Assembly (NCBI RefSeq): GCF_942548115.1
Contig: NZ_OW824151.1
Span: 2,294,001 to 2,358,000 of the forward strand
DNA from: Aeromicrobium sp. Leaf245
GTDB taxonomy: Bacteria > Actinomycetota > Actinomycetes > Propionibacteriales > Nocardioidaceae
DNA: 64,000 nucleotides
Direction of reading: 5' to 3'
Shown here piece after piece: positions 1 to 64,000 of the stretch. The notes below the pieces were generated by a model, which was not told the origin of the DNA, did no database searches, and worked only from the letters and a program-made list of their open reading frames with translations. Numbering within the stretch: position 1 is the stretch's first letter; each line of letters begins with the position of its first letter. Both the position numbers and the translations under genes were made by a program.

Positions 1-329
1 CGATCGCGGGCATCGCGGGCAACAACGGCCAGACGAACTACGCGTCGGCCAAGGCCGGCGTGATCGGCTGGATCCAGTCGCTCGCCGAGCGGGTCGCCGC
101 CGACGGCATCACGGCCAACGTCGTCGCCCCGGGCTTCATGGAGACCGAGATGGTCAAGACCATCCCGCTCGGCATCCGCGAGGCCGGGCGCCGCATGAAC
201 TCGATGTCCCAGGGCGGGCTGCCGGTCGACGTGGCCGAGGCGATCGCCTGGTTCGCCAACCCGGGTTCGGGTGCCGTGAGCGGGAACGTCCTCGGCGTGA
301 ACGGCCAGATGCTGCTGGGGGCCTCGTGA
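1..329 (+). CDS. SDR-family 3-oxoacyl reductase, FabG4-like (5' end outside window)
   Basis: Only the last 108 residues are in the window, read in the frame beginning at base 3. They hold the short-chain dehydrogenase active-site signature Y-A-S-A-K ([12 protein letters not shown]), followed by the [12 protein letters not shown] loop that follows it in FabG-type reductases, and the C-terminal strand [13 protein letters not shown]. By family it would reduce 3-oxoacyl thioesters with NAD(P)H. Its stop overlaps the start of the MaoC hydratase gene by 4 bases (GTGA). The same reductase plus MaoC order is known for FabG4 (Rv0242c) and HtdX (Rv0241c) of Mycobacterium tuberculosis, so a FabG4-type 3-oxoacyl-CoA reductase is the best guess. 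The cofactor-binding half cannot be seen. Confidence 0.85.
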
Positions 330-1204
330 CCACCAGGCGCTTCGAGGACGCACCGTCCACGCTGCCCCTCATGCTGAAGGCCGCCCTGCCGGCCCTGCCC
401 GTCGTGGGCTCGCTGCCGGGGGTCAAGCACGCGTCGGGCGCGGTGCCCGACCTCGTGCTGGAGCGCTCCGGCGTCGGCACGGACCCGGCGCACCTCGAGC
501 GCTACCTCGACGTGTGCGGCTTCCCGCACGTCGAGCACCTGCCCGCCACGTACCCGCACATGGCGGCGTTCGGCCTGCACATGGCACTCATGACGGACAC
601 CGCGTTCCCCCTCGCCCCCATGGGCCTGGTGCACCTGCGGAACCGCATCACGCAGCACCGTCCCATCGGCGCCGACGAGGTGTTCGACGTGTCCGTGCGG
701 GCCGCCGACCTGCGACCGCACCCGAAGGGACGACTCGTCGACCTCCTCACGGCCGTCACGATCGACGGCGAGCTCGTGTGGGACGAGGTCACGACGCTCT
801 TCTCGCGTGGTCGTGGCGGAGCGCCGGAGACGTCGCCCGCGCCCCTGGAGGGCGTGGAGGCACCCCGGGGCGTCGTCCACTGGCGGCTCGCCGGTGACCT
901 GGGCCGGCGCTACGGCGCCGTGTCCGGAGACCGCAACCCCATCCACCTGTACCCCGTCACCGCGAAGGCGTTCGGCTTCCCGAGCAACATCGCGCACGGC
1001 ATGTGGACGAAGGCCCGCAGCCTGGCGGCCCTGCAGAACCGGCTCCCCGACGCGTTCAGCGTCGACGTGGAGTTCAAGAAGCCGGTGCTCCTGCCCACGA
1101 CCGTGGTGTTCGGGTCGACGACCGGCGACGACGGCACCGACTTCGGGGTCCGTGCGCAGAAGAAGGACTCGACGCACCTGGTCGGACGCATCACCCCGTC
1201 CTGA
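326..1204 (+). CDS. MaoC-family (R)-specific enoyl hydratase/dehydratase, HtdX-like
   Basis: A 292-residue protein with the double-hotdog layout of long MaoC dehydratases. The C-terminal hotdog carries the hydratase-2 motif [12 protein letters not shown], in which Asp and His are the expected catalytic pair, followed by a [12 protein letters not shown] loop. It should hydrate or dehydrate 3-hydroxyacyl/enoyl thioesters, the step after the reductase encoded just upstream. The GTG start overlaps the reductase stop (GTGA), so the two are probably translated together. The length matches HtdX-type proteins (about 280 aa). Chain-length and CoA or ACP preference cannot be read from sequence. Confidence 0.85.
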
Positions 1205-1273
1205 GCGACGGACCGGCAGTGACGTGACGGGCGTCTCCTCGTTGGACCTCCTGGACCCCAGGAGGAGCCCGTC

Positions 1274-3193
1274 ATGACCCGTCGCACCACACGTCGTCCC
1301 CTCGCCGTCGTCGCGGCCGCCCTGGCCGCGACGACGGCGCTCGCGCTCTCGAGCGTCCCTGCCTCCGCGGCGGCACCCTCGCCCGCCTCCGGTGCACCTG
1401 CCTGGTCGGTGGCCGCGGCAGCGGGACCCGCGCAGGCCACGGGTGCGTGGTCGCCACGTCCCGAGCAGTACCCGACGACGACCACCGAGCGTGACCTGGC
1501 GATCCCGATGTCCGACGGGACCGTCCTGAGGGGCAACCTCATGCGGCCGGTCGACGCAGCCGGACGCGTCGAGACCCGTCGGCTGCCGGTGGTCGTCACC
1601 ATCACCGCGTACAACAAGAACGTGCAGGACCAGGCCGGCGGGCTGGGGGGCGGCGACGGCTCCTACCTGGTCAAGCGCGGGTACCTGCAGCTGACCGTCG
1701 ACGCCCGCGGGACGGGCAGCTCGGCCGGGACCTGGTGCGCCTTCTGCTCGCGGGAGGGCAAGGACTTCGGCGAGGTCATGACCTGGGCCGCGAAGCAGTC
1801 CTGGTCGAACGGCAGCACCGCCATGCGAGGGCCCTCCTACATGGGCATCGCGCAGATGTTCGCGGCCGCCGACCGACCGGCCGGCCTCGAGGCGATCTTC
1901 CCGCAGGTCCCGGGCGCGGACGTGTACCGCGACGTGGTCGCCTCCGGCGGCGCGCTCGACGTCGGGTTCATCCCGCTGTGGATCGGTCTCGTCAACGGCA
2001 CCGCGATCATCCCGCCCTACCTCTCCGCCACCGACCCGGCCGGAGGCCTCGGGACCCTCGTCACGCACCTGCTCGGCAACGGCGCCTTCAGCCTCGACCT
2101 CCTCGTCAGTGCCCTCGGCGGCGGTGAGCCCGCCTACGACGGCGCGTTCTACACGCAGCGCTCCCCCATCGAGGTGGTCTCGAGGATCACCACGCCCACG
2201 TTCCTGGTGGCCGGTGAGTACGACCTCTTCCAGCGTGGGACTCCCCTGCTCTACGAGAACCTCCAGCGTCGAGGCGTGCCCACCAAGATGATCGTCGGCC
2301 CGTGGGACCACCTCCAGGCCTCCGGCGGCCAGGGCCTCGAGTCGGCCGGCTACGGCAGCCTCGGCGAGCTCCAGCTCCGGTGGTTCGACCACTACGTCAA
2401 GAAGCTGCCGAACCAGCGACTCTCCGACATCGCCGGGCTCAGCTACTTCGAGCAGGGCAGCGGACGCTGGGTCCGCGGCACGGAGTGGATGCCGTCGAGC
2501 CTCACGCCGCGCACGTTCCGCCTCAGCGGGACCGCCCGGACCGCCGGGTCGGCCGGAGGCCTGACCACGGGGACGCCGACCGCCGGCCGGACGACCGTGC
2601 CCGCCATCCCCGTCCAGGGGCTGTGCAGCCGGTCCACCAACCAGTGGACGGCCGGCGTCGTCGGACTGGTGATGCCCGACCTGCCCTGCTTCACGAACAA
2701 CCAGTTCAACGACACCCTCGGGCCGGTCTTCGAGACCGCACCGCTGACCTCCGACGTCGTCGTGCACGGCCCGCTCAATGCCCGGCTGTACACGTCGACG
2801 CCGACGGGCGACGGGATGCTCTCGGTCACGATCTCTGACGTGGCGCCCGACGGGACCGTCTCACGGCTCACCGGCGGCTGGCAGGTCGTGTCCCACCGGG
2901 CCCTCGACACGACGCGTTCCCGCTACGTCCGCGGCACCCTGGTCCAGCCTCACCACCCGTTCACGAAGCAGGCCCAGGCGCCCCTGGCCGCCGGCACCGT
3001 CGCCCCGGTCGACGTGGAGGTGTTCCCCACGCGCGCCCGACTGGCCAAGGGGCACCGCCTGCGGGTCTCGGTGCAGGGGTTCGACGTGCCGCACCTGCTG
3101 CCGACACTGGGATCCCTGCTGCCATCGCTGGCCCCGATGACCGTCCACACGGGCCCGCAGCACCCGTCGGCGCTGACCTTCGGGACCCCCTGA
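1274..3193 (+). CDS. secreted CocE/NonD (S15, X-Pro dipeptidyl-peptidase-like) hydrolase
   Basis: A 639-residue protein with an N-terminal signal peptide: RRTTRRP, an Ala/Leu-rich stretch, then ASAA. The alpha/beta-hydrolase core has the nucleophile motif GPSYMG with Ser188, an acid in AGEYD (Asp317) and a base in GPWDH (His346), the usual CocE triad spacing. An oxyanion-side motif DARGTGSS precedes it. The C-terminal third is the beta-sandwich typical of PepX_C domains. A strong ribosome site AGGAGG (1260-1265) lies 8 nt before the ATG. It probably hydrolyses ester or amide substrates outside the membrane; the actual substrate is not predictable. It ends in a hairpin shared with the convergent tesB gene. 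Confidence 0.85.
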   Translation: MTRRTTRRPLAVVAAALAATTALALSSVPASAAAPSPASGAPAWSVAAAAGPAQATGAWSPRPEQYPTTTTERDLAIPMSDGTVLRGNLMRPVDAAGRVETRRLPVVVTITAYNKNVQDQAGGLGGGDGSYLVKRGYLQLTVDARGTGSSAGTWCAFCSREGKDFGEVMTWAAKQSWSNGSTAMRGPSYMGIAQMFAAADRPAGLEAIFPQVPGADVYRDVVASGGALDVGFIPLWIGLVNGTAIIPPYLSATDPAGGLGTLVTHLLGNGAFSLDLLVSALGGGEPAYDGAFYTQRSPIEVVSRITTPTFLVAGEYDLFQRGTPLLYENLQRRGVPTKMIVGPWDHLQASGGQGLESAGYGSLGELQLRWFDHYVKKLPNQRLSDIAGLSYFEQGSGRWVRGTEWMPSSLTPRTFRLSGTARTAGSAGGLTTGTPTAGRTTVPAIPVQGLCSRSTNQWTAGVVGLVMPDLPCFTNNQFNDTLGPVFETAPLTSDVVVHGPLNARLYTSTPTGDGMLSVTISDVAPDGTVSRLTGGWQVVSHRALDTTRSRYVRGTLVQPHHPFTKQAQAPLAAGTVAPVDVEVFPTRARLAKGHRLRVSVQGFDVPHLLPTLGSLLPSLAPMTVHTGPQHPSALTFGTP

Positions 3194-3210
3194 GCGGCGG
3201 TCCGCTCAGG
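3189..3210. terminator. convergent hairpin containing both stop codons
   Basis: CCTGAGCGG (3189-3197), loop CGGT, CCGCTCAGG (3202-3210) form a perfect 9-bp stem. The TGA of the CocE gene (3191-3193) and the stop of tesB on the other strand (3206-3208) lie inside the two arms. No T-tract follows, so a bidirectional terminator is inferred from position only. Confidence 0.5.
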
Positions 3211-4072
3211 AGCGACGGCGACGGATCAGGCCCTCCTGGGCCACGGTGGCCACCAGCGTGCCGTCCTCGGTGAACACGCGGGCCGTGCTGAGCCCGCGCG
3301 CGCCGGAGGCGGACGGCGACGTCTGGTCGTACAGCAGCCACTGGTCGGCACGGATGGGCCGGTGGAACCAGATGGTGTGGTCGAGCGAGGCCGGGACGAC
3401 CTCCGGGGATCCGATGAACTGTCCATGCGGGATCAGCGCGACGCCGAGGAGGCTGAAGTCGCTGATGTAGACGAAGGCCGCCGTGTTGACGATGCGCGAG
3501 TCCGGGAGCGTGCCGTCGGCGCGGAACCAGAGTCGTTGGACCGCGGGGACGCTCTGCCGGGTCGGGTCGTCCTCCGGTCGGTTGTCGCCGATGTAGCGCA
3601 GGTCGAAGGACGACCACTCCCGCTTCCAGGTGTCGACCTCGTCCGGACGGACGGCACGGATCACCTCGAGCAGCGGTGTGGAGTCCGCCGGCGCGGGGAC
3701 CGTGGGCATGACGTCCTGGTGGTCCCAGCCCTCCTCGGCCTTCTGGAACGAGGCGGTCATGTAGAAGATGGTCTCGCCGTGCTGGCGTGCGGCCACCCGG
3801 CGCGTGGTGAAGGAGCCACCGTCGCGGACGTTCTCGACGTCGTACACGATCGGGATCGACGGGTCACCGCCGAGCAGGAAGTAGGCGTGCAGGGAGTGGA
3901 TGTAGCGGTCCTCGGGAACCGTCAGCTGCGCGGCCGTGACCGCCTGCGCGGCCACCTGACCACCGAAGACGCGGGTGAGGCTCGATCCTTCCGGCTGCCC
4001 GCCCCGATAGAGGCCGACCTCCAGGGGTTCGAGGTCCAGGAGGGTCACGAGCTGGTCCAGTGAGGCGGGCAC
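3206..4072 (-). CDS. tesB: acyl-CoA thioesterase II (TesB)
   Basis: A 288-residue protein matching the TesB family over its full usual length (about 285 aa). Recognisable blocks are the early RVFGGQVAAQA motif of the first hotdog, FTTRRVAARQHGETIFYMTASFQ, then in the second hotdog NTAAFVYISDFSLLGVALIPHG, SLDHTIWFHRP and the end QEGLIRRR. The Asp in YISD, a Thr/Ser in YDQTSPSA and the Gln in AQEGL are the positions expected for the Asp-Thr-Gln catalytic network. It hydrolyses medium and long acyl-CoA to free acid and CoA in the cytoplasm. The start is GTG, 6 nt after a TACGAT box, so the message is probably leaderless. Confidence 0.9.
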   Translation of the reverse strand: MPASLDQLVTLLDLEPLEVGLYRGGQPEGSSLTRVFGGQVAAQAVTAAQLTVPEDRYIHSLHAYFLLGGDPSIPIVYDVENVRDGGSFTTRRVAARQHGETIFYMTASFQKAEEGWDHQDVMPTVPAPADSTPLLEVIRAVRPDEVDTWKREWSSFDLRYIGDNRPEDDPTRQSVPAVQRLWFRADGTLPDSRIVNTAAFVYISDFSLLGVALIPHGQFIGSPEVVPASLDHTIWFHRPIRADQWLLYDQTSPSASGARGLSTARVFTEDGTLVATVAQEGLIRRRRS

Positions 4073-4078
4073 GCCGAG

Positions 4079-4084
4079 ATCGTA
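4079..4084 (-). promoter_or_regulatory. -10 box of tesB, leaderless
   Basis: TACGAT on the minus strand followed by 6 nt and the GTG start at 4072. This spacing puts the transcription start on or next to the first codon. No ribosome site is present. Confidence 0.5.
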
Positions 4085-4164
4085 TCGACTCGAGGCCTCA
4101 CCGACGCCACGACCCGACGCGACGGCCTCGCCGCAGCGGCGACCCGGCGTCCAGGCACATCACC

Positions 4165-4170
4165 TAGAGT
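4165..4170 (+). promoter_or_regulatory. -10 box of YjdF-like gene, leaderless
   Basis: TAGAGT followed by 8 nt and ATG at 4179, with no Shine-Dalgarno. It fits the TANNNT leaderless promoters seen repeatedly in this window. Confidence 0.45.
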
Positions 4171-4178
4171 TCACACAG

Positions 4179-4841
4179 ATGTCCGTCGCTCCCGCTCCCG
4201 CGCGCCACCCCGTCCCGCAGCTCGTCCGCACCCTGGACCTCGTCGCGAAGGCTGCCCTCGTGCTGCTCCTGGCGCTGGCCATGTCCGCGCCGGACCTCGG
4301 CAACATGGCCGACAAGGCGGCCGGTCTTCGAGCCGTCGCCTACCCGCTGCTCTCGTTCACCGTCCCGGTGGTCTGGTGGATCTTCTGGCGCGAGCGTCGT
4401 CCGTTCCCCTGGGCGGCCGACCTCATGGTCACCATCACCTGCTTCACCGACGTCCTCGGCAACCGGCTCGACCTCTACGACCGCATCGTCTGGTTCGACG
4501 ACTGGATGCACTTCATGAACACCGGCCTCCTCGCGGCTGCGTTCATCCTGCTCACGCTGCCCCGCACGGCCACCTTCGGCGCCACCTTCGAGCGGTCGCT
4601 CGCCTTCGGGGTGCCGGCTGCGGTGTTCTGGGAGATCGCGGAGTACTTCGCCTTCATCAGTCGGTCCAGCGAGCGCCGGAGCGCCTACGGGGACACGCTC
4701 GCGGACCTCGCGCTGGGCTCCTTCGGCTGCGTCGTCGCCGCGATCGTCGTCCACGGACTCCGGGGGCGCGGTCGGCGCTCGGGGCCCACCGGCCTCCTGA
4801 GCACGCATCCCGTGCCGGCAGCCGACGCAGGCGGCACCTGA
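4179..4841 (+). CDS. YjdF/DUF2238-like integral membrane protein
   Basis: A 220-residue protein with about five hydrophobic segments: AALVLLLALAM near residues 28-38, LSFTVPVVWWIFW, VTITCFTDVLG, LLAAAFILLTL and a final LADLALGSFGCVVAAIVV. Polar motifs between the helices, RIVWFDDWMHFMN, FWEIAEY and YGDTLADL, match the pattern of the YjdF/DUF2238 family, whose function is not established. The C-terminus is Arg-rich and cytosolic-looking. It sits alone, divergent from tesB and convergent with the PAC2 gene. Conserved Asp, His and Glu inside or next to helices hint at metal or proton handling, but that is speculation. Confidence 0.7.
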   Translation: MSVAPAPARHPVPQLVRTLDLVAKAALVLLLALAMSAPDLGNMADKAAGLRAVAYPLLSFTVPVVWWIFWRERRPFPWAADLMVTITCFTDVLGNRLDLYDRIVWFDDWMHFMNTGLLAAAFILLTLPRTATFGATFERSLAFGVPAAVFWEIAEYFAFISRSSERRSAYGDTLADLALGSFGCVVAAIVVHGLRGRGRRSGPTGLLSTHPVPAADAGGT

Positions 4842-4877
4842 GCCGGAGCCGGAGCCGGGCCGACCCTCGTGGTCGGG

Positions 4878-5780
4878 CTATCCCTCGTCGTTCTTGCGCT
4901 GCCGCGCCAGGAACTGCTCGAACTGGTCGGCCAGCTCCTCGCCGCTCGGGATCGAGTCGTCGTCGGCGAGCAGCGACTGGGCCGCTCCACGGGTGAAGGC
5001 GTCGTACTGCTCCTCCAGCCCCGAGAGCACCTCGGCGCCGCCCTGCTCGGCGATCTGCCGCTCGATGTCGGCCACCGTGGCGCCCTGCACCGCGCGGATC
5101 GGGTCGAGGTCGAGGTCGAGCCCGGTGCGGTCGACGACCGCCTCGAGCAGCGCCAGCGCGGCCGGCGGGTAGTCGACCTGGGTGAGGTAGTGCGGGACGT
5201 GGACCACGTAGCCGGCGCTGTCGATGTCGCGCTGCGTCAGCCGGTACTCCAGGAGCGACTGGGCGGACGACGGCACGCGCACCTCGGCCTGCCACAGGTT
5301 CTTGCGGTCGACGAGCTCCGGTCGCGAGCCGTGGGCCGTGATCATGGGCGGCCGCGTGTGCGGGACGCCCATCGGCACGGCACCCAGGCCCAGGGTCAGG
5401 CTGACGTCGAGGTCCTCGACGACCTCCTGCACGCCGTCGACGAAGGACTCCCAGCGGAAGTCCGGCTCGGGACCGGCGAGCACCAGGTACGGCGTGCCGG
5501 AGCGGTCGTGCTCGCGCACGATGTCGAGGCGCGGCTCGTCGTAGTCGACGTAGTGGTCCTGCCGGAACGTGATCATGGGCCGACGGGCACGGTAGTCGTA
5601 GAGCTCGTCGACGTCGAAGCTGCGCACCACCTCGCCCCGTCCGCTCACGAGGTGCTCGGCCGCGATCCGCGAGGCCCCACCCGCCGTCAGGAAGCCGTCG
5701 AGGGCATGGATGAGGACCGGTCCGTCGCCACGCGGCGTCGGGTCCTGGGATTCGGGGTCACGTCGAGAGGGCCACTTCAT
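4878..5780 (-). CDS. PAC2-family protein (proteasome-assembly-chaperone-like)
   Basis: A 300-residue protein starting MKWPSRRDPESQ. The ATG at 5780 is preferred because an upstream in-frame start at 5855 would overlap dxs by 65 bp, whereas this one lies 10 nt after the dxs stop. The core HALDGFLTAGGASRIAAEHL, a middle block PYLVLAGPEPDFRWESF and the MGVPHTRPPMITAHG segment are typical of actinobacterial PAC2 proteins. The family resembles eukaryotic proteasome assembly chaperones, but its bacterial role is unproven. A long acidic helical C-terminus ends in the QRKNDEG tail. It is probably co-transcribed with dxs. Confidence 0.8.
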   Translation of the reverse strand: MKWPSRRDPESQDPTPRGDGPVLIHALDGFLTAGGASRIAAEHLVSGRGEVVRSFDVDELYDYRARRPMITFRQDHYVDYDEPRLDIVREHDRSGTPYLVLAGPEPDFRWESFVDGVQEVVEDLDVSLTLGLGAVPMGVPHTRPPMITAHGSRPELVDRKNLWQAEVRVPSSAQSLLEYRLTQRDIDSAGYVVHVPHYLTQVDYPPAALALLEAVVDRTGLDLDLDPIRAVQGATVADIERQIAEQGGAEVLSGLEEQYDAFTRGAAQSLLADDDSIPSGEELADQFEQFLARQRKNDEG

Positions 5781-5790
5781 GGTCAAGGCC

Positions 5791-7680
5791 TCACGGCTCG
5801 AGATTGTTCCCGACGACCCGCTGCCAGGCGGCACGGGTGTCGGCGGCCACGGCATCGGGCGTGAGCCCGAGGCGCTCGAGGATCACCGGGCGCTTGGCGT
5901 GGTCGAGGAACTCCTGCGCGACACCGTGCACGCGGACCGGCACGTCGCTCTCGACGTCGCGCAGCGCCTGCGTGAACGCGGCACCCACACCGCCGATGCG
6001 ACCGTTGTCCTCGATGGTGACCACGAGGCGGTGGGACGCCGCGAGCGCGACGACGGCCGGGTCGAACGGCTTGACCCAGCGGGGGTCGACGACCGTGACG
6101 CCGAGTCCTTCGGCGGACAGCCTCTCGGCGGCTCCGAGGCCCACGGGCACCATGGATCCCGCGGCGAGGACGAGCACGTCGTCGGACTCCCCGCGCGCGA
6201 GGACGTCGGCGGTGCCGACCGTGTCGATCGCGTCGACGTCGGCGGGCACGGCGCCCTTGGCGAAGCGGACCACCGTGGGGGCGTCGTCGACGGCCACGGC
6301 CTCGCGCAGCAGCTCGCGCAGCCGCGTGCCGTCGCGGGGCGCGGCGAGCCGCAGGCCCGGGACGATCTGCAGCATCGACATGTCCCACATGCCGTTGTGG
6401 CTGGCGCCGTCGTCACCGGTGACCCCGGCCCGGTCGAGCACGAAGGTCACGCCGCATCGGTGCAGGGCGACGTCGAGGAGCACCTGGTCGAAGGCGCGGT
6501 TGAGGAACGTGGCGTAGACGGCCACCACCGGGTGGAGGCCCGCCATGGCCATGCCGGCCGCGCTGGTGGCGGCGTGCTGCTCGGCGATGCCGACGTCGAA
6601 CACCCGGTCGGGGAACTTGTCGGCGAAGGCGTCGAGGCCGACGGGGTAGAGCATGGCCGCCGTGATGCCGACGACGTCGGGGCGTTCGTCGGCGATCCGC
6701 ACGACCTCGTCCCGGAACACCGAGGTCCAGCCGGCGGGGGCGACGGAGACCGCGTCGCCGGTCTCACGGTCGAAGGGCGGGGCCTGGTGCATCTGGTCGT
6801 TCTCGTTGGCCACCGCGATGTCGTAGCCCTGCCCCTTGGTCGTGAGCACGTGCACGAGGACCGGCCCGCCGAACCGCTTGGCCAGCGTGAGGGCCTGCTC
6901 GAGCGCCGCGCGGTCGTGACCGTCCACCGGACCGACGTACTTGAGGCCGAGGTCCTCGAACATGCCCTGGGGCGCGAGGGCGTCCTTGACGCCCTTCTTG
7001 ATGGCGTGCAGGGCGCCGTACGCCGCAGGTCCGACCGGTCCGCCGCGGTTGAGCCGGTCGCGGATGGCGCTGAGGGCAGGCTCGTAGCGCGGGTTGGTCC
7101 GGATGTCGGTGAGCCGGTTGGCGAGGCCGCCGACCGTGGGCTGGTACGACCGGCCGTTGTCGTTGACCACGATGACGAGGCGCCGGTCCTGAGAGGCGGC
7201 GATGTTGTTGATCGCCTCCCAGGCCATGCCGCCGGTCATGGCGCCGTCGCCGATGACGGCCACCACGTGGTCGTCGCGGCCGAGGACCTGGTTGGCCCGC
7301 GCCATGCCCTCGGCGTAGGAGAGGCTCGTGGACGCGTGCGAGTTCTCGACCCAGTCGTGCTCGGACTCGCCGCGGCAGGGGTAGCCCGACAGGCCACCCT
7401 CCTGGCGCAGCGTGTCGAAGTCGCCGGCGCGCCCCGTGACCATCTTGTGCACGTAGGCCTGGTGCCCGGTGTCCCAGACGACGCGGTCGCGCGGGGACTC
7501 GAAGACGCGATGGATGGCGAGGGTCAGCTCGACCACGCCGAGGTTGGGTCCGAGGTGACCGGCGTGCGCGGCGACCGCGTCGATCGTCCGCTCGCGGATC
7601 TCGTGCGCGAGGGTCTCCAGCTCGGCGTCGGACAGGGCCCGCAGGTCCGCGGGGCCGGTGATCTGGTCGAGCAACGCCAT
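5791..7680 (-). CDS. dxs: 1-deoxy-D-xylulose-5-phosphate synthase
   Basis: A 629-residue protein of standard family length. It condenses pyruvate with glyceraldehyde 3-phosphate to DXP, the first step of the MEP isoprenoid pathway and a branch to thiamine and pyridoxal. Visible motifs are DTGHQAY with His73, the thiamine-diphosphate/Mg site GDGAMTGG (144-151) followed by NDNGRSY (173-179), then the pyrimidine-domain block [12 protein letters not shown] with [15 protein letters not shown], and the C-terminal transketolase domain. A TAGACT box ends 6 nt before the ATG, suggesting a leaderless message. The PAC2 gene follows after 10 nt. Confidence 0.97.
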
Positions 7681-7686
7681 TCGGTC

Positions 7687-7692
7687 AGTCTA
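7687..7692 (-). promoter_or_regulatory. -10 box of dxs, leaderless
   Basis: TAGACT on the minus strand, 6 nt (GACCGA) before the ATG at 7680. There is no room for a ribosome site. Confidence 0.55.
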
Positions 7693-7726
7693 GCGATCCC
7701 GTCCCACCCCCGCCGTCTGCCTCCGC

Positions 7727-8230
7727 TCAGGTCCGGTAGCGACCCCGCACGTGCGTCAGGGCCTCCCCGTCCCGCAGGTCGACGTGCTCGACGGTGCCGG
7801 CGAGCAGCAGCCCCCAGCCCTCGCGACGCGGCTCGGTCGCGTCCAGGCGCACCCCCACCCAGCCGACGGCGTCGGCGAGCCGCGGGCCCCAGGGGCCGTC
7901 GTCCCAGGCCCCGAGGGTGAACGGTCCTCCCGGGGCCGGTGCGGTCCCTGCGAACGCGTCGGCGAGGAAGGCGTGGTCGGGCCCGAGCACGTTCACGACC
8001 ACCGTGGTCGGCCGCGCGTCCCAGAGCGTCGACTCCTCGTCCACGAGGGCCAGGACCCTGGGCGGATCGCCGGCGGCGAGCAGCAGCGAGGAGACGGTGA
8101 GGCCGACGCGCGCCCGCCCCTCCCCTGCCGCCCACACCGTCACGGCGGCGGGCAGGCGTCCGCGCAGACGACGGAATCCGTCCCGGTCACCCTCGGGGGA
8201 CGCGAAGGGGTGCTCGTCGTGGATCGTCAC
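7727..8230 (-). CDS. flavin reductase-like (FMN-binding) domain protein
   Basis: A 167-residue protein beginning GFRRLRGRLPAAVTVWAA and continuing ARVGLTVSSLLLAAGDPPRVLALVDEES, which is the split-barrel flavin-reductase motif, where the LTVSS strand contacts FMN phosphate. The central VVNVLGPDHAFLADAFAG and the final GTVEHVDL-TH segments complete the domain. It would reduce FMN or FAD with NAD(P)H or act as a partner of a two-component monooxygenase; no monooxygenase is adjacent. GTG start with a TAGGCT box 6 nt upstream. Confidence 0.8.
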   Translation of the reverse strand: MTIHDEHPFASPEGDRDGFRRLRGRLPAAVTVWAAGEGRARVGLTVSSLLLAAGDPPRVLALVDEESTLWDARPTTVVVNVLGPDHAFLADAFAGTAPAPGGPFTLGAWDDGPWGPRLADAVGWVGVRLDATEPRREGWGLLLAGTVEHVDLRDGEALTHVRGRYRT

Positions 8231-8236
8231 CTCGCC

Positions 8237-8242
8237 AGCCTA
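8237..8242 (-). promoter_or_regulatory. -10 box of flavin reductase gene, leaderless
   Basis: TAGGCT on the minus strand, then GGCGAG and the GTG start at 8230. Confidence 0.5.
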
Positions 8243-8280
8243 GGCCCGCCACCTCGTCCCCCACCGCGTGAGCCGTCGCC

Positions 8281-10044
8281 TCAGTCCGGCCGGTCCGTCT
8301 CCCGCTCGATCGTCTCGCGCGTGTCCTGCTCGGCCGACCTCCCGGCGAACGTCCGGGCTCCGGGCACACCGCGGTCCTGCACGAGGTTCAGCCCGGGGAC
8401 CCGGTCCTCGACCACGAAGGTCGCCCTGGTGAAGGCCTCGGCCCCCGGCGCCCGGACCTGGGCGAGGCAGCGGAACTCCGCCGTCATGTCCTCGGGCGTG
8501 ATCCTGGTCCTGACGTACCCGCGGAGGTTGTTCTGGAGGCGCAGGTGCGGGTTCCACCGCAGCCAGGCGTGCCCGTCCACGGGCCCGTCCGCCCCGTTGC
8601 CGCCCGAGGTGATCGACGAGCACACCAGCTCGGTCCCGACGCTGCGCGTGGTGGGGTCGTCGTAGTCGAGCTTGAGCTCGCCGGCCCAGTGCGCGTGCAC
8701 GTCCCCGGTGAGCACGACCGGGTTGCGCACGCCGGCGTCGACCCAGCCGCGGGTGATCCGGTCGCGTGAGGCCCGGTAGCCGTCCCACGCGTCCATCGAG
8801 ACGGTCTTGACCGGCCCGTCGGTGCTGTCGCGCTGGGCGAAGAAGACCTGCTGGCCGATCACGTCCCACCGGGCCCGCGACCTGCGGAAGCCGTCGAGGA
8901 GCCACCGTTCCTGGGCCGGGCCCACGATCGTGCGGTTCGGGTCGACCGCGGCCGGGCAGTCGGCCCGGTAGCCGTCGCCGCACCCCTGGTCGTCGCGGAA
9001 CTGCCGGGTGTCGAGCATGTGGAACGACGCGAGCCTGCCCCAGTGCAGACGCCGGAAGAGCTGCAGGTGGTCCCCGCGCGGGATCGAGGAGCGTCGCAGC
9101 GGCATGTTCTCGTAGTAGGCACGGAACGCGGCTGCACGCCGGGCGGCGAACCCGGGCGTCTCGAGCGGGTCCTCCGGGGTCCCACCCGCCCAGTTGTTGT
9201 CGACCTCGTGGTCGTCCCACACGACGAGCCAGGGTGCGGCGGCGTGCGCGGCCTGCAGGTCGGCGTCGGCCTTGTACTGCGCGTGGCGCTGGCGGTAGGA
9301 GGCGAGGTCGACCGTCTCGGGCCCCTCGTGGTTGCGCACGTTCCCACCCGGGGCCACGTAGTCGTTCGCGGTGTACTCGTAGAGGTAGTCGCCGAGGTGC
9401 AGGACCAGGTCGGGCCGGTCCTCGGCCAGACGTCGGTACGCGGTGAAGAACCCGTGCTCGTACTGGGCGCACGACGCAAACGCCATGCTGAGCGACGTCG
9501 GCATGCTGCCGGCCGAGGGCGACGTCGTGGTCCGTCCGACGGTCGAGACGTGGCGCCCCGCACGGAACCGGTACCAGTGCTCACGGCCGGGGTCGAGGCC
9601 GTCGACCTCGACGTGCACGCTGTGCGCGTCACGCGGCAGGGCCGTCACGCTGCCCCTGCGCAGCACGCGGCGGAACCCCTCGTCGGCGGCGACCTGCCAG
9701 CTCACCTCGACCGGACGCGGGGGCATCCCGCCGAGCCCGTCGGCTGCCGTCGGGTCGAGCGCGAGCCGGGTCCAGAGCACGAACCCGTCGGGAACCGGGT
9801 CGCCCGACGCGACGCCGAGCGTGAACGGCGACCGTCGCAGGGAGACCGCGTGGGTGCGGCGGTCGACGGCGGCCCCCGAGGCCGTCGTCGGTCGCACGGC
9901 GACGGCGGCGGCGCCGAGCGCCAGGCCACCGCCCAGGAGCCGACGCCGGGAGGCGGTGGCGGCGGGTCCGGTCGGGTCGGTCCGAGGGCCTGCCTGCGAC
10001 ACGGGGACGGGTGGACGAGGGCTGGAGTGGCTCACGCCGCTCAT
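8281..10044 (-). CDS. phoD: PhoD-family alkaline phosphatase/phosphodiesterase, Tat-exported
   Basis: Taken from ATG 10044 (587 aa); the frame stays open further upstream, but only this start puts a Tat signal near the N-terminus: SRRRLLGGGLALGAAAVAV. An N-terminal fibronectin-like PhoD_N domain (FTLGVASGDPVPDGFVLWTRL) precedes the metallophosphatase core with FASCAQYEHGFFTAYRRL, LHLGDYLYE (Gly-Asp at 218-219), VWDDHEVDNNWAG (Trp276-Asp-Asp-His279) and LTGDVHAHWAGEL. These residues bind Fe and Ca in PhoD. It should release phosphate from extracellular monoesters and diesters such as teichoic acid. It is divergent from xylB; no Pho box was recognised. Confidence 0.9.
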   Translation of the reverse strand: MSGVSHSSPRPPVPVSQAGPRTDPTGPAATASRRRLLGGGLALGAAAVAVRPTTASGAAVDRRTHAVSLRRSPFTLGVASGDPVPDGFVLWTRLALDPTAADGLGGMPPRPVEVSWQVAADEGFRRVLRRGSVTALPRDAHSVHVEVDGLDPGREHWYRFRAGRHVSTVGRTTTSPSAGSMPTSLSMAFASCAQYEHGFFTAYRRLAEDRPDLVLHLGDYLYEYTANDYVAPGGNVRNHEGPETVDLASYRQRHAQYKADADLQAAHAAAPWLVVWDDHEVDNNWAGGTPEDPLETPGFAARRAAAFRAYYENMPLRRSSIPRGDHLQLFRRLHWGRLASFHMLDTRQFRDDQGCGDGYRADCPAAVDPNRTIVGPAQERWLLDGFRRSRARWDVIGQQVFFAQRDSTDGPVKTVSMDAWDGYRASRDRITRGWVDAGVRNPVVLTGDVHAHWAGELKLDYDDPTTRSVGTELVCSSITSGGNGADGPVDGHAWLRWNPHLRLQNNLRGYVRTRITPEDMTAEFRCLAQVRAPGAEAFTRATFVVEDRVPGLNLVQDRGVPGARTFAGRSAEQDTRETIERETDRPD

Positions 10045-10129
10045 CGCAGCGGCACTGGGTGAACGCCGTCCGACACGGAGGGAAGCGTCGGTGGTCCGAA
10101 CGGCGTCGTGACCTGGGACACGTCCGCGC

Positions 10130-10159
10130 TTGACTTTGTTCGGACACTGAACGAATAAT
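10130..10159 (+). promoter_or_regulatory. xylB promoter with overlapping operator palindrome
   Basis: A -35 TTGACT (10130-10135) and -10 AATAAT (10154-10159) are 18 bp apart, each one base off the sigma-70 consensus. The start ATG at 10166 coincides with the predicted transcription start, so the message is likely leaderless. A dyad centred on 10145 (10135-10155) pairs TTTGTTCG with TGAACGAA with 7 of 10 positions matching. It fills the spacer and touches the -10, a typical place for a ROK repressor (XylR) operator. Confidence 0.65.
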
Positions 10160-10165
10160 CGGGAC

Positions 10166-11560
10166 ATGCCCCTCGTGCTTGGCGTCGACTCCTCGACGCA
10201 GTCCACCAAGGCGCTGCTCGTCGACGCCGACGACGGCACCGTCGTCGAGTCGCGCACCGCCCGGCACCCCGAGGGCTCGAGCGTCGATCCCCGCGCCTGG
10301 CTGGCCGCCTTCGACGAGGCCGCCGGGCCCCTGCTGCCGCGGGCGGCAGCGCTGGCCGTCGGTGGGCAGCAGCACGGCATGGTGGCACTCGACGCCGACG
10401 ACCTCCCGGTGCACGACGCCCTGCTCTGGAACGACACCCGCTCCGCCGGCGCCGCGGCGGACCTCGTCGAGGAGATGGGTGGCCCCGCCGCGTGCGCGGA
10501 GGCCGTGGGCAGCGTGCTCGTGGCCTCCTTCACCATCACCAAGCTGCGCTGGCTCCGCGACCACCGGCCCGACGCCGCACGGCGGACCGTCCGCGTGATG
10601 CTGCCGCACGACTACGTGACCTGGCACGCCTCGGGTCAGCGGGCCGAGCCCGTGACCGATCGCGGCGACGCCTCCGGCACGGGCTACTACTCCGCCGTCG
10701 ACGACGCGTACCGGGCCGACCTGCTGGAGCTGGCGCTCGGCCGCGTCCCGCACGTGCCGCGGGTCGCCCAGCCGGCGGAGCAGGTGACGACGACCGCCGA
10801 CGGGTGCGTCGTCGCCGCGGGCACCGGGGACAACATGGCCGCGGCCCTCGGTCTCGGACTGGTGGCCGGCGACGTGTCGCTGTCGATCGGCACCTCCGGG
10901 GTCGCCTCGGCGGTCAGCGAGAAGCCCGTCGCCGACGCGACCGGCGTCGTCACCGGCTTCGCCGACGCGACCGGCCGGTACCTCCCCATGGCCACCACCA
11001 TGAACGCCGCGCGCATCCTCGACCTGCACGCGAGGCTTCTCGGGGTCGACCACGACGGCCTCGCGGACCTGGCCCTCGCCGCACCGGCCGGCGCCCACGG
11101 GCTCACGGTCAGCCCCTACTACGCCGGCGAGCGCAGCCCGAACCGTCCGGACGCCACCGGCACCTGGGCCGGACTGACCCCCTCGACGAGCCGCGAGGAC
11201 GTCGCACGGGCTGCGGTCGAGGCCCTGCTCTGCTCGCTCGCCGACGCCCTCGAGGCGGTCGCCCAGGGCTTCGACAGCCCCGGCACCGTCGAGCGGGTGC
11301 TGATGATCGGTGGTGGCGCGCGGAACCGCGCCGTCCAGGCCCTGGCGCCGGCCGTGCTCGGCCGAGCGGTCACGCTCCCGGGCGACGCGGAGTACGTCGC
11401 CCTCGGCGCGGCCCGACAGGCCGCCTGGTCGCTCTCCGGCTCCGCCGAGCCGCCGGTGTGGGCGCTGCCCGAGAGCCGCGTGCTCGAGGCCGCCCCCCTC
11501 CCCCACGTCCGTGACGCCTACGCCTCGTTGCGCGAGCTCACGGCGCCCTGGACCACCTGA
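10166..11560 (+). CDS. xylB: xylulokinase
   Basis: A 464-residue FGGY-family sugar kinase. The N-terminal ATPase motif [16 protein letters not shown], the substrate block [22 protein letters not shown], the catalytic-Asp region [14 protein letters not shown], the phosphate loop [12 protein letters not shown] and the C-terminal [19 protein letters not shown] all fit XylB. It phosphorylates D-xylulose with ATP to xylulose 5-phosphate. The gene precedes xylA by 44 nt and lies in the same operon with a ROK regulator. Length is slightly short of E. coli XylB (484). Confidence 0.95.
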
Positions 11561-11604
11561 CCTCCCTTCACGACCGACCACCCGAACCCCTCGAAAGGCC
11601 TGAC

Positions 11605-12765
11605 ATGACCGTCCCCACCCCCGTCCCCACCGACAAGTTCTCCTTCGGCATCTGGACGGTGCAGTACGCCGGCCGCGACCCCTTCGGCGAGCCCACCCGC
11701 GCGGCGATGGACCCGGTCCACGCGCTGGAGAAGCTGGCCGAGCTCGGCGCCTACGGCGTCAACTTCCACGACGACGACGTGGTGCCCTTCGGCTCCTCGG
11801 AGTCCGAGCGCGACGCGATCCTCGACCGGTTCCGCAAGGGCCTGGCCGAGACCGGGCTCGCCGTGACGACCGCGACCACCAACCTCTTCGGCCACCCGGT
11901 CTTCAAGGACGGCGGCTTCACGTCCAACGACCGCGCCGTTCGCCGGTTCGCCCTGCGCAAGGTCATGCGCAACATCGACCTGGCCGCCGAGCTGGGCGCC
12001 CAGGTCTACGTCTGCTGGGGCGGGCGCGAGGGCGCCGAGAGCGGTGCCGCCAAGGACGTGCAGGCGGCACTCTCGCGCTACAAGGAGGGCTTCGACCTGC
12101 TGGGCCAGTACGTCGTGGACCAGGGCTACGACCTGAAGTTCGCCATCGAGCCCAAGCCCAACGAGCCCCGCGGCGACATCCTGCTCCCCACCATCGGGCA
12201 CGCGCTCGCCTTCATCGACAGCCTCGAGCGCCCCGAGATGGTCGGCGTCAACCCCGAGATCGGGCACGAGGAGATGGCCGGGCTCAACGCGGCCCACGGC
12301 TACGCCCAGGCGCTGTGGCACGGGAAGCTGTTCCACATCGACCTCAACGGCCAGTCGGGGCCGCGCTACGACCAGGACTTCCGCTTCGGCGCCGGCAACG
12401 CGCGTGGCGCGTTCTGGATCGTCGACACCCTCCTGCAGGGCGGGTACGACGGGCCGGTGCACTTCGACTTCAAGACCCCGCGCACGGAGGACGAGGACGG
12501 CGTGTGGACGGCGGCCGCCGCCTGCATGACCAACTACCTCGTGCTGCGCGAGAAGGCCCTGGCCTTCCGTGCCGACCCCGAGGTCCAGGAGGCGCTCGGC
12601 GCAGCGCGTGTGCCCGAGCTCTCCGAGCCGACGCTGGCCGCCGGCGAGACCTGGGCCGACCTGCAGGCCGAGACCGGCGAGGACCCCGAGGTCCTCGGCG
12701 CCCGCGGCATGGCCTTCGAGCACCTCGACCAGCTCGCGCTCGAGCACCTGTACGGGGTGCGCTGA
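11605..12765 (+). CDS. xylA: xylose isomerase
   Basis: A 386-residue class I (actinobacterial-size) xylose isomerase. Signatures are [10 protein letters not shown] (catalytic His with nearby Asp), [10 protein letters not shown], the metal-binding [35 protein letters not shown] and [10 protein letters not shown]. It interconverts D-xylose and D-xylulose using two divalent metals in the cytoplasm. A GAAAGG ribosome site lies 5 to 10 nt upstream. The stop is 2 nt from the start of the following ROK gene. Confidence 0.97.
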
Positions 12766-12767
12766 GC

Positions 12768-13916
12768 ATGCCCCCGGCCGCCCCCGACCAGCTGCGCCGG
12801 GCCAACACGGCGCTCGTCGTCCGCACGCTGCGCGACGCCGGCCCGAGCAGCCGCACGTCGCTGGCCCGACGCACCGGTCTGGCCAAGGCCACGGTCGGGG
12901 CGATCGTCGGGGAGCTGTCGGAGCGGGCTGTCGTCGTCGAGGGAGACGCGTCGTCGCAGGGCCGGGGCCGACCGTCCCGGCCGGTGGAGCTCGCGGCGGG
13001 CTCCGTGCTCGGCCTGGGCCTCGAGGTCAACGTCGACTACGTGGCCGCCGCACTCGTCGACCTCGCCGCCACGCAGGTCCTCACCACGACGCGCCAGGTG
13101 CCCGACGGTGCCGACGCGCTCGAGACCCTGGTCGAGCTCGCCCTCGAGGTCGCCGACCAGGCCCCCGGGCGCATCGTCGGGGCACACCTCGCCGTGCCGG
13201 GGCTGGTGGAGCGTGACCACGCCACGGTCGCGCTCGCGCCGAACCTCGGCTGGACGGGCACACGGCCCGGTGACGTGCTCGCTGAGGCGCTGGGCGTCAC
13301 CGTCCTGGTGGACAACGACGCCAACCTCGCCGCGGTGGCCGAGTCGACGCACGGAGCCGCCCAGCAGTCCGTCTCGACGCTGTACATCACCGGGACCGTC
13401 GGCATCGGCGCCGGCATCGTGCAGGACGGCCGCCTGGTGAGGGGATCGGGATTCGCCGGCGAGGTGGGCCACATGCCGATCGGCGACCTGGGTCGCCGCT
13501 GCGCCTGCGGTCGGCAGGGGTGCTGGGAGACCACCGTGGGACTGCGTGCCGCGCTCGCCGCCGTCGGGATGCGAGCCTCGGGCACTCCGATGGAACGTGC
13601 GGCGAAGGTGGCGGCGAGGGCTGAGACCGACGCCGACGTGGCGACCGCGCTGGACGTGCTCGGCGCGCAGCTCGGTCACGGACTGGCCACCCTGTGCACG
13701 GTCCTGGACCCCGAGGTGATCGTCCTCGGTGGCTACTTCCAGCCGCTGGCCCCATGGATCCTGCACAGCGCGCAGGACGTGGTGCACCGACGGCTGCCCG
13801 CAGCCCACCACCAGCGCCCGGACGTCCGGGTCGGCACGCTCGGGATCGAGGCCGCCGCCCTGGGCGCGGCCGAGCAGGCCCTCACCGACGTGCTCGAGGG
13901 CTCCGTCGCGCTCTGA
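12768..13916 (+). CDS. ROK-family transcriptional regulator (XylR-like), downstream of xylA
   Basis: A 382-residue protein starting at ATG 12768, 2 nt after the xylA stop. Residues about 7-52 are a winged helix-turn-helix (LRRANTALVVRTLRDAGPSSRTSLARRTGLAKATVGAIV). The ROK body has LVDNDANLAAVAE (Asp184), GHMPIGDLGRRCACGRQGCWE with the zinc residues His235, Cys245, Cys247 and Cys252. It most likely represses the xyl genes and is relieved by xylose or a derived sugar. It ends convergently with a second ROK gene, 22 nt apart. Confidence 0.85.
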   Translation: MPPAAPDQLRRANTALVVRTLRDAGPSSRTSLARRTGLAKATVGAIVGELSERAVVVEGDASSQGRGRPSRPVELAAGSVLGLGLEVNVDYVAAALVDLAATQVLTTTRQVPDGADALETLVELALEVADQAPGRIVGAHLAVPGLVERDHATVALAPNLGWTGTRPGDVLAEALGVTVLVDNDANLAAVAESTHGAAQQSVSTLYITGTVGIGAGIVQDGRLVRGSGFAGEVGHMPIGDLGRRCACGRQGCWETTVGLRAALAAVGMRASGTPMERAAKVAARAETDADVATALDVLGAQLGHGLATLCTVLDPEVIVLGGYFQPLAPWILHSAQDVVHRRLPAAHHQRPDVRVGTLGIEAAALGAAEQALTDVLEGSVAL

Positions 13917-13938
13917 GGACCCGCCGGTCGTGTCGTGC

Positions 13939-15168
13939 TCAGGCGACGCTGAGCGCTGACTCGACGTCGACCTGCGCCGCCGCCAGGCAGGTGACGGGGT
14001 CCGCGAGCAGCCGCTCGAAGGCCGTCTCGGCCGCACCGACGAGCACGGCGTCGGCGCCGAGTCCCGGCAGCTCGATCCGCACCAGCTCGCGCGGCGCCAC
14101 GAGGGCGGTGTCGTGCAGCGTGCGGTCGACCTCGTCCTGCACGTGCGGGTACAGCGAGCGCAGGAAGCCGCCGAGGACGACGACCCGCGGGTTGAGCAGG
14201 TTGACGGCGTTCGCGAGCCCACGGCCGAGGAGCCGACCGACCTCCCGCAGGTCGTCGTCGACCTCCTGCAGCCCGTCGAGCATCTCCCCCAGGGACCCGA
14301 CCCGGTCCGGCGGGCAGCCGATCGCCTCGGCGATCGCGTGCGCGCCGACCTGGGTCTCCCAGCACCCTCGGTTGCCGCAGTGGCACTCCCGGCCGGCGGG
14401 GTCGAGGGACATGTGCCCGATCTCTCCGGCGTACCCACCCGCACCCACCAGTCGATGGCCGTCGACGATGACGCCCGCACCGACGCCGACCTCGCCGGAC
14501 AGGTAGACGAGGTCGGCGACGTCGACCCCGGCACCCCGCAGGTGCTCGGAGAACGCCCCGAGGTCGGCGTCGTTGCCGAGCTCCACCGGAGCGATGCCGC
14601 CCAGCCGGTCCGACATGATCGCGCTGAAGGGCACGTCACGCCAGCCGAGGTTCGGGGCCAGCCGGACGAGACCGTCCGAGCGTCGCACGACGCCCGGCAC
14701 GGCCATCCCGACGCCGACCAGCGCACTGCCCGGTGAGGCGTCGCGCACGACCAGCCGCAGCATGGCCATGACCGCGTCGGCCACCGCGTGCGGGTCGCGC
14801 GACGCGGGGATCGGACCCGTGGCCCTGGCCAGGATCGCGCCGCCCAGGCCGACCCGCGCGACGGTGAGTCCGTCGACGCGGACGTCGACCGCGAGCACGT
14901 GCGCGCCGTCCTGGGTCGGCACGACGTCCGGCGACGGGCGCCCGGCGCTGCTGCGCACCGCCTCCGACCTGACCTGCTCGGCCAGTCCGAGCCCCTGGAG
15001 CTCGGTGACCAGCCCGGCGATGGTGCTCCGGTTGAGCCCCATCGCGGACGTCAGGTCGGACCGGGAGACCCGGCCCAGCAGGTGCACGTGGCCCAGGAGC
15101 GTGCCCAGGTTGTGGCGCCGGACGGCCTCCTGGTTGGTGCCCGCCCCGGACCGCGCGCTCGTCTGCAC
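13939..15168 (-). CDS. ROK-family transcriptional regulator at the end of the xylFGH operon
   Basis: A 409-residue protein with N-terminal helix-turn-helix (NQEAVRRHNLGTLLGHVHLLGRVSRSDLTSAMGLNRSTIAGLV), the ROK kinase-like fold with ELGNDADLGAFSEH, and the zinc motif GHMSLDPAGRECHCGNRGCWETQ. The NQEAVRRHN start is characteristic of sugar-responsive ROK repressors of actinobacteria. The GTG start lies 7 nt after the xylH stop, so it is the last gene of the transporter operon. With the ROK gene behind xylA, the locus has two candidate repressors that are clearly different in sequence. Confidence 0.85.
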   Translation of the reverse strand: MQTSARSGAGTNQEAVRRHNLGTLLGHVHLLGRVSRSDLTSAMGLNRSTIAGLVTELQGLGLAEQVRSEAVRSSAGRPSPDVVPTQDGAHVLAVDVRVDGLTVARVGLGGAILARATGPIPASRDPHAVADAVMAMLRLVVRDASPGSALVGVGMAVPGVVRRSDGLVRLAPNLGWRDVPFSAIMSDRLGGIAPVELGNDADLGAFSEHLRGAGVDVADLVYLSGEVGVGAGVIVDGHRLVGAGGYAGEIGHMSLDPAGRECHCGNRGCWETQVGAHAIAEAIGCPPDRVGSLGEMLDGLQEVDDDLREVGRLLGRGLANAVNLLNPRVVVLGGFLRSLYPHVQDEVDRTLHDTALVAPRELVRIELPGLGADAVLVGAAETAFERLLADPVTCLAAAQVDVESALSVA

Positions 15169-15175
15169 GACCGGC

Positions 15176-16465
15176 TCAGCTCACGCCGGACGCCGAGCGG
15201 CGCCGGCGGGACACCGCGTCGACCGCTGCGGCGAGCAGGAGCACCGCGCCGGTGACGACGTAGTTGATCCAGCTGGCCTGGTTGAGCAGGCCCAGTCCGT
15301 TGATGATCGTCGCGATGACCACGCCGCCGATGACCCCGTCGCGGGCCTTGCCCTTGCCGCCGAACAGGCTGGTGCCACCGATGACGGCCGCACCCACGGC
15401 GTAGAGCAGCGTGTTGCCCGCACCGGAGGAGGGCGACACCTTGCCGGCGTAGGACGCGGCGAGGATGCCGCTGATCACGGCGGTCGACGTGCAGAGGACG
15501 AAGACGGAGATGCGGATCTTGTCGACGTCGATGCCGGCCCGTCGGGCCGCCTCGCGGTTGCCGCCCACCGCGTAGACGTGGCGCCCGTAGCGCGTGCGGC
15601 TCAGCACGAAGGTGAAGATCACCAGCAGCACGCCGACGAGCAGCAGCACGTAGGGCACGCCCTGGATCGGGAAGTTGGGGTTGCGGCTGCGGTTCAGGCT
15701 CAGCAGCGCTGTGAGACCGAGCACCACGACGCCCATGCCGGCGATCTTGACGAGCAGCAGGCTCAGCGGCTGGTGCGCGAGACCGCGGCTCACCTGGGTG
15801 CGGTAGCGCAGCAGCGTGAGCGCGGCGAAGGCGAGGACCGCGATGACCGCGATCGTCCACCCGGCGACCACCGGCATGTTCTTGATGGTCAGGCCGCGCA
15901 GGACGGGGTCGGCGACGCGCACCGACCCGCCCTGGCCGATGAGCTTGAGGGTCAGGCCCTGCAGCGCCAGGAAGAACGCCAGGGTCACGACGAAGCTGGG
16001 GATGCCCAGCTTGGCCACGAGGGCGCCGATCAGGGTGCCGAGCACGGCACCGAAGACCAGTCCGCCGACGACCGCCAGGTACCACGGGAGCCCGTGGTCG
16101 ACGATGGCGAGCGCCGCGATCGCGGCACCGGCGCCGCCGGCGACACCGGCGGACAGGTCGATGTCGCCGAGCAGCAGCACGGGCACCAGCCCCATCGCGA
16201 GCACGCAGATGGCACCCGACTGGGTGATGAGGTTGGCGATGTTCAGGGCCGTCAGGAAGGTGTCGCTGGCGGCGCTGAAGACGATGAACAGGATGATGAG
16301 CCCGAGGGCCGCCGGCAGGGCGCCCATCTCGCCGCCGCGCAGGCGGTTGAGGTAGGCCTGCCAGGCGTCGCCGAGCGTGGCCGCCTGGCGGGCGTCGATC
16401 GCGAAGTCGGTCTCGGCCAGACCGCTGCCGCCCTTCGAGGACGGATCGGTGGGGGTGGTGGTCAT
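15176..16465 (-). CDS. xylH: xylose ABC transporter permease XylH
   Basis: A 429-residue polytopic membrane protein of the CUT2 sugar permease family (BPD_transp_2 / AraH-RbsC). It has about ten or more hydrophobic segments, for example ALGLIILFIVFSA, VLAMGLVPVLLLGDIDLSAG (the conserved GDIDLS loop), LAFFLALQGLTLKLIGQGG, VLLLVGVLLVIFTFVL and the AVGGNREAARRAGI cytoplasmic loop that docks to the ATPase. Its start overlaps the xylG stop by 4 bp. The order xylF-xylG-xylH supports xylose as substrate. Confidence 0.88.
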   Translation of the reverse strand: MTTTPTDPSSKGGSGLAETDFAIDARQAATLGDAWQAYLNRLRGGEMGALPAALGLIILFIVFSAASDTFLTALNIANLITQSGAICVLAMGLVPVLLLGDIDLSAGVAGGAGAAIAALAIVDHGLPWYLAVVGGLVFGAVLGTLIGALVAKLGIPSFVVTLAFFLALQGLTLKLIGQGGSVRVADPVLRGLTIKNMPVVAGWTIAVIAVLAFAALTLLRYRTQVSRGLAHQPLSLLLVKIAGMGVVVLGLTALLSLNRSRNPNFPIQGVPYVLLLVGVLLVIFTFVLSRTRYGRHVYAVGGNREAARRAGIDVDKIRISVFVLCTSTAVISGILAASYAGKVSPSSGAGNTLLYAVGAAVIGGTSLFGGKGKARDGVIGGVVIATIINGLGLLNQASWINYVVTGAVLLLAAAVDAVSRRRRSASGVS

Positions 16466-17235
16466 GATGCCTCTCCGACGGACGTGAGACCGAGGTCGCC
16501 CGAGCGACCTGCGGTGATGAGCTCGACGACCTGGGTGTTGGTGACGTCCTTCGTGGCCACGTCGGCGGCCACACGGCCCAGGTACAGGGCGGTGATGCGG
16601 TCGGCGACCTCGAAGACGTCGACCATGTTGTGCGAGATGAGGACGACGCCGAGGCCCTGGTCGGCCAGGCGGCGCACGAGGTCGAGGACCTGACGGGTCT
16701 GCGCGACGCCGAGGGCGGCCGTCGGCTCGTCGAGCAGCACGACCTTGGAGTTCCAGAGCACCGACTTCGCGATGGCGACGGTCTGGCGCTGGCCGCCCGA
16801 GAGGCTGGCGACGCTCTGGCGCACCGACTTGACGGTGCGCACCGAGAGCGACGCGAGGGTCTCGCGGGCCCGAGCCTCCATGGTCGCCTCGTCGAGGGCC
16901 GGACCCTTCATGAGCTCGCGGCCGAGGAAGAGGTTCTCGACGATGTCGAGGTTGTCGCAGAGGGCGAGGTCCTGGTAGACGACCTCGATGCCGAGGGCCG
17001 AGGCGTCGCGGGGGCCGTGGATGTCGACGGGCTCGCCCTCGAAGTAGCGCTGGCCCGAGTCGGCGGAGTAGATGCCGGCGATGGTCTTGACGAGCGTGGA
17101 CTTGCCGGCGCCGTTGTCGCCGACGAGGGCGGTGACCTGCCCGGGGTGGACGGCGAGGTCGACGTCGTGGAGGACGTGGACGGCGCCGAAGCTCTTGTTG
17201 ATGCCGCGCAGCTCCAGCAGCGGGGTGGTGCTCAT
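16462..17235 (-). CDS. xylG: sugar ABC transporter ATP-binding protein (single domain) XylG
   Basis: A 257-residue ABC ATPase with Walker A GDNGAGKST (39-47), Q-loop VYQDLALCDN, signature LSGGQ (145-149), Walker B VVLLDEP (Asp169, Glu170) and switch His in ISHNM. Only one nucleotide-binding domain is present, unlike E. coli XylG, which is a fused tandem of about 510 aa; it resembles the FrcA-type single-domain CUT2 ATPases. It energises uptake through XylH, presumably as a homodimer. It lies between a strong hairpin behind xylF and a 4-bp overlap with xylH. Confidence 0.88.
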   Translation of the reverse strand: MSTTPLLELRGINKSFGAVHVLHDVDLAVHPGQVTALVGDNGAGKSTLVKTIAGIYSADSGQRYFEGEPVDIHGPRDASALGIEVVYQDLALCDNLDIVENLFLGRELMKGPALDEATMEARARETLASLSVRTVKSVRQSVASLSGGQRQTVAIAKSVLWNSKVVLLDEPTAALGVAQTRQVLDLVRRLADQGLGVVLISHNMVDVFEVADRITALYLGRVAADVATKDVTNTQVVELITAGRSGDLGLTSVGEAS

Positions 17236-17294
17236 GTGGTCTCCAGGTGCGTGCGAGGAGGTGGTCGGTCGGTCTCGGGACAGCGAGGGTGTGC

Positions 17295-17330
17295 CCCGTG
17301 GGGGCGGTCCGGCAGGACCGCCCCCACGGG
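17295..17330 (-). terminator. strong hairpin between xylF and xylG
   Basis: A perfect 16-bp stem: CCCGTGGGGGCGGTCC (17295-17310), loop GGCA, and the complementary arm (17315-17330). It lies 15 nt after the xylF stop and 60 nt before the xylG start. There is no T-tract. It is best read as a partial terminator or 3'-end stabiliser that gives more binding protein than transporter subunits. Confidence 0.65.
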
Positions 17331-17344
17331 ACGACGGGTGGACG

Positions 17345-18424
17345 TCAGCTGATGCCGGCGTCCGTGCAGAGCTCCGCGAAGTCGTTCGCGCAGAGGTCGT
17401 CCTTCGTGACGCCGCCGTCGTCGACGACGTCCTTCACGTTGTCCTTCGTGATGGACTGAGGCGTGAGGAGGATCGACGGGACCTCGCGGCCACCCTCGCT
17501 GTCCTCCGTCGTGCCGTTCGTCTCGGCCTTCTCGCCCTTGGCCAGCGCGATGGCGGCCTTGGCGAGCTCGCCCGCCTCCTGCTTGGCCGACTTGTAGACC
17601 GACATGCACTGCTCACCCTTGAGGATGTTCTGCAGGCCCTCGACCGTGGCGTCCTGGCCGGTGACCGGGACGTCGCCCGCCTTGCCGTTCTTCTGCAGGA
17701 TCGAGATGACCGAACCGGCCAGACCGTCGTTGGCCGCGTAGACGCCCTGGACGTCGCCGTCGACCTTCGTGTAGAGCTGCTCGAAGATCGTCACGGCCTG
17801 CTCGTTGTCCCAGTCCGGGACGGCCTGCTCGCCGACGTTCTTGTACGACGTGGTCTTGTCGAGCACGCTGTGCGCGCCCTTCGAGAACAGCGTCGCGTTG
17901 TTGTCGGTGGGCGAGCCGTTGAGGTAGATGACGTTGGCGTCCTCGTCGCCGAGGCACGTGGCGAGGCCCTCGCCCTGCAGCTCGCCGACCTTGGTGTTGT
18001 CGAACGAGACGTAGTAGTCGGCCGAGCCACCGAGGGTCAGACGGTCGTAGTCGATCGTCTTGACGCCCTGCTGCGCGGCCTTCTCCTGGATCGAGGCTCC
18101 GGAGTCGGAGTCGAGGTTGACGATCGCGAGGACGGTCACGCCGTCGGCGATCATGCCGTCGGCGATGGTGGCCATCTTGTCGGCGTCACCCTCGGCGTTC
18201 TGGATCTCGTACTCCACGCCGGCGTCCTTGAACGCCGCCTCCAGCGCAGGACGGTCGGCGCTCTCCCAGCGGACCGACGACTTCGTGTCGGGCAGGATCA
18301 CCCCGATCTTCCCCGCGTCGTCGGAGCTGTCTCCGCCGTCGTTCCCCGAGTCGCTGCCACAGGCGCTGAGCATGAGCGTGGCACCCATGAGGCCGGCAAG
18401 CACCAGATTGCGCGTTCGCTTCAT
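17345..18424 (-). CDS. xylF: xylose-binding lipoprotein XylF
   Basis: A 359-residue periplasmic-binding-protein-like lipoprotein. The ATG at 18424 is chosen because AAGGAGG lies 9 nt upstream; it gives the signal MKRTRNLVLAGLMGATLMLSAC with the lipidated Cys22, followed by an Asp/Ser/Gly linker. The type 1 sugar-binding fold shows KIGVILPDTKSSVRWES, NLDSDSGASIQEKAAQQGV, TIDYDRLTLGGSADYYVSFDN and GVYAANDGLAGSVI, which closely follow XylF. It captures D-xylose outside the membrane and delivers it to XylGH. Confidence 0.9.
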   Translation of the reverse strand: MKRTRNLVLAGLMGATLMLSACGSDSGNDGGDSSDDAGKIGVILPDTKSSVRWESADRPALEAAFKDAGVEYEIQNAEGDADKMATIADGMIADGVTVLAIVNLDSDSGASIQEKAAQQGVKTIDYDRLTLGGSADYYVSFDNTKVGELQGEGLATCLGDEDANVIYLNGSPTDNNATLFSKGAHSVLDKTTSYKNVGEQAVPDWDNEQAVTIFEQLYTKVDGDVQGVYAANDGLAGSVISILQKNGKAGDVPVTGQDATVEGLQNILKGEQCMSVYKSAKQEAGELAKAAIALAKGEKAETNGTTEDSEGGREVPSILLTPQSITKDNVKDVVDDGGVTKDDLCANDFAELCTDAGIS

Positions 18425-18505
18425 ACGAACCGCCTCCTTGTTGGTCTCTGGCGACACGGGAACGACATAAAGCCGTCACCGGGACGCAATTGTTGTTTGC
18501 GTGAA

Positions 18506-18575
18506 CCTATCGCGTGATGGGGGTCACGTCCAGCACCTGGCGACAATTTCGTGTCGCGAACAACGAATCGGGACG
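18506..18575 (-). promoter_or_regulatory. xylF upstream region: candidate promoter and operator
   Basis: On the minus strand TGGACG, 17 bp, TAGGTT form a weak -35/-10 pair inside 18509-18540. Just upstream, the minus strand carries TTCGTTGTTCG-CGACAC-GAA, which has outer arms TTCGT/ACGAA and shares TTGTTCG followed by GACAC with the xylB operator (there with one base fewer). A shared ROK regulator is suggested but not shown. Confidence 0.35.
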
Positions 18576-18603
18576 AAGGTCCCCTGCCACCGTCCCCGCA
18601 CAG

Positions 18604-18635
18604 CGAGACGCCGCCCCCGAGGGGACGGCGTCTCG
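18604..18635 (-). terminator. terminator of acnA
   Basis: CGAGACGCCGCCCC (18604-18617), a 3-nt loop and GGGGACGGCGTCTCG (18621-18635) form a 14-bp stem with one bulged or mismatched base, starting about 19 nt after the acnA stop on the minus strand. It is GC-rich with no T-tract, as is usual in such genomes. Confidence 0.6.
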
Positions 18636-18653
18636 TGGGTCGGGCGGTCGGGC

Positions 18654-21428
<2,775 letters not shown>

Positions 21429-21547
21429 GAGTGTCTCCTTCGCGTCGTGTTCCATCCTGCCGACCACACGGCGCGCTCGCCATGTCAGGTGGGCCTAAGT
21501 CGATCCGGAGTGGGAGTGCGACGGGCGGCCCGGCGGTCGGATAAGTC

Positions 21548-21576
21548 TCTTGATGTCAAGATACATGATGTCAAGA
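21548..21576 (-). promoter_or_regulatory. two tandem 14-bp palindromes upstream of acnA
   Basis: TCTTGATGTCAAGA (21548-21561) has perfect TCTTGA/TCAAGA arms; 15 bp on, ACATGATGTCAAGA (21563-21576) repeats 11 of 14 bases. Read on the minus strand each copy contains TTGACA, so the sites may overlap the acnA -35. The arms are typical of MarR-family operators. From memory, TamR of Streptomyces, a MarR protein, controls aconitase through a similar palindrome; that match should be checked. Confidence 0.55.
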
Positions 21577-21605
21577 GGAAATCGAGCGAACCCCGCTCGG
21601 ATGGT

Positions 21606-22352
21606 TCAGAGCAGGCCCGGCCAGCGCCAGATCAGCGGCCACACGAAGGACAGGTGAGCGGCGCAGACGGCCAGCACGCCGGCGAGTCCGACCAGGTCGA
21701 GCACCACGAGCGCACGTCGACGAGGGTCGGAGGTGACGGCGTCGGCGCCCACGGCCCTGACGACCTCGGTGCCGGCCACCCGGTCGAGGACGCCTCGACG
21801 CAGTCCCACCAGGAGCGGCACGAGCAGCAGCAGGACCGCGACGTAGGCGGCGGCACCGACGTGCCACGCCTCGGGCGTGAACCGGCGCAACACGGTCGGC
21901 AGCCCGATCGGGATCGCGGCGACCGCCAGGTCCAGCAGGAGTGCTGCGGTCAGGCCGCGCAGGAGGCCGCGGGGCGCACCGGTGGGCCGTGCGGTCCCGG
22001 GGCGGACCACGAGCAGTCCTTCGCGGTGCTTGCCGATGCTGTGCCCCCGCACGCCCTGGCGCCAGCCGTTGTTCCAGACGAGGAAGAGCTCCCCCGCCAC
22101 CAGCCCGCCGAGGAGCAGGTCGTCGGACCGCCCGACGGTCCAGAGGTCGGGATCGGCCGCACCGCCGAGCAGCCTGGCGAGCAGCACGACCGACGCGCCC
22201 GCCGTGAACGCCACGCAGAACAGCAGGGCGTCCTGCGCGAGGGCCGAGCGCCGCAGGTCCGCGACCGACCGGTGCTCGGACCCGTCCTGACGGTCGTCCC
22301 CGAGGGCGTCGCCGTCGGGCGCGTGGGGCTCGTGGGTGTCCGGCCCGCTCAT
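21606..22352 (-). CDS. RDD-family membrane protein
   Basis: A 248-residue protein read from ATG 22352 (MSGPDTHEPHAPDG). No ribosome site marks this start and the frame is open further upstream, so the start is uncertain. A charged N-terminus is followed by hydrophobic segments LLFCVAFTAGASVVLLA, GGLVAGELFLVW, AALLLDLAVAAIPIGLP, AAAYVAVLLLLVPLLVGL and VGLAGVLAVCAAHLSFVW. The loop GHSIGKHREGLLVV is the RDD-domain signature (usually GxSxGKxxxGL). The role of such proteins is generally unknown. It lies upstream of acnA on the same strand, separated by the palindromes, so it is probably a separate unit. Confidence 0.65.
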   Translation of the reverse strand: MSGPDTHEPHAPDGDALGDDRQDGSEHRSVADLRRSALAQDALLFCVAFTAGASVVLLARLLGGAADPDLWTVGRSDDLLLGGLVAGELFLVWNNGWRQGVRGHSIGKHREGLLVVRPGTARPTGAPRGLLRGLTAALLLDLAVAAIPIGLPTVLRRFTPEAWHVGAAAYVAVLLLLVPLLVGLRRGVLDRVAGTEVVRAVGADAVTSDPRRRALVVLDLVGLAGVLAVCAAHLSFVWPLIWRWPGLL

Positions 22353-22552
22353 CGTGGGGCTCGCCCCGGTCGCTCGAACCCACGTCCGGGTCCGAGACGT
22401 GGGCCCGCCGGGGACGCCGCGCACCGCAGACCGAGTGTCATGCGCCCCACCCTGCCCGTGCAGGACCCCGCGCACAAGCAAGCGCGCCGCGGGCCACCCC
22501 GACCGGTCGGTCGAGATGGCCCGCGGAGCTCACCGGACGTCGTGGACCGACC

Positions 22553-23425
22553 TCACGGCACCTGGATGGCGATGTCGCCCACGGAGCGGGGGAAGTTGCC
22601 CACGCGGGTGGCGGCGCCGCTCTGCAGCTCGATCTCGTAGAGGACCGAGGAGGTGTTCGAGCGCGCAGGACGCAGGACGGCGAAGCCGACGTTGTCGACC
22701 GCCACGCCGTCGTCCAGCACGGTCACGATGTCGAAGCCGGCCACGCCGACGGCGTTGGTGCCCAGCGGGCCGGCCAGCGCGAGGGTGCCCGCGTTCGCCG
22801 GGACCTGGACCGCCAGCTGGTCGAGCGACGTGTCGATGTCGTAGAGGAACGTGCCGGTCTTCGCGCTCGTGTCGTTGTTCGTGTACGCGACGGCGGTGAC
22901 GCCCTGGGCGGCACCGTCGCCGTAGGAGAGCGGCGTGTCGACGGCGGTGGTCGGCGTCGGCTGGTTCACGTCGTGGCGCAGGTTCTGGCCCGTGTCGCTC
23001 ACGATGCGCAGGCGATCGGCCGCCGGGTTGAAGTCGACGCCGAAGTCGCGGCCCTCGAGGGCCACGCTGAGCTGTGAGACCTTGACCGCCTGGCCGTTGC
23101 CCGAGTTCACGGTGTAGATGCCGCCGGCGTTGCCCACGCCGTAGTAGCGGCCGTTCTGGACCCGGAAGTCGATGCCGACCAGTCGCTCGTCCTCGCCGGT
23201 CAGGCCCTTCACGGGACCGAGGGTGGTGAGGCGGGAGGGCTGGTCGAGGTTCAGCCGGTGCAGCACCTTGCCGTCGCCGGCGAGGCCGAGGGCCTTGCCC
23301 GACGGCTCCACCACGGCGGCGTCGGCGGAGACGACGAGGCCGGCGGTGGCGACGAGCGCGACGGCGGCAGCAGCAGCGGCAGCGGCGCGGCGGCGGGAGC
23401 GGGGCTGGACGTGGGACGTTCTCAT
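22553..23425 (-). CDS. secreted DUF4394 protein
   Basis: A 290-residue exported protein from ATG 23425, chosen because AGGAGGA lies 8 nt upstream. The signal peptide is RSRRRAAAAAAAAVALVATAGLVVSADA. The remainder is the DUF4394 beta-propeller-like repeat: ALEGRDFGVDFNPAADRLRIVSD, GQNLRHDVN, DTPLSYGDGAAQGVTAVAYTNND, TGTFLYDIDTSLDQLAVQ and GFDIV. The family is of unknown function, found in secreted proteins of soil bacteria. A 22-bp perfect palindrome lies 19 nt before the start codon, so the gene may be under its own repressor. Confidence 0.75.
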   Translation of the reverse strand: MRTSHVQPRSRRRAAAAAAAAVALVATAGLVVSADAAVVEPSGKALGLAGDGKVLHRLNLDQPSRLTTLGPVKGLTGEDERLVGIDFRVQNGRYYGVGNAGGIYTVNSGNGQAVKVSQLSVALEGRDFGVDFNPAADRLRIVSDTGQNLRHDVNQPTPTTAVDTPLSYGDGAAQGVTAVAYTNNDTSAKTGTFLYDIDTSLDQLAVQVPANAGTLALAGPLGTNAVGVAGFDIVTVLDDGVAVDNVGFAVLRPARSNTSSVLYEIELQSGAATRVGNFPRSVGDIAIQVP

Positions 23426-23436
23426 GGCGATCCTCC

Positions 23437-23465
23437 TGGTCACGTGACCACCGATCGGTGGTCAC
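23437..23465 (-). promoter_or_regulatory. overlapping perfect palindromes upstream of DUF4394 gene
   Basis: Two perfect palindromes interlock: TGGTCACGTGACCA (23437-23450) and a 22-bp one at 23444-23465 with half-site GTGACCACCGA. They sit just before the AGGAGGA ribosome site of the DUF4394 gene and 33 nt after the stop of the upstream methyltransferase gene. Symmetry without spacer suits a dimeric repressor such as TetR type; alternatively the RNA form (9-bp stem, GATC loop) may end the upstream transcript. Confidence 0.5.
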
Positions 23466-23497
23466 CAGGGGTTACGCCGGTCGGGTGCGCCGCGTTC

Positions 23498-24712
23498 TCA
23501 GTCGACGTCGGGAATCCGGTCGAGCACCGCGACGCACTCCACGTGGTGGGTCATGGGGAACAGGGCGAACGCCCGCAGGTCCCCCAGCCGGTAGCCGTGC
23601 TCGGCGAACGTCGCGACGTCACGGGCCAGGGCCGCGGGATCGCACGCCACGTAGACGACGCGACGGGCACCGAGCCGCGCCACGTCGGGAACGGCGCGTC
23701 GGGCCCCGGTCCGTGGCGGGTCGAGGACCACCAGGTCGACGCCCCGACGGAGGTCGGCGTCGTGACGGAGCGCCTGCTCGGTGGTGGCGGAGACCAGGCG
23801 GACCTGGGCGTGCCGGTGCAGCGACCGGCGGGCGTCGCGCGCGGCCTGGGTGTCGGCCTCCACGCTGACCACCGTGCCCTGGGGCCCCACGCGGTCGGCG
23901 AGGAACGCGGTGAACAGCCCGACCCCGGCGTAGAGGTCGGCGACCCGATCCCCGGGTCGGGCCTCGGCGGCCTCGAGGACGGCGTCGACCAGGGTGCGCG
24001 CTGCTTCCGGGTGCACCTGCCAGAAGCCGGAGCCGGTCACGGTGAAGTCGTGGCCCTCGACGCGCTCGGTGAGCCGCGTGCGACCTGCGCGCCGCGTGCC
24101 GTCGGTGCCTGCGACTCCGTCGACGTGGAGGTCCTTGGGCACCGTCGCGTCGGTGACGAGGAGCTGCTGGTCCGTGGAGGAGACGATCGCCTCGACCTGG
24201 GGGGCGTCCCAGCGGTGCGACAGGACGTCGGGCAGGCCGGGGTGGGCGATCGGACAGTGCCCGACCGGGACGACCTCGTGGGAGCGGTGGCGGCGCAGTC
24301 CTGCGCGTCCGTCGGGGGTGGTCGACCACGTCACGCGGGTGCGCCAGCCGAGGGAGGGACCGACGGCCTCGACCCGCACCTCCCGCTCGATGCCGGCGAG
24401 GCGCTGCAGCTGCTCGGACACGACCGACCCGAGCAGCCGCAGCTGGGCCTCGGGGGCGACGTGCTGGAAGTCGCAGCCTCCGCAGACCCCCGCGAGGTCG
24501 CACGGCGGGGCCACCCGGTCGGGGGACGCCTCGAGCACCTCCACGGCGTCGGCGCGCAGGTACCGCTTGGTGCGGTCGGTGACGCGAATGCTGACCCGCT
24601 CCCCCGGCAGCGCGTGCCTCACGAACACGACCTGCCCGTCCAGCCGCGCCACGCAGGAGCCCCCGTGGGCGACGGGCCCCACCTCGACCACGGGAAGAGC
24701 CTCGGACGTCAC
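23498..24712 (-). CDS. TRAM-domain class I RNA 5-methyluridine methyltransferase (TrmA/RlmD family)
   Basis: A 404-residue protein. An N-terminal TRAM OB-fold (VVEVGPVAHGGSCVARLDGQVVFVRHALPGERVSIRV) is followed by the Fe-S cluster block CDLAGVCGGCDFQH, a central domain, the SAM motif DRVADLYAGVGLFTAFLADRVG, VVLDPPRTGARR and the catalytic Cys in VYVACDPAALARD. It should methylate C5 of a uridine in 23S rRNA or tRNA. The GTG start overlaps the TGA of a 31-codon micro-ORF (GTGA), and the usual ribosome site is eroded to GGGACA, so translation probably relies on coupling. Confidence 0.88.
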   Translation of the reverse strand: MTSEALPVVEVGPVAHGGSCVARLDGQVVFVRHALPGERVSIRVTDRTKRYLRADAVEVLEASPDRVAPPCDLAGVCGGCDFQHVAPEAQLRLLGSVVSEQLQRLAGIEREVRVEAVGPSLGWRTRVTWSTTPDGRAGLRRHRSHEVVPVGHCPIAHPGLPDVLSHRWDAPQVEAIVSSTDQQLLVTDATVPKDLHVDGVAGTDGTRRAGRTRLTERVEGHDFTVTGSGFWQVHPEAARTLVDAVLEAAEARPGDRVADLYAGVGLFTAFLADRVGPQGTVVSVEADTQAARDARRSLHRHAQVRLVSATTEQALRHDADLRRGVDLVVLDPPRTGARRAVPDVARLGARRVVYVACDPAALARDVATFAEHGYRLGDLRAFALFPMTHHVECVAVLDRIPDVD

Positions 24713-24804
24713 GCGAGAACTGTCCCACGGGGTCCGGAGCCCACCGAAGTCGCACCGTGGGCGACGGGCCCCACCTCGACCACGGGAAGACCCTCGGACG
24801 TCAC
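24709..24804 (-). CDS. micro-ORF 2 (31 aa), copy of methyltransferase N-terminus
   Basis: Starts at GTG 24804 with a good ribosome site GGAGGT (24813-24818) 8 nt upstream, and ends in TGA overlapping the methyltransferase GTG. Its first 17 residues VTSEGLPVVEVGPVAHG differ by one residue from the methyltransferase start VTSEALPVVEVGPVAHG; the rest (ATSVGSGPRGTVLA) is unrelated. It may be a leader that feeds ribosomes into the methyltransferase, or a decaying duplication. No protein function is claimed. Confidence 0.5.
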   Translation of the reverse strand: MTSEGLPVVEVGPVAHGATSVGSGPRGTVLA

Positions 24805-24893
24805 GCGAACCCACCTCCCCGGGGCTCGGAGCACACCGAACCAGCACCGTGGGCGACGGGCCCCACCTGGACGATCGGGAGGACCGCGCTCAT
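24801..24893 (-). CDS. micro-ORF 1 (30 aa), second copy of methyltransferase N-terminus
   Basis: Starts at ATG 24893 overlapping the permease stop (ATGA) and ends in TGA overlapping the micro-ORF 2 start (GTGA). It begins MSAVLPIVQVGPVAHG, similar to the methyltransferase start, and its tail GSVCSEPRGGGFA resembles the tail of micro-ORF 2. No clear ribosome site; translation would depend on coupling to the permease. Whether it is made is unknown. Confidence 0.4.
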   Translation of the reverse strand: MSAVLPIVQVGPVAHGAGSVCSEPRGGGFA

Positions 24894-26917
24894 GCGGGTC
24901 CGTCCGGGCCGGGCCGGTCCCCGATGCCGCGGCGCACGTCGCCGGGTGCGCTGCCGATGGTGCTGCGGGGGTCGACGCGGGAGGCGGAGCTCAGCTGGTA
25001 CGGGACGCTGGTCACCATGACGCCGGGCATGAAGAGCAGGCGTCCCTTGAGGCGCAGCGCGGTCTGGTTGTGCAGCAGCTGCTCCCACCAGTGCCCGACG
25101 ACGTACTCGGGGATGTAGACGCTGACGATGTCGCGGGGGCTCGCCCGGCGCACCTCCTTGACGTACTTGACCACGGGGCGCACGAGCTCGCGGTAGGGCG
25201 ACGACACGACGGTGAGCGGGACGGGGATCTGCAGGTCGTCCCACCGCTGGCGCAGCACCTGGGTGTCGTGCGGGTCGAGCTCCACGTAGAGACCCTCGAG
25301 GCTGCTCGGCCGCGCCACTCGGGCGTAGGCGATGGCCCGCAGGGTCGGCTTGTGGAGCCGGCCCACGAGGACGACGGCGTGGACGCGCGAGGGAAGGGCG
25401 ACGTCGGTCTCGTCGATCTCGAGCTCCGCGTTGACCCGCTGGTAGTGCCGGTTGATGCCCACCATGAGGAAGAAGACGATGGTCATGGCGAGGATCGCGA
25501 TCCAGGCTCCGGCGAGGAACTTGGTGATGAGGACGATCACGAGCACGGTGGCCGTCATGGCCAGGCCGAACCCGTTGACGAGCCGCGAGCGCTTCATCCG
25601 GCGCCGTTCGGCGGGGTCCGTCTCGGCGGCGAGGTGCCGGGTCCAGTGCCGGATCATGCCCAGCTGGCTGAGGTTGAACGAGACGAAGACGCCCACGATG
25701 TAGAGCTGGATGAGCTTCGTGACCTCGGCGTCGAAGGCGACGATCAGCGCGATCGCGGCGACGGCGAGCAGGACGATGCCGTTGCTGAAGGCCAGCCGGT
25801 CCCCGCGGGTGTCGAGCTGGCGCGGCAGGTGTCCGTCGCGCGCGAGGATGGAACCGAGGACGGGGAAGCCGTTGAAGGCGGTGTTCGCCGCCAGCACGAG
25901 GATGATGCCGGTGCAGGCGATCGTGAAGTAGAACAGTGGCGCCGCGTCGCTGTAGAGCGCCTTGGCGAGCTGCGCGATGACGGTGTCCTGCTCGAAGCCG
26001 TCACCCACCGGTCGGCCGTCGAGCAGCAGCTGGCGGGCCGGGTCCTCGACGTAGCGGATGTGCATGGCGTCGGCCAGCACGATGATGCTCATGAGCATCG
26101 TGATCGAGATGGTGCCGAGCAGCAGCAGCGTGGTGGCGGCGTTGGCGCTCTTGGGCTTGCGGAAGGCGGGCACGCCGTTGCTGATCGCCTCCACGCCGGT
26201 GAGGGCGGCGCATCCGGACGAGAACGCCCGGGCGAGCAGGAACGCCATGGCCAGGCCGGTGAGCGCGGAGTCGTAGGGCGCCTCGGCGGCGATCTCGTAC
26301 CGGGCGCTCTCGGCCTGGGGCAGGTCACCCAGGAGGTAGCGGACCAGTCCCCAGCAGGCCATCAGGGCGATCGCCAGCATGAACAGGTACGTCGGCACGG
26401 CGAACGCGCGGCCGGACTCCTTGGCGCCGCGCAGGTTGAGCGTCATGAGCAGGAGGACGAGCGCCGACGCGGCCAGGGCCTCGTGGCCGACGAGCCACGG
26501 CACCGCGGACGTCGCATTCTGCACCCCCGAGGAGATCGAGACCGCGACGGTGAGCACGTAGTCGACGAGCAGCGCGCTGGCCACCGTGACGCCCGACTTG
26601 GGCCCCAGGTTCGTGGTGGCGACCTCGTAGTCACCTCCACCGCTGGGGTAGGCGCGCACGTTCTGGCGGTAGGACGCGACGACGGTGAGCATCACGACGA
26701 CGACGGCGAGGCCGATCTTCCAGTTGAACGCGTAGGCCGTGATGCCGCCCATCGACAGGGTCAGGAAGATCTCGTCGGGCGCGTACGCCACCGACGACAG
26801 GGCGTCGCTGGCGAAGACGGGCAGCGCGATGCGCTTCGGCAGCAGCGTCTCCCCGAGCTGGGTGCTGCGAAGCTTGCGTCCGACGAGCGTCCGCTTGACG
26901 GACTCGACCATGCCCAC
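24890..26917 (-). CDS. APC-superfamily permease, KimA-like potassium transporter
   Basis: A 675-residue protein with about 12 hydrophobic segments and a soluble C-terminal domain of roughly 160 residues beginning RVHAVVLVGRLHKPTLRAIAYAR, the layout of KimA (YdaO) of Bacillus subtilis, a c-di-AMP-controlled K+ transporter. The core motifs PVFASDALSSVAYAPDE and YPSGGGDYEVATTNLGP are typical of this group. The neighbouring divergent genes encode two TrkA-type K+ gating proteins, which supports a potassium role. The GTG at 26917 is favoured because TACGAT lies 8 nt upstream (leaderless); an ATG at 26911 is the alternative. Substrate is inferred. Confidence 0.75.
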   Translation of the reverse strand: MGMVESVKRTLVGRKLRSTQLGETLLPKRIALPVFASDALSSVAYAPDEIFLTLSMGGITAYAFNWKIGLAVVVVMLTVVASYRQNVRAYPSGGGDYEVATTNLGPKSGVTVASALLVDYVLTVAVSISSGVQNATSAVPWLVGHEALAASALVLLLMTLNLRGAKESGRAFAVPTYLFMLAIALMACWGLVRYLLGDLPQAESARYEIAAEAPYDSALTGLAMAFLLARAFSSGCAALTGVEAISNGVPAFRKPKSANAATTLLLLGTISITMLMSIIVLADAMHIRYVEDPARQLLLDGRPVGDGFEQDTVIAQLAKALYSDAAPLFYFTIACTGIILVLAANTAFNGFPVLGSILARDGHLPRQLDTRGDRLAFSNGIVLLAVAAIALIVAFDAEVTKLIQLYIVGVFVSFNLSQLGMIRHWTRHLAAETDPAERRRMKRSRLVNGFGLAMTATVLVIVLITKFLAGAWIAILAMTIVFFLMVGINRHYQRVNAELEIDETDVALPSRVHAVVLVGRLHKPTLRAIAYARVARPSSLEGLYVELDPHDTQVLRQRWDDLQIPVPLTVVSSPYRELVRPVVKYVKEVRRASPRDIVSVYIPEYVVGHWWEQLLHNQTALRLKGRLLFMPGVMVTSVPYQLSSASRVDPRSTIGSAPGDVRRGIGDRPGPDGPA

Positions 26918-26925
26918 GAGCGACG

Positions 26926-26931
26926 ATCGTA
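26926..26931 (-). promoter_or_regulatory. -10 box of KimA-like gene, leaderless
   Basis: TACGAT on the minus strand followed by CGTCGCTC and the GTG at 26917. It is 64 bp from the divergent trkA -10 box, so the two promoters share one short control region. Confidence 0.5.
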
Positions 26932-26994
26932 GACCTGTCGGGATCGCTGCGCCGGTCGCCCTGGATGCGGGCTCCGGGCCGGTCCCGACGGGTG

Positions 26995-27000
26995 TAGCGT
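26995..27000 (+). promoter_or_regulatory. -10 box of first trkA gene, leaderless
   Basis: TAGCGT, then CGCCTC and the GTG at 27007; no ribosome site. Confidence 0.55.
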
Positions 27001-27006
27001 CGCCTC

Positions 27007-27669
27007 GTGCACATCGTCATCATGGGCTGCGGACGCGTCGGCTCGACGCTGACGCGCAGCCTCGAGGAGCGCGGCCACTCCACGGCCGTCATCGACTCCA
27101 ACCCCGACGCCTTCCGCCGCCTGGGGCCGGACTTCACCGGCACCACCGTGACCGGCATGGGCTTCGACCGCGAGGTCCTGCGTGCGGCCGGCATCGAGCA
27201 CGCCGACGGCTTCGCCGCGGTCTCGAGCGGCGACAACTCCAACATCATCTCGGCACGGGTCGCGCGTGAGCAGTTCGGCGTCGACAACGTCGTGGCCCGC
27301 ATCTACGACCCGGGCCGCGCCGAGGTGTACGAGCGCCTCGGCGTCCCCACGGTCGCCACGGTGCCGTGGGCGGCCGACCAGGTCCTGCGTCGGCTCGTCC
27401 CGGCGGGGTCGGAGCCCGCGTGGCGCGACCCGTCCGGCCAGCTGCGACTCGACACCCTCTACGCCCCGTTCCCGTGGATCGGTCACGAGGTCTCGAGCCT
27501 CGAGGACGCCGCGGGAGTCCGCGTGGCCTACCTGACGCGCCTCGGGTCCGGCCTGGTCGCGAGCGGACGCACGGTGCTGCAGGAGGGCGACCTGCTCGCC
27601 GTCTTCATGCGTGAGGGCGACGCCGACCAGGCCCACCGCGTGCTCGAGTCCGGACCTGAGGAGGCCTGA
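27007..27669 (+). CDS. TrkA-family potassium uptake protein (CeoB/CeoC type), first of pair
   Basis: A 220-residue cytosolic RCK protein. The N-terminal Rossmann motif is HIVIMGCGRVGSTL (GxGxxG), followed by IDSNPDAF for NAD(H) ribose binding, and a TrkA_C domain begins near residue 140 (LYAPFPWIGHEVSSLE). It should sense nucleotide and gate a K+ transporter. It is coupled to a second TrkA gene by a TGATG overlap, like ceoB-ceoC of mycobacteria. Its unusual C-terminal portion is longer than in many RCK proteins but intact. Confidence 0.9.
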   Translation: MHIVIMGCGRVGSTLTRSLEERGHSTAVIDSNPDAFRRLGPDFTGTTVTGMGFDREVLRAAGIEHADGFAAVSSGDNSNIISARVAREQFGVDNVVARIYDPGRAEVYERLGVPTVATVPWAADQVLRRLVPAGSEPAWRDPSGQLRLDTLYAPFPWIGHEVSSLEDAAGVRVAYLTRLGSGLVASGRTVLQEGDLLAVFMREGDADQAHRVLESGPEEA

Positions 27670-28331
27670 TGCGCGTCGCCATCGCGGGAGCCGGTGCCGT
27701 CGGCCGTTCCGTCGCGCTCGAGCTCACCGAGAACGGGCACCAGGTGCTCCTGATCGACAAGTCCCCCGGGTCCATCCGGTCCGACCTCGTGCCGAAGGCG
27801 CAGTGGCTTCTGGCCGATGCGTGCGAGATGTCCTCCCTCGAGGAGGCCGGGCTGCAGACGTGCGACGTGGTCATCGCCGCGACGGGCGACGACAAGGTCA
27901 ACCTGGTCGTCTCGCTGCTGGCCAAGACGGAGTTCTCGGTCCCCCGGACCGTCGGTCGCGTCAACCACCCGAGCAACGAGTGGCTGTTCGGCGAGACCTG
28001 GGGCGTCGACGTGGCGGTCTCGACCCCGCGGCTCATGTCGGCCCTGGTGGAGGAGGCGGTGTCGGTCGGCGACCTCGTGCGCCTGTTCACCTTCCGCCAG
28101 AGCAACACCAGCCTGGTCGAGCTGACGATGCCCGAGGACTCCCCCTTCGCCGGGCGCCTCGTGCGCGACGTCCCGTGGCCACGCGACGTGGTCCTCGTGG
28201 CCATCCTGCGCGACAACGCGATCGAGACGCCCGACCCGGAGCGCTCGCTCGAGGCGGGCGACGAGCTCTTGTTCGTCACCGCACCGGACGCGGAGGACGA
28301 GATCGGCGCCCTGCTCTCCCCCAAGTCGTGA
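27669..28331 (+). CDS. TrkA-family potassium uptake protein, second of pair
   Basis: A 220-residue RCK protein: MRVAIAGAGAVGRSVALEL (GxGxxG), LLIDKSPGS, then DVVIAATGDDKVNLVVSLLAKTEF and GRVNHPSNEWLF, and a C-terminal TrkA_C domain (LVELTMPEDSPFAGRLVRDVPWPRDVVLVAILR). It shares the base A of TGATG with the preceding gene and probably forms a hetero-oligomer with it. No TrkG/TrkH channel lies in the window; the divergent KimA-like permease is a possible partner. It ends at the large repeat-filled gap. Confidence 0.9.
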   Translation: MRVAIAGAGAVGRSVALELTENGHQVLLIDKSPGSIRSDLVPKAQWLLADACEMSSLEEAGLQTCDVVIAATGDDKVNLVVSLLAKTEFSVPRTVGRVNHPSNEWLFGETWGVDVAVSTPRLMSALVEEAVSVGDLVRLFTFRQSNTSLVELTMPEDSPFAGRLVRDVPWPRDVVLVAILRDNAIETPDPERSLEAGDELLFVTAPDAEDEIGALLSPKS

Positions 28332-28368
28332 GTCGCTGCTCGTCCTGAGGCGTCGTGGCTGCGTCGGC

Positions 28369-28461
28369 GGCTGGGCGTTCGCTCGCTGCTGTGTCGGCCG
28401 GCTGGGCGTTCGCTCGCGCCTACGTTGCCCGGCCGGGCGTTCACGCACTGCTGCGTCGCTG
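28369..28461. repeat. tandem repeat, 3 x 31 bp
   Basis: Units begin at 28369, 28400 and 28431 with GGCTGGGCGTTCGCTCG (third copy GGCCGGGCGTTCACGCA). The period is exactly 31 bp. Confidence 0.8.
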
Positions 28462-28578
28462 TGGCTGCGCGTCGGGGTGGTCTCCGAAAGGCCTCGACCG
28501 GAACGGTGGGTCTCGACTCGGCTGGGTCTGCGGGGCGCGGCCACGATTCTCCATCGGCGCGGGATCCACGCACGATCC

Positions 28579-28610
28579 TTCCTTCGCGTGGACCGTGCCA
28601 CGCAAAGGAA
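28579..28610. repeat. inverted repeat, 13-bp arms
   Basis: TTCCTTCGCGTGG (28579-28591), six-base loop, CCACGCAAAGGAA (28598-28610); one mismatch in the stem. It may be a terminator of the trkA operon or part of the repeat element. Confidence 0.6.
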
Positions 28611-28684
28611 GAACCCCTGCCCACCCGACGCACGAAGGGCCCCGTCGGACGCATGATTCTGCCTTCGCGCACAGCGATCCGAAC

Positions 28685-28726
28685 GATGCTGCGTTTGCTA
28701 CGGGATCCCGTAGCAAACGCAGCATC
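28685..28726. repeat. 42-bp perfect palindrome
   Basis: GATGCTGCGTTTGCTACGGG is followed by AT and then its exact reverse complement, centred on a GGATCC site. As RNA it makes a 19-bp stem with a 4-base loop on either strand. Located midway between two convergent genes, it may be a bidirectional terminator, although there is no T-tract. Confidence 0.85.
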
Positions 28727-28830
28727 CATCGACCCCTCACGCACGAACGCAGAACCTTGCGTCCCCCGAGCCACGCTCCGAGAACCCGACCGGGCCCAGA
28801 CCCCTCCGCCGGTCGAGGCCCTTTCGGAGC

Positions 28831-28985
28831 GCAGGTCGACGACGAGCCACAGCGACGCAGCCGCAGGTCGAGACCCAGCCACATCGACGCAGCCGCAGGT
28901 CGAGACCCAGCCACATCGACGCAGCCGCAGGTCGAGACCCACCCGGAGCAGCGCAGCCGCAGGTCGAGGCCCCGCCGCAGCGAAC
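28831..28985. repeat. tandem repeat, about 5 x 32 bp
   Basis: GCAGGTCGA recurs at 28831, 28863, 28895, 28927 and 28959, an exact 32-bp period. The second and third units are identical; the first, fourth and fifth diverge. There are no unique spacers, so it is not a CRISPR array. Confidence 0.85.
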
Positions 28986-28991
28986 AGCGCG

Positions 28992-29660
28992 TCACCGAGT
29001 AGCAGGCGGCTCCGGCTCGGCCTCGGCCTCGATCGGGGTGGAGTTGCGCGAGAGCACCCACGCCATCGCCGCGAACGCCGCGACCTGCAGGGGCCAGCCG
29101 AGCACGACCTTGGAGGTGCCGAGCAGCGCCACGTGGTCGCCGGCCCACAGCGGGTACTGCACCACGACCCGCAGGATGCAGGGTGCGGCGAAGAGCCAGG
29201 TCAGCAGGGAGCACAGCCGGACGAGCTGCCGGTCCTCGTGCCACTCGGTGGGCTCGCCGGTGAGGCTGCCGATGAGGAACCCGATGAGGGGCCACCCCAC
29301 GAGGATCGAGACGATGAACACCGCCGCGTAGGCGCCGTTGTAGAGAATCCCGGGCAGGAACACGTCACGAGCCTCGCCGCTGCGCGACGCGAACACGGCG
29401 GCGATGGCGATGCCGATGAGGGCGTTCAGCACGAACTGCACGGTGGAGCGCTGGGCGAGCCGCACCACGACCAGCAGGACCGCCGCGCCGACGCTCGCGA
29501 CGAGCGAGGTCCGCAGGTCCTGCGTGCTGATCCAGCAGATCGTGAACACGATCGTGGGCACGGCACTCTCGACGATGCCGCGCCCGCCGCCGAGCGCCTC
29601 GGAGAGCTTGGACCGCACCAGCTCCTCGACGGTGGCGACGCTCGCGCCGGCCTCGCTCAT
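28992..29660 (-). CDS. DUF3159 integral membrane protein
   Basis: A 222-residue protein from ATG 29660, which overlaps the OB-fold stop (ATGA). It opens with VEELVRSKLSEALGGGRGIVESAVPTIVFTICW, the DUF3159 hallmark, then five or six hydrophobic segments including SLVASVGAAVLLVVVRLA, FVLNALIGIAIAAVFA, YAAVFIVSILVGWPLIGFLIG and LQVAAFAAMAWVLS. A loop FLPGILYNGAYA and the region TEWHEDRQLVRLCSLLTWLFAAPCILR are well conserved in the family. Function is unknown; the gene is always near dut, DUF3710 and the OB-fold gene in actinobacteria. Confidence 0.85.
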   Translation of the reverse strand: MSEAGASVATVEELVRSKLSEALGGGRGIVESAVPTIVFTICWISTQDLRTSLVASVGAAVLLVVVRLAQRSTVQFVLNALIGIAIAAVFASRSGEARDVFLPGILYNGAYAAVFIVSILVGWPLIGFLIGSLTGEPTEWHEDRQLVRLCSLLTWLFAAPCILRVVVQYPLWAGDHVALLGTSKVVLGWPLQVAAFAAMAWVLSRNSTPIEAEAEPEPPATR

Positions 29661-30013
29661 GCGTCCAGCTCGTAGCGCGGGTTGTAGAGCACGAAGGCGT
29701 CGCCGCGGCGACCGATGCGGCCGTGCACGGTCAGACGTCGCCCGGGCTCGATGCCCTCGATCCGGCGTCGGCCCAGCCACACGAGGGTGACCTGCCCGGA
29801 CCCGTCGTAGAGCTGCGCCTCGAGGGCGCTCGCACCGTCGGCGACCGGGCGGGTGGTGACGGACCGCAGCTCACCGTGCAGCGAGCAGACCGACCTCTCG
29901 GCCTGGGCGGTGAGCAACCGGCAGCCCGCGGCGTCGGCGCTGCGCTGCAGCTCCTGGTCCTCGAGCTGCTCGAGGGTCGCGCGGCGCATGGGGCGGCGCA
30001 GTCGGGATGCCAT
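29657..30013 (-). CDS. OB-fold nucleic-acid-binding domain protein
   Basis: A 118-residue protein with an OB-fold after an N-terminal helix (LEQLEDQELQRSADAAGC). The strands EAQLYDGSGQVTLVWLGRRRIEGIEPGRRLTVHGRIG and FVLYNPRYEL match the tRNA-anti-like OB domain seen in RecG and related proteins. It is probably a small nucleic-acid-binding protein, partner unknown. It is coupled to the DUF3159 gene downstream and has a TAGGAT box 6 nt before its ATG. Confidence 0.8.
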   Translation of the reverse strand: MASRLRRPMRRATLEQLEDQELQRSADAAGCRLLTAQAERSVCSLHGELRSVTTRPVADGASALEAQLYDGSGQVTLVWLGRRRIEGIEPGRRLTVHGRIGRRGDAFVLYNPRYELDA

Positions 30014-30019
30014 GTCTCG

Positions 30020-30025
30020 ATCCTA
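30020..30025 (-). promoter_or_regulatory. -10 box of OB-fold gene, leaderless
   Basis: TAGGAT on the minus strand, then CGAGAC and the ATG at 30013. It gives the OB-fold/DUF3159 pair its own promoter apart from dut-DUF3710. Confidence 0.5.
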
Positions 30026-30036
30026 GGCCGCGAACC

Positions 30037-30699
30037 TCAGGCCTGGGTGCCGTGGCCGGGTGGCTCCTCGGCCACCGCACCCTCGGGCACCTCGATGAGC
30101 AGGGCCTCACGCACCAGGCGCGGCTCGTCACCTCGGACGACGACGACCTCACGGAACGCACGCTCGAGCAGTCCGTCCTCGTCGGGCTCGAGCGCAGCCG
30201 ACCCGAGGAAGGTCGCACGAAGCATCCAGCGCGGCCCCTCGACCGCGAGGATCCGTGACGGCTGGAAGCCGTCCTGGCCGTCGGGGAGCTTCACGGGGAC
30301 CTGGACGCGAAGCTCGGGACCGAACGGTCCGTCGACCTGCTCGGCCGTGCCCTCGAGCCGCTCGACCTCCGCGAGCAGCTCGCCACGGACCTCGTCCCAC
30401 AGCCCACCGCTGCGCGGCGCGGCGAAGACCCGCAGCTCGAGCCCCGACTCCTCCGTGACCAGCACGACGGACCCGGTGCTTCCGCCGTCGTCCTGGGGCA
30501 CCTGGAGCTGGAAGCCGATGCGTCCGCGGATGCGCAGCGGTCCGAGGTCGATGTAGCCCGTGCCGTCCCCGGTGAAGTCTCGCGAGTCCCAGGGGCCGGA
30601 CGGCTCCTCGGTGGGCGTCGTGGACACGACGTCGGGCTCCGTGCCCGTCTCGTCGGTCTGCACTGCCTGGTCGTCACGCTCTCGGCGTCGACGGATCAT
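30037..30699 (-). CDS. DUF3710 protein
   Basis: A 220-residue soluble protein: a basic start [10 protein letters not shown], an acidic linker, then the DUF3710 domain from about residue 40 ([27 protein letters not shown]) through [68 protein letters not shown] and [20 protein letters not shown]. Function unknown. Its start overlaps the dut stop by 4 bp, so it is made together with dUTPase. Confidence 0.88.
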
Positions 30700-31154
30700 G
30701 CGTCCTCCCCCATGGATCGGTGGCCCCCGGTGGAGCCGTAGCCCCCGGCGCCTCGGCTGGTGTCCTCGAGTGACTCGACCTCGCGGAAGGTCACGTGCTC
30801 GACCCGCTGCACCACGAGCTGCGCGATGCGGTCGCCGCGGGCGATCCGGACGGTCTCGTGCAGGTCGTGGTTGACCAGCAGGACCTTGATCTCGCCCCGG
30901 TAGCCGGCATCGATGGTGCCGGGCGTGTTCACCACGGAGAGTCCGTGGCGCAGGGCCAGCCCGGACCGTGGGTGGACGAAGGCCGCGAAGCCGTCGGGCA
31001 GGGCCAGGGCGATGCCCGTGGGCACGAGCACGCGCTCGCCCGGCGCGAGGGTCGCATCCTCGGCGGCGTGCAGGTCGGCACCCGCGTCACCCGGGTGCGC
31101 ATAGGTCGGGGCCGGGAGCCGCGGGTCGAGGCGACGCACCGCGATCTCGAGCAT
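30696..31154 (-). CDS. dut: deoxyuridine 5'-triphosphate nucleotidohydrolase (dUTPase)
   Basis: A 152-residue trimeric dUTPase with all five motifs: [12 protein letters not shown] (I), [11 protein letters not shown] (II), [22 protein letters not shown] (III), [13 protein letters not shown] (IV) and the C-terminal [11 protein letters not shown] arm (V). It hydrolyses dUTP to dUMP and pyrophosphate, keeping uracil out of DNA. The ATG at 31154 lies 7 nt after a TAGGGT box (leaderless). DUF3710 follows with a 4-bp overlap. Confidence 0.97.
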
Positions 31155-31161
31155 GCTCGCG

Positions 31162-31167
31162 ACCCTA
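31162..31167 (-). promoter_or_regulatory. -10 box of dut, leaderless
   Basis: TAGGGT on the minus strand, then CGCGAGC and the ATG at 31154. Confidence 0.5.
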
Positions 31168-31205
31168 CTCGGGCCGACCACGCCCGGATGCGGCAGGCTG
31201 GGAGC

Positions 31206-31739
31206 GTGCAAACCCGTCGTGAGCGACTCCTCGCTCCCCCCGCGTGGTGGATCGCCGTCGCGGCCTTCGCGATCGCGTGGGGCTGGGTGGCGTTCGTCGT
31301 CGCAGGACCGCCGACCGCGGTCGCCGTGGCCGTGGCGGTGGCCGTCGTGGCGGGTGCCCTGCTGTGGTCGTACGGGTCGACGGTGCTCGAGGCCGGACCC
31401 GACGGCCTCCGTGTGGGGCGCGCCCACCTGACGCACGAGCACGTGGGCGCGGTCACGGCGCTCGACGCGGCCGGTGCACGGACCCTGCTCGGTCCCGGCG
31501 CCGACGCCCGCGCCTGGCTGCACGTCCGGCCGTACATCGCCACCGCCGTGCAGGTGGAGGTCCGCGATCCGGCCGACCCCGCGCCCTACTGGGTGGTCTC
31601 GACCCGCGATCCGTCCGCGATCGCCCAGACCCTCGGCCGTCCTGCCGGGCCGATCCGACCCGAGGCCGGCACCCAGGGCACCCACCAGCCCAGCACCGAC
31701 CAAGCCAGCACCGACCAACCCCGCACCGACCCGAGGTGA
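31206..31739 (+). CDS. DUF3093 membrane protein
   Basis: A 177-residue protein from GTG 31206 ([23 protein letters not shown]). Two transmembrane segments ([21 protein letters not shown] and [19 protein letters not shown]) are followed by a cytoplasmic PH-like domain ending [16 protein letters not shown], the DUF3093 pattern. It is divergent from dut, 51 bp away. The last 20 or so residues are a low-complexity tail of STDQ-type repeats encoded by near-identical 15-bp units. Function unknown. Confidence 0.82.
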
Positions 31740-31744
31740 CGACC

Positions 31745-32212
31745 ATGCCCCGCAAGCGCCGACGCCGCACGTCCGCTCCCACGCTCGAGTCGGCCACGCC
31801 CGCGAGGCGACCGTCGCGCTCGAGCCGCAGCACGTGGAAGCTGCTCGACCGCGGCTCCACCGTCGCGGCGGGTCTGCTGGCACGTCAGGTCTCGACGCTG
31901 GCCTGGCGGGCCGCGACCGGCAAGAAGCCCCCGACCGCGGGGCGACACCCCGAGGTCGAGACCCGCGAGGCCGTCGCCTGGGCCGTCATCGGAGGTGCAC
32001 TCGTCGAGGTCGTGAGGCTGCTCGTGCGCCGCGGCGCGGCCGGGTACTGGGTCCGCTCGACGGGCGACCTGCCTCCGGGCATGAAGCCCCTGAAGGGCGC
32101 CACCAAGGGTGGCGTCGCCGGAGCAGCGCAGGCGGCGGCACGGACGGCTGGAGGAACGGCGAAGCCGGCCTCCTCACGGAAGCCGGCTCCTGGTCGTCGG
32201 CGCTCGCGCTGA
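31745..32212 (+). CDS. DUF4235 small membrane protein
   Basis: A 155-residue protein, ATG 31745, 5 nt after the DUF3093 stop. A very basic N-terminus (PRKRRRRTS) is followed by the DUF4235 motif [35 protein letters not shown] and a second segment [28 protein letters not shown]. The C-terminus is rich in Ala, Lys and Arg. The family has unknown function and usually two short helices. It ends convergently with the DUF4193 gene. Confidence 0.75.
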
Positions 32213-32230
32213 GCGAGCTCGGACGGTGCG

Positions 32231-32530
32231 TCAGTAGGCGCAGTCCCGGCAGATGAGCCGGTCGCCCTTCTCCTCGGCGAGCTGGGAACGGTGGTGCACC
32301 AGGAAGCACGACGAGCACGTGAACTCGTCGGACTTGCGCGGGACCACCTGGACGGCCAGCTCCTCGTGGGAGAGGTCGGCACCCGGCAGCTCGAACGACT
32401 CGGCCGCTTCGACCTCGTCCTCGTCCACCTTGCCCGAGTTCTTCTCGTGGCGACGCGCCTTGAGCTCCTCGATGCTGTCCTCGGACTGCTCTTCGTCAGT
32501 CTTGCGAGGCGCGTCGTAGTCGGTAGCCAT
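32231..32530 (-). CDS. DUF4193 zinc-ribbon protein
   Basis: A 99-residue protein typical of DUF4193: an acidic N-terminal half (MATDYDAPRKTDEEQSEDSIEELKARR), ELPGADLSHEELAVQVVPRKSDEFTCSSCFLVHHRSQLA and the final CRDCAY. The CxxC...CxxC pair is a zinc ribbon. The gene is present in nearly all actinobacteria next to dut. GGAGGGG precedes the ATG. A role in transcription or RNA-polymerase binding is plausible for the size and fold, but unproven. Confidence 0.88.
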   Translation of the reverse strand: MATDYDAPRKTDEEQSEDSIEELKARRHEKNSGKVDEDEVEAAESFELPGADLSHEELAVQVVPRKSDEFTCSSCFLVHHRSQLAEEKGDRLICRDCAY

Positions 32531-32594
32531 GTACCCCTCCGTCGTGTGCGTTCAACCGACGGGATTGTTCCACACCGCTGCAAGCGGCCGTCGG

Positions 32595-33419
32595 TCAGAA
32601 CCCACAAGTCCGGACGAGGTCGAAGTATTCCCCTGCAAGCGCAGGATGCGCCGCCATCACGAGGCGCAGATCCGGCGGGCCGTCGAGGCCCTCGACGAGC
32701 ACACCGGCCTCGCGAGCCACCAGTCCTCCCGCAGCGAGGTCCCACGGGTGCAGCCCCTGCTCGACGTAGGCGTCCAGACGGCCCTCGGCGAGCGCGCACA
32801 GGTCGAGCGCCGCCGAGCCGATCCGCCGGATGTCCCTGACGTGCGGCAGCAGGCGGGCCGCGGCCGCCGCCTGGTGCTCGCGGACCTCGCGCACGTAGTT
32901 GAAGCCCGTCCCGACGAGGGCCTGGGAGAGCGGCGGCGGTCCCGGTGCACGCAGCGGCACCCGACGTTCGCCGTCCCAGCGCCAGGCGCCGCCCTCGAGC
33001 ACGGCACCCCACCGCTCCCCCGACGCGATGTTCACCACGAAGCCCGCGACGACCCGCTCGCCGGTCGCGTCGGTGACCCGCGCGGCGATGGACACCGCGT
33101 ACGCGGGAATCCCGTATACGAAGTTCACGGTGCCGTCGATCGGGTCGACCACCCAGTCGACCCCGCTCGTGCCGACCACGTCGGCACCTTCCTCGCCGAC
33201 GAACCCGTCGTCGGGCCGTGCGTCGAGGATGCGGTGGCGGATCAGGTCCTCGCTGGCCCGGTCGACCTCGGTGACCACGTCGATGGGGCTCGACTTGGTC
33301 GCCGCGACCGCCACGCGGCCCTCCGGCCGCTCTCGGCGCACCAGGGCCGCCGCCTCCAGCCCGACGTCGTGCGCCAGCGTCAGGAGCAGCTCACGGGCGG
33401 GCGGGACGGACGGGCTCAC
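32595..33419 (-). CDS. inositol-monophosphatase-family phosphatase
   Basis: A 274-residue protein from GTG 33419, overlapping the hemH stop by GTGA. Family motifs are VTEVDRASED, VGEEGA (metal-binding Glu), WVVDPIDGTVNFVYGIP (the DPIDGT signature) and HPWDLAAGGLVAREAG near the C-terminus. It hydrolyses a phosphate monoester with Mg2+; inositol phosphate, histidinol phosphate or a nucleotide are all possible in this family. The context does not choose between them. Confidence 0.88.
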   Translation of the reverse strand: MSPSVPPARELLLTLAHDVGLEAAALVRRERPEGRVAVAATKSSPIDVVTEVDRASEDLIRHRILDARPDDGFVGEEGADVVGTSGVDWVVDPIDGTVNFVYGIPAYAVSIAARVTDATGERVVAGFVVNIASGERWGAVLEGGAWRWDGERRVPLRAPGPPPLSQALVGTGFNYVREVREHQAAAAARLLPHVRDIRRIGSAALDLCALAEGRLDAYVEQGLHPWDLAAGGLVAREAGVLVEGLDGPPDLRLVMAAHPALAGEYFDLVRTCGF

Positions 33420-34468
33420 GGGTGCGCGGGACGGTCGCCGCGCAGGTTCGCGCAGCAGCCCGGCACGCACACGACCGGGTTGGCAGCACACCGGCCGAGC
33501 GTGGCCGGCGTGGGCGACTCGCCGCGGTCGACGGCGGCCCGCTCCTGCAGCAGGTCGGTGATCATCGCGACGAAGCCGGGGTGCGTCCCCGGCGTGGGCA
33601 CGCGGACGAACCTCATGCCGAGCTTCTCGGCGGTCTCCGCCGCCTCGGTGTCGAGGTCGTACACGACCTCCATGTGGTCGGACACGAAGCCGATCGGGAC
33701 GACCACGACGGACGTGACGCCGTCGGCGGCCAGCTGCTCGAGGTGGTCGTTGACGTCGGGCTCCAGCCACGGGGTCCGCGGCGAGCCGGACCGGGAGCAG
33801 TACACGAGGTCCCACGGCACGTCACGGTGCTGCGGCGCGAGACCCTCCATGACCAGCCGACCCGCCTCGAGGTGCTGGGACCGGTACGCGCCCACGCCCG
33901 GCCCGCCGCTCGCGTCGTTCATGGCGTCAGGGATCGAGTGGGTCACGAACACCACCCGCGTGCCGTCGGGAGCCTCGTCCAGGGCGGCGCCCGTGTGCTC
34001 CACGAAGGGGCCGATGAATCCCGGGTGGTTGAACGGCAGCCGGAGCCGGCTGAGCTCGATGTCGAGGCCCTCGGTCGCGTCGGCGAGGTTCTCGCGGTAC
34101 TGGCGGCAGCCCGAGTACGACGAGTACGCGCTCGTCAGGAAGTAGGCGGCGTGGCGGACCCCGTCGGCGACCATCGCCTCGAGCGCCTCGCGCAGGTACG
34201 GGGTCCAGTTGCGGTTGCCCCAGTAGACCGGCAGGTCGACGTCGCGATCGGCCAGCTCGCCCTCGAGCGCCGCGATCACGTCGCGGTTCAGGTCGTTGAT
34301 CGGGCTGCGACCACCGAACAGGAAGTAGTGCTCGCCCACCTCCTCCAGGCGCTCGCGCGGGATGCCCTTGCCGGCGGTCACGTTCTCCAGGAACGGGACG
34401 ACGTCGTCGGGCTTCTCCGGCCCGCCGAAGGAGACGTAGAGCAGGGCGTCGAAGGGGCGTACATCCAT
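33416..34468 (-). CDS. hemH: ferrochelatase, [2Fe-2S] actinobacterial type (coproporphyrin III ferrochelatase)
   Basis: A 350-residue protein from ATG 34468. Conserved parts are DALLYVSFGGPEKPDDV, YWGNRNWTPYL, FLTSAYSSYSGCRQYREN with Cys121, FVTHSIP with the catalytic His177, and QHLEAGRLV. The C-terminal cysteines 327, 334, 338 and 339 together with Cys121 correspond to the [2Fe-2S] ligands of the Mycobacterium enzyme (Cys158, 332, 339, 341). In actinobacteria it inserts Fe2+ into coproporphyrin III on the way to haem (also named cpfC). It is coupled to the inositol-phosphatase-family gene. Confidence 0.95.
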   Translation of the reverse strand: MDVRPFDALLYVSFGGPEKPDDVVPFLENVTAGKGIPRERLEEVGEHYFLFGGRSPINDLNRDVIAALEGELADRDVDLPVYWGNRNWTPYLREALEAMVADGVRHAAYFLTSAYSSYSGCRQYRENLADATEGLDIELSRLRLPFNHPGFIGPFVEHTGAALDEAPDGTRVVFVTHSIPDAMNDASGGPGVGAYRSQHLEAGRLVMEGLAPQHRDVPWDLVYCSRSGSPRTPWLEPDVNDHLEQLAADGVTSVVVVPIGFVSDHMEVVYDLDTEAAETAEKLGMRFVRVPTPGTHPGFVAMITDLLQERAAVDRGESPTPATLGRCAANPVVCVPGCCANLRGDRPAHP

Positions 34469-34484
34469 GAGGTCATCGTCCCAT

Positions 34485-34515
34485 GCAGGCCCCCGGCCCG
34501 CCGGGGGTAGCCTGC
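34485..34515. repeat. hairpin in the hemH/MFS divergent region
   Basis: GCAGGCCCCCGG (34485-34496), loop CCCG, CCGGGG, a 3-base bulge, GCCTGC (34510-34515). A 12-bp stem in the 5' leader of hemH, 16 bp from its ATG; it could affect hemH translation or be an operator. Confidence 0.45.
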
Positions 34516-34572
34516 CTGCGCCGAGAATGACGGGGCGTCGGCACCCGCCGGCGGCGACGAGGAGGTGACACG

Positions 34573-35856
34573 GTGCGGTCGACCTACGGGCACGTCCTCG
34601 CACTGCCCGGCGCGGCTCTGTTCAGCCTGACCGGACTGGTGTCGCGCCTCCCGCTCTCGATGGCCTCGCTCGGACTCGTCCTGCTCGTCCGCGAGCACGG
34701 GGGCAGCTACGGCGCCGCCGGGCTGGTCGCCGCCGCCTACGTGGCAGCCGCCGCCGTCGTCGCGCCGATGCACGGACGGCTCAGCGACCGGTGGGGTCAG
34801 CGGCGCGTCCTGGTGCTCGCGGGTGCCGGCTACGCCGCCGGCATGATCGCCGTGGTCCTCGCCGTGACCCGCGAGGCGGACGCACCCTGGCCGCACCTGG
34901 CCGCCGCGGTGGGCGGGATCTTCACGCCGCAGACCGGGTCGCTCGTCCGCGCACGGTGGACCCACCTGCTGCGCGACGACCGTCCGCGGCTCACGACCGC
35001 GTTCGCGATCGAGGCCGTCATCGACGAGGTCGTCTTCATCGTCGGCCCGGTGCTCGTGACCTTCCTGACCCTGCAGGTCGCCGACGTCGCGGGCCTCGCG
35101 ACAGCCACGGCAGCCGCGGTCGTGGGCAGCTGGTTCCTCGCCGCCCAGACGTCCACCGAGCCTCCGACGGGTCGGCACGGGGACGGACCCCGCCCGCCGC
35201 TCGGCTGGGCCGTCCTGGGCCCCGTGCTGGTGGCCGCGGTGGGGATCGGCGTGCTCTTCGGCTCGACCGAGGTGCTGGTCGTCGCGTTCACCGAGGCCGA
35301 GGGGTCGGCGGGCGCGGCCGGGGTGGTGCTGGCCATCTGGGCGGCCGGGAGCCTCCTGGCCGGCGTGGCGGTCGGACTGCTGCCCTCGCCCTCCGACTCG
35401 GTGGCGCGGCTGCGCTGGACCGTCCTGGTCCTCGGCCTGCTGTTCGCGCCGCTGCTCCTGGCGCCGAGCATCGCCTGGCTCGCCGTCGGCATGTTCGTGA
35501 CCGGCTTCATGATCTCCCCGACCATGATCGCCGCCACCAGCGTGGTCGAGGAGTACGTGCCGCCGACGCGGCTCACGGAGGCCCTCACGTGGACGAGCAC
35601 CGGCCTGGCCATCGGTGTCGCCCCGGGTGCCGCGGTCGCCGGCGCCGTCGTGGACCGGTTCGGCGCCTCGGCGGGCTTCGCCGTCCCCCTCGTGGCCGGT
35701 GTCCTCGCCGCGGTCGTGGCCTGGTCCTTCCGGCCGCCGCCGCGACCGGACCGCTCCACCGGCCCGCAGGCATCCGCCGCCCCGAGCCCGGCACCCCCGC
35801 CGGACTCTTCCGCCGCCCCTAGCCCGGCACCCCCGCCAGGGCCCTCGGCGCACTAG
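34573..35856 (+). CDS. MFS transporter
   Basis: A 427-residue protein with 12 predicted hydrophobic segments. The A-motif-like loop GRLSDRWGQRRVLVLAG lies between helices 2 and 3. GAGGAGG precedes the GTG start. The central loop contains a short charged linker (TEPPTGRHGDGPRP) after helix 6. The C-terminus is a Pro/Ala/Ser tail with a near-perfect duplication of SAAPSPAPPP. Substrate unknown. Its stop codon TAG forms part of a TAGGCT box for the following putA gene. Confidence 0.82.
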   Translation: MRSTYGHVLALPGAALFSLTGLVSRLPLSMASLGLVLLVREHGGSYGAAGLVAAAYVAAAAVVAPMHGRLSDRWGQRRVLVLAGAGYAAGMIAVVLAVTREADAPWPHLAAAVGGIFTPQTGSLVRARWTHLLRDDRPRLTTAFAIEAVIDEVVFIVGPVLVTFLTLQVADVAGLATATAAAVVGSWFLAAQTSTEPPTGRHGDGPRPPLGWAVLGPVLVAAVGIGVLFGSTEVLVVAFTEAEGSAGAAGVVLAIWAAGSLLAGVAVGLLPSPSDSVARLRWTVLVLGLLFAPLLLAPSIAWLAVGMFVTGFMISPTMIAATSVVEEYVPPTRLTEALTWTSTGLAIGVAPGAAVAGAVVDRFGASAGFAVPLVAGVLAAVVAWSFRPPPRPDRSTGPQASAAPSPAPPPDSSAAPSPAPPPGPSAH

Positions 35857-35859
35857 GCT
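35854..35859 (+). promoter_or_regulatory. -10 box of putA
   Basis: TAGGCT, its first three bases being the stop of the MFS gene, followed by 10 nt and the ATG at 35870. It gives a leader of only a few bases. Confidence 0.4.
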
Positions 35860-35869
35860 GTCGACCGAG

Positions 35870-38800
35870 ATGAGCCCTACCGCCGAGACGCCGCCCGACG
35901 CCCCCCTCGAGGAGCGCGCGGTCGCGCTCGTCCGGCACTGGGTGACCGCCCAGCAGGGACGTGGCCGACGGACCGACCCGGCCGCCCGCCGCCTCGCGAC
36001 GCTGCTCAAGGACCCGGCCGGACTCGACTTCACGATCGGCTTCGTCGACCGCGTCGTCCGCCCCGAGGACTCCGACGTCGCGGCCCGCAACCTGCGGGAC
36101 CTGACCCGCTCTCTTCCGGCCTTCCTGCCCTGGACCCAGCGGGTCCTGCTGCGCACCGGCGCCTTCTTCTCGCTGCTCTTCCCGGCACTGGTCGTCGCCA
36201 CCGCTCGACGCACGCTGCGCCGCATGGTGGGGCACCTCATCGCCGACGCACGGCCCGAGAAGCTCGGCGGCACGATCGCGACCCTGCGCAAGAACGGCGA
36301 CCGGCTCAACCTCAACCTGCTCGGCGAGGCCGTGCTCGGCGAGGGCGAGGCCGTGCGCCGACGCGACCGCACCCTCGAGCTCCTGCGGCGCGAGGACGTC
36401 GACTACGTCTCCGTGAAGGTCTCCGCCGTCGCCAGCCAGCTGTCCATGTGGGCGTTCGACGAGACCGTGGAGCGCGTGGTCGAGCGCCTCGCCCCGCTGT
36501 ACGAGATCGCCGCGGAACGCGGCTCGTTCATCAATCTCGACATGGAGGAGTACCGCGACCTCGACCTCACGATCGCGGTCTTCACACGCGTCCTGGAGGA
36601 GCACCCCGACCTCGAGGCCGGCATCGTCCTGCAGGCCTACCTCCCCGACGCCCTCGCGGCGATGCAGCGCATCCAGGCGTGGGCCCGCGCCCGCCGGGAG
36701 GCCGGCGGCGCGTCCGTGAAGGTGCGCCTCGTCAAGGGCGCCAACCTCGCCATGGAGCGGGTCGACGCCACCGTCCACGGCTGGCCCCTCGCGACGTGGT
36801 CCTCCAAGCAGGAGACCGACACGCACTACAAGCGCGTCCTGCGGTGGGCCCTCACCCCCGAGCGGATCGACGCCGTGCGGATCGGCGTGGCCGGGCAGAA
36901 CCTCTTCGACGTCGCCTACGCCTGGCTGCTCGCCGGCGAGCGGTCCGTGCGCGACGGCGTCGACTTCGAGATGCTGCTGGGCATGGACTCCGGTCCCGTC
37001 GCGTCGGTGCGCGCCGACGTCGGCGCACTCCTGCTCTACACGCCCGTGGTGCACCCCGACGAGTTCGACGTCGCCATCTCCTACCTGGTCCGCCGGCTCG
37101 AGGAGAACGCCAGCTCGGAGAACTTCATGTCGGCCGCGTTCGACCTGGCCGACGACCCCTCGGCCTTCGATCGCGAGGCAGGGCGCTTCCTCGCCTCCGT
37201 GAAGGCGCTCGACGAGACCGTGCCCCCTCCGCACCGGGTCCAGGACCGTCGCACCGACGCCACCGACCACCACGTGCACGCGCACACCGACGGCTTCTCC
37301 AACACCCCCGACACGGACCCGTCCACGGCCGGGAACCGGGTGTGGGGCCGTCAGGCGCTGTCCCGGTCGACGTACACCCAGCTCGGGATCTCCACGATCG
37401 AGTCGAGCCGCGTCCACGGCCCGGCGTCCCTCGAGACCCTCGTGCGGGGCGCTCGGACCGCCGCGACCGCCTGGTCCGCCCGTGGGGCCGAGGTCCGCGC
37501 CTGGATCCTCCACCAGGCCGCCGGGGCGCTCGAGACCCGACGGGGCGACCTGGTCGCCGTCATGGCCGCCGAGACCGGCAAGACGATCGCCGAGGCCGAC
37601 GTCGAGGTCAGCGAGGCCATCGACTTCGCGCACTACTACGCCGAGGCGGCGCGTCGCCTCGAGGTCGTCGACGGCGCCTCGTTCCACCCGGTCGGCCTGA
37701 CGGTCGTCACCCCGCCGTGGAACTTCCCCGTCGCGATCCCGTGCGGCTCGGTGCTGTCGGCCCTCGCCGCCGGCAGCGCGGTGGTGATCAAGCCCGCTCC
37801 GCAGAGCCCCCGGTGCGCAGCCGTCATGGTGGAGGCGCTGTGGCAGGGCGGCGTGCCGCGCGAGGTGCTGCGCTACGTGAGCATGGACGAGGGCGAGCTG
37901 AGCAAGTCCCTCGTGTCCCACCCCGCGGTCGACCGGTTGATCCTCACCGGCTCCTGGGAGACGGCGGCCCTGTTCCGCTCGTGGCGGCCCGACCTGCCGC
38001 TCCTCGCCGAGACGAGTGGCAAGAACGCCCTCCTCGTCACCCCCAGCGCCGACCTCGACCTGGCCGTCGGCGACCTCGTGAAGAGCGCCTTCGGGCACGC
38101 CGGGCAGAAGTGCTCGGCGGCGAGCCTCGGCATCCTGGTCGGCTCCGTCGCCACCTCCGAGCGCTTCCGTCGCCAGCTCGTCGACGCCGTGACCTCGCTC
38201 AAGGTCGGGTGGCCCGACGATCCCGACGTCTCGGTCGGCCCGGTCGTCGAGGCGCCCTCGGGCAAGCTGCTCGACGCGCTGACGGTCCTCGACGACGGTG
38301 AGGAGTGGATCGTCCAGCCGCGTCGTCTCGACCCCACCGGTCGACTCTGGTCCCCCGGGGTGAAGGTGGGCGTGGCCCCCGGCAGCACCTACCACCGCAC
38401 CGAGTACTTCGGCCCCGTCCTCGGACTCATGCACGCCGCCGACCTCGACGAGGCGATCGCCTGGCAGAACGCCACCGACTTCGGGCTCACGGCCGGCATC
38501 CACTCGCTCGACCCCGACGAGGTCAACCGCTGGATCGACACCGTGGAGGCGGGCAACCTCTACGTGAACCGCGGGATCACCGGCGCGATCGTGCAGCGCC
38601 AGCCGTTCGGCGGCTGGAAGCGGTCGAGCGTCGGCGCCTCCAGCAAGGCCGGCGGACCCAACTACCTGACCCACCTGGGCACCTGGACGCGCCGACCGCT
38701 GCGCCACGTCCCCGACGACGTCGAGCTCTCGGCCCCGGTGGCCTCCGCGCTCGCGTCGGTGACGCCGCACCTGCTCCAGTCCGACGCCGCGCAGCTCGCC

Positions 38801-39292
38801 GCGGCCGCCCGCTCCGACGAGCTGGCCTGGCAGCGCGAGTTCGGCCGCGAGAAGGACGTCAGCGGGCTCGGCGTCGAGCGGAACGTCTTCCGCTACCGAC
38901 CGACCTCGGTCCACGTGCGCGGTGACGGCGACCTGCTCACGACCGCTCGGGTCGTCCTCGCCGGGCTCCGCGCCGGCGCCTCGGTCACGGTGTCCACGCC
39001 GGTGGCCCTGCCCGACGACCTCGCACCCGGGCACGTCGTCGAGGACGACGCCGACTGGCTGGACCGCATGTCGCGGGACCGTCCCGGACGGGTGCGCCTG
39101 CTGGGCCCGCTCGCGCGTGAGCTCGCCGCCGCCGTCGAGGGCGATCCGGACGTCGCCGTCCACGCTGGCGAGGTCACCTGGTCCGGACGGGTCGAGCTCC
39201 TGCCGTTCCTGCGCGAGCAGTCGGTCACCATCACCACGCACCGCTTCGGCAACCACGACCCGGCGTTCGACCGCGTGCTGCCCCGCCACTGA
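35870..39292 (+). CDS. putA: bifunctional proline dehydrogenase / L-glutamate-gamma-semialdehyde dehydrogenase
   Basis: A 1140-residue PutA. The PRODH barrel (about 130-440) has YVSVKVSAV, FINLDMEEYRDLDLT, VKVRLVKGANL and the late KQETDTHYKR. The aldehyde dehydrogenase domain (about 490-950) has VVTPPWNFPVAIPCGSVLSALAAGSAVVIKPAPQSPR, general base Glu714 (LAETSGKN), nucleophile Cys748 (GHAGQKCSAAS) and EYFGPVLGLMH. A degenerate C-terminal ALDH-like domain (about 960-1140) is that of type B PutA. There is no N-terminal ribbon-helix-helix, so it is not a self-repressor. It oxidises proline to glutamate, passing electrons to quinone from FAD and to NAD+. Confidence 0.95.
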   Translation: MSPTAETPPDAPLEERAVALVRHWVTAQQGRGRRTDPAARRLATLLKDPAGLDFTIGFVDRVVRPEDSDVAARNLRDLTRSLPAFLPWTQRVLLRTGAFFSLLFPALVVATARRTLRRMVGHLIADARPEKLGGTIATLRKNGDRLNLNLLGEAVLGEGEAVRRRDRTLELLRREDVDYVSVKVSAVASQLSMWAFDETVERVVERLAPLYEIAAERGSFINLDMEEYRDLDLTIAVFTRVLEEHPDLEAGIVLQAYLPDALAAMQRIQAWARARREAGGASVKVRLVKGANLAMERVDATVHGWPLATWSSKQETDTHYKRVLRWALTPERIDAVRIGVAGQNLFDVAYAWLLAGERSVRDGVDFEMLLGMDSGPVASVRADVGALLLYTPVVHPDEFDVAISYLVRRLEENASSENFMSAAFDLADDPSAFDREAGRFLASVKALDETVPPPHRVQDRRTDATDHHVHAHTDGFSNTPDTDPSTAGNRVWGRQALSRSTYTQLGISTIESSRVHGPASLETLVRGARTAATAWSARGAEVRAWILHQAAGALETRRGDLVAVMAAETGKTIAEADVEVSEAIDFAHYYAEAARRLEVVDGASFHPVGLTVVTPPWNFPVAIPCGSVLSALAAGSAVVIKPAPQSPRCAAVMVEALWQGGVPREVLRYVSMDEGELSKSLVSHPAVDRLILTGSWETAALFRSWRPDLPLLAETSGKNALLVTPSADLDLAVGDLVKSAFGHAGQKCSAASLGILVGSVATSERFRRQLVDAVTSLKVGWPDDPDVSVGPVVEAPSGKLLDALTVLDDGEEWIVQPRRLDPTGRLWSPGVKVGVAPGSTYHRTEYFGPVLGLMHAADLDEAIAWQNATDFGLTAGIHSLDPDEVNRWIDTVEAGNLYVNRGITGAIVQRQPFGGWKRSSVGASSKAGGPNYLTHLGTWTRRPLRHVPDDVELSAPVASALASVTPHLLQSDAAQLAAAARSDELAWQREFGREKDVSGLGVERNVFRYRPTSVHVRGDGDLLTTARVVLAGLRAGASVTVSTPVALPDDLAPGHVVEDDADWLDRMSRDRPGRVRLLGPLARELAAAVEGDPDVAVHAGEVTWSGRVELLPFLREQSVTITTHRFGNHDPAFDRVLPRH

Positions 39293-39310
39293 TCCGGGCG
39301 AGCTCCGACG

Positions 39311-39931
39311 TCAGCCGCGAGCGAGGCCCGGTGGCAGCGGCGCTCGCCACCCACGCCAGAGGGCGAGCAGCCGCCACACGACGCACAGGGCCCCGGCCGA
39401 CACGTACGCCCACCACCCGAGGTCGGCGCGATGGGCCAGCACGGCCACCAGCGCGCCGGTGAACGCCGGGGTGGCGTAGAGCTCCTCGCGGAAGATCACG
39501 GGCACCCGTCCGGCGAGCACGTCGCGCAGGATGCCCCCTCCGATGGCCGTGACCATCCCCAGGAGCGCGGCGGGCAGCACCCCGAGACCGGCCTCGGCCG
39601 CCTTGACGCCGCCCGCGACGCAGAACAGCGCCGCACCCACCGCGTCGAGGACGGCGATCTGCGACTCGCGGCGCCCGAACACCGGGTGGAAGGCGAACAC
39701 CACGACGGAGGCCACGGCGGGCACGACGAGGTAGCGCCAGTCCAGGAGGGCCGCCGGCGGGACGTCGCCGATGAGGACGTCGCGGAGCACGCCGCCGCCG
39801 AGCCCGGTGACCAGTCCGAGGACCGACGCGCCGAACACGTCGAGCTCCTTGCGCACCGCCACGATGGCGCCGGTGCAGGCGAACACGGCGATGCCCACCA
39901 GGTCGAGCGTCACGATCCACACGTCAGGCAC
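39311..39931 (-). CDS. TRIC/UPF0126-family membrane protein (YicG-like cation channel)
   Basis: A 206-residue protein with about seven hydrophobic segments in two repeated halves. Each half contains the GGG-x2-RD motif: VTGLGGGVLRDVLIGDVPPA and VTAIGGGILRDVLAGRVPVIF. The inner DLVGIAVFACTGAIVAVRK and DAVGAALFCVAGGVKAAEAG repeat likewise. Prokaryotic members form trimeric cation channels; some related YicG/YadS proteins are linked to glycine uptake. GTG start with TAGGGT 6 nt upstream. Confidence 0.85.
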   Translation of the reverse strand: MPDVWIVTLDLVGIAVFACTGAIVAVRKELDVFGASVLGLVTGLGGGVLRDVLIGDVPPAALLDWRYLVVPAVASVVVFAFHPVFGRRESQIAVLDAVGAALFCVAGGVKAAEAGLGVLPAALLGMVTAIGGGILRDVLAGRVPVIFREELYATPAFTGALVAVLAHRADLGWWAYVSAGALCVVWRLLALWRGWRAPLPPGLARG

Positions 39932-39937
39932 GGATCG

Positions 39938-39943
39938 ACCCTA
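39938..39943 (-). promoter_or_regulatory. -10 box of UPF0126 gene, leaderless
   Basis: TAGGGT on the minus strand, then CGATCC and the GTG at 39931. Confidence 0.55.
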
Positions 39944-40029
39944 GGACACGCCGCGGCAGGTCGGCTGCCCAGTCGTCGACCCAGTCCTCTGGGCACGCGT
40001 GTCGCCACGGTTTGGCCGGGGACGGAGCC

Positions 40030-40035
40030 TAGGAT
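40030..40035 (+). promoter_or_regulatory. -10 box of sepH
   Basis: TAGGAT; transcription would begin near 40042, leaving a short leader with GGAGGA before the ATG at 40064. This rules out the in-frame ATG at 40034, which lies inside the box. Confidence 0.5.
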
Positions 40036-40063
40036 GACGAAGCAACCAGTGGGAGGACGCTCG

Positions 40064-41062
40064 ATGCGCGAACTCGGCCCCGATCGGCTCAGCGACGACG
40101 GACGTTTCCTCGTCCTGCGCGAAGCCGGCCGTCCCGAGCTGTTCCGCGTCCCGATCGATCGACGGCTCGCCGCACTCGTCGACGCCTCCCCCCGTGCCCG
40201 CGGCCGCGCACACGGCCAGATGGAGATCACGATGGAAAGCACGCTCAGCCCCCGCGACATCCAGGCCAGGATCCGGCGCGGGGAGAGTCCCGACCAGGTC
40301 GCCGAGTCGGCCGGTGTGCCGACCGAGCAGATCGAGGGGTTCGCCACCCCGGTGCTCGCCGAGCGTGCCTACGTGGCCGAGCAGGCGCGCTCCACCACCA
40401 TCCGCCGTCGGCACGCCACCGGCCCGGGCGTCCTGCTCGGGTCCGCGGTCGACGAGAGCGTGGCGGGCGACGGCGGCGTCCCCGAGGACGTCAGCTGGGA
40501 CGCCTGGCGCCGCGAGGACGGTCGCTGGACCGTCCAGGTGCTCGCGCCCAGCGCGCTCGAGCCGGCCACCTTCTGCTACGACGCCAAGAGCCGGTACGTC
40601 GTCCCCGACGACGAGACCGCTCGCCGGCTCGTGGGCGACGTCGCTCCGCCGGAGGCCTCCGACATGGCCATCGCCGACGCCCTGCGCCCCGACGAGGACC
40701 GTCCTGCAACGCCCGCCGCGGACGAGACCCGCTCCGCCGAGCCCGTCGCGCCGAACGACGACGCACCTCGCCACGAGGTCGACGCCGAGCTCCACGCACC
40801 GGTGCACTCCCTCAAGGAGGCCCGCGACCGTCGCGCGATGGAGCAGCTGTCCCTCACCGAGGACATCGCCCCCCAGGAGCAGGACATGTCCGACCACGCC
40901 GACCAGGAGCCCGCCGAGGCGCACCACCAGGTCGACGAGGACCTGGACGAGGAGGAGGGCCACGTGGCCGTTCCCGACACCGTCGCCCCGCGCAAGAAGC
41001 GCCCCGAGCGTCGGCGGGTGCCCAGCTGGGACGAGATCATGTTCGGCGGGCGCAACGACTGA
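40064..41062 (+). CDS. sepH: cell-division (septation) protein SepH
   Basis: A 332-residue protein of the DUF3071/SepH family. The N-terminal domain MRELGPDRLSDDGRFLVLREAGRPELFRVPIDRRLAAL and the helix-turn-helix-like block LSPRDIQARIRRGESPDQVAESAGVPTEQIEGFATPVLAERAYVAE define it. A disordered acidic middle follows, and the C-terminal RRRVPSWDEIMFG motif is conserved in the family. In Streptomyces and mycobacteria SepH binds FtsZ and promotes filament assembly at division septa. ATG 40064 is set by GGAGGA 7-12 nt upstream. Confidence 0.93.
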   Translation: MRELGPDRLSDDGRFLVLREAGRPELFRVPIDRRLAALVDASPRARGRAHGQMEITMESTLSPRDIQARIRRGESPDQVAESAGVPTEQIEGFATPVLAERAYVAEQARSTTIRRRHATGPGVLLGSAVDESVAGDGGVPEDVSWDAWRREDGRWTVQVLAPSALEPATFCYDAKSRYVVPDDETARRLVGDVAPPEASDMAIADALRPDEDRPATPAADETRSAEPVAPNDDAPRHEVDAELHAPVHSLKEARDRRAMEQLSLTEDIAPQEQDMSDHADQEPAEAHHQVDEDLDEEEGHVAVPDTVAPRKKRPERRRVPSWDEIMFGGRND

Positions 41063-41091
41063 GCACCACCGACCACCCAGGACGAACGGAC

Positions 41092-41124
41092 GAGGGCCCC
41101 GACCGCCGAGCGGTCGGGGCCCTC
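41092..41124. terminator. bidirectional terminator between sepH and the beta-helix gene
   Basis: GAGGGCCCCGACCGC (41092-41106), loop CGA, and the exact complementary arm (41110-41124): a 15-bp perfect stem between two convergent genes. Confidence 0.8.
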
Positions 41125-41137
41125 CTCCGTCCAGGGC

Positions 41138-42709
41138 TCAGCGGGTGGAGCACTCCGAGGGCGTGTCGATCGTGGCGCTCGCGCTCGAGCGCCACGGCAT
41201 GAGGACCTCGGACACGATCTGGCCCACCGAGCTGCCCGAGCGATACGTGTTCTTGTAGACGGTCAACCGACGCCACGGCTCCTTGGCGAGAATCCGCTCC
41301 GCGGTAGCGGCGTCCTTGCCGGCCGAGAAGAGCGCGACGCGGTCGGCCGGGCCCTGCGCCTGGTTCGTGCACCAGTGCGCCTGCAGGGTGCCCTGCGTCG
41401 GGTACGTGTTGATGGACCGAAGCTTCTCGGTCACCCCGCGCGCGTTCGTGAACGAGTAGTGGGGCGAGTCGTAGGTCCGCACCAGCATCGGCTCGGGCAC
41501 GTCGACGAACCGGTTGTTCCTGATCGTCGGGTTCTCCGCCCCCTGGCTGATGACCGCGGTGGCCGGCAGGTTGTTGCTGACGTTGCGCCGGGTGGTGATG
41601 CCGTCGATCAGGTTGCCCTCGAGCACCGGCGAACGCCAGTTCAGCATCTTCACCGCGTCGAACCGGGAGTCGACGATCCGGTTGTTCTTGAGCACGACCG
41701 CGGTGTGGTACCGCAGGCTCCAGTCCTCCTGCTTGCGCGGCGTCGTCACCCGGGCCACGGCCGACATGACGTGCGTGCCGACGGCCCGGTTCTGGTACAG
41801 GAAGTCGTTGTCCTCGATCGTGAGGCGGTTGTTGCCGTACCGGTCCATGGCGCCCCACGTGTAGTTCACGCCCTTGGTCCGGCTGTCCGGCGTGTCCACG
41901 TTGATGGCCTCGGCGTTGGGGTTGGCCTTGGTGGCCGCCTTGCCGTCACCGCGAATGTCGTTGACGAAGTCGTTGCCCTTCACGACGGTGTCCTGAGAGG
42001 CGCTGACCTCGAGGAAGTGGCCGAGGTGGTTGTTGCGGAAGCGGATCCCCTCGACCCGCACGTTGCTGGCGTGGCCGATCACGACGCCGTAGACCTTGTC
42101 GAAGGCCGGGTGGACCGTCCCCATCATGTTGATCGTGGCGCTGCCGTCGCCCGGGCCGCGGAAGGTGATGTTGCGCTCGCCGTCGTAGCCCTTCACCGCG
42201 TTCGAGCGCAGGGCTCGGGTCGGCGAGATCGTCTGGAACATCGAGCTCGAGGCCCGGACGCCGGAGATGCCCGTGGTCATCAGCTTGTTGATCGTGGTGC
42301 CCGACGACAGCACGACCGTGGTGTCCGACGGCACGAAGATCGCGTTCGACAGCTTGAAGGTGCCCGGCGCGAAGGTGATCGTGCGGTTCTTGCGGTTGCC
42401 GCTGAAGCTGTTCGCCTTCTCGATGAGGCTCAGGCACGCGTTGAGCCGATAGCTGTCGGAGGTGTAGACGTTGTACTTCGTGAAGCGGGTGACGTCGTAG
42501 CCGTCGGCGTTCAGCATCTTGTTGGGCAGCCGGGCCGTGCGCGTCTTGAAGGCGGCCTGCGTCTCGAAGGTCGTGCAGGTCGAGGCGAGCCACTGCTCGA
42601 CCTTGGCCTTCGTCATCGAGACGCGGGCGGAGGCCGACGTGGGAACGAGGAGTGCGGCGACCACACCGCCGACGAGGATCAGCGTGAGAGCCCGAGAAAC
42701 AGTACGCAT
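41138..42709 (-). CDS. secreted right-handed parallel beta-helix protein
   Basis: A 523-residue exported protein: signal RTVSRALTLILVGGVVAALLVPTSASA, then a helical segment and a beta-helix with laddered rungs such as IRFRNNHLG, VKGNDFVND, IEDNDFLYQN, LKNNRIVDSR, LEGNLIDG, IRNNRFVDV and VYKNTYR. Such folds occur in polysaccharide lyases, hydrolases and adhesins. A stretch ITFAPGTFKLSNAIFVPSDTTVV resembles the N-cap of pectate-lyase-like proteins. No catalytic set is recognisable. It is Asn/Lys/Thr-rich and its DNA is about 63-65% GC in sampled lines, clearly below neighbours, which suggests transfer or a special expression history. Confidence 0.75.
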   Translation of the reverse strand: MRTVSRALTLILVGGVVAALLVPTSASARVSMTKAKVEQWLASTCTTFETQAAFKTRTARLPNKMLNADGYDVTRFTKYNVYTSDSYRLNACLSLIEKANSFSGNRKNRTITFAPGTFKLSNAIFVPSDTTVVLSSGTTINKLMTTGISGVRASSSMFQTISPTRALRSNAVKGYDGERNITFRGPGDGSATINMMGTVHPAFDKVYGVVIGHASNVRVEGIRFRNNHLGHFLEVSASQDTVVKGNDFVNDIRGDGKAATKANPNAEAINVDTPDSRTKGVNYTWGAMDRYGNNRLTIEDNDFLYQNRAVGTHVMSAVARVTTPRKQEDWSLRYHTAVVLKNNRIVDSRFDAVKMLNWRSPVLEGNLIDGITTRRNVSNNLPATAVISQGAENPTIRNNRFVDVPEPMLVRTYDSPHYSFTNARGVTEKLRSINTYPTQGTLQAHWCTNQAQGPADRVALFSAGKDAATAERILAKEPWRRLTVYKNTYRSGSSVGQIVSEVLMPWRSSASATIDTPSECSTR

Positions 42710-42776
42710 TGGTCGATGGTCCCAGACATTTCTGCCATGTGCGCGCGATAGTGAGGACCAAAGTCCTTTATTTATC

Positions 42777-43430
42777 TCAGGGGAAAGGCAGGACGTCCGG
42801 AGAAAGTGCGGCAGCCTTCGCCGATTCCGCGGTCATGCGGCGCCGATGGTGTCGCCGGCACAGGACCTCGTACCCCACCGAGGGACGGGGCCGCTGGGGG
42901 TCGTCGACGTCCCCGACCACGATCACCTCACCCTCGGTGACCATCTCCCCGTCCTCGGTGCGCGCGTTGTGCGTCGCCCGTTCACCGCACCAGCAGAGTG
43001 CCTCGACCTGGAGCGGCAGCATGCGGTCGGCCAGCTCCACGAGTCGGGCCGATCCGTCGAACATGCGCGTGCGGAAGTCCGTCAGGATGCCGAAGCAGAA
43101 GACGTCGATGTCGAGCTCGTCGGCGATCTTGGCCAGCTGCTCGACCTGGTCGCGCGTGTAGAACTGCGCCTCGTCGCACACGAGGTAGTCGATGCGCCCG
43201 CCCTGGGTCAGCTCGGTCACGACGTGCTCCCAGAAGTGCAGGGAGTCGTCGACCTCCGTCGCCGGGACCGCCAGCCCGAGCCGGCTCGAGAGCGTCGCCT
43301 GACCGGCGCGGTCGTGCGACGTGAACACCCGCCCCACCCGTCCGCGGGCCCGGTGGTTGTGGTCGAGCTGCAGGGCGAGCGTGCTCTTCCCGCAGTCCAT
43401 CGTCCCGGAGTAGAAGGTCAGCTCGGCCAC
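42777..43430 (-). CDS. tdk: thymidine kinase (type II)
   Basis: A 217-residue TK1-type kinase: P-loop GTMDCGKST (9-17), FTSHDRAG, the DEAQF catalytic block (VCDEAQFYTRDQVEQLA), the YGLxxDF-like lasso FCFGILTDFRTRMFDGS, and the zinc site CWCGERATHNAR with the later CRRHH. It phosphorylates thymidine or deoxyuridine with ATP in the salvage pathway. GTG start; a degenerate CAGGAT lies 6 nt upstream. Many actinobacteria lack tdk, so its presence is worth noting. Confidence 0.95.
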   Translation of the reverse strand: MAELTFYSGTMDCGKSTLALQLDHNHRARGRVGRVFTSHDRAGQATLSSRLGLAVPATEVDDSLHFWEHVVTELTQGGRIDYLVCDEAQFYTRDQVEQLAKIADELDIDVFCFGILTDFRTRMFDGSARLVELADRMLPLQVEALCWCGERATHNARTEDGEMVTEGEVIVVGDVDDPQRPRPSVGYEVLCRRHHRRRMTAESAKAAALSPDVLPFP

Positions 43431-43467
43431 GGGACCATCCTGCCAGCGGCGGTGCCCGTCGTCGTGC

Positions 43468-44577
43468 TCAGGTCGCGAGGAGGACGGGGACGCGAAGCTC
43501 GGCCTCGCTGACCGATCCGTGGAAGCCCTTCATGCGCATCTCGAGCGGGAAGTCGTCGGTGCTGAAGACGGCGAAGTCGCCGAGGGCGGCGACCACCACG
43601 TCGCCGATGCGGCCCGCGACCGCCGGGTCGAGGGGACCGAACCAGTCGTCGAGCTCGTCGCGGGTGCGCACGTCGGCACGCTCCCCGCAGAAGTCCCGCC
43701 ACCGGGCCGCGACGGCCTCTCGGTCGTGGCGGGCGGTGTACAGGTGCCGGAAGCGTGCCTCGCCGGCCAGCAGGTCCACGCCCTCCAGCAGCTCGGGCGT
43801 CGTGCTGACGTCGAAACGCCCCTCGTCGGGGAGGTCGACCATCCCGTGGTCCGCGGTCACGAGGAGCACCGTGTCGGGCGGGAGGAGGTCGCGCAGCTGG
43901 GCGGTCTCACGGTCGACGGTCGCCAGGACGTCGCGCCACTCCTGCGACGTGCAGCCGTGCGCGTGACCGGCGTGGTCGAGCCGGGACTCGTAGGCGTAGA
44001 CCACCGAGCTCGCGGCGTCCTCGACCACCTCGGCCACCACGTCGAGCCGCTCCCAGATGGAGCCGACGCCGTGGAAGGGTGCGCCCCGCTGGCTGCACAG
44101 CGTCAGGCCCGTGCCCTCGAAGCGTGCCTCGTTGACGCTCCCGGCGTTGACGCCCGCCTCGTGGAGCCGCTGCAGGACGGTGGGGTGACGCTGCCACTGC
44201 AGCGCGTCGACGTCCTGGTCCCACGCGAGGGCGTTGAGGCGTCGCCCGGTCTCCGGCACCCGCGAGGTGTATCCGACGACCCCGTGCACCCCGGCGCGAA
44301 GTCCCGTGCCGAGCGACGTGAGGCTCGTGACGGTCGTGGACGGGACCCCGCACACCACGTCGGGGACGGACGGCAGTGACGACAGGAAGGGTGCGAGGTG
44401 GGCGTGCTGGCGCAGGAGCTCCTCCCCCATGCCGTCGACCAGCAGCACGACGTAGCGCGCAGCGGCGGGGAGCCCGAGGGTGTCGACCAGACCGGCGCGT
44501 CCGCCGCCGGCGACCGCTCCGGCCGACGTGAGGACCTCGTGCAGACCGTGCCGACCCCGCGGGCCGGGCGCGGTCAC
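43468..44577 (-). CDS. alkaline-phosphatase-superfamily phosphodiesterase (type I nucleotide pyrophosphatase-like)
   Basis: A 369-residue protein from GTG 44577, which overlaps the stop of the DUF5998 gene (GTGA). The metal-binding motifs of the superfamily are visible: YVVLLVDGMGEELL (first Asp), a Thr nucleophile in CGVPSTTVTSLTSLGTGLRAG, YAYESRLDHAGHAHG, and LLVTADHGMVDLP. This is the actinobacterial PglZ/NPP-like family found beside DUF5998. No signal peptide is evident, so it acts in the cytoplasm. Substrate unknown, probably a nucleotide or phosphodiester. Confidence 0.85.
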   Translation of the reverse strand: MTAPGPRGRHGLHEVLTSAGAVAGGGRAGLVDTLGLPAAARYVVLLVDGMGEELLRQHAHLAPFLSSLPSVPDVVCGVPSTTVTSLTSLGTGLRAGVHGVVGYTSRVPETGRRLNALAWDQDVDALQWQRHPTVLQRLHEAGVNAGSVNEARFEGTGLTLCSQRGAPFHGVGSIWERLDVVAEVVEDAASSVVYAYESRLDHAGHAHGCTSQEWRDVLATVDRETAQLRDLLPPDTVLLVTADHGMVDLPDEGRFDVSTTPELLEGVDLLAGEARFRHLYTARHDREAVAARWRDFCGERADVRTRDELDDWFGPLDPAVAGRIGDVVVAALGDFAVFSTDDFPLEMRMKGFHGSVSEAELRVPVLLAT

Positions 44578-45146
44578 GCCGTTCCGGTCGTGGCGGCGGA
44601 CAGCTGACGGGCGAACACCAGGAGGCGCTCGACGGCCACGCCGCCGTCGGCCGCGGCGCTCAGGCGCAACGAGAAGTCGTCGCCGGTCAGGTTGCCGGTG
44701 TACCCGTGGTCGGCCTCGCAGTCCGGGTCGCTGCACTGGGCGGGCTCGAGGTCCAGGTGCGACACGGCACCCCACCCGATGGTGACCACGGCCTCCTCGA
44801 GGGTGCCGGAGGTGGCCACCATCCGGGTCACGACCACCGACCTGATCCGGTGGATCGACACGGCCTCGCTCGTCGTGGAGGTGTAGGGCCGCGGCAGGAG
44901 GTCGTCGGGCGGGTGCTCGTCGGTGTGCACGAGCACGACCCGCGACGGCGTCATCACGAGCACCGTCATGTGGCGACGGATCTCGTCGCGCTCGAACGTC
45001 GGTTCGTGGTGGACCACGTGCGCGAGGACGTCCTCGCCCGCCAGGGCGTCACGCAGGCCTGCCGTCACGATCTCGGGGTAGTAGCCGCTGCGCTCGATCT
45101 CCTGGAACACGTCGGCGGCGGGCCCGACGGGGCGCTCACGTCTCAT
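44574..45146 (-). CDS. DUF5998 protein
   Basis: A 190-residue protein beginning [51 protein letters not shown], with RRHMTVLVMTPSRVVLVHTDEH, the Ser/Thr loop TSEAVSIHRIRSVVVTRMV, and PAQCSDPDCEADHGYTGNLTGDDFSLRLS. The CSDPDCEADHGY block is conserved in the family. The fold looks PH-like; function is unknown. The ATG overlaps the upstream stop (TGATG), and a GTG one codon earlier is an equal alternative. It lies between the pat-like and phosphodiesterase genes in one tightly coupled operon. Confidence 0.85.
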   Translation of the reverse strand: MRRERPVGPAADVFQEIERSGYYPEIVTAGLRDALAGEDVLAHVVHHEPTFERDEIRRHMTVLVMTPSRVVLVHTDEHPPDDLLPRPYTSTTSEAVSIHRIRSVVVTRMVATSGTLEEAVVTIGWGAVSHLDLEPAQCSDPDCEADHGYTGNLTGDDFSLRLSAAADGGVAVERLLVFARQLSAATTGTA

Positions 45147-47848
45147 CACGCCAGCGTATCCCTGACCGGACTGCTCAGACGCCGCACGTACCGCTCCTCG
45201 CGACGGTCCGTGGCCGGCACCACCTTGGCGCGGGCGCTCAACGCCGTCAGTCCGGTCTCGTGCACCAGCACGGGCTCCAGGTCGAGCTCGGCGATCTCGG
45301 GCAGGTCGTCCTTCAGCGCCGCCAGCCGCAGGATGGTGTCCTGGATCGCCGGGGTGTCGACCGGGTCGGACCCGCGGTAGCCGTACAGCAGCGGCGCGGA
45401 CCGCAGGTCGCGGATCATCGACTCCGCATCGGCGTCGGTCAGGGGCGGGATGCCGTAGGCGCGGTCACCCAGGAGCTCGCTCGAGGCGCCCGCGAGGCCG
45501 AAGGAGACCAGCGGTCCGAACAGGGCGTCCTCGGTGACCGTGAACGACAGCGGGATGCCGTCGGGGGCGGAACGCTGGACGAAGAAGCGGGTGTCGGCAC
45601 GCATGCCCGGCCAGGACGTCAGCTGGTCCCACGCCTCGAACATGTCGGCACGGTCCTGGATCCCGCGCCAGATGTGCGCGAGGTCGGGGCGGGCGCGCAG
45701 GTGCTCGCTGCCGGCCTTGAGCACGACGTCCCAGCCCAGCTGCTCCGCGGCGGCGACGGCCTCCTCCGGGTCGTGGACGTTGATCCACGTCCACAGGTCG
45801 ATCCCGTAGCAGGCCAGGAGCGCGTGCACCTGCTCCGTCGAGAGGATCGCGCCTCGCGGCGCGTGCGCCAGCACGTCGCGCACGAGGGCGCGGGCGTCGC
45901 CGGTGCGGAAGTCGTCGTGGGCGCGGAACTCGCCGTGGTCCCGAGCCGCCCACTCCGCGTAGGTGACCACACGGGCGAGGGCACGCACGGCCGACTCCGG
46001 TGCCGGGTACGACGGCACGGAGCCGCGGCCCGCGGAGCCACCCTGGACGTCGGGCACGCGGAGCAGCTCGGGGATGCCCTCGGTGCCGAGGAAGGTCGAG
46101 ACGATCGGCTTGTCGGACTGCTCGCCGATCGAGGCCAGCACGTTCGCGACCTCCTCGCCGGAGGTGTTGAGCGGCGGGATGTAGACGACCATCAGGGCGT
46201 CGATGTCGTCGGACGCCAGAGCGTTCTCGATGGCGACCTCGAAGTCGTCGGCGCCGGCGTCGGCGCCCAGCGGCACCGAGTCCGCGACCTGCAGACCGGT
46301 GGCGGTCGCGGCGTCGGCCACGAGCAGGCCCATGGCGTCGGAGTTGCCCACGACGCAGATCCGGTTGCCGCGCGGCAGCGGCTGGTGGGCCACGAGCTGC
46401 GCGACGTCGAACATCTCCTCGAGCGTGTCGACCTGGACCACGCCGGCCTGCCGGAACATCGCGTCGACCGCAGCCTGCGGCGCCGTGCTGCGCTTGACCG
46501 CGTGGCCCACGGGCACGCCCTGGGTGGAGCGGCCCGACTTCACCGCGACGATGGGCTTGGACTCCGAGACCCGGCGAGCGATGCGCGAGAACTTGCGCGG
46601 GTTGCCGATGGACTCGAGGTAGAGGAGGACGACCTCGGTGTCGTCGTCCTCCTGCCAGTACTGGAGGAGGTCGTTGCCGGACACGTCGGCACGGTTGCCC
46701 GCCGAGACGAACGTCGAGAGGCCGAGGCCACGTCGGGACACCGACTCCAGGATCGCCGTGCCGAGGGCACCGGACTGGCAGAAGAACCCGACGCGCCCCT
46801 GGGGCGGCATGGCCGTGGAGAGGGAGGCGTTCAGCTGGACCCCGGGGGCGGTGTTGATGACACCGAGGCAGTTGGGACCGACGAGGCGCAGGCCGTACGT
46901 GCGAGAGAGGTCGAGCAGCGTCCGCTGGCGCTGTCGGCCCTCGGCACCCTCCTCGGCGAACCCGGCCGAGATGACCACCAGCCCGTGCACGCCCTTCGCC
47001 GCGCAGTCGCGGACGACGTCGTTCACCGAGTCGGCCGGCACGGCCACGATGGCCAGGTCGACCTCGTGCGGGATGTCCTTGACGCTCTTGAAGGCGGGCA
47101 GCCCCGAGACCGCCTCGGCCTGGCTGTTCACGGCGTAGACGCTGCCCTGGTAGTCGCCGAGGACGAGGTTGCGCACCACCGTCTGGCCGATCGACCGCTG
47201 GCGCCGGCTGGCTCCCACGACGGCGATGCTGCGCGCCGCGAAGATCCGCTCGATGGACGCCGCCTCGGCGCGCTGCTCGCGCGAGCGCATGACGCCCACG
47301 GCCGAGTCGGTGGGATCGATCCGGAACGACAGCTGCTGGACGCCGTCCTCGACCACGCCCTCGACGGAGTAGCCCATCTCGCGGAACACCTGGAGCATGC
47401 GGTGGTTGCTCGGCAGCACGTCCGCGGTGAACTTGGTGAGGCCTCGTTCGCGGCCCGCCTGGGCGAGGTGCTCGAGCAGGAGCTGGCCCACGCCCCGACC
47501 CTGGTGGGCGTCCTCCACGAGGAAGGCCACCTCGGCCACGTCGTCGCTGACCGCGTCGTAGCGCCCGACGCCGATGATCGTGTCGTGCAGCGTCAGCACG
47601 AAGGCGACCCGGCGATCGAGGTCGACGTGCGTGAAGCGTGCGACGTCGCGCTCGGACAGCGTGGGGTACGGGGCGAAGAACCGGTAGTACTTGGACTCGT
47701 CGGAGACGCGTGAGTAGAACGCGACGAAGGCCTCGGTGTCCTCGGGGGTGATGGGCCGGACCTGGGCGACGCGGCCGTCCTTCAGCAGGACGTCCGCCTC
47801 CCACATCCGGGCACGGTCGGCCGGCGTCGTCGAGGCGTCCTGCGTCAC
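45146..47848 (-). CDS. GNAT acetyltransferase fused to NDP-forming acyl-CoA synthetase-like domains (Pat-type protein acetyltransferase)
   Basis: A 900-residue protein from GTG 47848. Residues about 20-190 are a GNAT domain ([29 protein letters not shown]; acetyl-CoA loop [17 protein letters not shown]). Then follow a CoA-binding Rossmann domain ([22 protein letters not shown]), a succinyl-CoA-ligase-like domain ([23 protein letters not shown]) and a C-terminal ATP-grasp domain ([17 protein letters not shown] ... LDLEPVLV). GNAT-first order is the actinobacterial arrangement, the reverse of E. coli PatZ. The segment where active ligases have SHTG reads AVKRSTAP, so ligase activity is doubtful. 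It probably acetylates lysines of metabolic enzymes. Confidence 0.88.
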
Positions 47849-47855
47849 GCGCCCA

Positions 47856-47861
47856 AACCTA
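47856..47861 (-). promoter_or_regulatory. -10 box of pat-like gene, leaderless
   Basis: TAGGTT on the minus strand, then TGGGCGC and the GTG at 47848. Confidence 0.55.
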
Positions 47862-48000
47862 CCCCGTACGGGCGCCCGTCCCGGGCGCGGAGGAGCCCGG
47901 GCGTCCCTCGGGCGGCGTGGCGGCTGGGGCGCACGGCCCCGGACCGGGAGAATCGAGAGGTCGCCCATCGGGTGGCACGTCGTCAGCCAGGAGAGGATGC

Positions 48001-50466
48001 ATGGCCCGCAGCAGCACCCCGAACCCCCCCGAGGAGTTCGACGAGCACATCATCGACACCGACATCACGGACGAGATGAGTGCGAGCTACATCGAGTACG
48101 CGTACTCGGTGATCTACTCCCGCGCCATCCCCGACGCCCGCGACGGGCTCAAGCCCGTCCAGCGGCGCACCCTCTTCACGATGGACGACATGGGGCTGCG
48201 CAACGACCGCGGCCACGTCAAGAGCGCCCGTGTCGTCGGCGAGGTCATGGGTCGGCTGCACCCGCACGGCGACAGCGCCATCTACGACGCGCTCGTCCGG
48301 CTCGTCCAGCCGTGGTCCATGCGACTCCCGCTGGTGGACGGCCACGGCAACTTCGGCTCGCCCGACGACCCGCCCGCGGCCATGCGCTACACCGAGTGCC
48401 GCATGGACGAGGCCGCCGAGGCCATGACGGCCTCCATCGACGAGGACACCGTCGACTTCAAGCCCAACTACGACGGTCGTGAGCTGGAGCCGAGCGTGCT
48501 GCCGGCCTCGCTGCCGAACCTCCTGGTCAACGGCGCGTCCGGCATCGCCGTCGGCATGGCCACGAACATCGCCCCGCACAACCTCGTGGAGGTCGTGCAG
48601 GCGCTGCGCCACCTGATCGAGCACCCGCGGGCCGACCTCGACGACCTCATGCGCTTCATCCCCGGCCCCGACCTGCCGACCGGCGGCAAGATCGTCGGGC
48701 TCGACGGCGTCCGCGACGCGTACGCCACGGGCAACGGCTCCTTCCGGATGCGCGCCACCACGCGGGTCGAGAACGTGACCCCTCGCCGCAAGGGCATCGT
48801 GGTCACCGAGCTGCCCTACAACGTCGGCACCGAGAAGGTCGTCGAGGCCATCAAGAAGCTGGTCCAGGCCAAGAAGCTCCAGGGCATCTCCGACATCAAG
48901 AACCTGACCGACCGGCACAAGGGCCTGCAGCTGGTGATCGAGGTCAAGAACGGCATCGTGCCCGAGGTGCTCCTCGAGCAGCTCTACAAGCACACGCCGA
49001 TGGAGTCGTCGTTCTCGATCAACGCGGTCGCCCTCGTCGACGGCCAGCCCCGCACGCTTGGCCTCAAGGAGATGCTCGAGGTCTTCCTGGCGCACCGGTT
49101 CCAGGTGGTCCGTCGGCGCAGCGAGTTCCGGCGCGCCAAGGCCGCCGCCCGGCTGCACCTCGTCGAGGGGCTGCTGGTCGCGATCCTCGACATCGACGAG
49201 GTCATCCAGCTGATCCGCAGCAGCGACAACCGCGGCGAGGCACGCAGCCGCCTCATGGGGGTCTTCGACCTCAGCGAGGCCCAGGCCGACTTCATCCTCG
49301 ACCGCACGCTGGGCAGCCTCACCCGGTTCTCCAGGATCGAGCTCGAGAAGGAGGCCGACGAGCTGCGCGCCGCGATCGAGCGGCTCGAGGAGATCCTCGG
49401 CGACGACGGCGTGCTGCGTGCGGTCGTCTCCGACGAGCTCGACGCAGCGGCCCAGCGCTTCGGGACGCCCCGACGCACGGTGCTGCTGGAGTCCGCCGGT
49501 CAGACCGTCACGGCCGCGGCGCAGCTCGAGGTCGCCGACGACCCGTGCTGGGTGCTGCTGTCGGCCACGGGGCTGCTGGCCCGCACGAGCGACGACTCCC
49601 CGCTCGGCGACGTCGGTCGACGCTCCAAGCACGACGTGGTCGTCTCGGCCGTGGCGGCCACGGCGCGAGGCCAGGTGGGCCTGGTCACCGCCGACGGCAC
49701 CGTGCACCGGCTCGACGTCCTCGACATCCCGACCTTGCCGGCCACCGCGCAGGCCCCGCACCTGCAGGGCGGTCTGCCGCTGCGTGAGCTGCTCGCGACG
49801 TCGGCACCTGCGCTGTGCCTCATGTCGCTCGAGGCCGAGGGCCCCGGGCTTGCACTGGCCACCCGCGCCGGTGTGGTCAAGCGGGTCAAGCCCGAGGTGC
49901 TGTCGCGTGACTCCTGGGAGGTCATCGGCCTCGCCGACGGCGACACCCTGGTGGGCGCCGCGCCGCTGGCCACCGGCGACGAGCAGCTCGTCCTCGTCAC
50001 CTCCGACGCCCAGCTGCTGCGCTTCGAGGCCGGCCTGGTCCGTCCGCAGGGTCGCGGCGGCGGCGGTGTGGCGGGCGTCAAGCTGGCGGCAGGTCAGCGG
50101 GTGGTCGGCTTCGGCGTGGTGCGCGACGTCGAGTCCGCCCACGTGCTCACGATCTCCGGCTCGGGCGACGCGCTGCCGGGCACGCAGACCGGGGCCGCGA
50201 AGGTCAGCCCGCTCTCGGCCTACCCGGCCAAGGGCCGGGCCACCGGCGGCGTGCGCTGCCACCGGCTGCTCAAGGGCGAGGACGGCCTGATCCTCGGCTG
50301 GGTCGGCGACGGAACCCCCGTGGCGTGCGCCACCAGCGGGTCCCCCGTCGACCTGCCCGAGATCGACCCGAGGCGCGACGGCTCCGGGGTCGCGGTCGCC
50401 CAGCCCGTGCTCGCCGCCGCCTCGCCCGCAGGTCTGCTCCCCGGACTCCCGACCGTGCGAGACTGA
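48001..50466 (+). CDS. parC: DNA topoisomerase IV subunit A
   Basis: An 821-residue type IIA topoisomerase A subunit, ATG 48001 after AGGAGAGG. Key parts: [47 protein letters not shown] (quinolone-determining region), the DNA-linking Tyr130 in [51 protein letters not shown], and a C-terminal beta-pinwheel. The GyrA-box position reads [10 protein letters not shown] rather than QRRGGKG, which fits ParC, a decatenase without DNA wrapping. parE lies 4 kb downstream on the other strand; gyrAB would be elsewhere. Confidence 0.9.
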
Positions 50467-50470
50467 GCGC

Positions 50471-51214
50471 GTGCGTCCCACCTCTCGTCCCGCCCGCTCC
50501 CGCGTCCTCCTCGTCGTCGCCACCGCCCTCGCCGGCGCGCTGCTCGTCGGCTGCACCGGAGGCGGTGACGACGCCGATCCCGGCACCGACACCTCGGCCC
50601 TGCAGAAGCGGCTCGACACGGCCAAGAAGACGATCGACGAGGCCGAGACGGTCGAGGTCTCGCTCGCGACGTCCTCGGTGCCCGACGGCGTCTCGGGCCT
50701 GCTCTCGGCCAAGGGCAAGGGCAACCACTCCCCCGCCTTCACCGGCGACGTGAAGGTCTCCACCGGCGGAGCGACCCTGTCGGCCGAGGTGGTCGCCGTG
50801 GACGGGACGGTCTACGCCAAGACCGACATCACCCCGGTGTACCTCACGATCGACCCGGCGTCCCTGAAGGCCCCGGACCCCGCAGGGCTCATCGACGCCG
50901 ACACGGGTCTCACCCAGATCCTGGTGCAGACCGACGACCTCGAGGAGGGCAAGAAGTCGCGCGACGGCCAGGACGTCCTGACCTCCGTCACGGGCACCCT
51001 GCCCGGGTCCGTCGTGTCGCAGATCATCCCCTCGGCCACCAAGGGTGCACGCTTCGACGTCACGTACCGGCTCACCGACGACGACGTGCTGCGCGACGCC
51101 ACGATGTCCGGCCCGTTCTACGGCGGCAGCACGGACGTCACGTACACGGTGCGTCTGGCCACCTCCGACGAGCCGATCGAGATCGAGGCACCGGCCCGCA
51201 CCGGCGGCAGCTGA
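50471..51214 (+). CDS. LppX/LprAFG-family lipoprotein (LprG-like)
   Basis: A 247-residue lipoprotein: signal with lipobox LVGC and Cys28, followed by TGGGDDADPG. The body (TIDEAETVEVSLATSSVPDGVSGLLSAKGKG, VSTGGATLSAEVVAVDGTVYAKTDITPVYLTIDPASL, GTLPGSVVSQIIP) matches LprG, whose half-barrel binds triacylated lipids in mycobacteria. It lies 3 bp before an MFS exporter gene, as lprG does before the P55 exporter gene (Rv1411c-Rv1410c). Likely role: handing lipids across the cell envelope. Confidence 0.85.
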   Translation: MRPTSRPARSRVLLVVATALAGALLVGCTGGGDDADPGTDTSALQKRLDTAKKTIDEAETVEVSLATSSVPDGVSGLLSAKGKGNHSPAFTGDVKVSTGGATLSAEVVAVDGTVYAKTDITPVYLTIDPASLKAPDPAGLIDADTGLTQILVQTDDLEEGKKSRDGQDVLTSVTGTLPGSVVSQIIPSATKGARFDVTYRLTDDDVLRDATMSGPFYGGSTDVTYTVRLATSDEPIEIEAPARTGGS

Positions 51215-51217
51215 CCC

Positions 51218-53056
51218 GTGCGGGACTCCGGCAGCTCGGCCGACGAGGTCGACGACGCCCGATCCGAGTCGTCGTCGGGCCCCGTGCTGGCGTCACGGAC
51301 GCTGCTCGGGCTCGCCGCGGTGGCGATCGCCTTCGCGGCCGCCGACACGTACGTGGTCGTGCTGGCCCTGCCCGAGATGATGTCGGCCAGCGGGCTCGAC
51401 GTCGACGAGCTGCAGCGTGCCGCCCCGATCATCTCGGGCTTCCTCCTGGGCTACGTGGGCGTGCTGCCGCTCATCGGGAGGATCTCCGACCTCCGCGGCC
51501 GCGTCCCGGTGCTCCTCGGCTCGCTCGTCGTCTTCGCGGTGGGCTCCCTCGTGACCGCCGCCGCCTACGACCTGAGCACGATCGTCGCCGGGCGACTGCT
51601 CCAGGGCGTCGGCGGCGGCGGACTCATCCCTCCCACGCTGGCGCTCGTCGCCGACCTGTGGCCGCCCCGCCGACGCGGGCTCCCCCTCGGGGTCGTGGGC
51701 GCCGTGCAGGAGCTCGGGAGCGTGCTGGGGCCGCTGTACGGAGCGGTCGTGCTGGCCTTCGGCTCGTGGCGGGACATCTTCTGGCTCAACGCTGCCGTCG
51801 GGTTGGTCCTGGCCGCCGTCATGCTGCGACTGCGTGGCGCCGCCCCCGCCGCCCCGCCGCGCGGTCACGCCGCCGCGTCACCCGACCGCCCGCCCGGTCG
51901 GCCCGACCTGCCCGGCTTCGGCCTGCTGGCACTCGCGCTGACGGGCCTCTCGCTGGTCATGCTGCAGCCCGAACGCTTCGTCACCGGCGTCACCGCCGGG
52001 CTGGCGTTCCTTCCGGTCACCGGCGACTCCCGCTGGCTGACCCCGCTCGCGCTCGGCACCTACGTCGTCGCCGCCCTGTTCGTGGTGCGCCAGGCCACCG
52101 CCCGCCGGCCGCTCGTGCAGTGGCGCAGCTGGGGCGAGATCGCGCGCAGCACCGACCTCGTCGGGGCCGCACTCCTCGCGATCGCCCTCGCCGCGGTGAT
52201 CGTGACCTTCGCCTCGGCCGAGCCGGAGTCCGGCACGCTCTCGCCCCAGGCCCCGTGGCTCCTGCCCGTCGCCGCCCTGGCGACCGTCGGGTTCGTGTAC
52301 CGGCAGCGCACGGCGACCGAGCCCCTGGTCCCGCGCGGCGCCCTGTCGGCCCGGCCGGCCTGGGGCGCCCTCGTCGTCTCCTTCGTCATCGGGGCAGCCC
52401 TGATCGCGGCTCTCGTCGACATCCCCTTCTTCGCCCGGCTCACCGTCCACCGGGACTCCCAGCTCGACGCGGCCCTCGTGCTCGTGCGCTTCCTGGTGGC
52501 ACTCCCGGTGGGCGCGGTCCTCGGCGGCTGGCTCCTGCGCCGCGTACCGGCGTCGTGGCTGACCGCGGTGGCCATGCTGGTCAGTGCGGCCGCGTTCTGG
52601 CACATGGCCACGTGGGACGCGCAGTCGTTGGCCAGCGAGTGGGAGACGCTCTCGCTCGTGGCGGCCGGACTGGGCTTCGGGCTCGCGATCGCACCGGTCA
52701 ACGCCGTGCTGCTCGAGCACACCGCCGACGCCGTCCACGGCGTCGCGAGCGCCCTGCTCATCGTGGCCCGCATGGTCGGCATGCTCATCGGCGTCTCGGC
52801 GCTGACGACCATCGGGCTGCGGGCGTTCTACTCGGCCTCGTCGCGGATCCCGGCGGCGGCGGACCTCTGCACCGGGGAGGTCCAGCTCTGCCAGGCGTAC
52901 CGTGACGCGGTGCGCGACGCCGGCATCGCGCAGCTGCACGCCGTGTTCCTCGGGGCAGCCGTCTGCGCGGTCGTCGCGGCGGGCCTGTCGCTCTGGCTCC
53001 TACGTGAACCTGCTCATACCCGCACGCGCAGCAGCGGTACTACGCTGCCCCTGTGA
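51218..53056 (+). CDS. MFS exporter, DHA2/P55-like
   Basis: A 612-residue protein with about 14 hydrophobic segments. The motif-A loop GRISDLRGRVPVLLGS, motif C-like GRLLQGVGGGGLIPPTLALVADLWPPRRRGLPLGVVGAVQELGSVLGPLYGAVV and the long loop between helices (LRGAAPAAPPRGHAAASPDRPPGRPD) fit P55-type exporters. GTG start 3 nt after the lprG-like stop. In mycobacteria the LprG-P55 pair exports triacylglycerol and affects drug tolerance; the same is inferred here. The stop overlaps the carbonic anhydrase start. Confidence 0.85.
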   Translation: MRDSGSSADEVDDARSESSSGPVLASRTLLGLAAVAIAFAAADTYVVVLALPEMMSASGLDVDELQRAAPIISGFLLGYVGVLPLIGRISDLRGRVPVLLGSLVVFAVGSLVTAAAYDLSTIVAGRLLQGVGGGGLIPPTLALVADLWPPRRRGLPLGVVGAVQELGSVLGPLYGAVVLAFGSWRDIFWLNAAVGLVLAAVMLRLRGAAPAAPPRGHAAASPDRPPGRPDLPGFGLLALALTGLSLVMLQPERFVTGVTAGLAFLPVTGDSRWLTPLALGTYVVAALFVVRQATARRPLVQWRSWGEIARSTDLVGAALLAIALAAVIVTFASAEPESGTLSPQAPWLLPVAALATVGFVYRQRTATEPLVPRGALSARPAWGALVVSFVIGAALIAALVDIPFFARLTVHRDSQLDAALVLVRFLVALPVGAVLGGWLLRRVPASWLTAVAMLVSAAAFWHMATWDAQSLASEWETLSLVAAGLGFGLAIAPVNAVLLEHTADAVHGVASALLIVARMVGMLIGVSALTTIGLRAFYSASSRIPAAADLCTGEVQLCQAYRDAVRDAGIAQLHAVFLGAAVCAVVAAGLSLWLLREPAHTRTRSSGTTLPL

Positions 53057-53547
53057 CGGACTTCGACGACCTTCTCGCAGCCAACCGAACCTTCGCCGAC
53101 TCCTTCGCCCTCACCGGCTTCGACGGCATCGCCCGTGCCGGTGTGGCCATGGTGACGTGCATGGACTCGCGCATCGACCCGCTCGGCATGATCGGCCTCC
53201 AGCCCGGTGACGCGAAGATCCTGCGCAACCCCGGCGGCCGGGTGAACGACGACGAGCTCGTGGCCCTCGTGCTGGGCGTGCACCTGCTCCAGGTGAAGCG
53301 CGTCCTCGTGGTCGAGCACACCCGGTGCGCGATGGCCTCCTCCACGGAGGAGCAGATCCACGAGCGCGTCTCCAGCAGCACCGGCACCGACTCCACCTGG
53401 ATGAGCATCGGCCCGATCGACGACCAGCAGCGCCAGCTCCGGGCCGACGTGCACCGCGTGACCTCGCACCCGCTCATCCCGGACTCGATCGACGTCGGCG
53501 GCTTCCTGTACGACGTCGACACCGGACTGCTGCAGCAGGTCGTCTGA
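53053..53547 (+). CDS. beta-class carbonic anhydrase
   Basis: A 164-residue protein with zinc ligands Cys36 (CMDSR, with the catalytic Asp38-Arg40 dyad), His89 and Cys92 (VEHTRC). ILRNPGGRVNDDELVALVLGVHLLQVKRVLVVEHT is the family core. It hydrates CO2 to bicarbonate. This short type lacks the C-terminal extension of longer plant-like enzymes and resembles Rv1284 of M. tuberculosis. GTG start overlaps the exporter stop (GTGA), a link with no obvious functional reason. Confidence 0.9.
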   Translation: MTDFDDLLAANRTFADSFALTGFDGIARAGVAMVTCMDSRIDPLGMIGLQPGDAKILRNPGGRVNDDELVALVLGVHLLQVKRVLVVEHTRCAMASSTEEQIHERVSSSTGTDSTWMSIGPIDDQQRQLRADVHRVTSHPLIPDSIDVGGFLYDVDTGLLQQVV

Positions 53548-53558
53548 GCCAGGCTCAG
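53544..53558. terminator. small hairpin holding both convergent stop codons
   Basis: CTGAGCC-A-GGCTCAG (53544-53558). The TGA of the carbonic anhydrase gene and the stop of the DUF1707 gene fall in opposite arms. In practice the loop would open to three or more bases; the terminator role is tentative. Confidence 0.35.
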
Positions 53559-54502
53559 TCCTGGAGCAGCAGGCCGTCGGAGTCGTAGGTCCGGCTCTGC
53601 ACCGCTGCGCCGTCCCCGACGGTGACCTCGAGCAGGGGGTCCTGCCCGATCTGCGGTCTGACCCTGATCATGATCGTGGGGTCGGCGTCGGTGTCGACCG
53701 CGAACCGGGCGTCGTCGACGGCGGTCTGCACGGCCGAGGCGTCGATGCGGGCGAGGTCGGCCACGGGACGCTCGGGGAGGTCCGCGCGGGTCATGCCCTC
53801 CACCCACACGCTCGACGAGTAGGTCCAGTCGGTCGAGGCCGTCGGCTCGTCGGTCGTGGCGGTGCCGGTGTCCTCGCCGACGCGGTACGCCGAGACGACG
53901 GTGGTCCCGGAGGCGGCGGCGAGGTCGTCCACACGCTCGTCCCACCACTGCTCGACCTGCTCGACCGCGACGACGTCACTGCTGTCGAAGTCGCTGCCAC
54001 CGAAGAAGAGGCTCAGGACGAGCCCGCCGGCACCCAGCAGGCAGGGAGCCAGGAAGAAGAACGCCACCACGGCGACGATGCAGCCGATCGTCCGGCGGTT
54101 GGTGCCGGAGGTGCGCTCGCCCACCTGCGGGGTCCCACCGAACCCGGGCGGCGGCCACGCACGGCCCGGCGCCTCGCCGGGGCTCGTGGCAGGTGGCCCC
54201 GGGAACGGGCTGCTGCCCGCCGACGGGGCAGGCTGGTCGGCCGCGGGCGACGCCGGGAACGACGGCTGCGCCGCGTCGCTCGACGCGGTGGGCCGAGAGG
54301 GCGGCGGATCGGCCGGACGGTCGGTCAGGTCGCGGACCACCATGGCCAGGTCGCCTCGGGTCGAGGCCGCGTCGATCTGCTCCATCCGCAGCGACCGGTC
54401 CACGGCCGAGATGCGCCCGGCCGCGTAGGCGGCGTCGACGGCGCGTCGAGCGGTGCGCCGGTCCCCGCGTCCGGCTCCCCCGGGATCGCTGATGTCGCTC
54501 AC
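53555..54502 (-). CDS. DUF1707 membrane protein
   Basis: A 315-residue protein. The N-terminal DUF1707 domain (RTARRAVDAAYAAGRISAVDRSLRMEQIDAASTRGDLAMVVRDL) is followed by a Pro/Ser/Ala-rich linker, one transmembrane segment (IGCIVAVVAFFFLAPCLLGAGGLVLSLFF) and an extracellular domain of about 140 residues with no recognised family (WWDERVDDLAAASGTTVV ... PVADLARIDASAVQTAVDDARFAVD). Possibly an envelope sensor. GTG start with TACGAT 6 nt upstream. Confidence 0.8.
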   Translation of the reverse strand: MSDISDPGGAGRGDRRTARRAVDAAYAAGRISAVDRSLRMEQIDAASTRGDLAMVVRDLTDRPADPPPSRPTASSDAAQPSFPASPAADQPAPSAGSSPFPGPPATSPGEAPGRAWPPPGFGGTPQVGERTSGTNRRTIGCIVAVVAFFFLAPCLLGAGGLVLSLFFGGSDFDSSDVVAVEQVEQWWDERVDDLAAASGTTVVSAYRVGEDTGTATTDEPTASTDWTYSSSVWVEGMTRADLPERPVADLARIDASAVQTAVDDARFAVDTDADPTIMIRVRPQIGQDPLLEVTVGDGAAVQSRTYDSDGLLLQD

Positions 54503-54508
54503 GGCGGC

Positions 54509-54514
54509 ATCGTA
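54509..54514 (-). promoter_or_regulatory. -10 box of DUF1707 gene, leaderless
   Basis: TACGAT on the minus strand, then GCCGCC and the GTG at 54502. Confidence 0.55.
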
Positions 54515-54530
54515 GCGACGTGGAGCAGGC

Positions 54531-56600
54531 TCACGCGTCGATCAGGTCGGAGTCGACCTCGTAGGCGCTCTGCACGATGAACTCCTTGCGCGGAGCGACC
54601 TCGTTGCCCATCAGCAGCTCGAACACACCGGCGGCGCGCTCGGCGTCGTCGACCGTGAGCCGGCGCAGCGTGCGGTGGCGGGGGTCCATCGTGGTCTCGG
54701 CCAGCTGGTCGGCGTCCATCTCGCCCAGGCCCTTGTAGCGCTGGATGGGGTCCTTCCAGCGCACGTTGCGGCGCTTGAGGTCGGCCAGGGTGCGCTGCAG
54801 CTCGGCGTCGGAGTAGGTGTACTGGTACTTCTCCTGCCCCTTCTTGGGGTTGACCAGCTCGATGCGGTGCAGGGGCGGCACGGCCGTGTACACGCGGCCC
54901 TCCTCCACCAGCGGACGCATGTACCGGAAGAACAGCGTGGCCAGCAGGCACCGGATGTGGGCGCCGTCGGAGTCGGCGTCGGCCATGAAGATGATCCGGC
55001 CGTACCGCGTCTGGTCCAGGTCGAAGGTGCGGCCCGAGCCGGCGCCGACGACCTGGATGATCGACGAGCACTCCAGGTTCTTGAGCATGTCGCCGACGCT
55101 GGCCTTCTGGACGTTCAGGATCTTGCCGCGGATGGGCAGCAGCGCCTGGAACTCCGAGTCGCGCGCGGACTTCGCGGTGCCGAGCGCGGAGTCGCCCTCG
55201 ACGATGAACAGCTCCGTGCGGTCGGCGTCAGCGGCGCGGCAGTCGGCCAGCTTGGCGGGCAGGGCGCTGGACTCCAGGGCGTTCTTGCGGCGCTGGTTGT
55301 CGCGCTGCTGGCGGGCCATGAGCCGGGTGCGCGACGCGGCGACGACCTTCTCCATGACGAGGCGCGCCTTGGCCTTCTGCGCCGTCTTGGTGGACGTCAG
55401 GAACGCCTTGAGCTCGCGCGAGACGACCTGGTTGACGATCTTGGTGACGGCCGGGGTGCCGAGCACCTCCTTCGTCTGGCCCTCGAACTGGGGCTCGGCG
55501 AGGCGCACCGTGACCACGGCGGTCATGCCCTCGAGGACGTCGTCCTTGATGACGTCGACGTCGCCGGACTTGAGCAGCCGGGTGGTGCGCAGCGTATCGT
55601 TGAAGGTCTTGGTGAGGCCGCGCTCGAAGCCCTGGACGTGGGTGCCGCCCTTGGGCGTGGCGATGATGTTGACGAAGGACCGGACCTGGGTCTCGTACCC
55701 GGTGCCCCAGCGCAGCGCCACGTCGACGCCGAGGTCGCGCTCGACCTCCTGGGGCGTCATGTGGCCCTTGGAGTCGAGCACCGGGACGGTCTCGGTGAAG
55801 GCGCCGTGGCCCTGCAGGCGCAGCACCTCGCTCACCGGCTCGTCGGCGGCGAGGAAGTCGCAGTACTCGGTGATGCCGCCGTCGTGCTTGAACGACTCCT
55901 CGACCGGCTCGTCGCCGCGCTCGTCGCGGATGACGATCTCGAGTCCTGGCACGAGGAACGACGTCTGCCGCGCGCGGGTGACGAGCTCCTCGTAGGAGAA
56001 CGTGGCGGTCCTGATGAAGATCTGCGGGTCGGCCCAGTAGCGCACCCGCGTGCCGGTGACCGTCTTCTTGACCCGGCCGCCCTTGTGCAGGGTGTTGTCG
56101 GCGGTGAAGTCCGCGGTGGGTCCGTCGCCGGCGAAGACGCCCGGCTCACCCCGCCGGAACGACATCGACCACGTCGCACCGGACTTGTCGACCTGCACGT
56201 CGAGGCGGGAGGACAGCGCGTTGACGACCGACGCGCCGACGCCGTGCAGGCCGCCGGTGGCGTTGTAGGAGCCGCCGCCGAACTTTCCGCCGGCGTGGAG
56301 CTTCGTGTACACGACCTCGACGCCGGTGAGCCCGGTCTTGGGCTCGATGTCCACCGGGACGCCGCGGCCGTTGTCGCGCACCTCGACCGAGCCGTCGGCG
56401 TGGAGCACCACGTCGATGCGGTCGCAGTGGCCGTCAAGCGCCTCGTCGACGGAGTTGTCGATGATCTCCCACAGGCAGTGCATGAGACCACGGGTGTCCG
56501 TGGAGCCGATGTACATGCCGGGGCGCTTGCGGACCGCCTCGAGTCCTTCGAGGACGAGCAGGTTGCGTGCGTCGTAGGTCGACAACTCAGTGGCCTCCAC
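54531..56600 (-). CDS. parE: DNA topoisomerase IV subunit B
   Basis: A 689-residue GHKL/TOPRIM ATPase. ATP site: IIDNSVDEALDGH (Asn49), VRDNGRGVPVD (76-83), GGLHGVGASVVNALS. TOPRIM: LFIVEGDSALG, MADADSDGAHIRCL, then HRIELVNPKKG and RYKGLGEMDADQLAETTMDP. It powers ParC in chromosome decatenation. Two starts are possible: GTG 56600 has no ribosome site, while TTG 56585 (residue 6) lies 8 nt after GGAGG and is the better-supported one. The larger limit is given. parE sits beside DUF7455 and sigA as in other actinobacteria. Confidence 0.93.
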   Translation of the reverse strand: MEATELSTYDARNLLVLEGLEAVRKRPGMYIGSTDTRGLMHCLWEIIDNSVDEALDGHCDRIDVVLHADGSVEVRDNGRGVPVDIEPKTGLTGVEVVYTKLHAGGKFGGGSYNATGGLHGVGASVVNALSSRLDVQVDKSGATWSMSFRRGEPGVFAGDGPTADFTADNTLHKGGRVKKTVTGTRVRYWADPQIFIRTATFSYEELVTRARQTSFLVPGLEIVIRDERGDEPVEESFKHDGGITEYCDFLAADEPVSEVLRLQGHGAFTETVPVLDSKGHMTPQEVERDLGVDVALRWGTGYETQVRSFVNIIATPKGGTHVQGFERGLTKTFNDTLRTTRLLKSGDVDVIKDDVLEGMTAVVTVRLAEPQFEGQTKEVLGTPAVTKIVNQVVSRELKAFLTSTKTAQKAKARLVMEKVVAASRTRLMARQQRDNQRRKNALESSALPAKLADCRAADADRTELFIVEGDSALGTAKSARDSEFQALLPIRGKILNVQKASVGDMLKNLECSSIIQVVGAGSGRTFDLDQTRYGRIIFMADADSDGAHIRCLLATLFFRYMRPLVEEGRVYTAVPPLHRIELVNPKKGQEKYQYTYSDAELQRTLADLKRRNVRWKDPIQRYKGLGEMDADQLAETTMDPRHRTLRRLTVDDAERAAGVFELLMGNEVAPRKEFIVQSAYEVDSDLIDA

Positions 56601-56852
56601 CGGGTGGTTTCGCGTCGGGTCGGACGGCGTCGGACACCGTGCGTGCAGGCGATCGCCGACCCCCTCGCCAGCCTAGTCAGAAGGTCCCCGGTGACCGGTC
56701 TGACACGCGGCGCGCCGACCCACCTCCGCAGGTTTGGCGACGGTCGGCAGTATCTATGTCGTATGTCACCAACTCCGGCGCGGAACAACAGCCCGTGGTT
56801 GGATGTTGAGTCAGACGTACCCGCTGAACGACGACGCTGAGGAAGAGAGAAC

Positions 56853-57083
56853 ATGATGGCTGCAGTCGCCGAGCTTCCCGGTCTGAACGCGACCGACCGC
56901 TGTGACCGTTGCGGTGCGCAGGCGTACGTCCGCGTCGAGCTGGCCGGCGGTGCCGAGCTGCTCTTCTGCGCGCACCACGCCCGTGAGCACGAGGACAAGC
57001 TGCGTGAGGTCGCCGTGTCGATCCACGACGAGACCGGACGCCTCGGATCCGAGCCCACCGCGGCCTCGAACCCCGAGGTCTGA
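56853..57083 (+). CDS. DUF7455 small zinc-ribbon protein
   Basis: A 76-residue protein: LNATDRCDRCGAQAYVRVELAGGAELLFCAHHAREHEDKLREVAVSIHDETGRL. CDRCG and CAHH are the zinc ligands (CxxC...CxxH). It is found next to sigA and parE throughout actinobacteria. Function unknown; the small zinc ribbon suggests nucleic-acid or RNA-polymerase binding. GGAAGAGAG precedes the ATG; a second ATG follows directly and could also be the start. A strong terminator follows at 57100. Confidence 0.88.
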   Translation: MMAAVAELPGLNATDRCDRCGAQAYVRVELAGGAELLFCAHHAREHEDKLREVAVSIHDETGRLGSEPTAASNPEV

Positions 57084-57099
57084 CCGAACACGAACGTAC

Positions 57100-57140
57100 G
57101 AGAAGGGCCCCTCACCGCTGAGCGGTGAGGGGCCTTTCTC
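57100..57140. terminator. bidirectional terminator between DUF7455 and PLD-like genes
   Basis: GAGAAGGGCCCCTCACCG, loop CTGAG, CGGTGAGGGGCCTTTCTC: about an 18-bp stem with one mismatch, followed on the plus strand by a weak T-rich end (TTTCTC). It lies between convergent genes. Confidence 0.85.
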
Positions 57141-57161
57141 GTGGTGCCACGAGGGCGCTGG

Positions 57162-58730
57162 TCAGTACGACCAGTTCCGAGCGCCGGAACTGCGCCAGAT
57201 GGCGTACCAGTGCTCGAGGTACTCCTTGTAGACCGACGGGTCGGTCGTCTCGGTCGTGATCTCGTCGCTCACCACCAGGTTGGACCCGGTGAGGGCGGCG
57301 GACCCGGCCTGGACGACGCGCACGAAGGTGCCGTCGGGGTACTTGGAGAAGTTCTCGCCGTTGGGAAGCAGCTCCTCCTTGTTCCACGGGTTCGACTTCA
57401 GCTTCGCCTCGACGAGCATCGTCTTGTCGTGGGGCTTGGCGTAGGCGGCCGGGATGCGCGTGACCGAGGTGCGGAACACGTCGAGGATCGGCTTGCAGAT
57501 GCGGATGTACTGCTGGCAGTGCGCCGTCCGGTTGGCCTTGATCTCGTCGCGGAACGAGATCGCCTCGACGAGGCAGCCGCGCTCGGTGAGCCGCGTCAGC
57601 TTCTGCGCCACCGCGATGCGGCGGTACTTGAAGCGGTTGTGCTGCAGGCGGATCTTGCACGTGGAGTCGGGGACGACCCGGTTGAGCAGGTTGATCACCG
57701 GGTCGCGGCCGTTGGCCGGCGACGCCGAGATCGGCGTCGGGTAGTAGGTGGTGTTCGAGAGCTCGGAGTAGAACATCCCGTTGACCGCGAACGCCGTGCG
57801 GTAGCCGTCGCTCGTGGCGCCGCTGTAGCCGTAGCGCGACGAGTTCTTGGCGATGTAGCGCGGGTAGTCGTAGTTGTAGGTCTTGCCGATGTTGCGCTCG
57901 GCCCACATGTCCTGGAAGAACTCGCGCATCTGCAGGAAGATCTTCTTGTCGTTGTAGGTGGTCCACCCGTTGTTGAAGGTGTACTCACCGCTCGGCCCGC
58001 CGAGGTTGGCCGAACCGGACCAGGAGGCGCCCCACGCCTGCTTCTTGTCGCGGTCGAAGGTGTTGGCGACCAGCAGCACCTTCGAGTGCATGATGGCGCC
58101 GTTGAGGGTGGAGAGACAGGCGAGGCTCTTGCCCTTCGCGCAGATCTTGAAGTGGCCGTGCTTGAGCGACGTCAGGCTCTTCTGCAGCGCGCGCGACTCC
58201 TTGGACTGCGAGGCCTTGCCGTGGATCATGTAGACGTCGACGCCGGCCTTCGCGGCCTTGATGAGCTCGCGTCCGACGCGCTTGGAGTTCTCCATGCGCG
58301 AGACCGAGATGTAGACGTAGTTGGCGCTGCGGACGGCCGACGAGCGCAGCTTGCCGGTGTTCGGGTCCTCGTAGGAGCCGCGGATCAGCCGCTCGAGGTC
58401 GTTGAGCAGCGTGTAGTCGCTGGCCTTCATGTAGCTGCCGTTGGGCCGGGAGAAGTTCGGCTCGACCTTGACCTCGTAGTCCGGGCCGTACGGGCGGCTC
58501 TGCGCGGCCGTGGTCTCCGCCGCCTGGGGGCTGACGTCGCCAGAGGTGGGTGCCGGGGTCGGGTCGGGCGTGACGTTGGTGGGCTCGGCCGCGTCCGCGG
58601 TCGGCGAGGGCGAGGGGGTCTCCACCGCGGAGGTGGGGGCTGCGCTCAAGGCACCGACCAGGACGGCCGAGCCGAGCAGGCCAACCCCCAGTCGACGCAC
58701 GAGTCGGCCCGTTCGGTCGTAGCTACGCAC
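57162..58730 (-). CDS. secreted phospholipase D-like protein
   Basis: A 522-residue exported protein: basic start RSYDRTGRLVRRLG, hydrophobic LGVGLLGSAVLVGALSAAPTSA, then a Pro/Thr-rich linker. Two PLD-like His-Lys motifs are visible, MHSKVLLV and PHDKTMLV, each near a domain core (VYISVSRMENSKRVGRELIKAAKAGVDVYMIHG; GCLVEAISF). Family members cleave phosphodiesters in lipid, DNA or other polymers. GGGAGA precedes the GTG start. The protein is Lys/Asn/Tyr-rich and parts of its DNA are much lower in GC (about 55% in one sampled 60-bp line) than surroundings. Confidence 0.8.
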   Translation of the reverse strand: MRSYDRTGRLVRRLGVGLLGSAVLVGALSAAPTSAVETPSPSPTADAAEPTNVTPDPTPAPTSGDVSPQAAETTAAQSRPYGPDYEVKVEPNFSRPNGSYMKASDYTLLNDLERLIRGSYEDPNTGKLRSSAVRSANYVYISVSRMENSKRVGRELIKAAKAGVDVYMIHGKASQSKESRALQKSLTSLKHGHFKICAKGKSLACLSTLNGAIMHSKVLLVANTFDRDKKQAWGASWSGSANLGGPSGEYTFNNGWTTYNDKKIFLQMREFFQDMWAERNIGKTYNYDYPRYIAKNSSRYGYSGATSDGYRTAFAVNGMFYSELSNTTYYPTPISASPANGRDPVINLLNRVVPDSTCKIRLQHNRFKYRRIAVAQKLTRLTERGCLVEAISFRDEIKANRTAHCQQYIRICKPILDVFRTSVTRIPAAYAKPHDKTMLVEAKLKSNPWNKEELLPNGENFSKYPDGTFVRVVQAGSAALTGSNLVVSDEITTETTDPSVYKEYLEHWYAIWRSSGARNWSY

Positions 58731-58901
58731 CGCTGTGTCTCCCGAGATCGACGTGTGGGTCGCGACAGTCTAACTCAGAGTCACCCCGCGTCTGGGCAAG
58801 ACGTCTTTCCAGGTCCTGCGCGCCGAGGTGCGGGCCGGGGCGGTCCGTGCCACGCTCGGCGAAGTCGGCCACCACGGTCGACGTCGAACCGAGGAGACAT
58901 C

Positions 58902-59099
58902 ATGCAGATCGGCAGCTCGCTCTTCCTGCTGGCAGCAGGCGCCATCCTGGCGTTCGCCGTCCAGGACGCCGTCAACGGGGTCGACCTCACCATGGTCGGC
59001 TACATCCTCATCGCCGTCGGGGCACTGGGTCTCATCGTGTCCCTGATCCTGAGCGGCCGCAGCCGCGACCGACGCGGGGAAGTCCCCCCGCCGCGCTGA
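58902..59099 (+). CDS. DUF6458 two-helix membrane protein
   Basis: A 65-residue protein from ATG 58902 after GAGGAGA. It begins MQIGSSLFLLAAGAILAFAVQD, then VDLTMVGYILIAVGALGLIVSLIL and a basic tail SGRSRDRRG. The start, the VQD turn and the second helix match the small actinobacterial DUF6458 family; function unknown. A 16-bp terminator follows. Confidence 0.82.
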   Translation: MQIGSSLFLLAAGAILAFAVQDAVNGVDLTMVGYILIAVGALGLIVSLILSGRSRDRRGEVPPPR

Positions 59100-59131
59100 G
59101 CCGCGCATCGGCACTCGCGACGCACCACGAC

Positions 59132-59168
59132 ACGGGCCGGGACGATCCTCGAGATCGTCCCGGCCCGT
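59132..59168 (+). terminator. terminator of DUF6458 gene
   Basis: ACGGGCCGGGACGATC (59132-59147), loop CTCGA, GATCGTCCCGGCCCGT (59153-59168): a perfect 16-bp stem. Confidence 0.8.
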
Positions 59169-59312
59169 CGTCATGTCTGGACCCGGGTGGGAGCCGTCCG
59201 ACCGTGCGGTCTCGCAGGTGAGATCAGTCGGACGCGAGGCGCCGGCGCGCCCGGCGGAACGTGAGCTTCGCTGACGACGTCCGGAGCTGCCCGACCTCGG
59301 TCGGCCCGAGGA

Positions 59313-59657
59313 TCACGTGCGGTCCGTCAGGCCGAGGAGGAACTGCACCAACAGCCTCGTCGCTGCGAGGACCATGCACACGATCAACGTGGCGCCGATG
59401 AGGTGGCCGTCGAACCCGCGGGTGTCGACCCCGGCGAGATGCAGGAGTCCCCAGCCGATCAGTGCCAGGACGTACAGGACCAGGGCGTAGGTCCACAGAC
59501 GCGGGATCGAGATCTCCGCACGCAGGAGCGATCGCCGCACCGCGCTCTCGGCAGCTCCCGACACGCTCGAAGCGTATCGACGCCTGGACGGCGAGCGCTG
59601 CGGCGCATCCACAGGCACCATCCCCCGCGACGAGTCGCGGGGGATGCAGATGGTCAC
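59313..59657 (-). CDS. small two-helix membrane protein, unknown
   Basis: Up to 114 residues from GTG 59657 (GAGG 7 nt upstream). Two clear membrane segments: LWTYALVLYVLALIGWGLLHLAG and LIGATLIVCMVLAATRLLVQFLLGL, with a short loop VDTRGFDGH. Other in-frame starts are ATG 59621 and GTG 59564. A 12-bp inverted repeat (59620-59645) covers the region just after the longest start, so the true start may be one of the later ones. No family recognised. No neighbouring partner gene on its strand. Confidence 0.6.
   Translation of the reverse strand: MTICIPRDSSRGMVPVDAPQRSPSRRRYASSVSGAAESAVRRSLLRAEISIPRLWTYALVLYVLALIGWGLLHLAGVDTRGFDGHLIGATLIVCMVLAATRLLVQFLLGLTDRT
59620..59645. repeat. inverted repeat within the 5' end of the small membrane-protein gene
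   Basis: ATCCCCCGCGAC, two bases, GTCGCGGGGGAT: 12-bp perfect arms. On the minus strand the right-hand arm leads into an in-frame ATG, so an RNA hairpin would hide it. On the plus strand it lies about 90 bp before a lipoprotein gene. Confidence 0.6.
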
Positions 59658-59735
59658 GATCCGGCCTCGGTGATCTCGACGTCGACAACACCTCGGGAAG
59701 AGCCGTGTCGCTCGATGCCATGGGACGATTCGTCA

Positions 59736-60266
59736 GTGAGAGCCACTTTCGCGGCAGGCCTGGCGTTGGCGGTGTCCGCTGCTTCCTCCGGATGCGGGAA
59801 TCTCGTCGGCTACATCCCACCGCCTGCCGGGATCACCGGGGTTCGCCTCACGGCCGACGACGAGGTCGAGATCGTCTCGTACGTCTGCGCACCGGACGTC
59901 GACACGTTGAGCGTGGTCTCCGACCGCGAAGGACTCGACGACGAGGAGGAGAACCCGGTCCAGGCCCTGTCGACCCACGACGGCCCCGTGACGGGGTTGG
60001 TGACCATCAGGCTCGGTGAGCCAGGAGGCGAGTGGGGCCCTCAGCCCGACCTCGACCTCGAGGACGGGGCCGGCTACCTCATCGATCTGTCGAGTGACGA
60101 TCGGTTGACCATGTCCGTGTGGCTCACGCCGGGGTGGTCCGGGAAGCTGCGCCCGGGTGTCGTCTACGTGATGGCTGACCCGTCGCCCGACACGGCGACG
60201 CTTCGAGCGATCACGACCGACCAGCTCGAGTCGGAGGCACGCCGCGCCTGCGACGCCGAGGGTTGA
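59736..60266 (+). CDS. putative lipoprotein, unknown function
   Basis: A 176-residue protein from GTG 59736, chosen because it gives a short basic start and a lipoprotein signal with Cys20 (LAVSAASSGC); ATG 59715 would add an acidic start. The mature part is acidic: PPPAGITGVRLTADDEVEIVSYVCAPDVDTLSVVSDREG, then VTIRLGEPGGEWGPQPDLDL and YLIDLSSDDRLTMSVWLTPGWSGKLRPGVVYVMAD. No family recognised. A near-copy of the last 24 coding bases follows directly after the stop. Confidence 0.6.
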   Translation: MRATFAAGLALAVSAASSGCGNLVGYIPPPAGITGVRLTADDEVEIVSYVCAPDVDTLSVVSDREGLDDEEENPVQALSTHDGPVTGLVTIRLGEPGGEWGPQPDLDLEDGAGYLIDLSSDDRLTMSVWLTPGWSGKLRPGVVYVMADPSPDTATLRAITTDQLESEARRACDAEG

Positions 60267-60514
60267 CGCGCCTGGGATGCGGAGGGTTGGCGGTGCCCCT
60301 CTGAAGTCCGCCGACAGGCTGCCCGCCCACGCACCGTGTGGCGCGATGGCCACACGCTCGGCGACGAGGCCGGTGGACCCGGTAGGCCAGGCCCGTCTCG
60401 GCGCCGCCTTCGAACTGATCTGGACCAGGAGCGCCGCGCGGTGCCGGCGCGTCGCCCACGCGTTCCGATTCTTCCTGGGATTCCAGTCAGATCCGAGCGC
60501 GTGGGCGGCACGAC

Positions 60515-61797
<1,283 letters not shown>

Positions 61798-61801
<4 letters not shown>

Positions 61802-61932
61802 GGGCTCTTCTGATCTCGCGGGTGGGCTGGGCGGTACTGCTCGCGCCGGGTCGTGGGGCAAGACCTGCTCGGCGAGTCCACTCGCGCGGCCGAACGTGCG
61901 ACACGGGGTCGCGCTCCGGGCACGGAACTCAC
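61798..61932 (-). CDS. small upstream ORF overlapping the sigA start (44 aa)
   Basis: GTG 61932 lies 8 nt after AAGGAGGAG (61941-61949), the strongest ribosome site in this leader. The 44-codon frame ([17 protein letters not shown]..., ending DQKSP) stops at a TGA that shares bases with the sigA GTG (GTGA). The sigA frame has no start codon usable by that site. The peptide is Arg/Pro/Ser-rich, with no known domain; it may be a leader peptide setting sigA translation. Confidence 0.5.
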
Positions 61933-61949
61933 GAACAAATCTCCTCCTT

Positions 61950-62077
61950 GACCGGTATGAGGGCGCAACAAAGAGGCCTGCGGTCAACCTCTGCGTGGTC
62001 CAGTCTGCCACGCACGCCCAAGCCCCCACCGACGGGGGCGCACGCCCCACGGATGCCGGCGCCCGACCCCTCCGGAC
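61950..62077 (-). other. sigA upstream non-coding region
   Basis: Between the GCS2-family gene and the sigA leader. On the minus strand TTGACC is the only consensus-like -35; no convincing -10 lies at normal spacing (CATACC is 24 bp on). No other feature seen. Confidence 0.4.
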
Positions 62078-63553
62078 TCAGTCCGTCGGCCAGCTGTGGA
62101 CCGGCTCGTTCGCGTGCATGAGCTCGGCGTAGCGCCGCGTGACGGCCTGCAGCGCCTTCACCCGATCACCGCCGCGCGTGAGCTCGCGCTCGAAGCTGCC
62201 GATGAGCCAGGTCGCCCCGTTGACGCCTCGGATGCAGCGCTGCTCGATGACGTCGAGCAGGCGTCCGGCCACCGGCTCGTCGACGCCCATCTGAGCGAGG
62301 CCCTCGTGGGCCAGGGGCAGCAGGTGGCGCAGCACCAGCTCGCGCGCCGACACGGTGCCGACCGACGGCCAGTACTGGTCCGTCTCGATGCCGACCCGGG
62401 CCGCCTGGTGGAAGTTGTCCTCGGCGGCCTTGAACGACAGCTGCGACCAGACCGGGCGCTCGCTCTGGCGCATCACGTGCACCAGGCCGTAGAAGAGCGC
62501 CGCGTTCGCGAGGGTGTCGACCACGGTCGGCCCGGCCGGCAGCAGCCGGTTCTCGACCCTCAGGTGCGGACGTCCGTCGGCCACGTCGTAGATCGGCCGG
62601 TTCCACCGGTAGACGGTGCCGTTGTGCAGCCGAAGCTCGGCCAGCGACGGCACGCGCCCCGCCTCGAGCTCCGCGAGCGGGTCCTCGTCCTCCACGATCG
62701 GCAGCAGCGCCGGGAAGAAGCGCACGTTCTCCTCGAACAGGTCGAACACCGAGGTGATCCAGCGCTCCCCGAAGAACACGCGGGGGCGGACGCCCTGGGT
62801 CTTGAGCTCCTCGCTGCGGGTGTCGGTGGCCTGCTCGAAGAGCGGGATGCGCGTCTCGTGCCACAGCTGACGGCCGAGCAGGAACGGCGAGTTGGCGCCC
62901 ACCGCGACCTGGACCCCGGCAACGGCCTGGGCTGCGTTCCAGGTCGCCGCGAACTCGTCGGGCTCGACCTGCAGGTGCAGCTGGGTGCTTGTGCACGCGG
63001 CCTCGGGGATGATCGTGTCGGCCGTCGTGGCGAGCCGGTCGACACCGTCGATGACGATCTCGATGTCCTCGCCGCGCGCCGACAGGATCTGGTCCGACAA
63101 CAGGTGGTAGCGCGGGTTGGGCGAGAGCGAGTCGGCGCCGAGGTGCTGCTCGCGCAGCGTGGGCAGCACGCCCACCATCAGCAGCCCCGCCCCCGCTCGC
63201 TCCGCCTTCGACTGCGCCTCGTTGAGGTCACGGCGGACCGTGTCCTCCAGCGTCCGGAAGCCCGCGCCGCTCGCCGGCTGCGGCGGGACGTTGATCTCGA
63301 TGTTGAACAGCCCGAGCTCGGTCTGGAACGCCTCGTCGGCGATCGCCTCGAGCGCCTCGGCGTTCTTCATCGCGGGATCGCCCACCTCGTCGACGAGGTT
63401 GAACTCGATCTCCACACCGATCTGCGGCTCCCCCACCGAGAAGTCTCGCTCGGAGAGCATGCGCGCGAAGACGTCGAGACATCGACGGACCTTCGCTCGA
63501 TAGCGGGTCCGGTCCTCGCGCGTGAAGGACCTGTCGTCGACGTCCTGCCCCAT
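62078..63553 (-). CDS. glutamate-cysteine ligase family 2 (GCS2/YbdK-type) protein
   Basis: A 491-residue protein with the GCS2 layout: SVGEPQIGVEIEFNLVD (Glu residues of the ATP/Mg site), EAFQTELGLFNIEINVPPQPASG, the Thr/Gln/His block ACTSTQLHLQVEPDEFAATWNAAQ, VAVGANSPFLLGRQLWHETRIPLFEQATD, LRLHNGTVYRWNRPIYDV and LRVENRLLPAGPTVVD. It joins an amino acid to the gamma-carboxyl of glutamate or a similar acid with ATP. It is longer than YbdK (about 370 aa) and its substrate is unknown; actinobacteria use mycothiol rather than glutathione. ATG start 6 nt after TAGGGT. Confidence 0.85.
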   Translation of the reverse strand: MGQDVDDRSFTREDRTRYRAKVRRCLDVFARMLSERDFSVGEPQIGVEIEFNLVDEVGDPAMKNAEALEAIADEAFQTELGLFNIEINVPPQPASGAGFRTLEDTVRRDLNEAQSKAERAGAGLLMVGVLPTLREQHLGADSLSPNPRYHLLSDQILSARGEDIEIVIDGVDRLATTADTIIPEAACTSTQLHLQVEPDEFAATWNAAQAVAGVQVAVGANSPFLLGRQLWHETRIPLFEQATDTRSEELKTQGVRPRVFFGERWITSVFDLFEENVRFFPALLPIVEDEDPLAELEAGRVPSLAELRLHNGTVYRWNRPIYDVADGRPHLRVENRLLPAGPTVVDTLANAALFYGLVHVMRQSERPVWSQLSFKAAEDNFHQAARVGIETDQYWPSVGTVSARELVLRHLLPLAHEGLAQMGVDEPVAGRLLDVIEQRCIRGVNGATWLIGSFERELTRGGDRVKALQAVTRRYAELMHANEPVHSWPTD

Positions 63554-63559
63554 GGGGCA

Positions 63560-63565
63560 ACCCTA
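63560..63565 (-). promoter_or_regulatory. -10 box of GCS2-family gene, leaderless
   Basis: TAGGGT on the minus strand, then TGCCCC and the ATG at 63553. Confidence 0.55.
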
Positions 63566-63646
63566 GGGGTCGCGGAGGTCGCGCGCCTCACCGAACGCAC
63601 GCCTCTCCAGGCGGACGTGTCCGTCCCGGTGTCGCGAGGTCGACGG

Positions 63647-64000
63647 TCAGGTCGCGTCGGGCCGCGGACGTGTCGTCTCGGCCAGCTCGGCCAGGGCCGC
63701 ACCGCTCACCAGGTGGTGCAACCGGTCCGGGTGCAGGCCCGCGACGAGGGCGCGCTGGAGGCTCTCGGCCATGTCGAAGCAGGGGTCGGCGGCGCGCGCG
63801 TGCTCGAGGCCCATCATGGCCTGGGCGCCGTCGCCCACCAGGTAGGCGAGGTAGGCGGCCACCGTGTACGGGACCGCGGCGTACGCCGACGGCGCCTGGC
63901 GGGCGAGCTCGCGCCACGCCGGCAGGACCCGTTCCGCCTCGTCCCGGGAGTACAGCGGCCAGAGCCGGTCGCGCACCGCGTGGTGGGTGAGCCAGACGCA
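63647..64000 (-). CDS. DUF4192 protein (5' end outside window)
   Basis: The C-terminal 117 residues are present and the frame stays open to the window edge (CVWLTHHAVRDRLWPLYSRDEAERVLPAWRELARQAPSAYAAVPYTVAAYLAYLVGDGAQAMMGLEHARAADPCFDMAESLQRALVAGL). The RD start, L-x2-LARxAP and the A-x-A/DP-x-x-x-MAExL pattern are those of DUF4192, a helical actinobacterial family of unknown function often near sigA. It ends 82 bp before the TAGGGT box of the GCS2-family gene. Confidence 0.8.
   Translation of the reverse strand, partial: CVWLTHHAVRDRLWPLYSRDEAERVLPAWRELARQAPSAYAAVPYTVAAYLAYLVGDGAQAMMGLEHARAADPCFDMAESLQRALVAGLHPDRLHHLVSGAALAELAETTRPRPDAT

Follow-up and report, generated by a model that had tools for sequence, protein, structure and literature searches.

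Organization of the locus

The window analysed here is a stretch of 64,000 nucleotides from Aeromicrobium sp. Leaf245, part of a 3.46-Mb single-contig genome (G000). On its minus strand, two very short open reading frames lie between two ordinary genes. The upstream gene (24890–26917) encodes a 675-aa KimA-like permease of the APC superfamily (PF13520; KimA 6s3k, E 8e-111). The downstream gene (23498–24712, GTG start) encodes a 404-aa TRAM-domain RNA uracil-C5 methyltransferase of the RlmD/RumA type, with domains PF01938 (TRAM) and PF05958. It scores 234.9 bits against TIGR00479 (rumA), over the cut-off of 183.55, and 237.9 against NF009639 (RlmD, the 23S rRNA U1939 methyltransferase), under the cut-off of 458, and it matches the RumA structure 1uwv. 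Micro-ORF 1 (24801–24893; 30 aa, MSAVLPIVQVGPVAHGAGSVCSEPRGGGFA) begins with ATG behind a weak Shine-Dalgarno (SD) site, and micro-ORF 2 (24709–24804; 31 aa, VTSEGLPVVEVGPVAHGATSVGSGPRGTVLA) begins with GTG behind a strong one. Neither matched a Pfam family.

The four reading frames are joined by overlaps of 4 nt. The permease TGA and the ATG of micro-ORF 1 share ATGA, the stop of micro-ORF 1 and the GTG of micro-ORF 2 share GTGA, and the stop of micro-ORF 2 shares GTGA with the methyltransferase start; successive starts lie 89 and 92 nt apart, each 2 mod 3. This chain had been described in a first-pass annotation made from the letters alone, and it proved exact to the base. Its further observation that both micro-ORFs and the methyltransferase begin with the phrase P-(I/V)-V-(Q/E)-VGPVAHG was also borne out, as was the difference between the GGAGGT that serves micro-ORF 2 (24813–24818, -15.6 kcal/mol) and the degraded GGGACA ahead of the methyltransferase (24721–24726, -3.9 kcal/mol), these and all SD energies below being calculated pairing with the 16S tail. 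No sigma-70-like promoter was matched within 24600–25100, the one promoter type scanned, and none was expected there by chance either, which makes this a weak negative; the methyltransferase may have a promoter of its own.

Several other features of the window may be recorded. Two ORFs of 220 aa each, TrkA-like (K+ uptake regulator) by eye, lie on the plus strand at 27007–28331; they are divergent from the permease gene and share one base at 27669. Rv2689c is presumably the mycobacterial counterpart of the methyltransferase, and Rv2689c-ceoB-ceoC is probably the same neighbourhood. Downstream of the TrkA-like pair is a perfect 42-nt palindrome, GATGCTGCGTTTGCTACGGGATCCCGTAGCAAACGCAGCATC (28685–28726), flanked by intergenic tandem arrays at 28358–28458 (31 bp, 3.3 copies) and 28830–28983 (32 bp, 4.8 copies). 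Repeats of 15, 30 and 57 bp at 61640–61788 are probably the repetitive tail of a coding sequence.

A tandem repeat of the gene start

The micro-ORFs lie in a tandem repeat with a TRF period of 92 bp (24663–24885, 2.4 copies), whose score of 316 is the highest among the ten rows listed for the window. Three copies of a 42-nt core (100, 98 and 81%) follow one another at a spacing of 92 nt: the IVQVGPVAHG part of micro-ORF 1 (24847–24888), the VVEVGPVAHG part of micro-ORF 2 (24755–24796) and the real TRAM-domain start within the methyltransferase (24663–24704). Each of the first two copies is followed by a 42-nt linker. Linker 1 (24805–24846) leads to the GTG of micro-ORF 2 and bears the strong SD site, and linker 2 (24713–24754) leads to the GTG of the methyltransferase and carries the degraded site. 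The repeat goes beyond chance, and the out-of-frame tandem copying of about 92 bp that had been proposed was confirmed by a 92-nt pair at 84% identity.

Searched against its own genome, the array gave one match, its own locus. Similarly, the single unit of a related species (G065), searched against 49 genomes of the genus, gave E<1e-10 solely at this locus, in four genomes, among the matches listed; the best other match among those listed was in G058 (4e-6), where there is no array. No dispersed element was found, in the genus search among the matches listed.

Distribution of the array

In 44 of the 49 genus genomes the region ahead of the methyltransferase start was scanned for additional copies of the motif, with G001, G002, G062, G066 and G069 covered by the pattern scans described below. 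Micro-ORFs precede the methyltransferase in six (G000, G005, G028, G065, G004 and G019). With one genome per species, the comparison being between species, there is one unit in G065, G004 and G019, two in G000 and G028, and two plus a 13-codon remnant in G005. The chain of two micro-ORFs holds for the window itself, but two is not a fixed number. The suspicion that the duplication might be a private assembly artefact was refuted, since five further species have the same arrangement and three of the six carriers (G000, G005 and G019) are single-contig genomes.

Two exact patterns were run against 341 genomes of the family and gave three and four matches, with G000 in both; together they recovered the same six species, each pattern on its own having overlooked two or three of them. 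No array was found by these patterns, which miss diverged copies, in other members of the family (26 genera). One pattern run against 391 genomes of the order, a sample of a larger number, gave three matches, none of them new. Among the 80 named actinobacterial loci listed, at least one of which (L082) has no gene start, none had two motifs, 53 had one and 27 had none; these 27 show that starts which have diverged escape the motif search.

The gene upstream of the methyltransferase also varies. In G019 (L032) it is not a permease; it ends in ...RIGAPTQSYTTYAP and is aldo/keto-reductase-like by eye. Because G019 nevertheless keeps the ATGA junction, the micro-ORF goes with the methyltransferase. 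In G022 (L031) and G017 (L036) the upstream ORF ends in ...GWPLQVA/I..., by eye like a 262-aa ORF of the window (28992–29780).

Junctions and ribosome-binding sites

All 16 junctions of the six genomes have co-directional overlaps of 4 nt (12 junctions) or 8 nt (four), within the 1-, 4- or 8-nt class of termination-reinitiation. The count covers the steps from the upstream gene into the first micro-ORF, from one micro-ORF to the next, and into the methyltransferase. In the clade of G000, G005, G028 and G065, all eight start-to-start distances (38, 89 or 92 nt) are 2 mod 3. The 38-nt distance belongs to the extra unit of G005, which has shrunk to 13 codons and still keeps a GTGA overlap at both ends. 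In G004 and G019 the distances are 109 and 103 nt (1 mod 3), and here the micro-ORF stop falls 8 nt into the methyltransferase. Together, the G019 chain and the overlaps of the truncated G005 unit count in favour of a relay. Length changes that kept the frame are, however, few, with about three net events in the first clade ((1/3)^3), and this counts against a relay.

Array-free Aeromicrobium genomes show what the junction looks like without micro-ORFs. When starts were picked among in-frame candidates so as to overlap where possible, 28 of 35 methyltransferase starts overlapped the gene ahead of them by 1, 4 or 8 nt, one did so by 11 nt, and six did not overlap it. Tandem duplications were then simulated across such junctions, and in 33.8% of 32,090 the resulting stop overlapped the start that follows by 1, 4 or 8 nt. 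Since about a third of random duplications yield a full relay, the layout needs no design; by itself it is weak evidence of selection, and its retention is the notable part.

The SD sites differ along the arrays. First starts are weak (+1.9 to -5.7 kcal/mol) and later starts range from -7.3 to -15.6 kcal/mol, except for the window methyltransferase at -3.9 kcal/mol. This pattern fits a relay because weak first starts are expected of purely coupled starts. In G005, G028, G065 and G004, however, the SD site of the methyltransferase itself is fair (-10.6 to -11.6 kcal/mol), and the gene may therefore not need a relay in these species.

History of the array

In a tree of 46 methyltransferases, G000, G005, G028 and G065 form one clade (100/99), and G019 and G004 fall in a second (95/98) with G030 and G032, which have no micro-ORFs. 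The six array species as a sole clade were rejected (p 2.5e-54), whereas the six together with G030 and G032 were not (p 0.20); the tree would thus allow one gain and one loss. The linkers (42–47 nt) are alike within clades (G000 unit 1–G000 unit 2, G000 unit 2–G065 and G004–G019, p<=0.001; G000 unit 1–G065, p 0.02). Between clades, two of six pairs are alike (G000 unit 1–G019, p 0.0015; G000 unit 1–G004, p 0.011; the other four, 0.12–0.29). A single origin of the array in the six species is likely from these comparisons, although not firm, because only two of the six between-clade pairs are significantly alike.

The last micro-ORF start agrees with the start of its own methyltransferase gene at 44, 45, 45 and 41 of 45 nt in G000, G005, G028 and G065, respectively, and the gene starts of different species agree with one another at 34–41 of 45 nt. 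Because the copies in G000, G005 and G028 are closer to their own gene start than gene starts are between species, they have been either homogenised or recently copied; the last unit of G065 (41/45) is no outlier relative to the between-species range. The expansion and contraction of the repeat suggested by the first-pass annotation is therefore supported: the unit number differs by species and, in three of the four genomes, the last unit is closer to the gene it precedes than gene starts are between species.

Among G005, G028 and G065, the 44-nt linker differs at 1–2 sites, whereas fourfold sites predict about 6–12. Against fourfold sites the three pairs gave P 0.061, 4.5e-5 and 1.2e-5 (gene fourfold identity 72–87%), and linker conservation is not beyond that of an average coding site (P 0.71, 0.13 and 0.12). 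The first 60 codons of the methyltransferase gene are not unusual at fourfold sites.

Two candidate sources of the linker were tried. Compared with the methyltransferase's own codons, it showed no similarity above shuffles (p 0.41–0.90). The C-terminal end of the permease was dropped as well (protein p 0.08–0.81, DNA p 0.19–0.97); permease tails of the RPAPGDVRRGF kind resemble the linker by eye, but the tests gave no support, and the G004 linker compared with its own permease end gave p 0.23 at the protein level.

Comparison with known systems

Mycobacterial interspersed repetitive units (MIRUs) are tandem units of about 40–100 bp. The units here, at 89 and 92 nt, are within this size range. 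PMC12548453, which gives Supply et al. 1997 as its source, describes MIRUs as repeats that insert at start codons and carry an ORF with -4 nt coupling, "likely" so that the gene is little affected by the insertion. Their ORF ends overlap neighbouring stop and start codons, as do the ATGA, GTGA and GTGA of the window; across the six species, four of the 16 junctions have an overlap of -8. In contrast, MIRUs are interspersed at many loci and apparently mobile, whereas the present repeat was found at one locus (in the genus search, among the matches listed); in addition, the Aeromicrobium unit includes a duplicate of the start of the very gene it precedes, and belongs to a different genus. The array is MIRU-like in outline and, judged by dispersal, not a MIRU; the likeness is one of layout.

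A relay between a short ORF and a gene through AUGA has been shown by experiment for uPPE2-ppe2 of Mycobacterium tuberculosis (PMC11260477). There, a short out-of-frame ORF overlaps an SD-less gene and is required for its translation by termination-reinitiation. That system differs in being a single, unrepeated uORF under a riboswitch, with no copy of the gene start, and in being experimental where the present case is read from sequence. For E. coli and Haloferax, PMC10666635 reports that termination-reinitiation needs short overlaps and is nearly abolished at about 20 nt, that 15 nt of upstream gene suffice for reinitiation, and that overlaps of 4 and 8 nt are two spacing classes typical of the process. 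Co-directional -4 and -8 overlaps of such gene pairs (PMC10666635 and PMC6728339) also occur here, but the Aeromicrobium array differs by placing serial micro-cistrons between two ordinary genes. Finally, the leader of the bicistronic design, as mentioned in PMC12548453, resembles the array in that a short ORF with a strong SD site feeds a coupled downstream start, and differs in that the array is natural, repeated and derived from the beginning of its own target gene. Searches of open-access literature found no description of relays in series that stem from duplication of a gene start.

A proposed translational relay and its alternatives

The explanation judged probable is a MIRU-like translational relay, formed by tandem duplication of a coupled gene start, that would keep the methyltransferase coupled to the gene upstream. 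The relay raised by the first-pass annotation is supported as far as anatomy and comparison reach (overlaps of 4 or 8 nt at 16/16 junctions; coupled junctions in array-free relatives), and we infer that the micro-ORFs are translated and deliver ribosomes to the methyltransferase. In the ancestral state, as in the array-free relatives, the methyltransferase start would mostly have overlapped the permease stop, so that ribosomes finishing the permease could restart on it. In the common ancestor of the two clades, a stretch of about 90 bp (start codon, first ~16 codons and linker) may then have been duplicated ahead of the gene. Translation of the copy would run, out of frame, up to the TGA contained in the start that follows (GTGA, or ATGNNTGA), making each copy a micro-cistron that ends where the next begins. 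By termination-reinitiation, ribosomes would pass from the permease through micro-ORFs 1 and 2 to the methyltransferase. Micro-ORF 2, which in the window has the sole strong SD site, could also load ribosomes de novo for the methyltransferase, which has no SD site of its own and would rely on micro-ORF 2 as in a natural bicistronic design. The micro-ORF peptides themselves would need no function.

Retention could follow from the same properties. Since reinitiation needs short overlaps, an insert of about 90 bp would break coupling unless it carried a coupled ORF, and a duplication across the junction would supply one. The likeliest reason for keeping the array may thus be that loss of the relay with the insert retained would cost the methyltransferase.

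An unlikely reading, but one with appreciable weight, is neutral tandem duplication, with the micro-ORFs as by-products and the methyltransferase translated from its own start. The simulated duplications make a relay in 34% of cases, and at the start codons here a TGA is present in one of the other two frames or in both, so that the overlaps would persist because GTGA and ATGA starts carry an out-of-frame TGA anyway. The lack of RNA structure excess and of a Pfam family for the micro-ORFs also agrees with this reading. It accounts less well for an array kept in six species whose two clades share 61–69% protein identity, since direct repeats longer than 40 bp would be expected to be lost easily. 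Its frame was kept through length changes of 3 and 51 nt, its linker diverges more slowly than fourfold sites (two of three pairs at P<1e-4), and the window methyltransferase has no good SD site of its own.

A selected regulatory device, in which unit number or stalling on the PVVEVGPVAHG peptide sets the methyltransferase level and expansion or contraction tunes it, is improbable. Unit number does differ between species (one, two, or two plus a remnant), and the turnover would be recent, because the last unit is nearer its own gene start (41–45 of 45 nt) than starts are between species (34–41 of 45). However, residues of the tag differ freely among the micro-ORFs, and in G028 micro-ORF 1 reads GSVA in place of GPVA, which makes a strict peptide role unlikely.

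Still less probable, to a degree that it can be given very little weight, is an RNA element (a hairpin hiding the SD site, or a site bound by the methyltransferase) with the micro-ORFs as a by-product. The predicted fold pairs CCUCG with the CGAGG of the SD site in G005 and G028, and the linker sequence is conserved in G005, G028 and G065, but this fold is not kept in G000. Moreover, the predicted folds of seven linkers show no excess stability over shuffled sequences (z -1.33 to +1.70), a 281-nt segment of the window gave z -0.32 against shuffles, and there were no Rfam matches at E up to 1 in 24400–25100.

A methyltransferase start further upstream (e.g., GTG 24847), with the array as an N-terminal extension, has a negligible probability. 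The frame does stay open, giving 449 aa in the window, 452 aa in G005 and 459 aa in G028. However, the TRAM domain starts as early as residue 9 of the 404-aa protein, translation of the frame further upstream gives out-of-frame copies rich in arginine, and each of the six species shows the 4- or 8-nt overlap at the short start.

Implications

A more far-reaching form of the probable relay, for now tentative and rather doubtful, is that it is self-propagating. A coupled start could then be duplicated without cost, each copy becoming a coupled micro-cistron, and unit number together with SD strength would set the ribosome supply of a putative rRNA methyltransferase; the copies would have been kept since the ancestor of the two clades, turning over by recombination with the gene start. 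If true, this would show how MIRU-like elements can originate in ordinary gene starts.

For annotation, the locus is a warning: both the micro-ORFs and the real start of the methyltransferase are prone to mis-calling. For the biology of the genus, one gene gives a natural series in comparable species, from direct coupling (no units) to one, two or more micro-cistrons. This series bears on whether ribosomes pass several 30-codon cistrons serially by termination-reinitiation, and on the birth of MIRU-like units from ordinary coupled starts and not only their arrival by insertion.
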